Source: Polytrichum commune (taxonomy: Eukaryota; Streptophyta; Polytrichopsida; Polytrichales; Polytrichaceae). From it: a DNA stretch of 64,000 nucleotides. Shown piece after piece: positions 1 through 64,000 of the stretch; positions within the stretch are counted from its first letter, which is position 1; each line of letters begins with the position of its first letter. Made by a program: the position numbers and the translations under genes. Location: the NCBI GenBank assembly GCA_950295325.1, contig OX485806.1, positions 2,852,001 to 2,916,000 of the forward strand, given 5' to 3'. The notes below the pieces were generated by a model. The model worked only from the letters and a program-made list of their open reading frames with translations. It did no database searches and was not told the DNA's origin.

Positions 1-190
1 ATTTGTGACTCAAAAGCCTTGGGTCATACCATCAATCGGACCATCACCCTTGGAGTCACTTCCTCCAATCGCAAATGTCTTTGGCCTTTCATTCAATATT
101 TCATTGCTCATCAATCAAAACCCTAATAGACTCCCCTATGAAAATTCAAACTTTTAGATTTAAGGTATTTTGAAGGGAGGTAGGATATAG

Positions 191-337
191 TAGAGGGCTC
201 TCTATTCCGACACAAGATAATTGTTTTCCCTTCAAAAATATGCCATGTGGCATGCTCACATTCGCCAAGATCCACTTGTATCCCACGTGGAAACTACACC
301 CCAACACATGTATAGATGAAATAGAGAGCCCTCTACA
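191..337. mobile_element. Small MITE-like inverted-repeat element
   Basis: The ends are near-perfect inverted repeats: TAGAGGGCTCTCTATTC at 191-207 and its complement GAATAGAGAGCCCTCTA, with one extra base, at 320-337. The element is about 147 bp, has no coding capacity, and is bounded by TA on both sides. That fits a Tc1/mariner (Stowaway-like) MITE. The family assignment is inference from size and the TA flank. Confidence 0.5.
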
Positions 338-383
338 TTATTAGAGTCCTCTCATATTTATGATACGAACAATGGAAGAGGTT

Positions 384-609
384 CTACACTAGATATTGTA
401 TTTAGCGTCACTTATTATTTAGAGTTACACAATATTGTATATGTTTATTGTTAATGTAATTCTTTACCAAGTAAAGATGTTAATGCTTTGTACTATCCAA
501 ACAACCAATTCAACCTTTGTTGACATAATAATAATAATAATAATGTTGATACTTATACTATGCGTAATTCTAAAAAGAAAGTGACACTAAATACAAATAT
601 TTTGTGTAG
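384..609. mobile_element. MITE copy A of a three-member family
   Basis: The left end CTACACTAGATATTGTATTT and the reverse complement of the right end (CTACACAAAATATTTGTATT) match over about 30 bp. The same terminal pattern bounds elements at 2405-2764 and 19583-19977. The interior is AT-rich, includes a TAA microsatellite near 525-543, and has no ORF. No clear target duplication is visible, so the superfamily is open; the ACACTA ends suggest CACTA-like. Confidence 0.45.
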
Positions 610-2080
610 CTATGTGAGATAATGTCCAGGGTTTGAGACCCTAAGAGGCCACTTCTACGCTAGATTCAAGCTAGAATGCACTCTCCTTATTGAGCCAACG
701 CATGACATAGCATTTAGTTAATTAAGTTTCTTCATCACGTCAATGCCAATGAGAATTTTTTGTTGTCAATTGTACGATTACTTTTGGTTTTCAAGTTTTT
801 GTTAGTCGTAGTGATGACCAAAATGGAACAAATGTCCCATTGTTGGGTTTACCCTCACAAAACAAACAACTAACTTGAGTATTGTTCATAATGTGAGGGA
901 AACCGACAGTTGAGCCTACCCCAAGACATGTAACTTGATACTAATAGTTTCTATTCATAATATGTACCGATCTATGTGGGGCTGACACATGCTAGGTTAG
1001 TTAACCGTAACATTATTACACGTACCCCATGAATACACTATACCGGATTCTTGACTACGGAGTACCCTCCCTTGTTTGGAAAAGGGAGCATGCTCCGTTA
1101 TGACGATCAAAAAGCGAGTGCGATGGTGCATCAAATAGCCAACTAATTGTATGCAACATTTGGTACAAAATAGAATCAACTCTTGCCAATCATAGCGGCA
1201 ATGTGAGAAGGGTTTAACCCTTAAATGCTCAAGAAACCCAAAATGGGTCGCCACCTAATAATCTACTGGGGTTTGCAACCCAAAGGTGGCAATCTACGTG
1301 GATGGAAAGGTATCTACTAGTGTAGGATGGTTCCCACTACCATGTCGGCCAAAATATTATATAAAAACCTCATACTCCAAGCATGTAGAATTTTTTGTTA
1401 GATTGGCATTGCTTTTTTGGGGAGATGGTTCTATGTGCAGGAGCCAAATTTAGGAGCCAATGTCTTTCATTGGCTCAATTTGGGTGGGGTTTTCTCCTTA
1501 GGACAAGGTGATGGTTGTGCACAACTTGACGGGTGGATTTGGAAAAAACTGAGTGCACATGTTGCTTGCTCCATGAAAAGGGGGAAATCTACCAAAATGA
1601 CCTCATGTGGCCCCTCCAACTTTGAGGGTGACGGACTTCGTCTAAATTTGCGCAAAAACCCCAAATTTCTGGGAGTAGCTCATATGTCATTCACATAACA
1701 TATTATGACAAAGTTTTCAACTTTCTAAAATTTGTGGCATGACCGAAATGGTCATGAAATGAAAAGTTAAGGGTTTTCTCTAGCTGCCCCCCGGATGAAG
1801 GCCATGTTCATATGTTTAGATGACCTAGAAAATGTGGTCCGATTGGCTTCAAATTCTTGAGGGAAAGAATATACGGTAGCCTAGTTCACATCCATACGGT
1901 TGGATTTGAAGAATAAATGTTCTCTTTGGCTACATAACAAAAAAAATTAGCGTTGGTGCTGGAGGTGCCGAAAATGGAATGTGAAGGCTTGAGCGTTTAG
2001 GGGTTAAGAAGAGCACATAATTGGATCAATCGCGATGGTTAATCTAGGATCTTTTCACCCAACAAGGCCATGTAAGAAAG
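610..2080. other. Intergenic, no gene recognised
   Basis: AT-rich sequence with only short unrelated ORFs on both strands, at 997-1254 and 1417-1698. They resemble no family I know and show no splice context. A GGGTTTGAGACCC motif near 630 resembles a pol III B box, but I cannot define a SINE around it. Confidence 0.4.
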
Positions 2081-2084
2081 TGTT

Positions 2085-2860
2085 CAATAATGAGTAAACA
2101 ATAGAGTTATTTGTATGGTAAAGTGGATGAGTTTATGAGAATTAACACAAAAATCACCCAAGTTTTCTTAATGCTTAAATTACCATCCACAAGGAATAGT
2201 GTCAGGCTATTAAAAAACATATTTATAGATTGTCCTACTAGGATGGATGGACCAACCTAGCCTTGCATAGGCAAATATGGGACAAAAGGTCACATCTGCA
2301 TACCCTTTTTTAGATCCTAAAATTCTTTCAAAGTTTGAGAGGTAGAAAGAAGAGATCCCAAAATTTGCACCCAACTTTCAAAATAGGCTCGAGAACACAA
2401 TGAGCTACACTAAATATGATATTCAGTATCACAAATTCTAATTGTCTTGCTCAATACTAATTGTAAACCACGGTGTAGTTTCACCAACACTAAATGCTAA
2501 CCCAAAATTATTTGTCATTCCTTGTTCAAAATTTTGAGGGATTATACATTTATAGTGTTGCAATCACTGTCACCTACCAAGTGATTTTTCATCCAAAGTT
2601 CCATCATCCATGACAGTATTTCATGACAAGTTGTCGACAAGAGAAGGTAGGGTTCTGGCCAATGGAGGAACTCATCCATCATCCATGACAGTATTTAGTC
2701 ACTTATTCATAAGTGTCATCCAAATAGTTATCATAGTGACACAAAATACCATATTTAGTGTTGTGAGCTATTAATAGAAAGTTTTGTCAAAAAGGGATTA
2801 CACACATGATTTTGAGACTTTGCGGATAACTCTTATACCCTCAATCTCTTATGCCTTCAA
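2085..2860 (+). repeat. Dispersed repeat copy 1, split by a MITE
   Basis: Sequence from about 2085 to 2404 and again from 2765 to 2860 matches 38925-39370 in the same orientation. Shared blocks include TCACCCAAGTTT, TTGTCCTACTAGGAT and TAGATCCTAAAAT. Copy 2 lacks the 360-bp stretch 2405-2764, which has its own inverted-repeat ends. Copy 1 was therefore interrupted by a later insertion. The repeat is non-coding; it may be a fragment of an LTR or another element. Confidence 0.55.
2405..2764. mobile_element. MITE copy B, inserted in a dispersed repeat
   Basis: The left end CTACACTAAATATGATATTC and the reverse complement of the right end, CACTAAATATGGTATTTTGT, define terminal inverted repeats shared with the elements at 384-609 and 19583-19977. 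The paralogous repeat at 38925-39370 acts as an empty site. TGAGCTA occurs on both flanks, a few bases from the repeat end on the right, so a target duplication is possible but not clean. Confidence 0.55.
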
Positions 2861-2863
2861 TCA

Positions 2864-4179
2864 ATAGAAGACGGGGGACGTTAAATACCCCCCCACGAAC
2901 TTTTCGGACTGTCAGATCCGGGCTGGGGCAGCCGCCCGTCCAGAAAATCTGGATTTTCTGGACCCGCCCGAAAACTGCTGCCCGCCCGCCCAATTTCGAA
3001 AAAAACCATTGTCCTTGCATTCTTGAAGGCCACTTACTCACAAATCCCATGTTGAGTGCACTTCACCTTCAAGGGCCAAAATCCAATATATATGTTCACT
3101 TCCAATTGAGTAAATAAGCAATTGACTGGGGTTTCATTATCAAAGTGAAACCGTCAATAAAACATGTAATTAACTCAGAAATCAAAAATATTACAAAACC
3201 CTCACTAGCATTGAGGTTATAATTTTTGTGACTCACAATTTGAAATTGTCTTTGTCATTCTAAAATGACACTTAATTTAGTGTGCTGATTTAGTATGTGT
3301 ATTTTATAATATTTTAGGTAATGCCGTCTACTTTCACAAGTATTCATACGCATTCATTAATCCCAAATAAATCAGAAACTATGCTTACAAAATTAAGTAA
3401 AGCTAATTGATTATAAAATGTACTTACTGTAATTAATTAATTATTGGAATTAATTCCAGTGAGTTAATTCTAATAATTAATTTCTGGAATCAATTCCAGT
3501 GATTTAATTATAATAATTAATATCTGGAATTTAATTCCAGTGAATTAATTCTAATAGTTAATATCTGGAATTTAATTCTAGTGAATTAATTATAATAATT
3601 AATTTCTGGAATCAATTCCAGTGAATTAATTATAATAACTAATTTCTGGAATTTAATTCCAGTGAATTAGTTCTAATAATTGATTAATGAATGCGTATGA
3701 ATACTTGTGAAAGTAGACGGCATTACCTAAAATATTATAAAATACACATACTAAATCAGCACACTAAATTAAGTGTCATTTTAGAATGACAAAGACAATT
3801 TCAAATTGTGAGTCACAAAAATTATAACCTCAGTGCTAGTGAGGATTTTGTAATATTTTGGACTTCTAAGTTAATTACATGTTTTATTGACGGTTTCTCT
3901 TTGATAATGAAACCCCAGTCAATTGCTTATTTACTCAATTGGAAGTGAACATATATATTGGATTTTGGCCCTTGAAGGTGTAGTGCACTCAATATGGGAT
4001 TTGTGAGTAAGTGGCCTTCAAGAATGCAAGGGCAATGGTTTTTTCGAAATCGGGCGGGCGGGCAGCAGTTTTCGGGCGGGTCCAGAAAATCCAGATTTTC
4101 TGGACGGGCGGCTGCCCCAGCCCGGATCTGACAGTCCGAAAAGTTCGTGGGGGGGTATTTAACGTCCCCCATAGAAGAC
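2864..4179. mobile_element. Fold-back MULE-like element with 9-bp TSD
   Basis: The element occupies 2873-4170 and is flanked on both sides by ATAGAAGAC (2864-2872 and 4171-4179), a perfect 9-bp target duplication. The terminal inverted repeats are about 490 bp (2873-3362 and 3682-4170) and begin GGGGGACGTTAAATACCCCC. Each arm carries an inner palindrome around TCCAGAAAATC. The middle is an AT-rich tandem array. A 9-bp TSD with long TIRs is typical of the Mutator superfamily. No transposase is encoded, so it is non-autonomous. The mirrored ORFs of 69-88 codons in the two arms are by-products of the repeat. Confidence 0.85.
3429..3681. repeat. Tandem array, 40-41 bp unit, six copies
   Basis: CTGGAAT recurs at 3484, 3524, 3565, 3606 and 3646, with a related TTGGAAT at 3444. 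The period is therefore 40-41 bp. Each unit contains a small palindrome, TGGAATTAATTCCA or a variant. The array fills the loop between the two long inverted repeats of the fold-back element. Confidence 0.8.
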
Positions 4180-5908
4180 TCTCACACGTTACAAGGGGGT
4201 CGTTATTTGATGACCTAACAATCCAAGTGGAGAAACCTCTTGGTTTTTGTCATAGAGTGCTATAACATAGACTTGCCATGTGTGCACATTGAGCATGCTA
4301 TGCCTCAACCCTTAACTTGGTTCATAATTGAAGTTGAAGTGATTTAAGAGTGTGTGACTTACAAGACCACTTGAGGGAGTGAATTGCTGGTTCTGTTCAT
4401 GGTCAATGAGAAATATTACAGCAACTTTCATGAGAGAGAGAGTTGTCCTACCTCCTCAAATATGTATGGGTGCCAATGAGATTTTCCCAAGAAGTTGAAG
4501 TGATTTAAGAATGCAATCAAGACAACAACAAAAACAAAATAATCCAACTTTACTCAATAGTTTCTAAACAATGTTCAAATCCTCCCCTTGTCATTTCTAG
4601 TAGAATGAATAACATGAAGACTATTCGAAGATAATAAATATATTGAATTGCATTGTTATCCACTCCAGAATAGTGGCCCACTCTTGTAGAATGGGTGGCG
4701 TTGAGCATGCAGAGGGACCCTTAGAGGTTATCTTTAGACTCTTTACAGGTCAATGAGAAGCATGCAATTGCCCACAAAGTGGCAGGGCAAGAGGGGCAAA
4801 TGTATCATCTTAGTCCCTCCTTTTTGAGACTTAGCTCCAGTAGGTTGTACAAATTGAAGGCAACCATGGGGAGATTGCACTAAGTTTCTGTGTCAAAAAC
4901 TGAAGTGCATCCCAATGATACAATAATTTGAAGCTCCTAATCTTTTGTTACTTCAATCACAACTAAGCTTGGTAGTGAAGATTGTACAACTATTCCTGTG
5001 TACGAACACAAATAACGCTTGAACTCCTGGGATTCTGGTGCAAACTACTTGACAAAATCCACACCTGGGGCACAATCTCCATAAACTGGAGGGACGTGTA
5101 TCGACGTCTCAGCCTTAGTGAATTCGGCAAATTGAGGGTGGCAGGAAGGACACAAATTTCTTACAGATCTATCCGAGAGGCAGAGTGAACTCTTTGAGCA
5201 CATGCAACAGTTACAATAACCATGTCATTCACATTCAGCCAAACTGTACTACCAGGAGCTGAAGGACTAATTATTTTTTATAAATAAAGTTCAGCATCCC
5301 CACCTTGATTTGGGCCACCTTAAGGGACAGTCGATGTTGACCTGGTGGAAGGCAGCTCACCATTGTTCTTGTTTGAAATCTCTGCATTCGCCAGGTCAAG
5401 AAGGGGCAGAGGTTAACTAAGACTGTTGCAAGCTTGTGTAGACTAGTCTAGTCGGTGAGCCATAATGGTTTTATGAGGATTCACAACCATGCTGTTGCAG
5501 TAGGTGAGCACATGCCACTGTCGAGGTGGTTGTCAGCAACTGCTGCATGGCATCTCAACAGTAAGAACTTAAACTTGCATCCATAGCACATTAGGTCACC
5601 TCCATAGCGTACACTCACATCCTTGCAATAAGGGAGTTAGCAGCAACAGTCTTCCAAGCACCGACCAGGGTCATCATATAGTGAAATTTCTTGTACAAAA
5701 ATAATGGTGGCGGACACCCCCACTGCAATGATATTCTCTAACTAAAATAATATGAGAAGAGGGGTGGAGAAGTCTGCCTCAGAAGCCCATGGCTAACAAA
5801 GGGCTATTTGGAAGAGCACTTCACAGACAAGAGGTGCCGATGATCAAAAAGCTGGCATCCAATGTCACATTACATGTGCACTATGGATGCAGGTAAAATG
5901 TGCCCATG
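4180..5908. other. Intergenic and SPY 3' flank, no gene seen
   Basis: No recognisable coding sequence on either strand. The last few hundred bases before 5909 lie downstream of the SPY stop codon on the minus strand and probably include its 3' UTR. No polyadenylation site can be fixed. A short ORF at 4982-5188 has no visible family signature. Confidence 0.5.
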
Positions 5909-8900
5909 TCAGCTTGGTTGGCCAAGAGAACTGGGACTTCGTTTTGTGCACTTAGTGCGCATCTCGCCCAAGCTATTACCCTCAGTGGTAGAGAGAGTAG
6001 AGGTAGGGGATGGTGTGGGGAGGACTGCAGCCGTGTTTGAACAGGGTGCAACAGAGACAGCCTCTTTCATCGGCATGTCAACTGCCTCCCCTGTCATGCT
6101 TGCAGTTGGACCGAGGAGAGCCTCCGCTTCTGCTTTTTTACGCGTCTCAGATGGAACATCTCCATCACAGTACCGATGCCACAGTTTCCTATAGCTCTCC
6201 TCAAGCCCCCTCACAAAGTTGGGACCGTCACATAGATGTGATTTGAGCATCCGTTCTCGGAGTCCCATTCGGAGACTTGCGAGCGATGGTATGTCTGACG
6301 CCAGCTCTAGTGCCTTGTCTATGTAATCTTCCTCAGTCTTTACCACAAGTCGCTCCAAACCTGGAATGCCAACAATAATTATATGTCTCTTTACAATTCA
6401 GAAAGAATTTGCTTATAGGGTAAGCTTGCACATCCGTCTTGTCCCAACATTCTTCAAAGGGGTACATATGAACAAAAACATCAGAGCTTTGTGTGACAAA
6501 AGGTGCAAAAGGATTATCAGCTCCCCGCACTTTAGAAATGATTAAATCTAGGATAGAAGTCTGACACTTACCCACTTGGTGCAGAAGAGTGACACCCACA
6601 TTATGGGCATGTACTAAACCGGCCATGCTTACACACGGTACACCCATATAGAGTGACTCACATGTGGTGGTCGTTCCTGCATAAGGAAATGTGTCCAAAC
6701 TGCACAAACGAAAATGCTCTTTTAGTTAGGAAGGGACACACATGTATCTGGAACACAATAAAAAGCCCCCACACCTGTTCTTAAAAACAGCACAGGACTG
6801 CCCACTAATTACGAGCATTGAAGGTCCTGCAAAACTGACTACACTGCAATAACAAAACCTACTCTTTCAAGATCTCCCATAGTCTGAGGTGTTTAAGTGA
6901 GCAATACTTTCTTTCAAAAAATCAACTTAAAAAAAAATGGACAGTGCAGGGTAGCATACCTGATGTCCATGAGGGAATACGCCTGCATATGATCATGATT
7001 AAGAAGAATCAAGGGTAGCAAGTCAACCCGAAGCGACTCTACACCGAGCTTCTGAAACTTTGCCAGGAAGCTGTCTCGCACACTGTCGCAGCAGAAAGGC
7101 TTGCACTTCACTACAAGCCGTGAGGTTGGCAAGGCACGTAGTATTTTAGCCCACACTCGTAAGACTTTTGGCGTCATCTGCATTTAATATCTTTGAATCA
7201 AACATAATGTGCCTTGTGAGCACAAACAAAAGACAGCAGTAGTGATTACTAGCATGGTTATATACCTGTATGTTGGGACTGTTGAGAAGAATGGAAAGCC
7301 TTTCCTCTATATTAAAACTTGGAACCCGTATTAAAACTTGTACCTTATGGATATGTATACCTACTAGACAGTGAAGGTAAGATAGAAGGGTTATGCCAAT
7401 AAAGAAGCCCTTAGATCGCCTCAAACTGCACTAGGATAGCCACGCATGTTACAGCAGAATGTCACCTTGGCAAGATTATTGAAGCTCCCAAAAGTTACAA
7501 ACCCATTGCTGACAGCAGGCGTCGGCACAACAGGTCCTGTCTCTGGAGATGGGGTGTAGCACAAAAAGCAGCTGGGTAACCTCACAAGCTCCTCTACATG
7601 TCTGTCAAAAGCCAAAAGCCAAAAGTAGTCATAAAAACCAGTATGTCAATGGAAAGACCAAATTCTGTATCTTGGACACATGCTATCTACTTTGAACTTG
7701 CCAACAAAACGAATGACACTGTCTAATCAAGCGGAAGTAACTCAAGCGGGAGGAAACAAGATTGCTGCTGGTAGTCCCCTTCCATGACCCACATCATGAT
7801 TTGTAGATTTTGATTACACAATTATACATGAATAGTCATAATTTCTTGATAACATCGGGCAGCTTTACCATTTGCAAAGACCAATATTGAGCAAACAGCT
7901 CATGAAGAGACGAATGGACGAATATTAATTTACAGGTAACGCAAGCTCACTTTTGTTTGGTGGTTGGGGGATCTGCCAATGCATCTGTAAACCGATAGTC
8001 AATAGTTGGTAGGCCAGTTGTGTTTGGATACCCAATCCACGTAGCCTGGATCAAATGAAATACCAGATATGGACATGTTTAGTTGCCAAACTGCACTCAT
8101 ACAACCACAAGAAAAGAACTATTGGACATAGAGAAGATCATGCTAATAATACTCATTTTCATACCATTAAATATATACATTATATTACGTTATATTACGC
8201 TACAATACATAAAGCAGAAACAACCAAGAATAAAATGCACCTGAACAGGAGCAGGTCGGCATGCCATAACCCCAAGTCGATTATTAGCTGTATGCCCTGT
8301 CAGCTCCACAAGAATGTCTATCTTGTCCTCTCTTACCATATTGGCAACTTTCTTCTCATCTAAACCATAAGCGTCTCTCCAAATCCCACCTCTCTTAAGT
8401 ACATTATCTTTAAACCGCTGTGTTTTAGCATCCGCCTGACAGAGACCAGCACAAACCACTGCAAGTCAGGTCTTCTGTATTTTGGTAGGTAAAAGGGAGT
8501 TCTTAAGGATGATATTTTCTAACATTTTACAATTAAAAGACCATATTGAGAAAGCAACATATGTTAGATTTGTTTCATTCTACTCATTTATAGTACCAAC
8601 CAATGAGAAACTTGACCATTCATATCCAAGACCTACGCCATAATGCAGAAGGCAGGGAATAGCACCAACCTTCACAACTGCAGAATACACCACAATGCGG
8701 TAGCTGGTATAATCGTGGTGCACAAGAGGGGCTTCGATAAAGTAAGACACAGAGTGAGTAAAATAGTCAGGTGAAATGTATCCTATTGTCAAGGGGCGGT
8801 CTGGTTCCTTGGAGTTGCTCCAAGATGTAAACTCTGGATAGAGGCAATTGAAACGCTTTCCCCAATTCCTGCAAAATCGTGGAATCATTTCCCACTACAT

Positions 8901-11900
8901 GTAAAATGGAGCCATAGATTTCTTCACCAGGTGTTTTGCAGAAATTATTCTAGTAGTAAGCCCCAGATTAGCTGAGAGCTCAACCCATTCAGAGCTTCGG
9001 ACACATACATAAATATGCAGAAGCATTCAAGTGCTTGCAAAACGCTTCATGGATGTTAAACATAAAATTAATTGCTGTAGACATTTCATTTGATCAATCC
9101 TACAGCCTTGATTATAGAGCTTCTTGCTGCAGATTAGTCTTTCCCATGATTCTATCAATTCCCAACTACGCCAAACTGCCAGTCAACACTCACAGGCGAT
9201 CAAAGTAAGCTGAGATTCACCTAAGAGTAACTTGTACAATAATTTTAATTGGAACAACTGAAGCCTCTCCTCTTGCATGACTTGATGCACAAGACTATAA
9301 GAAATTATGATTGATGGATAAAGAGGATGGCTACAAACTAGGTTCGCTTTAATGAATTCTCTGACACTTCTTCCCAAAATATCCTCACACAAGCACGAAT
9401 TAAGGCCATGTAGTACCTGTGTGCATTGTACAGTTCGTCATCCTCGCCCTCATGGATGTAGTTCATGGCCAAGAGGCGATTCTGAAGAAAAATAACTGCA
9501 CTCTGTCAAAAATGTGTGATGCATGTATATGTTTCATATCATACAATAGTAAATGATAGGGTCCCAAAATCTGGAAATAAGTCAGTACTGTTTACATACC
9601 TGGCCAGCATTTCGAGAATCAAGGTCAATGTGCAAGCACTGCTCATAAGCCTTAATGGCAAGAGGGATATTACCAGCATCTCGATGCAGAACGCCTGCCA
9701 ATGAGGGGAAATAATCACAATAAGAACCTATGCCAATCGCTACTGACATTAGAATTTACATTCCAAGACCAGACAATGAACTCCAAGCAGGACAACTACA
9801 ATGCCCCATGCAAAAGAGCAGGTTAATTTGGTAACCAATCCTGCCCTTAAATCATATTCCCCAGTCTGCAATAATGCATGTTCCACCACTTGAAGTCAGA
9901 CAAACTTGAGAACATTACTGAGAAAACTTACCCAGATTATTGTAAGCCTCAGCATATGAAGGGTTAGCCATGATAGCTTTTTCAATCATACTGAGAGCAA
10001 AATCCATTTTCCCCTGCAGAGATAAATCATAATTATGAATTGAGTTCATTGAAGATAAATGTATCTAAATCTGCATTATGCTACCAGACAGTGAATGAAA
10101 ACAAGACAAATGTGGCACACAATGACCAATAAGAGTGATGTAAGATGAGTACCAGTGTACTATATTCCTTAGTTTACTGTGAAGTAGCCAATAAAGAAAT
10201 GTCTAAGAGATATTGAATAATAACCATGAAGAGTAAGAAGTGCCCCACAATAAAGACAGAAACCAGATTGATTAAAAGAGAACGGAAATCAAACATTACA
10301 AAAAAAGACACTATGCCAGGCTTGTAAGGAATATAACCAACCTGGACAGTATAGACTACCCCAAGATTGTTGAGGGACTGGGAAAAGTTAGGTTTAATTT
10401 GTAGTGCCATCTGTTACCACAACAACAACATCAAAATGTGATTGGTCAAAATCTTGTGAAAGAGTCAAACTTCTAATCAGTGGTTAATGTTCCCATTTAA
10501 TCCTGTGAGCTCCATGTAAGTACAACAGATAGTCCTATTAGTGTGGGTTACCATTTGAAGTTACATATTGCTAAATTTTCTACTGAGAATATCAGTTTTT
10601 ACTTAGATAAGACAAACTACGCAAAGTTTGCACGTCAAGGAACAAACAATAACTTACTTGGGTAAAACTGATATACTTGAAATTTTTTTTAAGTTATAGC
10701 AATGTGCAAGTCCACAGGACTAGTAGGTGTAGTTTCAAATAAAGATACTGACCGTGTAGCATTCAACAGCTTTGTCAAGATTGTCACGGTCCTTGTATAT
10801 GACCCCCAAATTGTTGCAGGCTTCTGCACAGTGAGAATTGAAGTGCAAAGCCAGCTCATACATCACCACCGCCTGCACATAATGTGTCCCCACAGAGATC
10901 ACTTCACACTATTAAAAGAAAATGATTCACAAGTACTGTAGTCGAGGAGATCAAACTCCAGTATCATAGATGACACCACAAGTACAAGACTGAGATACAG
11001 TTCACAACTTTCTCATCCATTACAATGTTGAGAGTAACCAGCCATTAGTCTTCAAATTTTGTCATTGAGATTTAAAATACAGGTTGCTGCTGACAGTCAG
11101 AATGGTCAAGCCCCTCTGCCATAATGTTTTACAAGGGTTACTCAATTGAGGACATGGATGGCAAAAGATGATGCCAATCTCACCATATCAAATTTTAGCA
11201 GTTCGCCATACGCAACACCAAGATTATACATGGCATCTGCATAGTGCCAGTTATAAAGAAGAGCTTTCTTATAATATGCAACTCCTTGATGGATGTCTCC
11301 CTCAATCTTGACCTGCATTATTCAGTTACTGCATAATGTCAGAAAATGCAGCAATGCTAAACAAACATCAGATTGAGAAAAGAAGAGAGTCAATGTCCCC
11401 TTAACACTAAATAACTAATCTCCAAATCACAAACAACCAATTTATTCATTAACAAGTCATTTTAGAATCTAAAGAATGCTCCAGTTCTGCAGACTATGGA
11501 ACATCATTGAATTCTATTTATTTGTTTATTTTTATTGATGGGTAGTACATTGTTACTTGGTCAACTTTCATAAGATTACCAAGGGAAGTAGCAACATAGA
11601 TGGCTTCATTACCTTAGTACCCAAATCTGTCAGTGCAATGGCCATGTTGTTCTTTGCTATCTCAAAATTGGGAGACACTGCCAAGCATCTGAAGGTAAAC
11701 ATCAGTCAGTGACTCTTTAATGAAATAAAGTAATGCAATTTAAAAATAAGTAGAAAAACTGTATCACAAACTATATGCATGTTGTCCTGAAACATGTCGT
11801 TAGTCAATAAGTTCTACCATAAATGAATCTAAGGTGACTTGTAAGAGTTGTAGTATCCCCCAAAAGAAAGGATATTTACTTTCACATCACTCGCAGAGGC

Positions 11901-14241
11901 ATCAAATGCATGTCTATCTAGAAAATATATAACCCCATTGGAAATAGTCACAAAATGTTCAGGTTGTGTGTAATCTGTGCAACTACAGAATGAAACCAGT
12001 CAATGTACCCACCTTTCATAACATGCAATAGCAGCATCAAGGTCACCACGATTTTTATAAATAACTCCCATATTGCAATATGCTTCTGCATACATGGGCC
12101 TATGCACAGCTGCTTTTTCATAATAGCCTAGAGCTGTATCATACTCGTTCATTTCTGAATAAACAACTCCCAAGTTGTAATATGCTGGCTGTCATTCACA
12201 GAAGTGTCACATATCAGTAAACATATTGGCATAAACTAATAAGATATTTCTCTTCTTAAATCACAACATGTAAAATCGTGCATTAGAAATACAAGAACAG
12301 AGTGGATATTCTGTGTAATTGTTCACTAAGAAGAATTAGATGCACTAAACAGCTCACTTGCCTGGATTCACTCATTGATTTAGAAAGTGGACATACTAGA
12401 AAGTACAGATGCCAGATTTAACTCCAGTCTTCCCATGAAAAGACTGCTTTCTAAAGATACAAAGGCAGAACTAGCTATAACAACAAAACTAGTAGCAAAT
12501 AACACTTGACACATAGTCACTAAGCCATTGTCCTCTCCAATATATTTGGAGTGCTAGAAACGCTGAAAAGTACCAATCCCTATTTAAAACCAGGTGTGAC
12601 GTGCACAAATGAAAAATATTTGTATTGTACTCATCAGCCTGCCCCAGCCAAACAATCAGACCCACTCTGAATCCAACAACACATGATATGTAAAGAGACA
12701 GACAAAGATGTATCCATCACAGCCCAAGGCCATCACAGATTGGGCATATGAAATATGATGAACTTGAGATTGCCACTATTCAGCAACACCATCTTCTACA
12801 TTAACACAAACATGGGCTTCCAAAGAGGGTGCATGCACACAATACAACTGCATCCAAATAATCCCAACTCAATGACCAACATGCACAAGATGTGTATACA
12901 TTCATCCTCATGTCATAATGAGAGCCAAGGTGCACTTACAGCATACCGACCATCTGCTTTCAAGGCATCATAATATTTAGCAAGTCCTTCTTGAACATGT
13001 CCTGATAGCTTCAGACTCGTCCCCAAATCAGTTAGGACAATGGCCAGGTTTTCTGAAGCAGCCTTGTAGCTTGGATCTGCCATTATAGCCTTGCGATATG
13101 CCTGTGTAATGCCAGCAAGTAAAGTAATTATCAACAAAGGCGATGAAATTCACAAGTTTAGAACAAGTATTCCCATGGGCAAACATTGCTGGTGTAGACA
13201 TGCTGGATACACTCTGTAAGTTAATAGGTGCTTTTCAATTGTTGCCCAGTGGTTCTGTCAATACCTGCACTCTAATGATTTTCACAGCTGTTCATGGTCA
13301 CTCATAGAGAGTATTAACACCCAGTTCAACCATAACTACATGGCATCACTTCTTCAAGACAAACTTCCATACCTACACATTCCAGCAATTTAGCAACATA
13401 CTCCTCAGGAAGCTTATGAACTAGTCATTTTGACCATCCATTATGCAGTCAAAAACATTAACTAAACCATTCCCCAGGACTGGTAGACTCAAGCTCTCCA
13501 TACTAAGAGACATTACCTCTGCAGCTTCCAGTAAAGCTCCCTCCTCCTTGTACAAAACTCCGCAGTGGGTGAGAGCACATGCATTTTGTGAATCAAGCTG
13601 CAATGCATTTGCAAAGCTTTCAAATGCTTCTCGGGGACAATTCTGGCTTTGCAGGCATATCCCTTTACCAACATGCGCCTCCACATTTTGAGGCTCCTTC
13701 TCCAGAATGCTGTTATACAGCACCAGTGCATCTGCAGATTTGCACCTCCCAATGAGCTTACAAGAAAAAAATCCGTTTGCAATAAAAGGGTGGAACATAG
13801 TGTCAGCCTACCAAGTGCAAGCAAAAGTATGGAAGGTAGTCTCTAATGAAAAGAAAAAAGAAAAAAGAAAAATCCAACTCTGATAGCTACAGAAGCACAT
13901 GAACAAAAATGAGATTCTCATAAAATTTGATGTACAACAACGAATTCAACACAATTTTTCCCCACACCTGAAAACTTGTTCCGTGATCTCAAAACACCTG
14001 CAAAGGATAATGCATCTTTCCCAGCAATCTTTGGACCAGCTGGAGCCATGGGCTGAGAGGAGTTGTTGACCATAGGTATACCCATGCCTCCATCAATGCC
14101 TATAGAACCTGGTGAGGGCCTCCTCTTGAGGCGCTGGTTGTCAGAAACTGCTTCTCTCTCCCGAATTCCATTCACTTGCTGTGGGTATACCGCCTGAGAA
14201 TCAGGCCATGCCATTCCTGGCCCCATGCCATTACCTTTCAT
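5909..14241 (-). CDS. SPY: SPINDLY-type protein O-fucosyltransferase (GT41)
   Basis: Eighteen coding exons (minus strand, high to low): 14241-13968, 13731-13517, 13101-12940, 12188-12013, 11688-11613, 11312-11184, 10872-10753, 10410-10342, 10013-9932, 9694-9600, 9481-9417, 8868-8670, 8435-8241, 8045-7951, 7601-7466, 7177-6960, 6699-6572, 6360-5909. They sum to 2886 nt, exactly 961 codons plus stop, with GT-AG at every junction. Residues about 92-485 are TPR repeats (ALTHCGVLYKEEG, AYCNMGVIYKNRGDL). The C-terminal half is the GT41 domain: TIGYISPDYFTHSV, DILVELTGHTANN, FGSFNNLAK, VVKCKPF near residue 720 and TTTTCESLYMGVPC near residue 780. Plant SPY transfers fucose from GDP-fucose to Ser/Thr of nuclear and cytosolic proteins, including DELLA repressors of gibberellin signalling; that is family knowledge. 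The N-terminal 60 residues are divergent and carry a basic patch. No damage is visible. SECRET AGENT is the alternative paralog, but the matched motifs are SPY-like. Confidence 0.95.
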
Positions 14242-15990
14242 TGCACTCCAAGTCTCATTTCCCAGTACTTAAACCCTGAAACGAACAATATGCTAGTTAG
14301 ACAAAATGCAGATTGGAAACAGGTCATTGGATATATGAGATGATTGAATCCGGGAGTGGCCTTCAGGATATTTCATTGCACTTGCCACTATAGGATCTGG
14401 TTTAGCTCATGATTTCAGAAGGAAAACTTGCAATACTACAAACAGATTCCACACATAACTGTCATTCACCAAGCATAACAAGTCGTCACTGCTCCTCAAT
14501 TTCACAAGTACGCACAGTTCCAGACATTTAATGGCCCATAGGTGGGGTAAAAATGGCAACGTACAACTCATTTGTGACTCCTAGGAAGATATCATCACAA
14601 AGCGCGACACCTTGTGAAGTCCCATTTGGATATTCACTCCTGTTTCTCTAAAAATCTAGAACCGAGGAAAGGAGCATCCTCAGTATTCAGAGCACATATA
14701 GTCGTAAAACTACTGTCGGCAGCCTAACCTGAAAGCTGTAGGCGGAGAAAATTGAAGAACGACCTTGAGAACATAGCTCCAATGCAAAACCGGGCTATAC
14801 CCAAGCCATTCATTATGTAACCAAAGAGAGGACAGCGCGTAATTTCAGCTTGCTCATAGTAATTCGAGATGACAATCACAGAGGTGTGACGAGTGAATCG
14901 AATCGTATCAATTATGCACACATTGAAGTGCAGGTTAATAAATAGATCTAACAAACAGATAAACACCATGTTTGATAGCTGAGCGAGGTCTGGGAAAGAG
15001 AGAGCGAGTAACAAAGGCAAACTTAGAGCCACTGAGCGAAAATTGAGAAATAAAATTTGTCACAGATACGTCCGAAGTTCTACAATTGCACACTGAGCAC
15101 CTCAGACCTCACCAGATAAGAATATCGATGGACATAATGGAGTGAATTTTAGGCGTTCTGTGTTCAAAAGGGAAAGAAAGGAGGGAAAACGGTAGCCTAC
15201 CTACTCAAACAGGTGAAGCAATCATACAATACGATTTATTCACATGCAATACGTGAGAATACGCGGGGCAGGGATTCCATAATCGTCAGCCCTAATCATA
15301 TCGTTCCTTGAGAATTATAATCTTTCCGATGCGGTCACAAAATTAAAATTGCAGCGTCGAATCGAGGTTACTTGACTACCTGAGCGGGTCCCGGACAACG
15401 TGGCCAAGCTGTACTCAAATCACAACACTACGATCTGACACTGGTGCTTATTCAAAACCCTAATTTCCGATATGATGTACATGCCCAGCCGCAAATGCTT
15501 CAGTGACATGGCGATGCCCCCATTCGGCGTCTCAGCAACACTGGTCCACGGCAACTGCAAAATTAAGTCGCAATTCAAGACCACCAAAATCCTCTTCCCG
15601 TGTCCATGCCCACTCCATCAAGCCCAAGACGCACGCTCCCGCTGTGCGCCTCTCAATGGATGATACGGAAACACCATGCTCAAATTCTCAATCAGAACAC
15701 CGTAAGCACCTCCACTCAACCATGAACTACACGCGCAAAGCTCCGCCCGGCACCGATGTCGCTCCAGGCACTAACTGCCAACCCCACCCAATGCGATGAT
15801 AAGTTCTGCTACACTTGGTGGAATTGGACGCTGTAAGTTGCAGCGGGGATGAATTTCGAGCGGCAAGCCAGCAGCGGAGGGGAGGGAGATGTAAGGGGGA
15901 TGTCGAACAGGCGAACGAGGGCAATGGCGGGAGGGGAGGCGATCGAGCAGCGACGAAACGAGGACAGGAGTTCCGAGCGAAGGGGAGCTC
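14242..15990 (-). promoter_or_regulatory. SPY leader region with probable 5' UTR intron(s)
   Basis: Just upstream of the SPY start codon (about 14271-14281, minus strand) is a good 3' splice site, CGTTTCAG, so the start lies in an exon whose 5' part is untranslated. Upstream leader exons are likely in the GC-rich stretch 15480-15990. Short ORFs there on both strands show no family features. I cannot place the donor sites or the transcription start. Confidence 0.5.
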
Positions 15991-15992
15991 GG

Positions 15993-16006
15993 GCGCCAAA
16001 CCCTAA
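15993..16006. promoter_or_regulatory. Overlapping E2F site and telo-box
   Basis: On the plus strand GCGCCAAA (15993-16000) is the complement of the canonical E2F site TTTGGCGC. It runs directly into AAACCCTAA (15998-16006), a plant telo-box. This pair is common near transcription starts of plant genes active in dividing cells. It lies about 1.75 kb upstream of the SPY start codon, so it plausibly marks the SPY promoter if the leader intron is real. Confidence 0.5.
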
Positions 16007-16216
16007 CCGGACGTGGTTGACCCCAGGTTGGCCAGCAGTCGAACCGAGGTTAACAAATTAACCTTTTCACGTGCCAGGTTCCATTCGTTCAACACCCGCC
16101 CCTCATCTGCTCAAACTCAACAGTATTTAATGCGCCTCTTACCTTAGTTCCCATTTAAAGAAAACTGTGGATTGAGCCATTCCCATTGGATTATTGCATG
16201 GCCATGTACACAATAC

Positions 16217-16710
16217 TAAGGGCCCCTTTCACACTATGGCCGTCCAAGTCGAGAGGCCATGGGATTGAATGGCCAAACTTTGTTGAGAGTCCAAAGAAAT
16301 GGGCTGAAAATACATAGTCAATAAAATATAGTGATTGGAGTCTTCAGTCAGGCATAGTGGGAAGCCTCCAAAGGCCAAGTCCAAAATCCAAATCCAAAGG
16401 AGCATCTCACTTTATTCCTTCCCGAAAACAACCCCTCCAATCGAACAGTCAAGATCTTGTCAATGTTTGATTTTTTAATGAAAAACAATCGTCAGCCTCT
16501 TGAACATACTTTGGGTTTCCATTCCCATCCGACCCAAACTTCCTTTGAGAGTCCATCGCCTTCTTCAAAAAGTAATCATTAAATTACGACAACCTTCGGA
16601 GTTTGGCCTTAGTGTGAAGGGTCGAGAGGCCTGACTCTTGGTTTCTTGCAATATGATTGGTGGAAATCAACGGCCTTTCGACCTTCGGCCATATTGTGAA
16701 GCGCCTCTAA
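16217..16710. mobile_element. Tourist/PIF-Harbinger-like MITE
   Basis: The element 16220-16707 is bounded by TAA on both sides (16217-16219 and 16708-16710). Its ends form imperfect inverted repeats: CCCTTTCACACTATGGCCG on the left and, reading inward from the right, GCGCTTCACAATATGGCCG, followed by GTCGAGAGGCC and GTCGAAAGGCC. TAA duplication is typical of PIF/Harbinger elements. No ORF of note. Confidence 0.6.
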
Positions 16711-19582
16711 CGGCCCCTCCCAATGCCCACCCTGATCCCACTAGTAAGTGTGGGTGGGCTATTAGCAAATGCAACCACATTGTCATAAAAAATATTAAAT
16801 AATTTCCCTCCAACTTGAATACAATAGACAATTATTTTCAGCATATGAAATAGCTTCTCAATGTTGTCGTATAGGGGGGGATCCTTGACCAGACCAGTAC
16901 CTAAATGCAAAGCAAGTTCCTTACAGCGGTAATTCGTCCACACCTAGCTTTTTCTAGCATGTCCTCCCCTTAAAGTCAGTATGCCACAACCTTAATGTGT
17001 TCGTTCCCGTTTCTAGCACTTAGGCCCAAAATCATCCCCATTAACCTTATGAACCAATTTTACATGGCTTAATCCATCCACAAGACAACACACTGCTTAT
17101 TAACTTTGGTGCAATTGCCATCTCATATGTAATGCATCACTTAACATGGCTTACTGCATTTTCTAATTAGCCTTTGTTGACCCCAAGTAGCCCTAACATG
17201 CCCAATCAATGCCCAACCTCACTATTGTAGTCAACAATCTCATACCGACCCTGGAGCTACATATTTCTATTGGGACAGATTTAGGTTGGATAAAGGTATT
17301 GAAATGGGAGAGTGACGTAGGGGACAAATTTAGGTAGGAGTCGGAATTAGCTCAGAGTGCGTGGGGAGAGTCCCCATAGCCATTTGCATAGTAAGGTAGA
17401 AGGGCCTTTAACCCTTGAAGATCTAAGATCGTATCCATCATTGATGACAAGGCAATGATGATCACATCAGCACAAACCGAATCCCCAAGTCCTTTGGCTC
17501 CTACCAAAACTCACCTATGTAGGGGGTAAACTTTAGATACTGGCCGTAAGATTTGTAGGATGGCTTCAATTGACCGTCAATTTTTTCTTACTTGAGCAGC
17601 CCAAGCCACGCATAAATCATCCATTTCCCAAATTTCATCATGTAATTATCCCAAAGATTAGCCGCACTATGATTTCTTCATCCGGGGACAAAACATGTGT
17701 TCCCAACAAGCTTTGATTCAACACTTAGAATGTGGGGAAACACACCCAAGTCATAAAAAACTAAAATTTAAAATTTAAATTTAAAAAAACATGCCGAAGT
17801 GCGAAATCAAACCCATATACGTGCACTAAGAATGTGGGTACCCAACTTGGGGGCTCAATTAGTGGCACATACACCAAATCCCACGAAGAAACTGGGAATT
17901 CTATTATATTTATAAAAGAGCTCTTGGAACTAGAGGCATGAGAGTGAGGGCAAAGTCCCCACTTTCGGGACCCCAAATTGCCCCAAAAAAATTTGTGGGT
18001 TGCCAAATTTCTCATCCATGCCTCAAAAAATGTTGCCTGCTCAAAAGAATGGGAAATTTCATCCCTAACAAGCTTGGAGTTTGAAATCCACCACATACAC
18101 ATACACCATAGATTGAGTACACATAATCAAAGCCCAACCATGTATATTTGGTGATTTGTATACTACAAGCTACACACCACGAAGCCACTCGATCACACAA
18201 TTGGAATTATACAATGAGATGTATTGAATAACTCTCTAGCCACACCATGGCAACAGAAATAAAATTTTGTCAATTTTTCACATCATACTGGAAACAAGTT
18301 TCAGCCATAAATAATGACAACACGTGTCTTCCATTTTACAAGGAGAAAAACTTAGATTTCATCAAAGCAAAATTGTCATCAAGCACATTAAATAATCCTA
18401 TTAGTGTGGGTGGAGAGTTAGCGTGGAAATAATTAGCCTAGGTCACATTATAGTCAAGGTGGAATTAACATGGGTCCAAGACCCTGAGTCTTCCCCCAAG
18501 TCTTCATGAAGATTTCCAACCAACACATTATATATTAGTTATGGGACAAATATAGCACAAAATTTAAAAATCACCCACACTAATTTTCATAAACTCAAAA
18601 ATTATAGCCCATGCTAATTCTACTAGAAATCTAGTGTGGGTGGAAAATTAAGTGGTCCACATTAATTCTCATTGTGAAAATTAATCTAGGCTCTAGAAAA
18701 TTATTGTGGCCCACAATACTAGGTCTAATTAGTGTAGTGGTGAAGTACTTGATGAAATCTAGAATTTGGGGTCGTCATCTTCACACATGAGAGTTGAGTT
18801 GCAATTTCAAATTCAACTTTGTTTGTCAATAAAGTGCCAAAATCTTCCCATAGTTTGGGTCGCTTCATCTCTTTGCAACTCGCATTCTTTTAACAATGTC
18901 AACAATTATATCCAATGAATTATCATCCATTTGTGTACCATCTACATACTTAATAAACCTGTTTGGGTTCACATACGAGCTTGTTGTTTATGATCAAGGT
19001 GAAGCATCCTTGATCACCAGTGGTTGGCGTGTCTCTCCCTCTATAATTTTTCGCATGGCTATTCAACGTTACCTTGGAAACAACCCCCTACAAGCCTCAC
19101 AATTTGTGAGATCTCAATGTGACAAAACAAACAAACGTACATACAAGCAAATTACCAAACTTAATATACATAAGTCATAGCAACGTGTAACTCCAGACAG
19201 TAACCCACACTAATGTGACTATTTAGCGTACCTACAAATTGGTGAAAATTGTAAAATACAACATTGACTCGCATGTGTTGACAATGATTGCATTTATAGG
19301 GAACATACTATAACTATTTTGATGCACAACATCGGTTGTCAACAATTTAACCCCTAATGTTATTGGAGACCATATTGTGGTCATGAGCTCAGGGTACTAC
19401 CCCCTAAGCACACTGTTGGAAGTCCTTTTTGAAAAGAGATTACTTTTTTGGGGGGGAGGGAGGGAGTGTGCAAGGTCTACTTTATATGATGTTTTGAAAA
19501 AGTGGATATGAGTGGAACATATTATTTTTGGTTCCCTATTGAGCTCATGGCCAACCTCCCAATCTTGCTATATTCGTGAAAA
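16711..19582. other. AT-rich intergenic stretch, no gene recognised
   Basis: No ORF with a recognisable family. Short ORFs at 17761-18200 (minus) and 18896-19180 (plus) lack splice context or motifs. Between 18400 and 18740 the phrase TAGTGTGGGTGGA and similar segments recur, which suggests decayed repeats. A pol III A-box-like TTAGCTCAGAGTG at 17347 has no correctly spaced B box, so no tRNA is called. Confidence 0.4.
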
Positions 19583-19977
19583 CCACACCAAATATTGTAT
19601 GTAGTGTCATATGGTATTTTATGTCAATGTGGTAACTTTTATGATGACACTTCTTATGAATGTGTTTACAAGGATTGTCACGGATGACTACAATTTGATG
19701 AAATCCATGCCATAAATCGAAATAAAGTTGGTATATTTTGCATCCTAAGATGTATGTAATGAAATATTGCCATACATGATTGAAATTTGGATGACACATC
19801 ACTTAGTAAGTGGCAATAATTGCACTATTGTAAATCTACAATGCTCAATTTTTTTAAAGGAATGACGAATATTGTTAGGTTTACAAATAGTGTTGGTGGC
19901 ACTACACAAATGGTTTATAGTTAGTATTGACTAAGACAAATAGAAATGGTGACACTAAATACAACATTTAGTATATT
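19583..19977. mobile_element. MITE copy C of the three-member family
   Basis: The left end CCACACCAAATATTGTATGT, followed by AGTGTCAT, and the inverted right end CTAAATGTTGTATTTAGTGT match the termini of the elements at 384-609 and 2405-2764. The interior is AT-rich and non-coding; the three copies differ in internal length (226, 360 and 395 bp). Confidence 0.45.
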
Positions 19978-19990
19978 GACTTTCAATTTC

Positions 19991-20345
19991 AGATGATGCT
20001 CGGGGGGGGGGGGTAGTCATTGGTTGGAGTAGCAATATACGTGCGAACAAATGATAGGGTATTTAAAAAACATGGGGGCAAAATTTTATAATTGGACTTA
20101 AGAGTAATATAGGGTATCAAAAATGGCACTGGACATCTTTAAAGTACTATAGGGTATGGAATAATAGGTAATTTGGAATTATAAGTAATGCAAGCCATTT
20201 TTATATTAACCCAAAGTAGAAATTTACATAATAATAGCATGTGAAAAAAAGAAGAGAATTGAAAGTAATACCCCCCTATAAAATAGTGGTTGTTCGCACC
20301 TATATCCTTAACTTTTTAACACACTGCCCCCCCCGAGAGATGATG
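19991..20345. mobile_element. hAT-like MITE with oligo-G termini and 8-bp TSD
   Basis: The element 19999-20337 begins CTCGGGGGGG and ends CCCCCCCCGAG. AGATGATG is repeated immediately outside each end (19991-19998 and 20338-20345), a perfect 8-bp target duplication. A second inverted block, GTGCGAACAA, lies about 40 bp inside each end. An 8-bp duplication fits the hAT superfamily. The oligo-G ends are unusual. Non-coding. Confidence 0.7.
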
Positions 20346-21009
20346 TCTATCTCCAAAGAAGAGTTATTTGGAATATTCTTCTCTATTCACAAAAACAAAA
20401 GAAAACAAAACTATAATGATCTAACTATTAACTATTAATTAAATTCCAAGGCAATCAACTTAATGATTAAAGATAAATGAAAATCATATTGTTTTTATTT
20501 CAAACTTTTTACATGTATCATCAAGCTGATATTTTGATGCACGATACTTAAGTTAGAAACAAAATATCATCTTGATGAACCAAATGAGAAGTTTCCAACT
20601 TTAATAAAAAATGTTATTTACACTCTATACATATGATCATGTTCTAATATATACATTTAAAAATGTGTCATAAGTCATCATTAAAATGAACACATCTACA
20701 AGCTAATATCACCTTCATTTTAAGAAGTTTTTCTTTAAGTTTCCCTTTGAAAATGCTCACATGAAGCTCATGACCTTATAACTTTGAGAGGATCCAATTG
20801 TGTGGATGTGTTCTTTGCCTTTGTGTCAAATTTTTTTTGCTTCATTAATATTTCATAAAGCAAGATTGCAAATCTCATTTTAAACCTAATCTTGAAAACA
20901 CAACCTTAGGAATAATAAGGGTTAATGAACGGTCACACAGGCCAGGTCCAGAAGCAGGTCCTGGCAAGAGAGTCCAGATCTTGAGAGTTTTGGGGACCTC
21001 AGAATTTGG

Positions 21010-21017
21010 GCGCGAAA
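21010..21017. promoter_or_regulatory. E2F site upstream of FEN1
   Basis: GCGCGAAA on the plus strand is the complement of TTTCGCGC, a canonical plant E2F/DP site. It lies about 430 bp before the FEN1 start codon. Control of FEN1 by E2F at S phase is established in plants and animals, so the site is probably functional; its use here is inferred from position only. Confidence 0.55.
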
Positions 21018-21446
21018 CCTGACATCTGGCTTCCGCCATAGCCACCATTGTACCTTCGTTCCAAGGCTTCGCGAGCACGCGGAAGCTGTTTACCTTGCTC
21101 AAATCCGTGGTGTCGCTCACCATTTTCCATTTTCGCTTCTCTGGCCCACGGTAGTATTTTTGCTTCTCTGTCTAACGATACCATTCTTGCATCCTGAGCT
21201 CAACTACGGCTTCAGTTCTGTGTGTATCCCTATGCATTTGCACACCACGCAAAGATAAAGCCACTGATAGAAATTTGTGGCTTTTTCTTTGTTTTTTTCT
21301 CTTCAATCACGTCCTCTTATGACAGCGTAGATATCGTGTGTTTGAAATTAAAGTGCACCCTGCTGCTGGATTGGCAATTATAAGGTCGAAAGTGTTTCGC
21401 AAAGTTTGGGAAATTTTCAGGCTCAGCTCAACTGTATTGAAGAACC

Positions 21447-24400
21447 ATGGGTATCAAGGTGAGTGAGATTTCCAAGGGTCAGTTTGTGCTCCAACAAATG
21501 CATTTGTGGTTGGACTTCCGTTTCTGCACAACTATTCCTTATGTGGTCGACATCCATCCCTTATGGCTTCGCATGACAACTTCTTGGCATTTTCGAGGAA
21601 GTTTTTGTGGGGGTTTTATGTTGTGTTTTATGAGAGTGCTGGCACACATGCTGATGTCTTGGTGCTGATGTAAAAAATTGTGGTGTAGGGTTTAACGAAG
21701 TTGCTGGCGGACAATGCTCCGGACGCAATGAAGGAGCAGAAGTTTGAGAGTTACTTCGGCCGTAAAATTGCCATAGATGCTAGCATGAGCATCTATCAGT
21801 TTCTGGTGAGATTTTGTTCCTTTGCATTTGTGCACTCCTCTGTGTTTAGAACTCTTTGAGTATCATACATACACCTCTGAATCCTAATAGGGTTGGAACA
21901 TCTTGACAATTTATGTTACTATTGGTTTGAGTATGGTCGAAGCCGGCAGGTCCTGGTCTTTCATATATGCTGCTTCCCTTTGACTGGTGCCTCCTTTGCA
22001 GATAGTGGTGGGGCGGACAGGAAGTGAAATGCTGACAAACGAAGCAGGAGAGGTGACCAGGTGAGTTTCTAAAATTTATTACTTGTTTGGGTTTGACTGG
22101 CTGCATGAAACAATGTGCTACACTCCATTCTGCATAATTTGGATTCTGGAGGTAAATTATCCAGTGTTTCTGGAATCTAAATTTATGTGAGTGGACATAG
22201 ACTTCTAGGAAAGTGCTTATTTGCTGGTAGAATTGGTGTGGGTACAGATTCCTTGACAGCATCACAGAACACAATTGCAGCTGTTTAGTCTGTAATTTTA
22301 CATTGTGTGTTTATGAATACGGTAGGTTGTGTTGGTCTGGGGATTTGCTGTGTAATTGTTGGGATGTTTCTGTCTTAACAAAATTGTTCTGGCAGCCATC
22401 TGCAGGGCATGTTCAATCGAACAATTCGAGTTCTAGAGGCTGGCATGAAGCCTGTGTAGGTACCACCCTAAAAGAAGTTGCAAGATGTTCTTGTCCACCT
22501 TTTGTTTTTTCTAAAATATTTATATGGTTCAATGTTTATCCAGATGTACACCAAGTTTATAGTTGTTCAGTATGATAGAGTCTGAGTACTGAGTGTTTCT
22601 TTCACTGTATGTGCAGTTATGTATTTGATGGCAAGCCACCAGATCTGAAGAAAGGAGAGCTTGCAAAACGGTAATTAAGTTTCTGTGTTGACTCGTTCTG
22701 CACAAAAGTGGAGCATTTTCTTAAGTGTCATACATGCTCTCTTAATCTCTCTGCTAAATATAAGGTTGCAAATCTTTTGGTTCACGAAGTGAATGAAAAC
22801 TCTTCTATTACCTTGCTATCCAGATATGCAAGGCGAGAGGATGCAACTGAAGGGCTGACGACAGCATTGGAGGTAAATCTTCAACATGTGGCCATAGAGC
22901 TGGAACTAGTTTTATTCAAGGAGTTGTCTAGTGGCTAATATCTTGTAAGCATACAAGTGTTGAGTTATGTCTTTAAGCATAACTAATTATTAAGTACATG
23001 GTGTGACACAGGATGGAGAAAAGGCTGATGTTGAGAAATACAGTAAAAGGACAGTCAAGGTATGCTTAACTCTTGAATATGTACTGTGTGTAAACTAGAC
23101 CAAAGATTGAAAATGAGGAGTATTTATTATCTCTTTTATGCCCCTACTCTCAGGGTTCATGGGCTTGATTTACTGGTATAATGTACTGAGTACTGTAGCT
23201 AAATAGAGCTTTCTCTGCAGGTTACAAAACAACACAATGAAGATTGTCGCAAGTTACTACGACTTATGGGGGTTCCTGTTGTGGAGGTCTGTACTTTGCC
23301 GGCCAGTAGAATCTTACTCTAACCTTCAAAGACCTGCTTGCTTTAAAGTGGTTATCCATAAATATTTAGTGAAGCTGGAGTTTTCCCAGTGTTGATAGTG
23401 GTTTCTGTTTGGAAACAGGCTCCCTCTGAAGCTGAAGCTGAGTGCGCATCTCTTTGTAAAGCAGGGAAGGTAAAGCTTTTCCCAAACTTCTTGCATTTGT
23501 GGTCATTGGCATTTCACAAGATATATGGTTCTGAAATTAGTGGAATATGATGTTGCAACAAGTGATAGATCCTGTTACTTGGTTCATTTTGGGAAATTGA
23601 TAATGCCTTTGTTTTAATAGTGCTGTATTCAATATGTCCATGATATGTTCATCTAGTGGACAAACACTACAATTGTAGTGTTTTAAATTAAACATGAATG
23701 TGGATTTGTAGGCCATGTATCTGTTCCACCATGTAAAATCTCAAAAGTAAAATATAACTAATGGCATGCAACTCTAAGATCCCTTCCTTATATTATCCAG
23801 AAGTCTAATGCCTCTCAGAAAGAAGTTAACAGGATAGATTTTGGTGTCTCATGCAGGTTTATGCGGTGGCATCAGAGGATATGGACTCTCTAACATTTGG
23901 TTCACTCCGGTTCTTACGACACTTGATGGAGCCGACATCTCGTAAAATACCTGTGATGGAGTTTGACGTTGCAAAGGTAATATCTGTCCCTTGTAATGGT
24001 TTGGAAGTATTAAATCTTCCCATAGGTAGTTTCTGTCTAACAAATATGCTGTCAGTGATTTCTTGGAGCTTGAATTTTGAATCTTGCATCTGGGGCTCCA
24101 AAAACTTAAGACATTGATCTGTTTTATTCAACACCTACAATCTGCAGCAAAGGAGTGGAGGATAATGAATGATTCTTTGCTTGTCTGGTGCTTCCGATGT
24201 TCAGGTCTTGGAGGGGTTGGGTTTGACAATGGATCAGTTTGTGGACCTGTGCATATTATGTGGATGTGACTATTGTGACACAATTCGAGGTGATTGTAGT
24301 GTTCCCGCAACAACTGTTCATTTTTTGGGACTGATGCCTGTCAGTCTATTGTCCAGTCATTGTTTTGAGTAGAGTGTTTATTGGGATTAATAAAATGGCA

Positions 24401-25915
24401 GACTCTCAACAAAATAGGAATAAAAGCAAAAGATCATCATAGACTGCACCCTCTCACAAATAGCCAAGTAGTATTAGTTGTATGAGTACATTGATATGTA
24501 TGGGTGCCTTTTAAATGATGGTTAACTTGATTCTCATCAGCTACCCTGCTTACTGCTTGGACTTGTCCTGACAGGTATTGGAGCCCAAACTGCTCTTAAG
24601 CTGATTCGTCAACATGGTTCTTTAGAATCTATCTTGGAAAATCTCAACAAAGAAAGGTATGTTTGTTACCTGTAGATATGTCATATTTAAACGACTTTTG
24701 CATTTGGAGTTATGTTTTTGCACTCAACCCTAAACCATTGAATGCATGGCAGATATCAAATACCAGAACCATGGCCCTATCAGGAAGCAAGGCGCCTCTT
24801 CAAAGAGCCTCTGGTTACACCTACAGAAGAACTGCCTGAGTTCAAGTGGAATGCACCTGATGAAGAGGTTAAAACTTGCCTCTCTTGCTTTGCTTTAGCC
24901 TCAACCTTGTCAGGTGTCCATGAAGTTAGTCTTTTATCAATGCTCAATTTGCTTTTGATTAGCAGTTATAAATGCATACTGACAAGACATGTTCATGTGT
25001 CCTGCAGGGCTTGAAGAAGTTTCTGGTTGATGAAAATGGCTTCAACACTGATCGAGTTACAAAGGTTGCTCAGTCCCTTGGACGTGTCTTGATTTCATAT
25101 ATTTCTTTTGGTTAGTCAATTTCTAATCATTCTACTAACCTTTGCAGGCAATAGAGAAGATCAAGGTTGCAAAGAACAAATCCTCACAAGGAAGGTGTGC
25201 TACTTCAACCACTTCAAGAATCTGGATGGTCTTTGCTGCTGCTGATGTTTTAGAGAGTGCAAACCTAGTTTCTGGATTCTGAAAAATATCTGTATGTTCA
25301 TGAACTGAAAATGTGGCATATGTTTGCTTGGACTTGTCCATTCTTTAAGAGATGTTTTGGGTTTTATCTCATCCCGTGCACTGAATTTTGACTGTTTGCA
25401 GGCTGGAGAGTTTTTTTGGTGGTGTAGTTGCTACGTCTTCAACCCCCAAGAGGAAGGTCAGAACATATTCCAAAACCTGTCTTCGACATCTCATGAACTC
25501 AATTTGAAACTTGTGTCTTTTCTGGACTGTAAGGATGTTACTGGGGTGTAGAGTACCATGTGGATGTGCTCTATTTGTGCTGACGACATTCTCATTTAAG
25601 GGATTCTAAATGGATTGGGTTGCATGGACATATTTTAACAAGTTCGACTGATAATGCTGGAGGAACAAACTCTTGATGAGTAGTCAATAAGATCAGCTGT
25701 AAGATGGTGCACATCTTTGACATAGGACTTAATGCTCAATTGGGGTGAAGGGTATTTATAGTGTGGTGGTTCTCAGTCTGCATTTCTTGGCCTCTGACAA
25801 TTTCTGGGTCATGTCACAGGAGGCCCCTGCTGCAAAGAAACCAGCTGGGAAGCAAGCTAAGACTGCCTCAAAGAAGACTCCTGGGAAGACATCAAAGCCT
25901 GGCAAGAAGAAATGA
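21447..25915 (+). CDS. FEN1: Flap endonuclease 1
   Basis: Seventeen exons: 21447-21458, 21689-21805, 22002-22060, 22396-22455, 22617-22670, 22824-22872, 23012-23059, 23221-23286, 23419-23469, 23857-23976, 24205-24289, 24575-24656, 24753-24867, 25008-25064, 25148-25194, 25402-25456, 25820-25915. They total 1173 nt (390 codons plus stop), and all introns are GT-AG. FEN1 removes 5' flaps at Okazaki fragments and in long-patch base excision repair in the nucleus. The metal-binding acidic residues are all present: D34 in [11 protein letters not shown]87 in VFDGKPP, E159/E161 in SEAEAE, D180/D182 in [11 protein letters not shown] and D234 in [14 protein letters not shown]-binding PIP box (QGRLESFF, 339-346) and a lysine-rich nuclear tail follow. 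The start exon encodes only MGIK, an arrangement that fits the family. Length agrees with plant FEN1 (about 380). No damage seen. Confidence 0.96.
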
Positions 25916-26062
25916 TATGCAAGCCAGAAGAATTTTTATGTTTCACCTCTGAAAATTCTGAAACATGAGGTGAAACATGGGGGCTATCTTCTTCTGATAG
26001 GCATATCTCTTCCAGTCGGGCTTTGATGACTTTGGAGGAGCCCTGTTTGAGGCAGTCTTCGC
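25858..26062. repeat. Inverted duplication of the FEN1 terminal exon
   Basis: The reverse complement of 25981-26062 aligns with 25858-25955: AAGACTGCCTCAAA is identical in both arms, followed by CTCCT, CATCAAAG, ATATGC and CAGAAGAA in the same order. At the centre ATGTTTCACCTC pairs with GAGGTGAAACAT. FEN1 transcripts that reach 26062 could fold into an imperfect hairpin of about 95 bp that includes the last coding exon. The right arm is downstream of the stop codon. Its antisense ORF is a by-product. Confidence 0.8.
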
Positions 26063-26089
26063 AGGAATTCTCATGTTTCACCTCAGGTT

Positions 26090-29000
26090 ACAAACAAACG
26101 ATATTAATCCATAGGTACATCCAAACAAGCAAAAGGCATGAAGGACGTGCTTATGCTAAGCCAAGCATGAGAAGGGGCCTACTGCACTCAAAAGGGAGTG
26201 ACAATGTGTTTGCCACTCCATGCTACAGCACAAGATTGACCCAGGCTACTCATGGCTGTTCATTCAACGTTCCACAGACCTCACATGAAGATGGGTCTAA
26301 TCAATGTCTCTGTAAACTCTGGACCCTACTTTAACTACACAGAGATCTAGTCTGATCTTAAAGAGATATATCCTTGGGTCTCATGTAGGATATATCCTAG
26401 GGTCTCATGTACATGCTGGATATACAAAATTCAAAGATCTATTGTGAATTCACATATCCTAGGATCTCATGTACATGCATGGATTGTACATGCTGGATTG
26501 TTTGTGGAACGAGCAAGATTTGAATGAGATGTCATCATGTATCTCCTGGACCTCCAATCTTATATAGTGTGCACCCACAATATTATCCCCAATGTTTTTG
26601 TTAGGGATCCCTTGTTATTCGTGTGTCCCCCCCCCCCCACCCCCCCCAATATTTCCAAATACAATGTAGATAACCTAGAAAATTCAGAGTACATTGTTCA
26701 TGCCACTTATAAGAGAAGGAATACTTGTCATGTTGATTTCAATGTTTAGAACTTGCTCTGTTTTATTGCATGATTGTCTTTGTAACTAATTTTAAAGAGT
26801 GCTTTCTTCGTGTGAGTTGTTTGCCAATGAAGACCCAGAAATGAGGTTGCTTTATTGTACTGAGTGGCACATTCACAAGAAAAAAGTATACGGCTGAGTT
26901 TGGGAGCATTTTGGACGTGAATTATATGCATGTGGAGATTCTGCAGAGTGTTGTGCAATAGAGGCCTAAATATTTACCATATTTACCTAATAAGAGTTTA
27001 ATATCCAACCTCTTATAATTCCACCTCCAAATTTTTTTGTATTGATAGCATCAACAAATATAGAGTGAGAATCCGCTTAATCAAAGTATTTAAAGAGGTT
27101 AAGACTGTCCAGGTTCTTTTAAAGTAAAATTGGACATATTTTCAAAATCTGGGTTTTGGTGTCTCAACTCTATGGGCGATTCCATTGATGCACTTATAAT
27201 ATGTGAAACTTTCATGGCAGATATGTGAATTCACAATAGATCTTTGAATTTTGTGATATTAAAATGTGTTGTAAAAGTATAAATTGTATCAATTCTGATG
27301 TTGAATGTATACTTTCAGTGGATGAATGATACAATTACAATAAGTGAAATGTTTCAGTATCATCATAATCACCTTTACATGATCCATCCAAAGATCAAGC
27401 TATGACACAATTCAACATGATGTAATTTTGGAATGTTGATTGGATTTATGTTGGATGACTGCAACCCTGTGTCCAAGGAACCAATGTACGGGTTGTTTCG
27501 CCCCAGCCCCCAAGAATGGTCATGGCCGCCGATTCCGGTTTCCGGAGTTTAAATTAGGGCACACCTCCATGTGTAGGGGGCCAAACTTTTTGTCTCCTAG
27601 TGGCTTTGGCCGATTCGGCCGGCACATGATAGTGTGCCCTCCTATTCATCACACTTCTTCTTCGATGGTCATGCATTGGGACATCAAGCCCAACAATATC
27701 ATGATCATGCATGCTCCATATTTCGGTGGTTTTTTTTGGTAGAATTTGGAGGCCAAGAGAAGTGGAGTTCCTCTCAATCTAACTTGTCCAAAGTGTGATG
27801 ATTCTACATCCAATCAATAGCTCCAATTGTCTGCTAATGGAATCCAATTGCTTTTTTTGTTGTGTGAAAAAAAATTGACCATCAAATTTAGTTAGCTGCC
27901 ATAGCTAATGGTCATTTTTTTTATTGATTGCTATTAACAGTAAAATAACACTCGGTTGAAAAATCTTGACTGTAAGATCTATAAGTTGGGTTGCATTTAA
28001 ATAAAGTAAATTCAAATTCAATTGACTGATAAGGCTTATGGGTTTCAAAGGTATACTTTTTTTTTCCAACTAGGATATGAAACATGCGACGAGTATGAGA
28101 TGATTAGCAAATCCAAATCAAGGCATAGCCACTTTCCTCATACTTTTTGGGAGTTCATATGAATATCTTAATCATCATTAAAGTAAAGATTCTCATGCTA
28201 GTTAAATGGTCATATGGGTCGTCTCCCCATCCCCCCTCTCAATTGAGTTGATTATTGAGATTAGTGTGGTTATCATATTTTGAGCATGCAACCTTATCTC
28301 TTTTAAGCACATGTCTTTTGGTAACCACACATGAAGCCACACCAAATCACTTATTGCTCAACCATAGGTGTCTGATTAAGATGAGTAATTGAATTAGGCA
28401 CGTTTATCCTAGTGGTAGTTGACTGATAAAGTTTGAATGTTAGTATCACTTGACCAGAAGAATTAAAAAATAAAAACTAGGGTTGTTATAGTGACAATTT
28501 TTAATTACACATCATGGGCCATTATAGCAAGGTCTGTACAGTTGTGACGGCCAAAGGCCACATCACGTTCATTCATACATCCTTGAAATTGACCAAAATA
28601 GCATTGTTCAATAAAAGATTAATTTTGATGATCAAGCACTTCAAAGGCCATGCATAATTGTTGATAACAAGTAGAGAAAATGAATCGAAAAAAAAACTTA
28701 CTCAAAAACCTTTAACCCCTAATGTCCTATGTGACCATAATCTGGTCGTGAGGAGTTCACTCTAACCCCTTTGACACTAGTTCGGATGGTTTCTTGATTA
28801 TTTCAACTAGTCCTCTTGTTCATGTTCATATGTTCTGCCATGTGGATAATTTTAATGCAATGTTCAACGTTAGCTAATTTTGGATTAATTAAAATATGGG
28901 AGTGCGCTCTCAACTGGTTCATAATGGAACTGGTCCACGAACTAAAACTTTACATTTGTCACCTCGGCGGTTTAGGGGCAACATATCCTAAACATGTTTT

Positions 29001-31390
29001 TTTGTTGATCTCTATGTGTAAATGATTCCCAATTAATATGAAAATTTGCACGACACACAAACATAACATATCCTAAACATCTACTATTGGAATTTTCTAG
29101 TTGGACATGTGTTGGTGGGTGTAAATCCATGTGGAAGGTGCACAATTGTGGCACTGCTGCCTCAAATTGCAAAGCTTCCCCAAAAATTACCAAATAATGG
29201 TTTCAAGAGTTGTGAGTTGATTTGAGTAGGTATAATGCCTCTCTTTGAATGAGGGTAACATTTTGTCATTCGGAGATGATTTGAGTGGAGGTTTGATAAA
29301 AAAACAACCCTAATTTAATTTCTAACCTGTTGCCCCTTTAGACCAACATTGACATTCCTATTGTAATCTCCTACATAATAGAACTTCAACTTTTAGATTT
29401 TGGATTGCGAGTAGTGACCTCTAACCTGCAAACATCTATACAGTTGGATTTGTCAAAAAACTTTAGATCTTTAGTTACGGTCATTGAAATTGAGATCACA
29501 TTTTCTAGACGAAGTTGAGGGAAATTGGGCATGGGAAGTTAGGGGTTAAAGTGACTGTAATAGAACTTGGCATCCGCATATGGACGTTCATAATTCTAAG
29601 GGTTAAATGCAATCCCAACCCTTAACTGTAATTATATTTTGCACTGTACCTGTTTCTCTAATTTTGCATGTTGAAGTGACTGAAGGTGGGAGGGAACAGA
29701 GTGCCTGATGATCAGCATTTCATACCAAATTTGAAGTCCTTGATAGCTATGGTGACCAGGGTTGTGGAATCTCATTGAATGTGTAAGGTAGACATGTGTA
29801 ATCCGGTTACTTACCTTAATCGGACACCTCTATTTGAGTGGTATGTGGTTGGATGTGGCTCCAAGAACATATGCCAAAAAGACACGAGTTTAATAGAAAA
29901 TTGGGACTAAAGATGATAATCATTCTAGGCTTAGTAGTCAACATAATTGAAGGGACTTGTATGACCATTCAATGAGCATGAGAATCTTCACTTTGATATT
30001 GAATAGTTATCCATGTGAGCTCTGAAAATTATGAGGAAAGTGGCTACATCCTTGGTTTGGGTTTGCTAGTCCTCTTGTATTAAGGTAGAAATACCATAAC
30101 CCGTGAAAATAAGGTGATTCGCATTGAAGATATGGTCTTACAATCATGTCCAAGATAGACGAGAAGGATTCATGAAGAACGCAAGTTGTTTCATATATTT
30201 TTTTTTGTCTTGTACAAAAAATTCTACAATTTTTCAAAGTGGAGAGTTGTCCAACCCCCTACTCGTTCACTAGATTCTTCCTACACCGAACATGGTAATC
30301 CGCATTTCCATACAGAACATCACCTAAATCGGTTACCTCATGAGTACATTAAAACTTGACTCCCATTGGCTACACTAAGTGTACAAGCATTGAAGTTGCC
30401 GCCGAGCCGTGATGGGTTTCAGAAATGGCACTTCACTATTATGACGGCGGTCTAGTGCGCGGGTAGAGGGTGGTTAACCAATTTGGGTATTCCTACCTTA
30501 ATCGCATGTTGTTTCATATCCTAGGAAAAAGTGGGCTAGTCGGAAAAAGTAACCATTTAAGACCCATCTTCCTTAGCTGGTAGGATGGGGGTGATCACAA
30601 TTCTGCAGTTTTCTGTCATGACGAGTCTTATCCTTGAATAAGGTGTTGTCATCACTGAGCTCATGAGATCTAGGTGCGTCATCGAGCTTTTGAATCTGGC
30701 GTCAAACAATTTGAACTACAACACCAAAGCTATAGCATGGACCACACTATTCCAGATTTGGAAAAGTAGTGCATATAGAACCAGGAGAATTTCTGGCATC
30801 CTGAAGCTCAACCTTGAAGAAGATTCCTATGGGTTTACCTTTTGGCATCCCTGATGCAGGAGCGAAAGGACTCAGGCTGAAGGATACAATTCATCCTGTC
30901 TTGCATACATTCGAGCCCCTAATCCGATCCCAGGAAAGCGTGATTTGCGAGGTGGATATCTTGATAAAGCTCGACAGAATACTTGTGTGTTTGAGGAGAG
31001 ACATGAACATTGAGGAAGAAAGGATCAATGAATTAGGCGTTTACATCTGATGGAGTTGGGAGGACATGCACTGATGGAATCAGTCACGGCTATGGAGCCG
31101 TCAGCACCGAGCCATCGAACATTTTCAACCATGGTACGTCTAGCCTTTCTCATGCATGCCATGGAAATCCTCTCCAACATCACATAAATGAGTATTGTGA
31201 ACTTAGATACAATTTTGTCACTCACTTAAATCGTGCTCATCTCATCCTTCTCACTTACTTTCTTGCCTCCATGGGCACCTCCGACACGAGCACATGATGA
31301 GGTCACTTGTGGGGAGCGCAAAGAGCGCGCGCGAGAGAGAGAGGGAGGGAAGTTGAGGTGTTTTGAACCATACTTTCATGTGTTGTAATT
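26090..31390. other. Gene-poor stretch with degenerate repeats
   Basis: No intact gene is recognised. The phrase GGATATATCCTAGGGTCTCATG recurs in variants at 26370-26480. Poly-C runs lie at 26629-26647. A faint kinase-like fragment lies at 27660-27720. Two overlapping open frames at 30663-31050 match no family I know; they could be a relic exon of the gene that starts at 31395. GA/GC microsatellites lie at 31325-31350. Confidence 0.4.
27640..27740 (+). pseudogene. Possible protein-kinase catalytic-loop relic
   Basis: The plus-strand frame 27440-27742 contains MVMHWDIKPNNIMIM, close to the kinase catalytic loop HRDIKPxNIML with Arg replaced by Trp. No other kinase subdomain is visible nearby. 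If real, this is a short decayed fragment of a receptor-like kinase. Chance resemblance cannot be excluded. Confidence 0.25.
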
Positions 31391-33073
31391 GTAGAGACGA
31401 GCGGTGCGAGGGTTGCTAAAAGAAGGGCAAAATCATTTGTTTGAGAACTGGCCTCCTTCTGGTGAGAAGACTGATGATAAACTCCGGTTCACTAACCAGG
31501 TACTGAGCCCTCCGCTCGCGGGGATTTGTGTTGTTATCTCTATGTAATCTGGACTCTCGCAACATTATAATAACATACTTGAGTGGCCTGTATAGTCTCC
31601 CGGCTCGAACGGAAATATTCTTAGGTCACGTGGATAACTAAAGAATGATTCCATTTGTGATGCAATGTTCCTTCAATCGAATCTTAGTAAATGGGAGGTT
31701 TAGGCTTCATATCTGATGATTGATGGGCAACAATTAGGTGCCGTCTAATGAGAGCTTGCTGCAAGGAATGCTCTTACCTTCAAATAGCAAATGGGATGCT
31801 AGGAAGGTGATGCAAATTATTTGGCAAGATCTTCTTTGACGATCTTAGAATTGCTTGGAATAACGCTCTTAAAGATGCGGAGAGAGCGGCTGTCTATGAT
31901 GACGTCCTTGTCAAGTTTGACATTATGCAAGGTGACAACAACTTGCTCTACCAATAGGTCAAACACTAGGAAGATGACTTGGAACAGATAGGATCACGGT
32001 TAAGTTGTTTGCCTTACTTGGAATTTTGTGGTTCCAGCAGGTGTTCCCAAAAGAGTTCCCTTGCACTCTTCTCTCGGGCTTGGTGGCCTTGTTTGTTTCA
32101 TTCGTTTCAAATAACAAAATCAAAAAAAGAAAAAGACAAAAAGAGAGCTAGCCATTTCGACAATGTTAGCTTGTGATGGAATCAGTCACAACACCTTTGT
32201 TTCAACAATCTTCATAGCAATCTCGAATAACTTCTATAGGCTCCCAATGCAAACAAAACAATTCTCAGATAATCCGGATAATCTAAGAATCGTAATGCTC
32301 ACCATCTTAGATCTAACTGATATGTCATGTCTTCATTAAACACGAACACGACAAATACAAACCATAGCAAACAATCCTCATGACATGATGAGCGCTATGC
32401 TCCATATTGTACACATATCGCCTTGCTACAGATTGTAGCATGGCCCCTCGCATCCAAAATCTTGTACATGATCTCTTCAGTTGGATCGTGGTAAGCTTCA
32501 TGTCCGAGATAGATAGGCAAACAATGAAGTGTTGACTAAGGAGAGCTCGATGCCACTTGTCGACTATGCTCGATGTTTAATCCTGCATTCGAGGACCCTT
32601 GATTATTCTTGGAAATTTTATTCTTGAAGCTACCATAAAAACATGGAAAGGGAGGCTCGTCCTTACAAGGCTCAAGCATGTTATCGTGATACGATGATTA
32701 TAGTGCCTGCTTCTTGCCGCTCATCCTTGATCGATGTTGAAATTTCCTCTGCATGATGTATGGTGGCAGGTTCAACAGCTTGGTGCTAAGTATCCTGGTG
32801 GCTTGGTGGCTTATCTCCGGAAAGTGAAGGAGCTTCTGGCCAATGTCAACGGAGAAAGACGTCATGATCAAAGCAATGGCTGCACTACCTCTGTACGAGC
32901 TTTCATCCAGACCTAAATCCAAACTGGAAGCTGGAATCCCCAACTGCATTTTGTGTGCTTGCTGCCATCACAATTGCAGGGTTTTTATATTTATTTTTTA
33001 ATTCGTTGGTGTTTTCATGAAGTTTTAGTAACGCACTGATAAGCGATATCCAAAGACTCACAACATGTAAACT

Positions 33074-33211
33074 GAAAACTGGATGATCGTGGACACCAAG
33101 ATGAATGCAAGCCCTCAACTCGACGTCCCAGGGGATGTGTTTGAAAACTGGATGATCGTGGACACCAAGTTGAATGCAAACCCTCGACTAGACGTCCCAG
33201 GGGATGTGGAA
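33074..33211. repeat. 69-bp tandem duplication
   Basis: GAAAACTGGATGATCGTGGA starts at 33074 and again at 33143, and the two copies are nearly identical through CCAGGGGATGTG. The duplication lies in an intron of the USP relative and has no obvious function. Confidence 0.8.
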
Positions 33212-36200
33212 TGCACGTAGATTATGCGAGCATGGCATAGAGCGAGGCGAACCGATGTGGAATGACATCCTTTACATTCCAATTTGGATTTACCACACTC
33301 TCCACATAAAATGGTGTAGAGGAGCTCCGATCCATTAGCTGCTATTGCGAATAGCAAACACCTGCTTAAAACATATCTTGTAACTACTGAAGTTACGCCT
33401 TTGAAGTCACGTAGAATCGAAGGTTACACAAAGTGTAGGAGGAGGTTAATTGACTGGTTTCTGGTGATTTGATTTGCAGGTTGCACAGGGAGAGAGGTTG
33501 GAATTTGGAAGTGACAAGTTTGTGGAGTGTGAGGAGGTGGGAGTGAGGGAATCGTGTCAAGCTGCTTTCGTTCTGGTGGCGGGTGGACTTGCGGAGCGTC
33601 TGCGCTTGAATGGTGGCTTTAAGGTGGAATATCTAACCCTTGTTAAATCCAATTCCTTCGAAGCCCAATCCTTTCAAAAGACACATGATAACAGGAGAAT
33701 TGCATCCCGAGTCCGAAATTTGGTGGCTGTATCCATCTCCCTTGCAAGTTATTATCCTCTCACATCATAATTCTCCATCATGCTCACAAAAGAATTGTGT
33801 TGATGGACAGCTCGAGATGCCGGTGGAGTCCACCACGGGGACTTGTTTCCTGGAGCTCTACATCCAGAATATTCTGGCTCTCCAGGAAGCCTCAGCTGGT
33901 CAGTCCATCTCTGACTTCTCTTCAATATTGATTCTAACTAAGTGCTCGGTCGATTCATCCAAAACGGTACAAGTTGGAAGCAGCATCACGTGAATCTTTT
34001 GTACCTTTTGTATGATCTAAAGTAGTGGATCGTCCTCGTACACAATCTTAAACTAGTGGAAAGGAATCTTACAAAATGTGATAGCTTGAAGTTTAGGGAT
34101 TAAAAATGATGTACTGTACAGAGTGGCTCACTCGAGCAGAGAAGGTGTAACAAATACGGAGATCACCGAGTTTGCTCGAGGTGTAGGTACGATACGTAAG
34201 ACACAAAACACAACAACGTGGGACTCGGAAGAAAGTTTATCCTAAATTATGAAATTAGCAGGCCTTGGACATGTAAACACAGAGGTTGATGGTTCTGGTG
34301 GCCACTCTGTAGATGATTGTTACCCCAAGAAACTGGTGGAGTTGGCCGATGGCCTTTATTAACAGATATTATGAGTCAATATGTAAAGCACATCAAATAC
34401 TGACTTAGCCATGTCAATCAAGTATGTAATGTGTTTCAATTGTGAAATTAGGATTGTTGCAGAAACCATGTCCATCAGTTTCTTGCACAAGAGATTTGCA
34501 TCATGAAGGACATTGGTTTGTTGAAGGGATTTGTTGGCTAAGAACAAAGTATATACAAATGCAGGAACCTCTCCGTCAACAGGAGATGGAATTCCATTTG
34601 TAATTATGACCTCTGAAGGAACACACGAGAGGATTAAAACACTCTTGTCGGCAAATGATTATTATGGAATGCACCCTAATCAGATCCAGCTCTTTCAGCA
34701 GGTTAACTATAACGAACTAATACTTTATGCTTATTTAATATGTCCTCATTTGATATTACTTAAAAACTAGCTATGGATTCTGGCCCATATCTATAGTATT
34801 GTATGTAAATTGTGTTGACATAAATGATTGGCGCCTGCATTACCTTTCCACTGGTGCCCTTCGTTCTGAAATAAGTATAAGACATTGTGCTGGTATTTTG
34901 ATTGGATTCATTATGATTGAATTGCACAGGAGGACCAGATATTTGTGCATCTGTTTGGACAGCCTTGTATGTGGAAACTCAAGTTTTCTTTCTTTGTTCA
35001 TACTTCAGCTGTGGAAGGTGCAAATTGTGATTGATTCCTCGTTCTTGCTCTGAAATTTCAATCACGCACTATTTGATTACCATGAGTACTGAAACCCTCA
35101 GATTTGCAGAACAACAGTGCAGTAGCAAGCGTCAATGCCTCAACTGGACAGCTCGTTCTTGATTCTTCTGATCCATTCCTCATAAAGGTAAGTTTGTTTA
35201 TTCCTCAATTGCATCAATGTCTCCTGCATTTACCTTATGACATTGAATTTAAGTGCTACTTTAGCATCCTTCAAAATATCTGTACAATGTGTCCTAAAGA
35301 TATTGTAAAGCGCTATTGTAGGAAACTTTGTTGTTGAGATGTTCTTGTTCTTGTTGAAATCTGTTTCAAGTTCTACCTGTCCTGTATTCTTTGCGTCATT
35401 ATCAATCATCATTATACATAATACTGGATTTTATTTCCTCCCAACAGACAATGCCTCGAGGCAGTGGCGACATACATGCAGTTCTCTTTGATAGCGGCCT
35501 ACTTCAAAAGTGGTCAGAAGACTCTGCTTATTGAGGCTCCTTGAAATCGGAAATTTTATTGCATAGTCGTCTGTTCATAACCTATTAACAAAACGAGTCA
35601 AGTTGGATATGGGTGACAATACAAATTCTCACTTGTGATTTACTTGCTTGATTCGACTATCGAAACTTTGCTTGATTTGACTATCAAAAGTTTGCTTGAT
35701 TTGACTACCAAAAGTTTGTTGTGATTTACAAGTATATGAATTTGCAAGCATATACCTGTGTCAGTAGTCTGATGAGAAGTACATCCCAAACAAGTCAGGT
35801 TTAGAAGAGGAATTTGGGACAACCTGCTTGAATGCTTAAAGCTGGGCTGAGTTCTGTGTAATGAAGGCCATCTTAGCTGTTCAGTTTCATGTTCTGTGAT
35901 CTTGTACGTGATAGCCTTGTGAGGTTTGTCATTAAATATCACACAACCTTCAATGAATTTGGTGAGGCAGGCAAGAAGAAGGCAGGAAGTGGGTTGTCTT
36001 CTTTGAGGAAGGAAATGGCTTGACATTCAAGGTTTTTGACATCTATTGTTTTTACTTGTGTGCATGATAATTAGTCCATTGTTGTTTGCTCTACAGCAGA
36101 TAGTGGGGTACATGTATAATTACAATAAATTCAAGGGAGCACTATGCCATGGTTTATATAGTAAGCTTCAATACTTTGGAGGAAATCGTCTGGTACTTGG

Positions 36201-38924
36201 ATAGATTATATTTTAATGCATCATATTTACTATTGATCATCATGGTCTCAGTTTTGTAATCCTATTAAAGTGGGCACAGCATGAGTGCCCTGTTCCATAA
36301 ACCCCCTGATTTTAGTTACCTTCTTCAACTTTCTTAAAATATTAATTGACTAGTGTTATTTTTAGAACCTCGAACAGAATATAAAATTGAACAGCTGTCA
36401 TTACCTTGATCGCTAAAACATTGGTGGCCACAGGGACTTCCCGCTTTCTTGGGTGCAAGTGTGATCCATGACTGGGATGTCAATCTTCTTGCTGCTCCTC
36501 AAAAGGAACAGAAATCAGGCGCCAGTGTTGACAACCTTAAAAGCATAAAAAATGGTGACAATTTTCAGTATACGAGATAATATGTGCAACTAGTGATGTG
36601 TAGTATTCAGCCTTTTGCAATGTACGCAAGTTATTGTTTCACATTAACTGATAACTTGATTTGGTACATACCGGACGATCACTGTATGCCTTCACACTCT
36701 ATTTTGTGATGAAAATTCATTTATAGTTAAAGTACACATACTGAAGGTCCACCGCCTTAACCAAAGAAAATTGATTATCAATTTTTGGTTCCTCTGGGAT
36801 AGTTTACCTCATTTGGCCCACTCTGGATTCATACATTGCTAACTCTGAAAGTAGCCAGGCTTGAAAAGACCACACAATGCTGAACATACGGTCAACTAAC
36901 ATCTATTCTCTTACTCTTGTTTGTGAATGCTCAGAAGGATTTGAGTGTTGTTAACAAAATTTCCATAGATTCTGTTTGATCGAGGAGCTAATATAATGCT
37001 GATTCCAGGGTCAAATGCAGTGGAGGACATGGACTGCATACAATCAGTGCTTACTGCAATGGGCTGTGGATTTTTGGATATAAATGATCTTTCAAGTGAG
37101 CATTCGCCATTTCCAAATGTTTTGGACCAGGTCACTATTCCAGCTCTCCTTTTCGAGGCCTCAAACATGCTCCAGCAAACACTTACAATTTACAGCTTGT
37201 ACATTCTACAGTAGTAAATTCTCATCTAAGTTTCAGCACACCGCATTTTGGAATCTTCCAAGGCTGCATGTTGCATGTACAGACTTGTGTCAAAGATGGG
37301 ACACACAAAATAAGAATCAATCAAGTGAGGTTTTACTTCATGACTGAAAAACAAAAAATATATCTTTTTGGTGGAAAAGCAAACCACTGACATCATTGGT
37401 TTGTTGATGAAGATGGTGGCGAAGCTGGAGCCCTACTTCAATGAGCTGTATCTAACCAAAGGATACATGGTTCCTGATGTCCTATCGTTGTAATCCACAT
37501 TCCCTCCCACAACTTTGTCCCAACTTTGTCCCAACTGTTTTTAAGATTCCTTTTATGCGTTAGAAGCTGACTAATGTGGGTGAGGTTTTAATATTGACCA
37601 GTCTACCTACAGAGGACATCAAAGTTTCTGATCATGATGCTAATGTGGATTAGCACCATACTACCTGTATTAGTGAAAGATCTGAAGCACTTTGTGTTGT
37701 GGTAATAAATGTCTCATCATTCCAAATGCTAAACTAGAGTATGACAGGTTGGAAGGTGACTATAAAAATTCAGCAGGATCAATGGTCAGGTTAGAGAGCA
37801 GGATGCAAGATTACATAAGGTCCCTCATGCCGTCTGCAAAAGTGGGTTACACTGTAAGTTTACTTGAAACACCAAGGCATAACCAGAATGAGAGAAATTT
37901 CCATATAACAAGTCACCTGAATAGAATGATAGAATGGGTAATTAAATTCATAGGCTGATCACCTTGATGTATGCAGCAGTGTTGGACTGACACCGTCTTT
38001 TGGTTATACCATTTGGGTATCTATAAAGAGGATTTATCCTTTTGACGATACCATTAGGGTATGGGTATGTGATGGTGTTTTGTTTCCGATACCATTCAGG
38101 TCTAAGGTAGAGGGTGCTTAAACCAACAACTTAAGCTATTTCTAGGTATAAAGAAAGAAAATTTATATTTAGCCTCAATTTAATATTTGATGAATATTCA
38201 AAGTCTAAACCACTAGCTTCCTTAAGCCAATCCATAGGCGGCATGTATGATGACCTTGCATATAATGAGGATCCCCACCTTCATAGCCTAGAACCAACAC
38301 AACATAGTTGGGTACTAGACCCAAGCTATATCAAAGCCCAACTAGTAACAGTGCGCAAAGCCACATGGCCACCCAGTTTGCTTGCAAAAACGTCGCCTTG
38401 CATCCTAGGTACCAACCCCTTTGCATCCCAAGAACTGGCCTCCTTTATGCCTAGAACCGTCACTTTGTGGGTCGGGACACTCTTACATCATGGGGAACGG
38501 TTCAAGGTAGTAGAGTGTTGGCAGTTGGGAGGTGTTTATAGGTGTTGGTTTTGGGTGGGGTGTTGGTTTTAGCACCCTCTACCTCATATATCATGGAAGA
38601 ACCTTCATACTTAGGCAAATTTGCCATAGTATAATGTGGTTTAAATGGTATTGACCCAAATAATAACTTGGGTATATAAATATAAATATTCTCTCACCTT
38701 GACATGCTTACATAAAATACCAAAATTTGACTTGTATTTCAAAATTGGTACCCATGGGTAGGTTCTTTGATACCATTATTTATGTTGACGATTATTCATA
38801 CCCTTTCATTGGTATGCAGGTCTTGGACACTTGGCTAACCTATGCACCGGTCATCAACAACATTGAGTATGCAAAGAAGGTACTGAAACAAGCCCCATTC
38901 TGAGCCAAAAATATCAAGAATAAT

Positions 38925-39375
38925 AGAGTTGTTTGTAAAGTAAAGTAGATGAAACCATACATTTCGTCCCAAACCCGGAGTTTATGAGAAATCAACACAA
39001 AGTCACCCAAGTTTCCATAACTCATAAATAAATACACACAAAGAGTGGTGTCGGACTATTAAAAACCAACTTTCGAGGTTGTCCTACTAGGATTGGTGGG
39101 CCACGCTAACCTTGCATAGGCCAATCCGGGATTTAGGACAACATGCCCCATTTACACACTTTATTCTAGATCCTAAAATCCTCTCAAAGTTTGACAAGTG
39201 GAAAGAGGAAGTCCCAAAAGTTTCACCCAACTTGCAAAATAAGCTCCAATACACGACAAGTTAACAAGCTCTTACTAGAAAGTTTTCTCAAAGAAGGATC
39301 AAACCCCATGGTTTTTGTTCCTCTTTGAGGGATTTCACGGATACCTCTAATATCGCCAAAAGTCGTGTAGTCGGT
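38925..39375 (+). repeat. Dispersed repeat copy 2
   Basis: This intronic segment of the USP relative matches 2085-2404 plus 2765-2860 in the same orientation, without the MITE that splits copy 1. It includes TTGTCCTACTAGGAT and AGATCCTAAAAT. It serves as the uninterrupted reference for the family. Confidence 0.55.
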
Positions 39376-39867
39376 AATGGAATTAGACAGGATATGAGAG
39401 TAATTTGTTACAAGTTGGGGAGGCTTTGAAAGCCTTCGCTTCAAAGCCAGTACGCACTGGACACGAATTCAGGGCTTTGAAGGGCATTACCACAGTACTT
39501 GCTTTCACTAATATTACGAATTAGAGATGTGGAATTATCATTGTAAAGCTATCAGTATTTCAATGCATCCGGTTCCTGGTTTTGGTTGGGTTATTGAAAA
39601 AGCAGATGCCAGGGCCTCTCCAGCGAAGTCCAGCGTCTGGTGAGATGGCCATTTACAAGGCCAACTCTCTCATCCTTCGGGAGGTATGTCTCGCAGTCCA
39701 ACACTTAAGCACATGTGGTGGGGGAATTCAAGCAACTCTGTGAAGATGAGGATTAATACACTAGTATATTCTCCATTGTTCAGGTTGAATATGTGCGTAA
39801 GTTTTTAATACACAACTTTGTGGCACTTTGCACTAGAGCTTGAGGGCCGTGACTGTTGGAATCTAAG

Positions 39868-40247
39868 AGCCGGTGTTCACATGGAGTCAACAAGTCCTAA
39901 AGTACCACTCATGTCAACAAGTCCCAATATGGAGGCGAAGTCCTGATTGTTGAGCCCCAAGAGTCCATTAAAAGTATAGTTTTATATGCAAAAAAACCTC
40001 TTGGGATTCGTGTTGCAAGTTGGGTCTAGTTTTTTCTTTAACTCAACTTTCAACACAAGTCCCGAGCCTCACCTCCAAAAAGTGATGCCATGTAGGCATT
40101 CATGTCATACTTGGGACTTGGGACCCGGGACCCCATGTGAAGAAGTAAGTCCCAACTTTCATGCTTTCAACGGTTGAGATTGCATGGATTGACCTCAAGT
40201 GAACCGGGACTTTGGACTTGGGACCCTATGTGAACTAGTCCTATAAT
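39868..40247. mobile_element. Possible MITE in a USP intron
   Basis: GTGTTCACATGGAGTC near the left end and the inverted right end AGTTCACATAGGGTC form weak terminal inverted repeats. The interior repeats variants of CAAGTCC and GGACTTGGGAC. The target duplication is unclear, so the call is tentative. Confidence 0.3.
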
Positions 40248-40978
40248 CTCTTATTGGTGGAAAATATCGAGACCGCCCCACTTCACTTCACACTAGAGCT
40301 GAGGTCCTAAGTGAACAAAAGCATATGAATGGAGGAATATCCTGGAAGGAGTCCTACATCGTATGCAACGGACAATGCTGCTTCATGGCCTACTCAATTT
40401 TGTCAAGTCCACCTCAAAGACTTTCATGCCTAAGTAGTGTATTAACCCAACACATGATTCTTTCGTATACATGTTTATGATTATATGATTTATGCACACA
40501 GGCGGGTGTGAAAGTTGAGGAAGCTGCAAAGGAGGGGCTCTACGGCCTCGAAGTTTGGCCAGCCATTGTGTGGCATCCCGAGTGGGCTCTCACTATCTCT
40601 GGTGTAAGGAAGAAGATGCTGAATGGGAATAATATGAAGGCTAGCTCCATCACACAGAAATCTGCACTTGTCATTAAAGGACAACAGATCACATTCAATG
40701 GCTTGCACCTGGATGGCACCCTCCTTGTGCGTGCTGTCCGTGGAGCACAGGTGAGAATCACAGACAATCAAATGCCTCTTTACATCAAACATCCGATTTT
40801 CAGTGTGGCATTAACATTTCAGTGTGAGCTGTGTTAATTAGAGTGGTCTTTTGTGATTTGTCATGTGGCACTTAATGTCATGTGACATTCTCTCCAGTTC
40901 AGTGGCCACCCGCTGCTTGCAAGATGATGAATCGTGTGAGCCACACTAATTTTGATGTTGAGGGTGGGTTTCTGCCCC

Positions 40979-41314
40979 GGGCTAGATCACATCTTCATTC
41001 GGCTGGGCCCCGCCCCTCCCACGCCTCGTTCACTGTCTAGTCTTCGTGCCCGCACATGCGTGGGGGACTCCTCCTTGTTGGGAACCAATGTGACGATACC
41101 TGGTCAAAATTACAAACATTCAAGTTGACATCATTTTCATTATTCCCGAGTTGATTGATGGAGTTCCTTCGCATGCCGAAGGAGCTTCATGGCTTACGTG
41201 GCCGGATATTGTCACATTGGTTCCCAACGAGGAAGAGTTCCCATGCAGGACGACCAGGCAGTGAACGAGGCGTGGGAGGGGTGGGGCCCAATGGAACGAA
41301 GATGCGATCTAGCC
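40979..41314. repeat. Fold-back element, 115-125 bp arms
   Basis: The left arm 40979-41102 and the inverted right arm 41201-41314 share GGGCTAGATC, CCTCCCACGCCTCGTTCACT and GTTGGGAACCAATGTGAC, separated by about 100 bp. It lies in the last intron of the USP relative. The arms are GC-rich compared with the intron. No target duplication was found. Confidence 0.75.
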
Positions 41315-42366
41315 CCCCACCATACTCTGGTGGGAATAAGGACAAATATAGATGAAATCTGGTGGGGTAGGGTTCGCATGTGCCAAGCAGTCAGTGTTAT
41401 CTTATATGTTTCGTGGTCGCATGGAAGTCTAGTGGCCTAGCATGGCCACGGCCCTTCACATTCTAAATGGGAACCATGATGTGATTGTTTGGTTGCTTTT
41501 GTTATCTTCATGAGAATACATCCAACACATTGATATCTAGAAACTGGTGAATGGATGACGGACATGGAAACCCACCCTAAGTGTAATAATGCCCCCTTCC
41601 CACCTGACTTTAGCTAAGACTAAAAGTTGGTTCTAACAAACCCGGCCTTCACACCATCGACATTACCTAGTGCCGAGCCTAGTTGGCAAATGATGTGGCA
41701 TGGCTTAAAAGTGGAGGTTTTAAGCTTCAAGCACCAATCCTCCCTCCCATCGGTACCTAAACATGAGGCAAGAATATAGGACCCTCAAAAGTGTCGCCTC
41801 CCGCCCTTGTGATTGGTTGTTATTTGGTCTTAGCTATGAGGGCACGAGGAGCTTCATTAACAAAAACCGATGGTAAGATAGGTGAGTAGTAAGGCATTTG
41901 GGGATGGGACAAAAACTACCCAACATTCATTACTTGGTAGATAAAACCATGAACACGTGTGAAAGCTACTTAACTAAAACCTACTCGAAGATCTCGGAAG
42001 CAAGTTCTTGTAGGTGCATTGGGACAGCCGGATGCCTCCGCTATAACCAAGGGAGCTTTACCCGGTTTTTAGGAAATACTTTGGTTATTTGGTAAAGTCA
42101 GGTGGGAAGGAGGCATAATCTTGATTCATTTCATGGTGTTTTTTTTTCTGCCTTTTCTCAAAAGACGTTGTTGAATGCAGGTAAGCCTCCACAATCTGCG
42201 TGTTCAAAATAAGGGGTGGAGGTTGGTTCTTGCTGATGGAAGCAGACACCCTCTTCCGGAGACCGAAAGGATGCGTGGATTCCGGATATTGAGATTGGAG
42301 CAATACCTGTTGCAGTTTGATGAGGTCGGCCCGAGTTGTGTAAAAAATGTTGCTATTAGTAAGTAG

Positions 42367-43790
42367 ATTTAGATGCATTCATAGACTTTAAACCTTCACG
42401 ATCCTGAAGACCTAGAATTAGCGTGGGTTCTAGAAAATTACTGTGATTAGCGTGGATTAGGAGTGATTAGTGTAGCATTGGATTTTAGCATCATGTGGGT
42501 GTGGGTCTATTCTTGGGAGCTGTTGTTAAACATTATTCAAGACTCGTAGTGTTGTGGGTTTGAGGTTTGAGGTTTGAGTTTTCATATAATCTTTACCGTA
42601 ACACATAAGGTATTGAGGTCTTAAAGTGAAACCTTCCCTTCTGGTGACACTTATTTTTAATCCTTGAGCCTTCAACAAGTGAGTGCAATGGTGCCATCAA
42701 GTAAGTCATTGTTAAAAAATAATTAATCATATATGGCGTTAGGTATAAAATAGCACCACTTCGGCCATTCATAATAGCAATGTAAGAAGGGTGCAAGGAT
42801 GTTTTTAGAAGAGCATCAACTTTGACCAATCACAGTGGCTATTTGGGGATCTATCTGCTCAACGAAGCGGTGTAAGTGATTCACAAAAGGGGGACAACAC
42901 CTTCATTTAATAAGACATCCTCACATGCAATAAAGTTGATTTGGTGGTGAGTTTTAGTTAGCAATCCAACATCAACGGATCCCTGAGTTGAGAGTAAAAG
43001 GCTCTTCCCTTAAGATGACTTTGAAAATTTTTGTGGGTTAATTTTTCTTAGACTTTGTATAGATTTGCTAGTCTATGGAATTCCAAGCTACTTAACCTTC
43101 TTGAAATAGATTTTTTTTCTTCTTAAAGTGTTGCTCTAAGGCCTCAGTTTCTTACTTTACTACAATACTAAATTCTAGCAAATTTCGAATATGATCTTGA
43201 TTACAAGAACCTCAAGAGTCTATCCAAGAAAATTACTCATGCAACTACCGACATTCATAATATAACTTAACAATATCAATGTGGTTAGAATCATCAACCG
43301 CAAACACTCTAACATACAATTTCAATGGAAACATCTCATAATTCTTCCAAACAAATTAACCCAACACAACTACTTAACAATTTAGTGACATGGACAACTA
43401 ATTTTCTCCTCCCTGAATACTCTTCTAATCCCAAGTCATATTTGTATCCTTCATTCCTAAGCATTCCTTAGAACAATGGTTCCTCTTTGATGAGACCTTC
43501 TACCTTATCCTAATCCTTTCCTATTTACTCGATATTTCTACTGTTAACTTGAAAAAATTAGAAGAACATTTTTATCGCTAACACTTCTTTCAACAAAGTC
43601 ATGTATCTAAGCTTGATTGGTTTCTAAGGATAATAACTTTGTAGTTTTTGTGTATAAGTTAGTACCAAGAGAAGCCGTGCTGGATTGACCTATAGTACCC
43701 AACACATGGTCGGTGAAGATTGGTACCAATCTATGAAGAAGGTGTTGGTGCTTGAGGTTGTTGTATTTCAACTACAACATAGAGAGGCAT
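42367..43790. other. Intergenic AT-rich stretch
   Basis: No gene recognised. Short antisense ORFs (42085-42378 and 42593-42829) lack motifs. TTTGAGGTTTGAGGTTTGAG at 42555-42580 is a minor microsatellite. Confidence 0.4.
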
Positions 43791-43797
43791 TTTCACC

Positions 43798-45496
43798 TTG
43801 TCACAGGCTTTCAACAATCGAGTCCCTCCCCATCCCTCAGTGACATTTTTGTGTGCCACTGAATGCAAATGTCCACTTAATTTCCAAGTACATGAAGATA
43901 GTGCGTCGCAATCCAATAGCACAGATGACAAATACAAAAAACAAAAAGAGAGCGCTAGACTCATGAACAGTTATTATGTGGTTGGAGTCATTGCCATTCC
44001 ATACCTAGGGTTGGAGTGTTAATCAACATCATCTTCAAGGATGACATCACATGTTATGTCACAATTGGCGACATTCCGCATTTCACATGTCCAAACTTCA
44101 CGAACATGTCATATTAGTCTTTGGGAATAAAAAGGGAAATAGGTGTACTACAAACATCTTTATTTTGTGTTTAGATTTATGTGTAAGATGAATTACGACA
44201 ATGATAAGTATGTTTACATTCCAACATTTACTTACAACGAGGTTATGCGGCTACATGAACTTGCACTTGGATATTGCAAATCGTATGGTTTTGCAATTTG
44301 GAAAGAGTGGTGGGGAATGAACCGCCTTCATCTTACATCCCCAATAAATCCAGCATCAACTGTAAGATACAGCTTCAGTCATTTTTCTGATCACCGCATT
44401 CAGTTTCAATTTAATCCTTCCGGTAGTTCAAAGTGTAGACCCACCTAACTATTATACTCACGCAGTTGTGTTCATTACTTTGTAAATTAATATTGTTCTT
44501 TATGTCTGGTACATTGTAGACCATGAGGTTCGGTATTACATTGGCGGTCAGGAGCGTGCCGGGGTCACCTCCATCGAAGTTTTCATTTCACCATGTCCCT
44601 GAATTGGATCCTTATGGGGTGGATGTTGAATGGGATGATATTCTCCAGAACTTGGTCTCTCGTGAGGACCAGCTAACTTATGCATCCACACCATGGCGAG
44701 GGCCTCGTGAAAAATCCGTGCTTCTCATGCAAATGCTAATTGAAGCATGTAGCTCCCCATGGGATATTATTCTAGATTGCACGGCAACGACCGGCATGTC
44801 TTTGTAATCTTCCCTTTCAGTTTGTTAATCGTTTATATTGTTTTGGTCTACATAATTCATAATGGTTTTTGTACTAAGTTTTTCCAACTTCTTTATTTGC
44901 AGGATCTTCCATTCATGCATGCCGCAATGTGCACCGTCACATTGCGGCATTAGAGGCTGATGTTGATATCTTTGAGGCCTTACTTGCTCCATTGATTGTC
45001 TCTAGAGCAGCCTCTGAAGTCACTCTTGAAGACCGTGTCACCAGTTTAGAGGATCCTGAGGGTGAAGATATCCCCGTAGAGAGGATTGTGAAGAGATCTC
45101 GCTTTACTAAGTGAGTAAGGTCCACAAATTCTCTTACCAGTGTTATGTTTTTTGCTGTCATTTCTTCTAAAGTTGAGTTATGAACATGGTACCATTGGCA
45201 TTTGCAGATGCGATGAATTGAGCTATCCTATTCACCGGCCTTTTTTTTGTGACCCTAAATTCTATCCCAGCCCTCCAAAGTCTTGGCAACTTCCTACATA
45301 TGCAAATGATATTGCTAATCAACTAGCTGGAGGTTCTTATTAGACTTTTACATCTAAATATCGTCCGGGAAGAGTTTTAGAGTTTTTGGATATAGAAGCT
45401 TTAGAATCTGATGGTCAGGCCTCCTCTGATGCTGATATTGGTGATCCTACAATGTCTTCATCATCAGGTGATCACAGTGATTCGGATATGATGTAA
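43798..45496 (+). pseudogene. SWIM-type zinc finger plus methylase-like protein, broken
   Basis: The first part, about 44000-44290, resembles a SWIM zinc finger (ITCYVTIGDIPHFTC, then KHLYFVFRFMCKMNYD), but the expected Trp before VYYKHL is a TAG and a Cys appears as Tyr. Next comes VDPPNYYTHAVVF (44436-44475), where permuted N6/N4 DNA methylases have DPPY. Then VRYYIGG, EWDDILQNL, and PREKSVLLMQMLIEACSSPW followed by DIILDCTATTG, spliced to SSIHACRNVHRHIAALEAD, a class I methyltransferase motif I and II region. The splice uses 44793/44903 with a GC-AG intron. The final exon starts at 45208 and has an in-frame TAG at 45341 before its true end at 45496. At least one frame change near 44575 is also needed. 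I infer a decayed member of a plant multi-domain family; the target is unknown. Confidence 0.5.
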
Positions 45497-46094
45497 TAGC
45501 TTCATGTGAATGTCTGTGTACTATCTAATATACCGTTTTTTCTTCCGTTGGTTTTTCAGTTTGTGCACTCATTCCGCATGGAATTCATTGTATGTGTATC
45601 ACTTTCGGAGTTTTTGGGATTGCATATATGAAATTGCATATTTAAGTTAACTTTTGATTTCGTTTTTTTTTATATTGTTCAAAATATTTTCTAACACCAC
45701 TTGGTTACTTGTTAATGTTTGAGTTTACGATTAATTGGATTGTTCATCACTTAATTCCATAATCGGCCTATTAGTTCATACCCTTCTCTTTTAAATTTAA
45801 GGGTTTCCACTATTATTCTATTATCGTTTTCATACACTTTTTTAATGATTGCTTGCGATTTTAGGCGAATGCTGGTTTGAATAAATGACCCTAAACCATT
45901 ACTGTCACCATAAGTAGGGAATCTAGTAGTGACAACCTCATTGTTGATTGATTTTTGGTTTGATTGATTGGTATTTGGATTTATAAAGTGTGGTGTGGTT
46001 TTAATATTCCAATTGTCTTGTTGAATGCATCTTGTCGTTGTTCTCAAATAACACTACACTTTTGTGGTCGTCAACTAGTAGACAATCTAAAGAC

Positions 46095-46420
46095 AAGTAG
46101 CCAAACCAAATACACCTAACATTTTGATTTCTCAAGCATATCCTACCCACAAGAAAGAGGCCTCGGATCCGAGGCCTCTTTCCAAACCTCCTCCTCATGC
46201 TAGAACATACAAGAAATGGCCAAATGCAAAAACAAGTAGCCAACTCAAATATACATAACATTTTGATTTCTCAAGCATATCCTACCCACGAAAAAGAGGC
46301 CTCGGATCCGAGGCCTCTTTCCAAACCTCCTCCTCATGCTAGAACATACAAAAAATGGCCAAATGCAAAGACAAGTAGCTAACTCAAATATACATAACAT
46401 TTTGATTTTCAAGCATAAAA
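46095..46420. repeat. 139-bp tandem repeat carrying a 28-30 bp palindrome
   Basis: Segments such as TTTTGATTTCTCAAGCATAT and CCTCCTCCTCATGCTAGAAC recur at 139-bp spacing, with a third partial copy to about 46420. Each full copy contains a perfect 28-bp palindrome (46154-46181 and 46293-46320) whose half is AAAGAGGCCTCGGA. No coding role is visible. Confidence 0.85.
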
Positions 46421-46589
46421 CACTATATTCGTTAAATTGAGACTTTTTGGGCATTTTGAGACATTCACAGAAATAAGAACAAGGATAAATGGAACACATA
46501 TTGGTGAAAGTTGTAAGATGCGAACACTTTGAAGCGGGTGTTTGGACCAAGAACCCCATTAATAACTCATATTTGTGATGGTATAGGGT

Positions 46590-46895
46590 GGGCAATCGAA
46601 ACCTTAGACCAAATTGAAGGGGACATCTTAAAACATTCATATTAATGCACACAAAATATGAGAGCTTGTATGAATATGGTTTAGGTAGGGCAATCCAAAC
46701 GATAGATCTTATTGAAGGGAAAATCTTAAAACATTCCTATTAATGCACACAAAATATGAGAGCTTGTATGAATATGGTTTAGGTAGGGCACTCCAAACCA
46801 TAGATCTTATTGAAGGGGAAATCTTAAAACATTCGTATTAATGCACACAATAAGGCACTCCAAACCTTAGACCATATTGAAGGCAAAATCATGTG
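46590..46895. repeat. 98-bp tandem repeat, about three copies
   Basis: AAAACATTC starts at 46630, 46728 and 46826, with matching ATTAATGCACACAA, GCACTCCAAACC-like and ATTGAAGG blocks between, giving an exact 98-bp period. It lies downstream of the minus-strand multi-domain gene. Confidence 0.85.
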
Positions 46896-47034
46896 ACACT
46901 TATATTATTGCAAAAAAAAAAAACATACAAAGTATGGCATGTAAAATGCATAGCATGCTAACACCACACATCCATTGGATAGTGCGACCCAAAATCATAT
47001 TGCCTATGGTCCAAAACCCTACGCCTACTATGGC

Positions 47035-47352
47035 CTATCTAGCCTCGGAGACTGCCTCTATCTCTTTTGTTTTTTTTTCTTTTGCCTCTTTTGCTTTTGC
47101 CTCTTTTTCTTTTGCTGCGGCTTCTTTTGCTCGCATTGCTTCAACATTCCTGAAAATCTCCGCCCCGCGACTATAGCCATTCTTGGGGTGACTGCCATCA
47201 ATAACACATTTTGGATTCCGTCGGCCGCCCGAATTATACGACGAAGAATTCGAATACGATGAAGTGGACTGTCTTGCATTTCTGGTCATGGAGTAGAAAC
47301 ACTCCAACTCGACGGACATACTAGCCCGCATAGGTTTACGGGTGGGAGCAAC
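47035..47352 (-). CDS. Exon 6: C-terminal exon with charged coiled tail
   Basis: The acceptor GCGTTGCAG is followed by VAPTRKPMRASMSVELE and a Ser/Asn-rich segment. NPKCVIDGSHPKNGYSRG follows, then an Ala/Lys/Glu coiled coil (MRAKEAAAKEKEAKAKEAKE), and a TAG stop at 47035. It joins exon 5 in phase 0. The function is unknown. Confidence 0.45.
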   Translation of the reverse strand, partial: VAPTRKPMRASMSVELECFYSMTRNARQSTSSYSNSSSYNSGGRRNPKCVIDGSHPKNGYSRGAEIFRNVEAMRAKEAAAKEKEAKAKEAKEKKTKEIEAVSEAR

Positions 47353-47488
47353 CTGCAACGCGTGAATGCAAGAACACACGTGTTAGTTTAGGGAGGAAGA
47401 CCCAAACGTGTCACACGTTCATTTTTTAAGTGCGGGATGATTGTAATGCGCGGTTAACCATTTTTTTTGGGGGGGGGGGGGGGTTCAC

Positions 47489-47845
47489 CTTGTCACCGGG
47501 GGCGTTCCCGTCGGAGTTGGCGAGGAGGGGCAATGCGTCTCGCAAAGGAATAGGAAGGGTTCCACTCTTCGTTGGCCGAGCGTCCATCCGCAGCCGCCGT
47601 TGAGGTGTACTACTGCCGCCGGGCCGAGAGGGGGATGTCCGGACGCATTTGCGATTTATGCCCTTGAGCGGCGACGGGGACGCACATCGCCGGAAGATTT
47701 GCTTGGGTGGGGGGCTATCGACGACGCCGGCGTCAAGAGACTCCTTGGAGTAGTCAATGGTTGACGCGGCGTCGTAAACGGTCTCGTAGAAGAAGCTCCC
47801 CAAGTCTGACTCGCTGACGATGTCAATCAAGGGCTCCAAACGCTG
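47489..47845 (-). CDS. Exon 5 of the multi-domain gene
   Basis: Bounded by the acceptor TGCGCCAG and the donor GACAAG|GTGAAC; 357 nt, phase 0 at both ends. It encodes an acidic stretch (LEPLIDIVSESDLGSFFYETV) and then a basic Ser/Pro-rich region (ASPSPLKGINRKC, RTSPSRPGG). No domain recognised. A run of 15-16 G on the plus strand just beyond the donor lies in the next intron. Confidence 0.45.
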
Positions 47846-47944
47846 GCGCAAAAAAGGAAACGAAACAAAACCCAAGGGAGGAGGGTTTGATAGAGCGCGT
47901 GAAAATCAAGATACATATGAAGCATATATTACACAAAATGAACG

Positions 47945-48000
47945 AGCGCGCGCGCACGCACACACACACACACACACACATACACATACAAACACACGTA
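47945..48000. repeat. CA/GC microsatellite
   Basis: Alternating GCGCGCGCGCAC, then (CA)n to about 47982, then TACACATACA, located between exons 4 and 5. Alternating purine-pyrimidine runs of this kind can adopt Z-DNA. Confidence 0.9.
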
Positions 48001-48005
48001 GTGTC

Positions 48006-48817
48006 TCAAATGAGCTTGTTAAATTTTGCGTGAGATAACAACTCTCTGTACAAATGGTCTCGTGGATCCAAGTATCTCTCGCCTATGGGATTATTCATAA
48101 CAAAATTGTTTACGGGCAGTCCGCTTCCGCAGAGCGCCTGGAGGTATTTACCAAGGTCTAACAAAAATCGGTCCCGGACCTTCTCGACCGTCCACGTAGG
48201 GCAAACTATGAGGTTGGCCGTCGGGTTCAACATGTTCTTTGTGGCGTTGTCGTCCACCATGAGCGTGTTCTCGCGGGTGGGGCGGACGTCGTAGGGGACG
48301 CCTATCAAGGACGGACGCTGGTCCCAAAAATGGGCTTCAAGACCTTGAGATATTGGGGGGAAACGGGGTTGTTTGGTTTTTTGACGACTTTGCCGTCCTG
48401 TGTGTACAATATTCTACAAGCTTCCTGTGCTAGGACCATGCAGGGGGGCTCGATGCCCTTGAAGATGAACTCCACGACGGCATTGGTGTTCTCGGCCTTC
48501 ATGGAGCTCCACACGACCACCCACCATCATTGTTGGGTGATCTGGAGGAAGGTCCGAAGCCACGGGCGGAGGTGAACTAGCTTGCTCTTTATGAACGTGG
48601 GCGGCCCGTCGTAATTCGCGTCCTCGGGCTTGCAAAAGGGCACCGTGGGGGTCCTAGGGCAATGAACGCATTGGACGAGGACCCCGTTCAGGTCTAACAC
48701 CAGGAATCGTTTCTTTGGCCGTGGGGGCGGGGCGGGTAAAATCGGGGGCGCCGCCGCGCTGCCCTCTCCGCTCCTTGGAGAAGAGCGTCGGGGAGCCGCT
48801 ACGCTATGCTCCGAGCC
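48006..48817 (-). pseudogene. Exon 4: FCP1/NIF-like HAD phosphatase domain, broken
   Basis: After an Ala/Pro-rich lead (GSEHSVAAPRR...), KKRFLVLDLNGVLVQ is HAD motif I. FCP1-type phosphatases have DxDGT; the second Asp is Asn here, as in several plant FCP1-like proteins, which suggests weak or no catalysis. LVHLRPWLRTFL and VVWSSMKAENTNAVVEFIF follow (motif II region), then NTLMVDDNATKNMLNP (motif IV). A TGA at 48529-48527 separates FLQITQQ from WWVVVWSS, and one base is gained or lost near 48335, where VLKPIFG should continue as AHFWDQRPSL. Both lesions argue for a dead copy. Confidence 0.65.
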
Positions 48818-49295
48818 CTGCGGATACGATCGAGAGAAAACAGTGGGCGACTTATGTCATGCTATGTCCAAACGAAGCATTAAAAAAACGAGTGTTCTCG
48901 GTGCAAACACAAAACCATTTGATTCATTTTGGAGGGGGTGCAACAAGGGATACAAGAGAGGCAAGAGCATACAACATACATTCAAACACAGGATACAAGT
49001 ATATAGGAGTAAAAAATGGCGATTATATTGTATACAATGCTCTATGTACATCTTGATTGGGGGGAGCCGCGTTGAACGATGCGTTCAAACTAGCCTACTT
49101 CTACATCTAGCAAAAATTGAAGAGACGGGCCGCCGTGATGAAGACTTCGTCGCAAGCCGGGGGGTATGTGGACGAACGAATGGTCGGGGGGATGTGGCGA
49201 AGGGCGCGAGTGCCGGGGGGGGGGGGGGGCGACGTGTGCGTGAGTTTAGGGTAGCTAGGGGACACGACCAAGGCAAGAAGACAAAGACCCATGGA

Positions 49296-49317
49296 GTTTG
49301 GGTCGACCGACCCAAAC
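49296..49317. repeat. 22-bp palindrome, intron 3 copy
   Basis: Arms GTTTGGGTCG and CGACCCAAAC around AC. It begins about 20 nt downstream of the exon 3 donor (49338) on the transcribed strand. The arms are perfect. Confidence 0.9.
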
Positions 49318-49599
49318 TGAGTGGGGTCAGTGCATTACCTCGCCTTGGTCGCGCCTTGACGACGTGGATGCCGTCACCGCGTGCGCTGCCCCACCTCTGT
49401 CACCACCGCCTCTGACGACGACTTCAGCCTCAACCTGCTCATGCAAAGGCTGACTGTTAGGCCTTTGTCCCAACCCAACCTCCGCATGCGCATCATGCAT
49501 TGGTTCATCGACTGGGTTAGGAGTAGAGGTATCACCAGGCCCTTGCGGGCCTTCAACATCTAACATGGGCTCGTCCACCGGGGTCTGATTGGGGACAAG

Positions 49600-49690
49600 G
49601 TTTGGGTCGGCCGACCCAAACCCTGCTGCTTGGCGAGCGTCGCTCTGGGACGCTGCAACGTCGGCACTGTTTGGGTCGGACGACCCAAAC
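49600..49690. repeat. Two exonic copies of the 22-bp palindrome
   Basis: Copies at 49600-49621 (centre GC, fully palindromic) and 49669-49690 (centre GA) lie inside exon 3. Both are read in the same register as F-G-S-x-D-P-N (FGSADPN and FGSSDPN). They are separated by Ala/Gln-rich coding sequence. Confidence 0.9.
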
Positions 49691-50433
49691 ATGTGGGGGT
49701 TGTCCCGCTGGTGGTGTGGGGGCGAGAGGATGGGAGGCCGGAGCGGCGGGGGCGCCAACGAGCTGGACGCTCCGGGGACGCGCCAAAGGTTGGGGTCGTC
49801 CACCTGCTGGACGGGCGCGTAAGGACGGGCGTGCGGCTGCAGCAACTGTGCGAAGCTGAAGGAATGCTGCAGCATGGGCCGCGGGGCGATATCCTGTGGC
49901 GGGAAGCCTGCGGGCAAGTGCGGGAATGAACTCGGGGGAGCCATCACCAATCCCTGCGCCAGCATGCCCTGGATCACTTGCGTTATGAGCTCCGCTTGGG
50001 ACGGAGGTTGGGCCATCGCCCTTTGCCGCTCCTGCTCCAACAGGAGAGCCCTCAACTCCGCGACTTTGTTGCGGACTGAGGGCTCCTCGGCGGCAGCCTT
50101 CTCCAATCGGACGCGCTGCTCCTCGTCCCGGAGCATTTTGGTGTTGGCCTCTTCCACGGTGAGGACCTCCGGTTTCACCCTCACCATCCCGGCGAACGCT
50201 GTGGGGGAGACAGGATCCGACCTCAGCCTCTTCGCGAGCTCCATGTCGTCCTCGTCTTCGGAGCTTATGGCGATCGTCTCCTCCACCGCATAGTCCCCGT
50301 ACAGCTTCTTGCCCTTCAGCATTCGCCGCTCCCTGAAGGTGGACGTCGCGTCCCTCGAATACATGTCCTTCGCGTCGGCCACCGTGAGGACGGGCACTAG
50401 CTTGCTCTGCGGCGTGGCAGCCCGCATGGCCTT

Positions 50434-50616
50434 CTTCCACTGAGGGGCCTCGGATTCTTGAGTGAATCCTGTTGCCCCTTCCTCCACCTCTCCTTCCACT
50501 GAGGGGCCTCGGATTCTTGAGTGAATCCTGTTGCCCCTTCCTCCACCTCTCCTTCCACTGAGGGGCCTCGGATTCTTGAGTGAATCCTGTTGCCCCTTCC
50601 TCCACCTCTCCTTCCA
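50434..50616. repeat. 59-bp direct tandem repeat, three copies
   Basis: GAGGGGCCTCGGATTCTTGA starts at 50442, 50501 and 50560. The copies are essentially identical, so the expansion is recent or an assembly artefact. The length is not divisible by three and lies in coding sequence. Confidence 0.95.
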
Positions 50617-51008
50617 CTTTCTCCTCCTCCTCCTCCTCTTCTTCTTCTTCCTCCTCCGCAACCTCGCCACCTGCCTTCACGGACGGATTGCTCGGATGCA
50701 ATCCAATGAGGGGTTCTGGCAATTGAACGGGGGCCCGCATGGCGAATTCGCCTGGATTGATTCGCCTCGCCATATCCAACGGGTTCTCGCCCCCGTCGAC
50801 GATCTCTTCGACATAGGATCCGGGTATCCAGTCGAGGATGTCCATTCTCTTCGCCAGTGCCTTCTGGGTCCTGTAGAATTGAACATCGGCATCCTCCACA
50901 TAGGAGTAGATGTTCAACCCAGACATCTGCACAATCCAAATCAATAGTATTAGTATCACAAATGAAGAATAAGCAAAAATAACACCCAAAACAAAACAAG
51001 AATACTTA

Positions 51009-51030
51009 GTTTGGGTCGCTCGACCCAAAC
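51009..51030. repeat. 22-bp palindrome, intron 2 copy
   Basis: Perfect arms around CT, lying in the short intron between 51063 and 50927. Confidence 0.9.
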
Positions 51031-51063
51031 CAAGCATATAGATCCACGAGGTTAGATTCTTAC

Positions 51064-52395
51064 CATTGCTGCAAAAACCAGTTTGGAGCCCCCGAAGACG
51101 TTGAAGATGAAGTCCCCCCTCTTCGTGAGGGTCCTCATCATCCGCAGGTAAAAATCCATCCGCAGTTCATCCGCGGGGTAGTTGGCGTACTTCGCCTCGT
51201 CGTACAAGCTCCTGCTGGTGCCCAACCCTTCTGGGACTTGGAAAAGCTTTTCCATCCGGGCTATAGGATGGTTTGGCACCTTCAGCAGCTCAGCTTTGTA
51301 CACGAAGTACAAGCACAGCACACAGACTATCTTCGTCTTTTTGTTTTTCAATGAGTTGTACGCCCCCTCCGCCGGTGCAGCAACGTAATGAGATTTTGAG
51401 ACGGCGTACTCTGGTTGCAATTTACGCACGATCTCGTACACCTGCTCCGCCCTCCTGTCCTCGACAATCCACAACCAGACGTCGACCTCCCTGAATTTGG
51501 GGTTGGCGTAGTCCACGAACTTGGTGAAGAACGGCTCATAAAACGGGGTGCTCATTGTCCCCTCGAATGAGGCTCCAGGAATGTTTCTGAAGTCTATCAT
51601 TCCGAAGGGGAAGCGGTCCCCGGCTGCAGTCCTGATCGCCATCCTGGCATCAGAGCCCGGCCAACCTTGGATCTTTAGAGGCACGAGGGAGACCAAGTTG
51701 AAGTGAGCTTCGCCCTCGAACCTGACGATCTTCTTCTCCTTTATAAAGTTGGAGAAGGCACGCGCGGAGTGTTCGGGAAGCGCCCGGTTCCTCCCCCCCT
51801 TCACGAGCTTGGACTTGAGGAAGTCGTCTCCTGCCTCCCTCATGAGTGCCGCCATGGACGCACTGGTGAACTTGTACTCGGCTTTGAATGCCCTCCAGTG
51901 CGCCTCGTCAACCTCTCCGTCCACGATGAGCTTCTTCTCGGGCACCAGCTTGTGCAGCTCTTGGACGATGGTCGTCTTCTTCTTCCTGTTCTCCGTCCAT
52001 TCCTTCAAGGTGTAGCATGAAGGGACGAAGATCTTTGGTTTCGTGAAGACGATCTTCGGGTGAACCCAACATCTCTTCGCCGTCGGCTCCACGTGGAGGA
52101 TGTGGGACGCCGCCTTTCCCACCTCTGTCTCCGAGAGACCTTGAAGAGCTTTGAAGAACTCCCTCACCAGTGGCTTCATTTGCTTAAAGCGCGCAGTCTG
52201 GTTGTACAGAATGCCGGTGTCGGGATTAATGAGGTCTCCCGTCTCGTATTTTTCGAAGACAGTCTTCCATTTTGTCCACACGGAGTCGGACGCTGTGATC
52301 AAGTAGATTTCTCCTCTTAGCTCGTTATATTTTTTTTGCTTGTGGCTAGCGTTGTCAATAGAGAAGAATTTATTGATCATCTGGTATTTGAAGTC
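51064..52395 (-). CDS. Exon 2: methylase-like Rossmann domain, N part
   Basis: An intact 444-codon exon. Its last 20 codons (KRGDFIFNVFGGSKLVFAAM) join exon 3 (MSGLNIYSYVEDADVQFY) without a break. This is the motif I glycine loop and following acidic strand of beta-class N6/N4 DNA methylases, which end GD-x-V-x-D-x-F-x-G-S-G. Here the first acidic residue is Asn (FNVFGGS), and no DPPY is visible: the expected area reads FGMIDFRNIP. Catalytic methylation is therefore doubtful. The front half (HWRAFKAEYKFTSASMAALM) is unfamiliar. Confidence 0.45.
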
Positions 52396-52454
52396 CTGTA
52401 CATGAAGTCAAGAACATATGTTAGAGAACACATCATGAAAAAAATGGAACAGCA

Positions 52455-52590
52455 GTTTGGGTCGATCGACCCAAACTTTAAATCTGATGAAGACTATAAG
52501 ACAATCCAAGAGTTTGGGTCGATCGACCCAATCTACAAAACTTGCGAAGAAAATAAAACAATACAAGAGTTTGGGTCGATCGACCCAAAC
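52455..52590. repeat. Three palindromes in a 57-bp tandem, intron 1
   Basis: Copies start at 52455, 52512 and 52569, exactly 57 bp apart, each with centre AT. The intervening 35 bp are A-rich and related to each other (GACAATCCAAGA, AACAATACAAGA). The copy nearest the exon 1 donor begins 8 nt inside the intron. The middle copy has one arm changed (CCCAATC). Confidence 0.9.
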
Positions 52591-52598
52591 TTATTCAC

Positions 52599-53924
52599 CT
52601 CCCATTTTGGGTTCTTGTCTTTTGCATTCTCCCTTTCCTTGGGAGGCCTGCCATAAAACTCCCACACATCCCTCGAGGCCATTATATTCCTAATCCAGGA
52701 TGCCTGATACGCCCTCTTTTTATTTCCTATGTTGAAAAACCTGGAGATGTCACTGAGGACGGTCTCGTTGTCCGACCAAACCACCAGTGCCTTCCATACC
52801 TTCAGCTTCTCCTTTTGGTTGTTGGGGTCGTCCCATTCAATCATCAACTGGATTTTTTTGGAGGCCTCGACACTGTGCTGGCCGTCAATCAGCCAGAAAT
52901 CTCCTTTAGAAATCGCTGGCCACATATCAGCCGTAGGCATTCTTTTTAGCCCCTGGGGCATCACGACAATTGTCTGCATGTCGTCCTTGAACTGCCCGCC
53001 CAAGATTTGAGCGACCATCCAGTCGACATAGGCATCCTCCTTGGCTCGGACACACTTTTCAGGTGGCGCAAGGTGGCATTGTGCAATGTTCACCTCGAAC
53101 TTGAAGTCCCTGCCCATGAAGAAGCAATGGAGGCATTTCGTCTCAAAATTGTCGTTGATTTTTTGAATTTCCCCAGCATCAACCTCTTGGCCAGGCTTGG
53201 GCATCCGCAACTCTGGCGAAACTGGCTCGGTGGTCATGACTAATGACTCTCTTGCCCTTTTCGACGGGGTCGTCTGCCGGCTTCCTGAAGGCGTTGGCGT
53301 CTCGCTGTCAGCCGGAGTCGAGGTAGTGCTCGTTCTTCTAGAATCTGCCGGGACCGCCCGCTGAATCCTCACAGATTGGGGTCTAGAGGAACCTGCTCCT
53401 TCTTCTGTCTTGGCCTTCCACCTGACAGGTTGTTGCGTTTTTGGTTTGCTTTGCAACGCCTTATTAAAAACCGTGATCGCTTGTTTCAGTTTTGTGAACA
53501 TGCTAGCGACCTTGGTGTTCGATACAGTGCCATCTATGAAGATGGTCTCCGGTTTTATGGTCTCCGGGTCAACGCACGTCTCCTTGGCGTATAGGGGGTC
53601 GAAAGCCTCGGAGAATTGGTGCATGAACATATGCACGTTCTGCACGGCGGAGTTCTCTAGAATAACGTCCACGTGCTCCCCGAGAACTTGGACGGAAGCA
53701 ACCTCCCATCCCGTCAGCGTTGCCCAGGTGTGTTGCTCGTGGGTCCCCACTTTCAGCACGAACAAGAGCTTGTACTGGGAGGCTTTCACAACCTGAACGG
53801 ACCACGCAAGAACGATCCCATCCTTTGGGACGTATGAGTCGTCCTGTGGAGTTTCGTACCCCTCCCAAAGGTGGTCTGGGGCGAGCATGAACCACCTCTC
53901 TCCAGGTCTCTTTTTAGTGGCCAT
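52599..53924 (-). CDS. Exon 1: ParB/DGQHR-like domain
   Basis: An intact exon of 442 codons that starts with MATKKRPGERWF immediately after the acceptor CTTACAG. Residues about 190-235 are a Ser/Thr/Pro-rich linker (SRRTSTTSTPADSETPTPSG). Residues about 280-400 hold DAYVDWMVAQIL, IVVMPQG, DFWLIDGQHSVEASKKIQ and LSDISRFFNIGNKKRAYQ. The IDGQHxxxA box followed by an F-x-x-x-N helix is the pattern of ParB/sulfiredoxin-fold and DGQHR-type (DndB-like) domains. The usual Arg after His is Ser here. Such domains bind DNA or nucleotides in bacteria; the role in plants is unknown. The exon ends GAG|GTGAAT. Confidence 0.5.
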
Positions 53925-53950
53925 CTGTAAGTCCAGAAACAAAATTGTTA

Positions 53951-54057
53951 GTTTAGGTCAATCGACCCAAAGTTTTTCAACTTGGATGTAACATAAGTGC
54001 GAATTGAAGGGTGCTCTACTGGCCATCATGAATAGGTTTGGGTCGACCGACCCAAAC
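53951..54057. repeat. Two upstream palindrome copies
   Basis: A degenerate copy lies at 53951-53972 (GTTTAGGTCA and TCGACCCAAAG) inside the presumed 5' leader intron, 27 nt before the ATG. A copy with perfect arms lies at 54036-54057 (centre AC). Confidence 0.8.
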
Positions 54058-54315
54058 CCAAGCCTCGAATAGCCTAATCGTATAAGAATTATTGGTAGAG
54101 TTAGGGTCTTAAGAATATGAATATATTGAATATTGTGTAGTGGTCAAATTATCCAACAGGAGAGCAATTTGTGGTGACCTTCTAGAGCCACGCTGGACGT
54201 ATGTGGACATGCCAACAAATATCAGACGATTTCAAATTATAGCCATTTGAATATAATTTCTTGTTGATGGTGGGAAGGATGTTTATTTTGGGATATTGGA
54301 TTTGTAGGTTGCAGA

Positions 54316-54522
54316 GTTTGGGTCGAGCGACACAAACCAGCTGCAGAGTTTGGGTCGAGCGACCCAAACCAGCTGCAGAGTTTGGATCGAGCGACCCAAA
54401 CCAGCTGCAGAGTTTGGGTCGAGCGACCCAAACCAACTGCAGGTCTTGGGTCGAGCGATCCCAACCAGCTGCAGAGTTTGGGTCGAGCGACCCAAACCAG
54501 CTGTAGGTTTTGGGTCGAATGA
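54316..54522. repeat. Palindrome array, 32-bp period, cut by the LTR
   Basis: Units start at 54316, 54348, 54380, 54412, about 54444, 54476 and 54508. Each is the palindrome with centre AG followed by the 10-bp linker CAGCTGCAGA or a close variant. The seventh unit breaks off after TTTTGGGTCGAATGA, where the LTR begins at 54523. Mutations in single units (CACAAAC, TTTGGATC, GATCCCAA) are mostly in one arm. Confidence 0.95.
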
Positions 54523-56335
54523 TGTGAGCCCAAAAGGGTGCCCACATTTAGTCTTAGACCTTTGAAACGTTAGTTGATGCACTTTGAAGTAGCATGTTAC
54601 TTCACAAAAATATAAAAAGAGTGAAATGTTAGTCTTAGAAGTACCATGTTGTAAGAGGCTAGGATGTGAGTTGTTATTGTGTTTTTACCTTCGGAAGGAT
54701 TTGAGTGAATGAGGATAGGTAAGGAGAACTTGGATTGAGTAGTTAGTGAGTAGGCTAGTACAAATGGATGGAGACAACCAAAGTGACTCAAGAGGCAAGT
54801 GCATTCGAATTGGGATGAATGGAGGATCACATGGAGCGCACAAGTGGACCACCTCATCATGGCCACTTAATGGGGAAGGCCCAAGGAAGAATGCAAGGTG
54901 GAGAATAAGCAAATTCTCAAAGCACCAATCAAATCACGAGTTAAGCATCGTGGTTTGAATTAAGTGGTGAGCGACGATTTGGGAAAGTAAGGGGAGAAAG
55001 TTATGGCGGCGGAAAGCGAAGGAGGCTAAGTTTGGGTTGAAGCATCCCAAGTTTGGTAAAGTGTGGTAGGTAGAAAGCCAAGGCTAGTTAAATGTTCGAA
55101 TTAGGATCCTTGTTGATCATTTGAGGGAGGAAGGCTTAGAAGATAGGATTGGCGCCTACTAAGTAGGAGGAAATCTCAAGGGCTTATCGTGAGCCTTGAG
55201 GGTGCTCACCCCCTCAAGCTTACTATATAATCCCTCATTCTTCCCTCACTCATCCTCTCTTTCCTTTGTGCTCCAAGGCACCCCACGAGTTATAAGTGTG
55301 GGTGTGGAAAGCCATATTGGAGCACATGTGTGTGCTTAGTTTTTAGTTTGAGAGCCAAGGCTTGTTAGCCTTGAAGAGGGCTTGACCTCTTGGTAGAATT
55401 AGTGTTGACGTGAAGGATTTTAAAGTTAATTCATGATTCCAATTTGTGGTACTTAAAGTTCATGTTTTGAATACACGTGGTTGCAAGTTCCATGTTTAAG
55501 AGTTGAGCACTTGATGTTGTGATGAGTGCAAAAATATACTTGTGTGGATTAGTTAGTCTTAGTGAAGTTAGGAAATTCTCTCTCCCCCTCTCCTCTCTAG
55601 GATTTTAGGATTTTAGGATTAGAGAAGAATTGTGTGATTAGAAAGGGGTTGTTAGTAGAATTAGGGAAATTAGGTAGGAAGATTAGTTAAGGGCTTGAAT
55701 AATTAGTGAGGTAGTTGGGGATTACAACTACAAAGTTGTGGGTTCATGAAGGAGCTGGGTTTATGAAGGAGCTGGGTTTGTTTAGTTAGAAAGTAAAGAG
55801 CTGGGTTTATGAAGGACCTGGGTTTGTTTAGTTAGAAGCTAAGGAGCTGGGTTCATGAAGGAGCTGGGTTTATGAAGGAACTGGGTTTGTTTAGTTAGAA
55901 GCTAAGGAGCTGGGTTCATGAAGGAGCTAGGTTTATGTAATTAGAAAGTAAAGAGATGGGTTCATGAAGGAGCTTAGTAGATAGCCTACCTAATTAGCTC
56001 ATAGACAAGTAGTTAGTTACATTATGCTAGTTAGTGTTATGTGTGGCTTTCACAAGTAAATGTATTTGAGATTGACTATAGAGAATAGTGTTTTTTTTAA
56101 CACTTGCATCCTCTCTTTAAAAATAAACCACGTGCACAACTTAATGGAGAATGTGGAGCACTCTCGCGATGGCAAGACAAAGGAAGCAAAGACCAAAGTT
56201 AAATCCAAGACCACTTGAAGGGTGAACCTTGCACTATGGACTCATCCAAGTCCAAATCCAATACCGCGGAGGAATGTGAGCCCAAACCCACTACTCGGAC
56301 TACGGACGCTTAAGGGTGGGGGGTTTGGCCTCACA
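54523..56335 (+). mobile_element. 5' LTR of the Ty3/gypsy element
   Basis: It begins TGTGAGCCC and ends GGCCTCACA, giving 6-bp terminal inverted repeats TGTGAG/CTCACA; length 1813 bp. The visible 455 bp of the 3' LTR (63546-64000) match it with three differences, all transitions. TATATAA at 55224-55230 is a plausible pol II TATA box. An internal array at 55735-55985 repeats GAGCTGGGTTTATGAAGG with longer blocks containing TTTAGTTAGAA. Confidence 0.93.
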
Positions 56336-56339
56336 TAAT

Positions 56340-56358
56340 TGGTGCGTCCGCCGGGAGC
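56340..56358 (+). other. Primer binding site
   Basis: TGGTGCGTCCGCCGGGAGC starts four bases after the LTR end. It has the TGG start and CCGGG-rich form expected of a site complementary to a tRNA 3' end. The priming tRNA is not certain. Confidence 0.65.
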
Positions 56359-57244
56359 GAAGCGGAAGGTAGTTACAAGACTTGGAGGCGACTAGGAGAC
56401 TTGGAGGCAACTAGGAAAAATTGGAGACACAAACTTGAGAGAAGGGAAGGAGCACCCGAAACTCGGTAAGTATTCTCTCTTTGGGTTACATTTGAATTCA
56501 TTGTATTTCAACTATTCCTTGGAATGAATTGCATTGTCAATTACGCAAATTCATTTTTGAGGAAGGAGCGCGGCGAAGGTACGTCCTCAACCTTTTTGGG
56601 GATTTGCTAAGAACTTAAAAGGAACCTATAACCGAGTAGCTCATTAAAACATTAGAGGGTAAATTCACCTTAGGACATTGAACTTTGACACTCACCTCGG
56701 GGTGAGTCTCAAAGTTTTGGGAGTTGTCATTTCATGCTCTAGATTAAATTAATATTTCACAAAGTTTATGGTGTTGTTACATTGAGTCACGATTGAGGGG
56801 AGTGCTAACTCACAGGGGGATGCGATTGCTCAAGGTATGTTTATTTCTTCAAAGTGAACTCATTAACTAATTAAGGAATGCCTTTTGTACTCGTGATTGT
56901 TGTTATCCGTTGTAGAGGGTAATTCCCAAATTGTGGATGGTGTGAGAAGTTGAAGGGTGAAGCCTCGACTTTTAACATAATCTACTCGGAAGGTCACCCC
57001 CTCACAATCGGTATTGTGGTGAGTGTTAATTTGCGGGAAGGTGCGGAAGTGATGCTCCGACTTAACCAAAAAATTAACATGAACATGCCTATCCCCTATT
57101 GGGATTCTTTCACCTAAGTGGGCTTGCAGGTTCTTTTCCTCACCTCCTAAAAAAATTATAACCACACCAAGACAAGTGAAAATATTAAGAGGGGAATTGC
57201 TAGGATTATGTGTGGTCAAGTGAGGGTCGATCGATTCTTATGGA

Positions 57245-60200
57245 ATGCAAGGTAGGACTCGCTCACAAAAACCAAGTTTGATAGTAGGACTAGAGAAATC
57301 TACTCGAAAGAGGCGGTCCTCTAAAATCAGTGATAGATTAGAACAAGATAATGTTAGAATAGAGAGTTGTTTGAACGTCGAACCTAGGACTAGGTCAATT
57401 CTAGACACCTTAGAACTTGGAGCTCAACTTGAAGAGGAGATCACTCCCTCCAAATTGAGTGGTGAAACTTCTTCGGAAAATTACACACTTAGAGAAGAAT
57501 TCCCGGTAGAAGTTGATAGGGGATTGTTGAATAGTTCACCGGTCACCATGGCCGAGGAACGGGGGATGGATCCACCACCCATACCCCCAATTCCGCCCAT
57601 ACCTCCTATACCTCCAATAGACCCATTGGTTAGGCCAAGAGGCCTACCAATTGTGGTTCCACAAAATTTAGCGGCGATGGATATGCCATCTCATCTCCCT
57701 AAATTTTATGGGACCAAGGATGAGGACCCCTCTCGGCACATGGAACGGTATATCGAACGGTTGGCTAGCTTCCTCATAACCGACCCGGGTTATTGGTTAG
57801 TGTGGTTTCCTACCACTCTAGAGGGGGAAGCCTATGAATGGTATCGGGATCATGCCGAGGGACATTTTAGGGGATGGGAACAATTACAAAGGGAGTTTCT
57901 TAACGAATTTAGGCCGGAAGTGGGTCAAAGTACCGCATTAAGGGCATTGTCGTCATTGAAGCAAGGAAGGGAGGAAGAAATTTCGGCTTACATTAGGAGG
58001 TTTGATTTAGTGTGCACTAGATTTGTGGGTACCATGCTCAACGACGACACGCTAAAGCAATTTTTCATTCAAGGGTTTTTTAAGTCCGGAACTATTAGGG
58101 GTGTTCTAGAAAGGAATCCCTTGACCTTGGCGGATGCCAAGCGTGCGGCTAGAGATATTGAAAACTTGGATAAAGATCACGAAAGGCTATGGAGAAGGGA
58201 GGATGAATTGATCCCACAATTCATCCCCATACGCCCTAGGGTGGTAGCGGTAGAACCCGCTAAGTATGAGAACCAAATTCCATATGCCATTGTGGACACC
58301 GGTCCCCGACCTTTAGCGGTTAGGGAACCGGCACCTCTTTTGGCACTACCGGCCCCTAGAACGGATCCACACTTGGAGGAGGTTGAGAGAAGACTAGGTG
58401 CTAGCCAACTAGGATTCCAAGAGGCTATGATAAAACAAATGCAAAGCCTCACGGATCAAATGTCATTAATGATCCGGAGTCAACAACCGGGGCCTCCACC
58501 CCCGGTTGAGTCGGGTAGGCATTCTTCCGGATTATGGTGTGTCCAATGTGGCCAACCGGGCCACACGCGTCAATTTTGTAGAAGTGGACAAAACCGTGAC
58601 CAAAGAGGAAACGGTAACCCACCTCAACAAAATCAACGAGGTCAAGCGCCACCTCACTATGGAAATGGAAGCAATAGAGGACCACAACCTATAGGGCAAG
58701 GTGGCCAAAATTTAGAGAAGAAGGAATTTCATCCCTTTTGTGGAAGGTGGCACGCTCAAGGACAATGTTGGTCCGAAGGTCAAGAGTTTAATTGTAGCAA
58801 TTGTGGAGGAAGTCATCCCTCGGATACGTGTCGCCAACCGGACAAAATAATTAATGTCCCTTACCCGGTGGCTAATCCACAACAACAAGCAAGGGATAAT
58901 ATGCGAGGTGCTAGGCCACAAGGAGTACCGGCCAATGAACTTAGGCCACCTAACTTATACTATGACCATAGTAATGCTAGGCAAACTTTTCATCCACCGG
59001 CGGGCTTGCAAACTACAACCGGTTACATTCCAATACAAAATAGACAAGGAGTTCCACCTAATGGTAGTAACGGGAGACAAGCGCCTCCAACGGATCCGGG
59101 ACCATCTAACTCCCAAGATGTTAGGTTCATGGATGGAGTGTTGGAGGCCACATGTGATGACATGCTTCCTCTCCCAACGAGAATTGGAGAGGAGCAAAGT
59201 CAATGGCCTCCTCACACCAATGCTATTACATATGAGTTAGTGAAGGGTAAGGGTGTGGTTGAAGAAGCACCTGCACTAGCGGTAACTACTAGGGCTAGGA
59301 GAGGGGATGCCCCGTTGGAGGTAGGAATAGGAGAGCAAGGAAATTACTCTTCGGATGAAGAGATTAATCTCTCCGAGTTGGATAGGGTAGCTAGAAGAGC
59401 TACTAAGGATGTGGAGAGGGAAAATATAATTTTACAAGATAGGGAGAGGACTAATGCGGTACATGACTTGGATAATAGCGATGTGGGTGAATGGGAAGGA
59501 CCGGGGGTTCCCGTAGACGAATTCGACGTAGTGGGTAATTCTAAGGTGGAAAGATCTACCGGGTACGACTTGTGGGCGGACCTTAGTACACTCAAGGCGG
59601 ATATTACTTTCGGCCAACTATTGGAAATTTCACCCACGGCAAGGAAAACATTAAAGGAGGGAATGCCGGTACACAAGAGGATGAGGAAGGTGAAAGCTAA
59701 AATAGCCGCTAGGATCCAATCACAAGGTGGAAGACACGTGAAAGCTATAGAAATAGAAGTTGTTATAGTAGATAAGGTGGTTCCTAATGTGCTAGTCGAC
59801 GGAGGGAGTAGTCTAAATATACTACCGGAGGATACTATGAAAAAATTGGGACTTGGACTCACGGGGCCTTCACCTTTGGTCATAAATATGGCAAATCAAA
59901 GTTCGACTACGCCTTTGGGGATGATCAAGGATTGTAGAATGACTACGGGAGGTGAGGAGTACTTGGTCACCTTCCATGTCATTAAAATGCACTCCAACAA
60001 GGACACCTTCCCCATTTTGCTAGGTAGGCCTTGGTTGCGGATGGCGAATGCTATGGTCAATTGGGGTGGACCTAAACCATCCATCACTTATGGTCCGGAG
60101 GGTAATAGGGTCATAGTGTCCATTGGTTCATTAGAAGGATGGATGAAGAAGGAGATGTATTTGCCATTGGAGAAGGAAATTGATGACTTAAACGAGAATG

Positions 60201-63200
60201 AGATTGGCAAGGCATTGGTGGGAGTCGTCCATCCCGAAGGTCAAAGGGTTGTTATAGATTCGGGCTCGGGAAGTCTAGGTCCTAATTTTTACAATTATGG
60301 GGATAATGGGGATTATGCCCAATGGCTAAGGGAGTACCCCGAGTCCGAGGTTGATGTAATGGTTACATTTCACCAAGTAGGCTTAGGGAGTGAATTTCCT
60401 AGTGTTAGTTTAGGAGAGGGCTCATTGTTGGAGCCATGTGAGGTGCTCACCGAGGAAGAGTGGGTTAGCGGTGGGTTAACACCTTGGGTAGATGACGTGG
60501 AAGAGGGTGAGGTTAGTTTAATTCATGTAGATGGGACTCAAGAGGAGGATGTGATTATTGAGTCATCGAAATTGGAGGAGCCTTTACATTTCAAGACCAC
60601 GTCTACGGGGATAGTTGTAGGTCAAGATGTGAAAGATTACCCCAATGTGCCTTCCGATTGGTATCGGAACAAAGAGGAACAAGCACATGTGTCGGAAGCG
60701 GATTGGCGGTACGTGGATGTGAAATTAAAGAATGGAAAAACCCGACAAATGAAGATGGGCTCCAAATTGGGGGAGAAAGAGGTTAGGGAGTATAGCAATT
60801 TGGTGGATGAGTTTAGTGATACTTTTGCATGGTCCTACGATGAGCTTAAGGGAATTCCTAGGGAAATGGTAGAGCACCGGATTCCTTTAATTCCGGGGGC
60901 GAGGCCAATTAGACAAAAGGAGAGGAGGATGAATCCTCAATTGCAATTGTTGGTGAAAGCGGAATTGGAAAGGTTATTGAAGGCCGGGTTTATCAAGCCG
61001 GTGGAAATCACGGATTGGGTTTCTCCTATGGTCTTAGTAAAGAAAAAAAATGGGAAATTAAGGGTTTGTGTCGACTATAGGAAATTGAATTCGTGCACAC
61101 AAAAGGATCACTTCCCCTTACCTTTTATCACCTTGTTGCTTGAGGAGGTTGGAGGTCATTCGCGATATACCTTTATGGATGGGTATGCGGGTTATAATCA
61201 AATTTCCATAGCCCTCCAAGATATCCATAAAACGGCTTTTACTACACCTTGGGGTACTTTTGTGTGGGTAGTGATGCCATTTGGGTTATGTAATGCCCCG
61301 GCTACTTTCCAACGATTAGTAATGTATATCTTCACCGACTTGTTGTTCAAATCCATGACCGTCTTTGTGGACGATTTTAGCACACAAAGTAATGTGGATG
61401 ATCACCTACATTGTGTTAGGGAGGCATTGGTTAGGTGTAGGAAGATGAGGTTAGCATTGAACCCGGATAAGACATTTTTGGGAGTGAATAAGGGAGTGTT
61501 GTTGGGTTATGTTGTTAGTGAGAAAGGTAGAGAACCCGATCCGGATAAGATTGCGGCCATAAGCGACTTGGCAACTCCAACCAATTCCAAGGGGATCTCT
61601 AAGTTGTTAGGACATGTGGGATGGTACCGGGAACTTATTCCTAATTTTTCAAAGATAGCGGTGCCCATTACCCATTTGCTCAAAAAGGATGTCAAATTCG
61701 AGTGGACGGATGCTTGTCAAAAAGCCTTTGAGGAATTGCGGGATAGGTTGAGCACCTATCCGGTGTTGATACCACCCAATTGGGGTAAACCTTTTCACGT
61801 CTATTGTGATGCTAGTAATGTGGCAATAGGGAGTGCGCTTTGTCAAGCAACGGGAGAAAAAGAGAAGGATCAACCTATAGCTTATGCGAGTAAGCAATTG
61901 ACCCCCGCCGAAAGAAACTACTCTACAACGGAGAGGGAGTGCCTAGCCATGGTGTTTTCCGTTAAAAAGTTTAGGCATTACCTCATGTGCAACCCGGTTG
62001 TATTTTTTGTTGACCACATGGCTATCAAGTATCTAATTAACAAGGCGGAGTTAAGTGGTAGGTTAGCTAGGTGGGTTTTGTTATTAGAAGAATTCGACTA
62101 CACGGTGGAATATAAACCGGGTCGTATGCATTTACAAGCGGACCACTTGTCTAGGTTGTCGGAGGAGATAGGAAAAAATCCGGTAAATGATATGTTAGTA
62201 GATGATAGCCTCTTTGTGGTCACTTCTACACCGGAGTGGTATGCGGGCATAGTGGAATTTCTAACAACCCACAAGTTGCCCAAAGAGTGGACAAAAGAAG
62301 AGAGAAGGAAGGTGAGGGTAAATAGTAGGCAATTTGTTGTAGTGGGCCATAGGTTGTTTAGAAGGGGGTCCGATGGTATTTTACGACGATGCGTGTCAAA
62401 AACGGAGGTTGAAGCGATTTTAATCGCTTGCCACGATAGCGCTTGCGGCGGTCACTTCTCGGGTCAACTCACCGGGCAAAAAATACTTAGAGCGGGCTAC
62501 TTTTGGCCTACACTATTTAAGGACGCCCATGACTATGTAAGGAAATGCGACGCTTGCCAACGGTATGCCCGAGACGACCTTAGAATGGAGATGCCTTTAC
62601 ATGTATCATTACCCTTAATTCCTTTCGAAAAATGGGGCATCGACTATGTGGGTGAGGTCCATCCCCAATCTTCAAAAGGAATGAAATATATTGTGGTGGC
62701 AACCGAGTACCTCACCAAATGGGCGGAAGCCAAAGCGGTGAAGACCGACACGGCGGAACACGCGGCAACATTTATGTACGAAAACATAATTTCGCGGTTC
62801 GGGGTGCCGAAGATCCTAGTAAGCGATAGGGGTACTCACTTTTTGAATGACTTGATTCGAGAGATGACAGAGAAATTTAAAATTGATCACCGGAAGACTA
62901 CTCCCTACCACCCACAAACCAATGGACAAACGGAAAGGGTTAACGGAATTTTGGTGAGTATACTACGCAAGACGGTTATAGACTCGAAGCGGGATTGGGA
63001 TACGAAACTAACGGCGGCACTTTGGGCATACCGTACAACCTATAAGGTAACTACGCGTGCTACACCATTTTCCTTAGTCTATGGTCTTGAAGCGACACTA
63101 CCAATCGAATATGAAGTCGAGTCACTTAGGGTGGCCGTGAGTACGAGACTTACCGAAAGTCAATCCTTACGAAATCGACTAACCGATTTGGAAGCACTTG

Positions 63201-63484
63201 ACGAAGGGAGGAGAATGGCGGCTCAACATATTGAGGCAATCCAAAGAAGGAGAAAGATTACTTTCGACAAACGACATAAGAGAAGGGCCCTAACACCGGG
63301 AATGATGGTCATGATTCAAGACGCACGAAAGCTTGAATTTCCGGCGAAATTCAATGCGGTATGGTTAGGACCTTACCTTGTCTATGAGGTCTTTCCTAAT
63401 AATTCAATTCAATTGGAAACGTTGAATGGTGAGCTCTTTCCTACCCGTACATCGGGAAGTAGATGTAAGGAGTACCGAGCTTGA
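57245..63484 (+). CDS. Ty3/gypsy Gag-Pol polyprotein, intact
   Basis: A single 2079-codon frame with no stop or shift. Order: Gag (residues about 150-320, LEGEAYEWYRDH), a CCHC knuckle CVQCGQPGHTRQFC at about 432, a second Cys/His cluster CSNCGGSHPSDTC at about 517, an aspartic protease with LVDGGSSLNIL at about 852, reverse transcriptase (about 1210-1480, FVDDF at about 1374), RNase H (HVYCDASNVAIGSALC at about 1518), then integrase with HHCC (HDSACGGHFSG to CDACQRY, about 1730-1770) and the DDE core (WGIDYVGEV, SDRGTHFLND, NGQTERVNG). RT before integrase is the Ty3/gypsy order. It ends with a GPYLV module and no chromodomain, so it is non-chromoviral, Tat/Athila-like in the broad sense. The protease has DGG where DSG or DTG is usual. 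It should be competent to move if expressed. Confidence 0.95.
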   Translation: MQGRTRSQKPSLIVGLEKSTRKRRSSKISDRLEQDNVRIESCLNVEPRTRSILDTLELGAQLEEEITPSKLSGETSSENYTLREEFPVEVDRGLLNSSPVTMAEERGMDPPPIPPIPPIPPIPPIDPLVRPRGLPIVVPQNLAAMDMPSHLPKFYGTKDEDPSRHMERYIERLASFLITDPGYWLVWFPTTLEGEAYEWYRDHAEGHFRGWEQLQREFLNEFRPEVGQSTALRALSSLKQGREEEISAYIRRFDLVCTRFVGTMLNDDTLKQFFIQGFFKSGTIRGVLERNPLTLADAKRAARDIENLDKDHERLWRREDELIPQFIPIRPRVVAVEPAKYENQIPYAIVDTGPRPLAVREPAPLLALPAPRTDPHLEEVERRLGASQLGFQEAMIKQMQSLTDQMSLMIRSQQPGPPPPVESGRHSSGLWCVQCGQPGHTRQFCRSGQNRDQRGNGNPPQQNQRGQAPPHYGNGSNRGPQPIGQGGQNLEKKEFHPFCGRWHAQGQCWSEGQEFNCSNCGGSHPSDTCRQPDKIINVPYPVANPQQQARDNMRGARPQGVPANELRPPNLYYDHSNARQTFHPPAGLQTTTGYIPIQNRQGVPPNGSNGRQAPPTDPGPSNSQDVRFMDGVLEATCDDMLPLPTRIGEEQSQWPPHTNAITYELVKGKGVVEEAPALAVTTRARRGDAPLEVGIGEQGNYSSDEEINLSELDRVARRATKDVERENIILQDRERTNAVHDLDNSDVGEWEGPGVPVDEFDVVGNSKVERSTGYDLWADLSTLKADITFGQLLEISPTARKTLKEGMPVHKRMRKVKAKIAARIQSQGGRHVKAIEIEVVIVDKVVPNVLVDGGSSLNILPEDTMKKLGLGLTGPSPLVINMANQSSTTPLGMIKDCRMTTGGEEYLVTFHVIKMHSNKDTFPILLGRPWLRMANAMVNWGGPKPSITYGPEGNRVIVSIGSLEGWMKKEMYLPLEKEIDDLNENEIGKALVGVVHPEGQRVVIDSGSGSLGPNFYNYGDNGDYAQWLREYPESEVDVMVTFHQVGLGSEFPSVSLGEGSLLEPCEVLTEEEWVSGGLTPWVDDVEEGEVSLIHVDGTQEEDVIIESSKLEEPLHFKTTSTGIVVGQDVKDYPNVPSDWYRNKEEQAHVSEADWRYVDVKLKNGKTRQMKMGSKLGEKEVREYSNLVDEFSDTFAWSYDELKGIPREMVEHRIPLIPGARPIRQKERRMNPQLQLLVKAELERLLKAGFIKPVEITDWVSPMVLVKKKNGKLRVCVDYRKLNSCTQKDHFPLPFITLLLEEVGGHSRYTFMDGYAGYNQISIALQDIHKTAFTTPWGTFVWVVMPFGLCNAPATFQRLVMYIFTDLLFKSMTVFVDDFSTQSNVDDHLHCVREALVRCRKMRLALNPDKTFLGVNKGVLLGYVVSEKGREPDPDKIAAISDLATPTNSKGISKLLGHVGWYRELIPNFSKIAVPITHLLKKDVKFEWTDACQKAFEELRDRLSTYPVLIPPNWGKPFHVYCDASNVAIGSALCQATGEKEKDQPIAYASKQLTPAERNYSTTERECLAMVFSVKKFRHYLMCNPVVFFVDHMAIKYLINKAELSGRLARWVLLLEEFDYTVEYKPGRMHLQADHLSRLSEEIGKNPVNDMLVDDSLFVVTSTPEWYAGIVEFLTTHKLPKEWTKEERRKVRVNSRQFVVVGHRLFRRGSDGILRRCVSKTEVEAILIACHDSACGGHFSGQLTGQKILRAGYFWPTLFKDAHDYVRKCDACQRYARDDLRMEMPLHVSLPLIPFEKWGIDYVGEVHPQSSKGMKYIVVATEYLTKWAEAKAVKTDTAEHAATFMYENIISRFGVPKILVSDRGTHFLNDLIREMTEKFKIDHRKTTPYHPQTNGQTERVNGILVSILRKTVIDSKRDWDTKLTAALWAYRTTYKVTTRATPFSLVYGLEATLPIEYEVESLRVAVSTRLTESQSLRNRLTDLEALDEGRRMAAQHIEAIQRRRKITFDKRHKRRALTPGMMVMIQDARKLEFPAKFNAVWLGPYLVYEVFPNNSIQLETLNGELFPTRTSGSRCKEYRA

Positions 63485-63545
63485 CTAGGCAACTTACCCT
63501 TGGAGCAAGAGATGTTTGGATTCATCCCCCGATGGTCGCCAATTA

Positions 63546-64000
63546 TGTGAGCCCAAAAGGGTGCCCACATTTAGTCTTAGACCCTTGAAACGTTAGTTGA
63601 TGCACTTTGAAGTAGCATGTTACTTCACAAAAATATAAAAAGAGTGAAATGTTGGTCTTAGAAGTACCATGTTGTAAGAGGCTAGGATGTGAGTTGTTAT
63701 TGTGTTTTTACCTTCGGAAGGATTTGAGTGAATGAGGATAGGTAAGGAGAACTTGGATTGAGTAGTTAGTGAGTAGGCTAGTACAAATGGATGGAGACAA
63801 CCAAAGTGACTCAAGAGGCAAGTGCATTCGAATTGGGATGAATGGAGGATCACATGGAGCGCACAAGTGGACCACCTCATCATGGCCACTTAATGGGGAA
63901 GGCCCAAGGAAGAATGCAAGGTGGAGGATAAGCAAATTCTCAAAGCACCAATCAAATCACGAGTTAAGCATCGTGGTTTGAATTAAGTGGTGAGCGACGA
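63546..64000 (+). mobile_element. 3' LTR, truncated by the window edge
   Basis: It begins TGTGAGCCC and is identical to 54523-54977 except for three transitions, in AGACCCTTG, TGTTGGTC and GTGGAGGAT. The remaining 1.36 kb and the right flank lie outside the window, so the target duplication cannot be checked. Confidence 0.95.

Follow-up and report, generated by a model that had tools for sequence, protein, structure and literature searches.

Different palindromes at matching positions in sister DNA transposons of Polytrichum commune suggest a self-recognising mobile element

Why should one 22-bp palindrome recur throughout the introns, an exon and the upstream region of a single gene for a ParB-like protein? 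The question was raised by a first-pass annotation of a 64-kb stretch of the Polytrichum commune genome (contig OX485806.1, positions 2,852,001 to 2,916,000; hereafter, the window), which had reported about 16 copies at 49.3–54.5 kb. Allowing up to three mismatches, we found 14 matches to GTTTGGGTCG-NN-CGACCCAAAC, all within 49296–54497 and none elsewhere in the window (mean of 0.00 in 100 dinucleotide shuffles), while a 15th, more degenerate copy lies at 54442, inside the array with a 32-bp period. The reported placement of the copies, in the leader intron, introns 1–3, twice in an exon and in an upstream array, proved correct on re-mapping (Table 1), with three copies in intron 1, one each in introns 2 and 3, and two in exon 3. 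The intron 1 copy closest to the donor begins 8 nt past the exon end, and the leader-intron copy precedes the CAG acceptor.

Table 1. Features of the palindrome-bearing locus in the window (positions are those of the 64-kb stretch).
Feature	Position	Strand	Basis or remark
Terminal inverted repeat AACACTATATTCGTTAAATTGAGACTTT, one transposon end	46419..46446	+	same sequence at either end of C1 copies A and C
Transposon portion within the window	46419..54522	.	blastn against four other copies
Exon 4 region, limits approximate, NIF/FCP1-like phosphatase fold	47950..48822	-	translation; homologues match PF03031
Palindrome, intron 3	49296..49317	.	motif scan
Exon 3, length 1588	49339..50926	-	low-complexity; frame broken in window copy
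Palindrome, exon 3, codes FGSADPN	49600..49621	.	motif scan and translation
Palindrome, exon 3, codes FGSSDPN	49669..49690	.	motif scan and translation
Palindrome, intron 2	51009..51030	.	motif scan
Exon 2, 444 aa	51064..52395	-	translation
Three palindromes, intron 1, spacing 57 bp	52455..52590	.	motif scan
Exon 1, 442 aa	52599..53924	-	N-terminal beta domain ~30-160; predicted ParB N-domain fold ~274-404, motif WLIDGQHS
Degenerate palindrome, leader intron, 48 bp upstream of ATG	53951..53972	.	comparison between elements
Palindrome at -133	54036..54057	.	motif scan
Upstream array, six palindromes, period 32 bp	54316..54497	.	motif scan
Ty3/gypsy retrotransposon, directly after the palindrome array, separate from the finding	54523..64000	+	

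The locus is one copy of a dispersed DNA transposon with many copies in the genome, which rules out a site set private to a single host gene. The terminal repeat is 28 bp long and the target duplication 4 bp (AAGT/AAGT and TTAT/TTAT, copies A and C). In element A, a DUF7869 transposase-like ORF lies on the minus strand and the ParB-like gene on the plus strand. The window copy is interrupted at 54523 by the Ty3/gypsy insertion (first LTR from 54523, polyprotein at 57245–63484, second LTR from 63546), and its other end lies beyond 64000. Genome searches with element queries yielded 109 (95 places, 14 split in two) and 91 scored matches; the first-look candidates of three queries (1081, 1098 and 1068) are so alike that they may be capped or shared, and are not taken as copy numbers.

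Confinement of the palindrome to this locus, as first described, holds within the window but not genome-wide, where it has 13,295 matches with up to two mismatches, compared to zero for a reversed control. Examined for an even scatter unrelated to the gene family, the 100 places listed on C1 (0.44–3.97 Mb) contain eight palindrome clusters, of which four lie in copies of the ParB-like-gene transposon, in keeping with the proposed association, but the other four in a different transposon type. This listing is no census, since sites at C1:2124727–2125765 and from C1:2473714 are missing from it, and a further, ninth cluster, at C1:2473714 and beyond, occupies another copy of the first type. Of 60 random window stretches taken outside the element, 3 gave a match to an element body, none of them of the A type.

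The two central bases, originally called variable, are in fact constrained. Pyrimidine–purine centres, which a random, unbiased centre would give in a quarter of copies, occur in none of the 216 copies of a local sample (up to four mismatches) and, genome-wide, in no more than 38 copies with perfect arms, all of them CA or TG and none TA or CG. When 600 bp were fetched around 20 of these 38, one copy lay in the ParB-like-gene transposon, and 19 represented a single near-identical array kind, for which no match to the compared elements was found after palindrome masking; the CA/TG-centre copies failed as an unbiased genome-wide sample.

What does the gene encode? The ParB-like domain proposed earlier is supported as a predicted fold: the structure model and Foldseek assign exon 1 residues ~274–404 to the ParB N-domain fold, with a loose whole-model alignment to ParB (rmsd 8.4, TM 0.45 by target). 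Its motif reads DGQHS, rather than DGQHR, in all 11 aligned rows, and presumably occupies the position of the ParB GERR-type motif. No helix-turn-helix was located in the model, which is of low confidence after residue 404 and in exon 2. At E values of up to 1, exon 1 matched no Pfam family; it retrieved a single NCBIfam row at chance level, a PDB search by sequence returned nothing relevant, and seven stretches of viral contigs that fit a pattern included no relatives. Exon 2 (model pLDDT 42.9) looks, by eye, like an N4/N6 DNA methyltransferase that is circularly permuted and whose motifs are degenerate, and the spliced exons 2–3 of elements A and I matched no PHROGs family up to E 10. Exon 3, also judged by eye, is probably a coiled coil, and its frame shift in the window copy stems from a 59-bp unit occurring three times (tandem at 50431–50618). 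The exon 4 region of this copy carries one stop and one frame shift, while its open homologues match PF03031 (4.5e-15 in element A and 2.9e-16 in element I).

In the same genome, a diverged sister transposon has another palindrome at the corresponding positions. The first and second palindromes were mutually exclusive in all six elements measured, and the choice between them tracks the subfamily of the element's own ParB-like gene in these six and in read-through relatives; the second-type clade has tree support of 100/100. A palindrome at −48 to −50 is present in 6/6 elements measured, degenerate in several of the first type (arms 17–19 of 20). Palindrome arms are better conserved than exons, and were kept while introns outside the palindromes diverged to 46–56% (A versus C and D), arm identity being biased upward by the choice of sites with at most four mismatches. 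The idea of a self-associated site set, for autoregulation or marking of its own locus, is partly supported, in that the palindromes go with the gene family at matching positions and their arms outlast the exons, but its bearer is a many-copy transposon, and not a single self-marking host locus. A third palindrome, GTTTCGG[TG]CG-NN-CG[AC]CCGAAAC, guessed from the read-through peptides VSVARPK, FGRPTET and VSGDRPK, had zero matches in the genome; the relatives behind this guess may come from other species. P0050 has no close copy in the genome (best 45–46%).

The different palindromes at matching positions in the sister transposon point to a mobile element recognising its own copies. We consider it probable that the palindromes are recognition sites of the element's own ParB-fold protein, which would load on the element and keep its genes active, with the sites switching along with its specificity. 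The transposon has a DUF7869 transposase-like gene on one strand and encodes, on the other, the protein with the predicted ParB N-domain fold, whose candidate sites are the 22-bp palindromes in the leader, introns, exon 3 and upstream arrays. The protein would occupy the numerous sites of its own element, with one half-site per subunit of a probable dimer, and, once loaded, would protect both element genes from host silencing, leaving them open or active, in the manner of VANC in VANDAL elements; a change of its specificity in the sister lineage would have changed the entire site set too. From these patterns we infer that the protein binds the sites, dimerises and counters silencing or activates the element. 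More tentatively, the system may resemble ParB–parS as a whole: the protein would load at the palindromes, spread or bridge and keep the element free of silencing, while the NIF/FCP1-like domain would act on transcription, separate protein–palindrome pairs would have arisen in sister transposons through the concerted switching of tens of sites, with one pair used in trans by an unrelated transposon.

That unrelated transposon, of the G type, has a target duplication of ~10 bp and carries the first-type palindrome between different flanks, so the site also occurs outside the element encoding the ParB-like protein. The last exon of the G type is DNA methyltransferase-like (phrog_67, 6.4e-5); homology of its DGNHR protein to the ParB-like protein is not supported, with no detectable profile similarity (hhalign probability 0.4). 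Sharing of the same 22-mer is what one would expect if the palindromes were sites of a host factor, activating or silencing, acquired by several transposon families while the ParB-like protein acts otherwise, and arrays near gene starts and copies in introns would suit an enhancer. We nevertheless judge this unlikely, because the palindrome type follows the subfamily of the element's own ParB-like gene, and the host-factor reading would require two such factors to have switched at matching sites.

The distance of the palindromes to splice sites is fixed across subfamilies, with copies 5–9 nt past the 5′ splice site and immediately ahead of the leader acceptor, and by eye they could form a 9-bp stem closed by a 4-nt loop. 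Pre-mRNA hairpins, controlling splicing for example, would account for this, yet they are quite improbable: elements A, B, C and I have arrays 4–6 kb upstream of the ATG, perhaps outside the transcript (in A, ~100 bp separate the array from the transposase-like ORF start), changes inside palindrome copies are one-sided in 135 cases and symmetric in one, so no compensation is evident, no Rfam family exceeds threshold in 46400–54600, and the protein has a predicted ParB fold. There is very little chance that the palindrome is a selfish repeat of no function for the element, spreading locally as the first-pass annotation allowed: tandem periods do vary between arrays (32, 38/73, 57, 78 and 85–92 bp, the 38/73-bp arrays occurring for example around C1:76,825,000) and the one array family recurs near-identically, but positions match between subfamilies though the palindrome sequences differ, the arms persist in diverged introns, and, as flanks vary between arrays, the 22-mer itself is the conserved unit.

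How does recognition of the element by its own ParB-fold protein compare with known systems? VANDALs are Mutator-like elements, from which the present transposon differs in its DUF7869 ORF, 28-bp inverted repeat and 4-bp duplication. In Arabidopsis, VANC proteins are encoded by VANDAL elements and have a short motif arrayed in introns, intergenic and upstream regions of the element copies; the motif differs between related families and evolves together with the protein, and methylation loss has been demonstrated (PMC5735166, PMC10398659). In both systems the encoding element has family-specific arrays in its non-coding regions, with some copies here also in exon 3; the VANC21 motif, however, is the 9-base, non-palindromic YAGTATTAY rather than a palindromic 22-mer, and the accessible parts of these papers mention no ParB fold for VANC. 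DndB, a DGQHR-motif protein, autoregulates the dnd operon by binding palindromes upstream of the gene that encodes it (PMC4507180). The second palindrome conforms fully to the TACG-N10-CGTA site of DndB, possibly by chance, and the first lacks that site; DndB, moreover, is a bacterial regulator with two sites and DGQHR instead of DGQHS, and we draw no homology from the motif. ParB/parS and VirB, as far as the accessible text goes, share palindromic loading sites, and VirB counters silencing (PMC10653881); the predicted ParB N-domain fold and palindromic sites are similar here, but the sites are many per element, in a eukaryotic transposon, and nothing points to partition.

Algal transposons, such as the giant Sola1-1_Ec32 of Ectocarpus, carry accessory genes with ParB-like and DNA methyltransferase parts, the former likewise encoded opposite the transposase strand, and self-binding of the element by these proteins has been suggested (PMC12477816, which also cites green and red algal cases). 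The novelty first claimed for a self-associated site set is to that extent anticipated in print. What the present elements add to the published ParB–methyltransferase transposon proteins is the site sets and their concerted switch: the accessible part of that paper names no site set, our search of titles and abstracts in one paper library found no such palindrome set named, and here there are two, together with a NIF/FCP1-like exon region, the methyltransferase part being a candidate only. The candidate sites of two diverged proteins, matching in position and different in sequence, make specificity testable by swaps and offer two candidate orthogonal protein–site pairs. If our reading is true, it would represent a second, structurally different solution to VANC-type self-recognition, built on a bacterial partition fold.

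The palindrome reported at the ParB-like gene locus in the first-pass annotation is borne out, as a scan of the 64-kb window for this first-type palindrome, GTTTGGGTCG-NN-CGACCCAAAC, returned 14 copies with at most three mismatches, all within 49296-54497, and none elsewhere in the window or in 100 shuffles. The placement described there (leader, introns 1-3, twice in an exon, upstream array) likewise agrees with the mapped copies: palindromes occupy all three introns and lie twice within exon 3, one stands at -48 from the ATG, before a CAG acceptor, another at -133, and further ones form an array with a period of 32 bp. Confinement to the locus holds within the window but not genome-wide, since the 407.8-Mb assembly, in which the window belongs to contig C4, contains 13,295 matches with at most two mismatches (reversed control, 0). 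The exon limits in the table are predicted, without transcripts, from reading frames and GT-AG borders. The window copy is damaged, with a 59-bp unit present three times in exon 3 (50431-50618), which shifts the frame, and with one stop and one frame shift in the NIF/FCP1-like region; element A, a related copy on another contig, is without the extra 59-bp units.

Predicted exons of the ParB-like gene in the window copy, and two copies of a second carrier transposon
Feature	Location	Strand	Basis or content
Exon 1	53924-52599	minus	frames and GT-AG borders
Exon 2	52395-51064	minus	frames and GT-AG borders
Exon 3	50926-49339	minus	frames and GT-AG borders
NIF/FCP1-like exon region	near 48822-47950	minus	frames and GT-AG borders
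G	L019-L020, C1:3438314-3449586		22-mer array upstream of DGNHR exon; one more between transposase ORFs
H	L021-L022, C1:3487657-3498223		22-mer array upstream of DGNHR exon

The palindrome-bearing locus is a transposon copy. Comparison of the window with stretches around eight palindrome clusters, among 100 places listed on contig C1 (0.44-3.97 Mb), showed an element that ends in inverted repeats of 28 bp, AACACTATATTCGTTAAATTGAGACTTT, and is flanked by target duplications of 4 bp (AAGT/AAGT in element A, TTAT/TTAT in element C). One end falls inside the window, at 46419, and a Ty3/gypsy element begins at 54523, immediately past the palindrome array. Element C measures about 17 kb and A 18 kb, including an inserted LTR, and on the strand opposite the ParB-like gene lies a DUF7869 ORF (PF25273; 7e-38 in A, 1.1e-42 in element B). 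A search with the exon-1 protein scored 109 matches, which fall at 95 places on contigs C1-C7, with 89-98% identity among the matches listed, the window itself excepted. C1 has at least nine clusters, the ninth, beyond the eight listed, lying from C1:2473714 onward in a first-type transposon copy.

Metagenome relatives (14 proteins in one set and 50 in another, partly overlapping) frequently read through into intron 1. Twenty-eight of them have 12 residues or more in that intron; pattern matching recognised a first-type peptide (V[WS]V.RPK, FGS.DPN, LGR.TQT or near forms) in 22 of these and a partial one in P0023 and P0029. Among the four relatives at 33-37% identity, three show a second-type pattern and P0054 (RTNVHK) is off by one residue; YERTFV in P0052 and YERSFV in P0054 are translations of TACGAACG-NN-CGTTCGTA. 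The second-type palindrome predicted from these peptides was then found in DNA: a second subfamily, with identity to P0054 reaching 95%, is present in the same genome (91 scored matches), and its element I (C1:2459001-2479000) carries TTTACGAACG-NN-CGTTCGTAAA in the leader, the first two introns and exon 3; a second copy, J, on contig C3, likewise bears this palindrome. One end of I and J is a related inverted repeat differing at 4 of 28 positions; their opposite ends were looked for and not found. Exact copies of the 18-bp core number 4,680 genome-wide (control, 0), and clusters of it on C1 fall at three listed P0054-type exons (2274768, 2464746, 2534806). About 1.7 kb past the end of I lies a first-type element (L030 4714-10000, that is C1:2473714-2479000), so the two families can insert near each other.

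Across six elements compared at up to three mismatches, first-type sites number 40, 30, 36 and 14 in A, B, C and the window copy, which have no second-type sites, and second-type sites number 29 and 19 in I and J, which have no first-type sites (element D was excluded, the pattern used having missed its start). Sites stand at -49, -49, -48 and -48 from the ATG in A, B, C and the window copy and at -50 in both I and J, and in intron 1 at +1334, 1334, 1335 and 1334, and at 1301 in both I and J, the first intron-1 site beginning 5-9 nt past the exon end. Every one of the six has sites within intron 2 and further ones within exon 3 or downstream, at somewhat varying positions, and none in exons 1 and 2 at this threshold.

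Because sites were chosen at up to four mismatches, arm identity is biased upward, with site number and place unaffected; read so, A and C share 60/60 and 59/60 arm positions in introns 1 and 2 against 68/127 and 62/132 of the other intron positions (exons 1 and 2, 77% and 79% identity), and A and the window copy 59/60 and 20/20 against 97/143 and 90/117 (exons, 87% and 90%). Within 140 bp upstream of the ATG the arms agree at 17-19 of 20 positions and the remainder at 43-54%. The C-D and I-J pairs, 96-100% alike throughout, are uninformative on this point. In 216 first-type copies, changes affected one arm only at 135 positions and both arms symmetrically at 1; the corresponding counts in 51 second-type copies are 50 and 2, and many of the changes are co-inherited. 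The central bases of the first-type palindrome are constrained: a pyrimidine-purine centre occurs in 0 of the 216 local copies versus 25 of the 51 second-type copies, where CA, CT and CG are the most frequent centres. Genome-wide, 38 perfect-arm first-type copies have such a centre, all CA or TG, never TA or CG, and 19 of 20 sampled CA/TG-centred arrays are copies of one 38/73-bp-spaced array. Near-identical first-type arrays of this spacing occur on all seven large contigs (L041, L054 and 17 further loci).

A tie between palindrome and ParB-like gene family does not fit four of the eight first clusters (E-H), which blastn assigned to another transposon. This second transposon has GCTATCTTATGAGCG at its ends, is flanked in G and H by target duplications some 10 bp long, and contains an ORF set with a DGNHR protein and, in G, an exon resembling a DNA methyltransferase (phrog_67, 6.4e-5); a SWIM-like zinc motif was seen by eye in the transposase region of G and H. 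Its arrays contain the identical 22-mer in different flanks. Two explanations offer themselves: this transposon borrows the protein of the first element in trans, or the site is recognised by a host factor. Insertions of retroelements or other repeats directly adjoin or enter arrays at three places (window 54523; F, L012 about 7724; I, L029 189-1176), a hint that palindrome arrays may attract insertions.

Several precedents are in print. DndB, which has the DGQHR motif, binds palindromic TACG-N10-CGTA sites upstream of the gene that encodes it (PMC4507180); this pattern is contained exactly in the second-type palindrome, possibly by chance. VirB is an anti-silencer of the ParB family (PMC10653881), and a ParB-methyltransferase gene opposite the transposase of Sola1-1_Ec32 has been mentioned with proteins that might bind the element encoding them and modify it (PMC12477816). 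VANC offers a close parallel, with arrays of a motif placed both in introns and upstream, different motifs among related elements and synchronous change (PMC5735166, PMC10398659). Given these precedents, the protein kind is already known, and the novelty claimed in the first-pass annotation narrows accordingly; for the site sets and their concerted switch, literature searches yielded no published account. We think that the ParB-like protein of the element binds the palindromes, its putative sites, and would keep the element's two divergent genes active.
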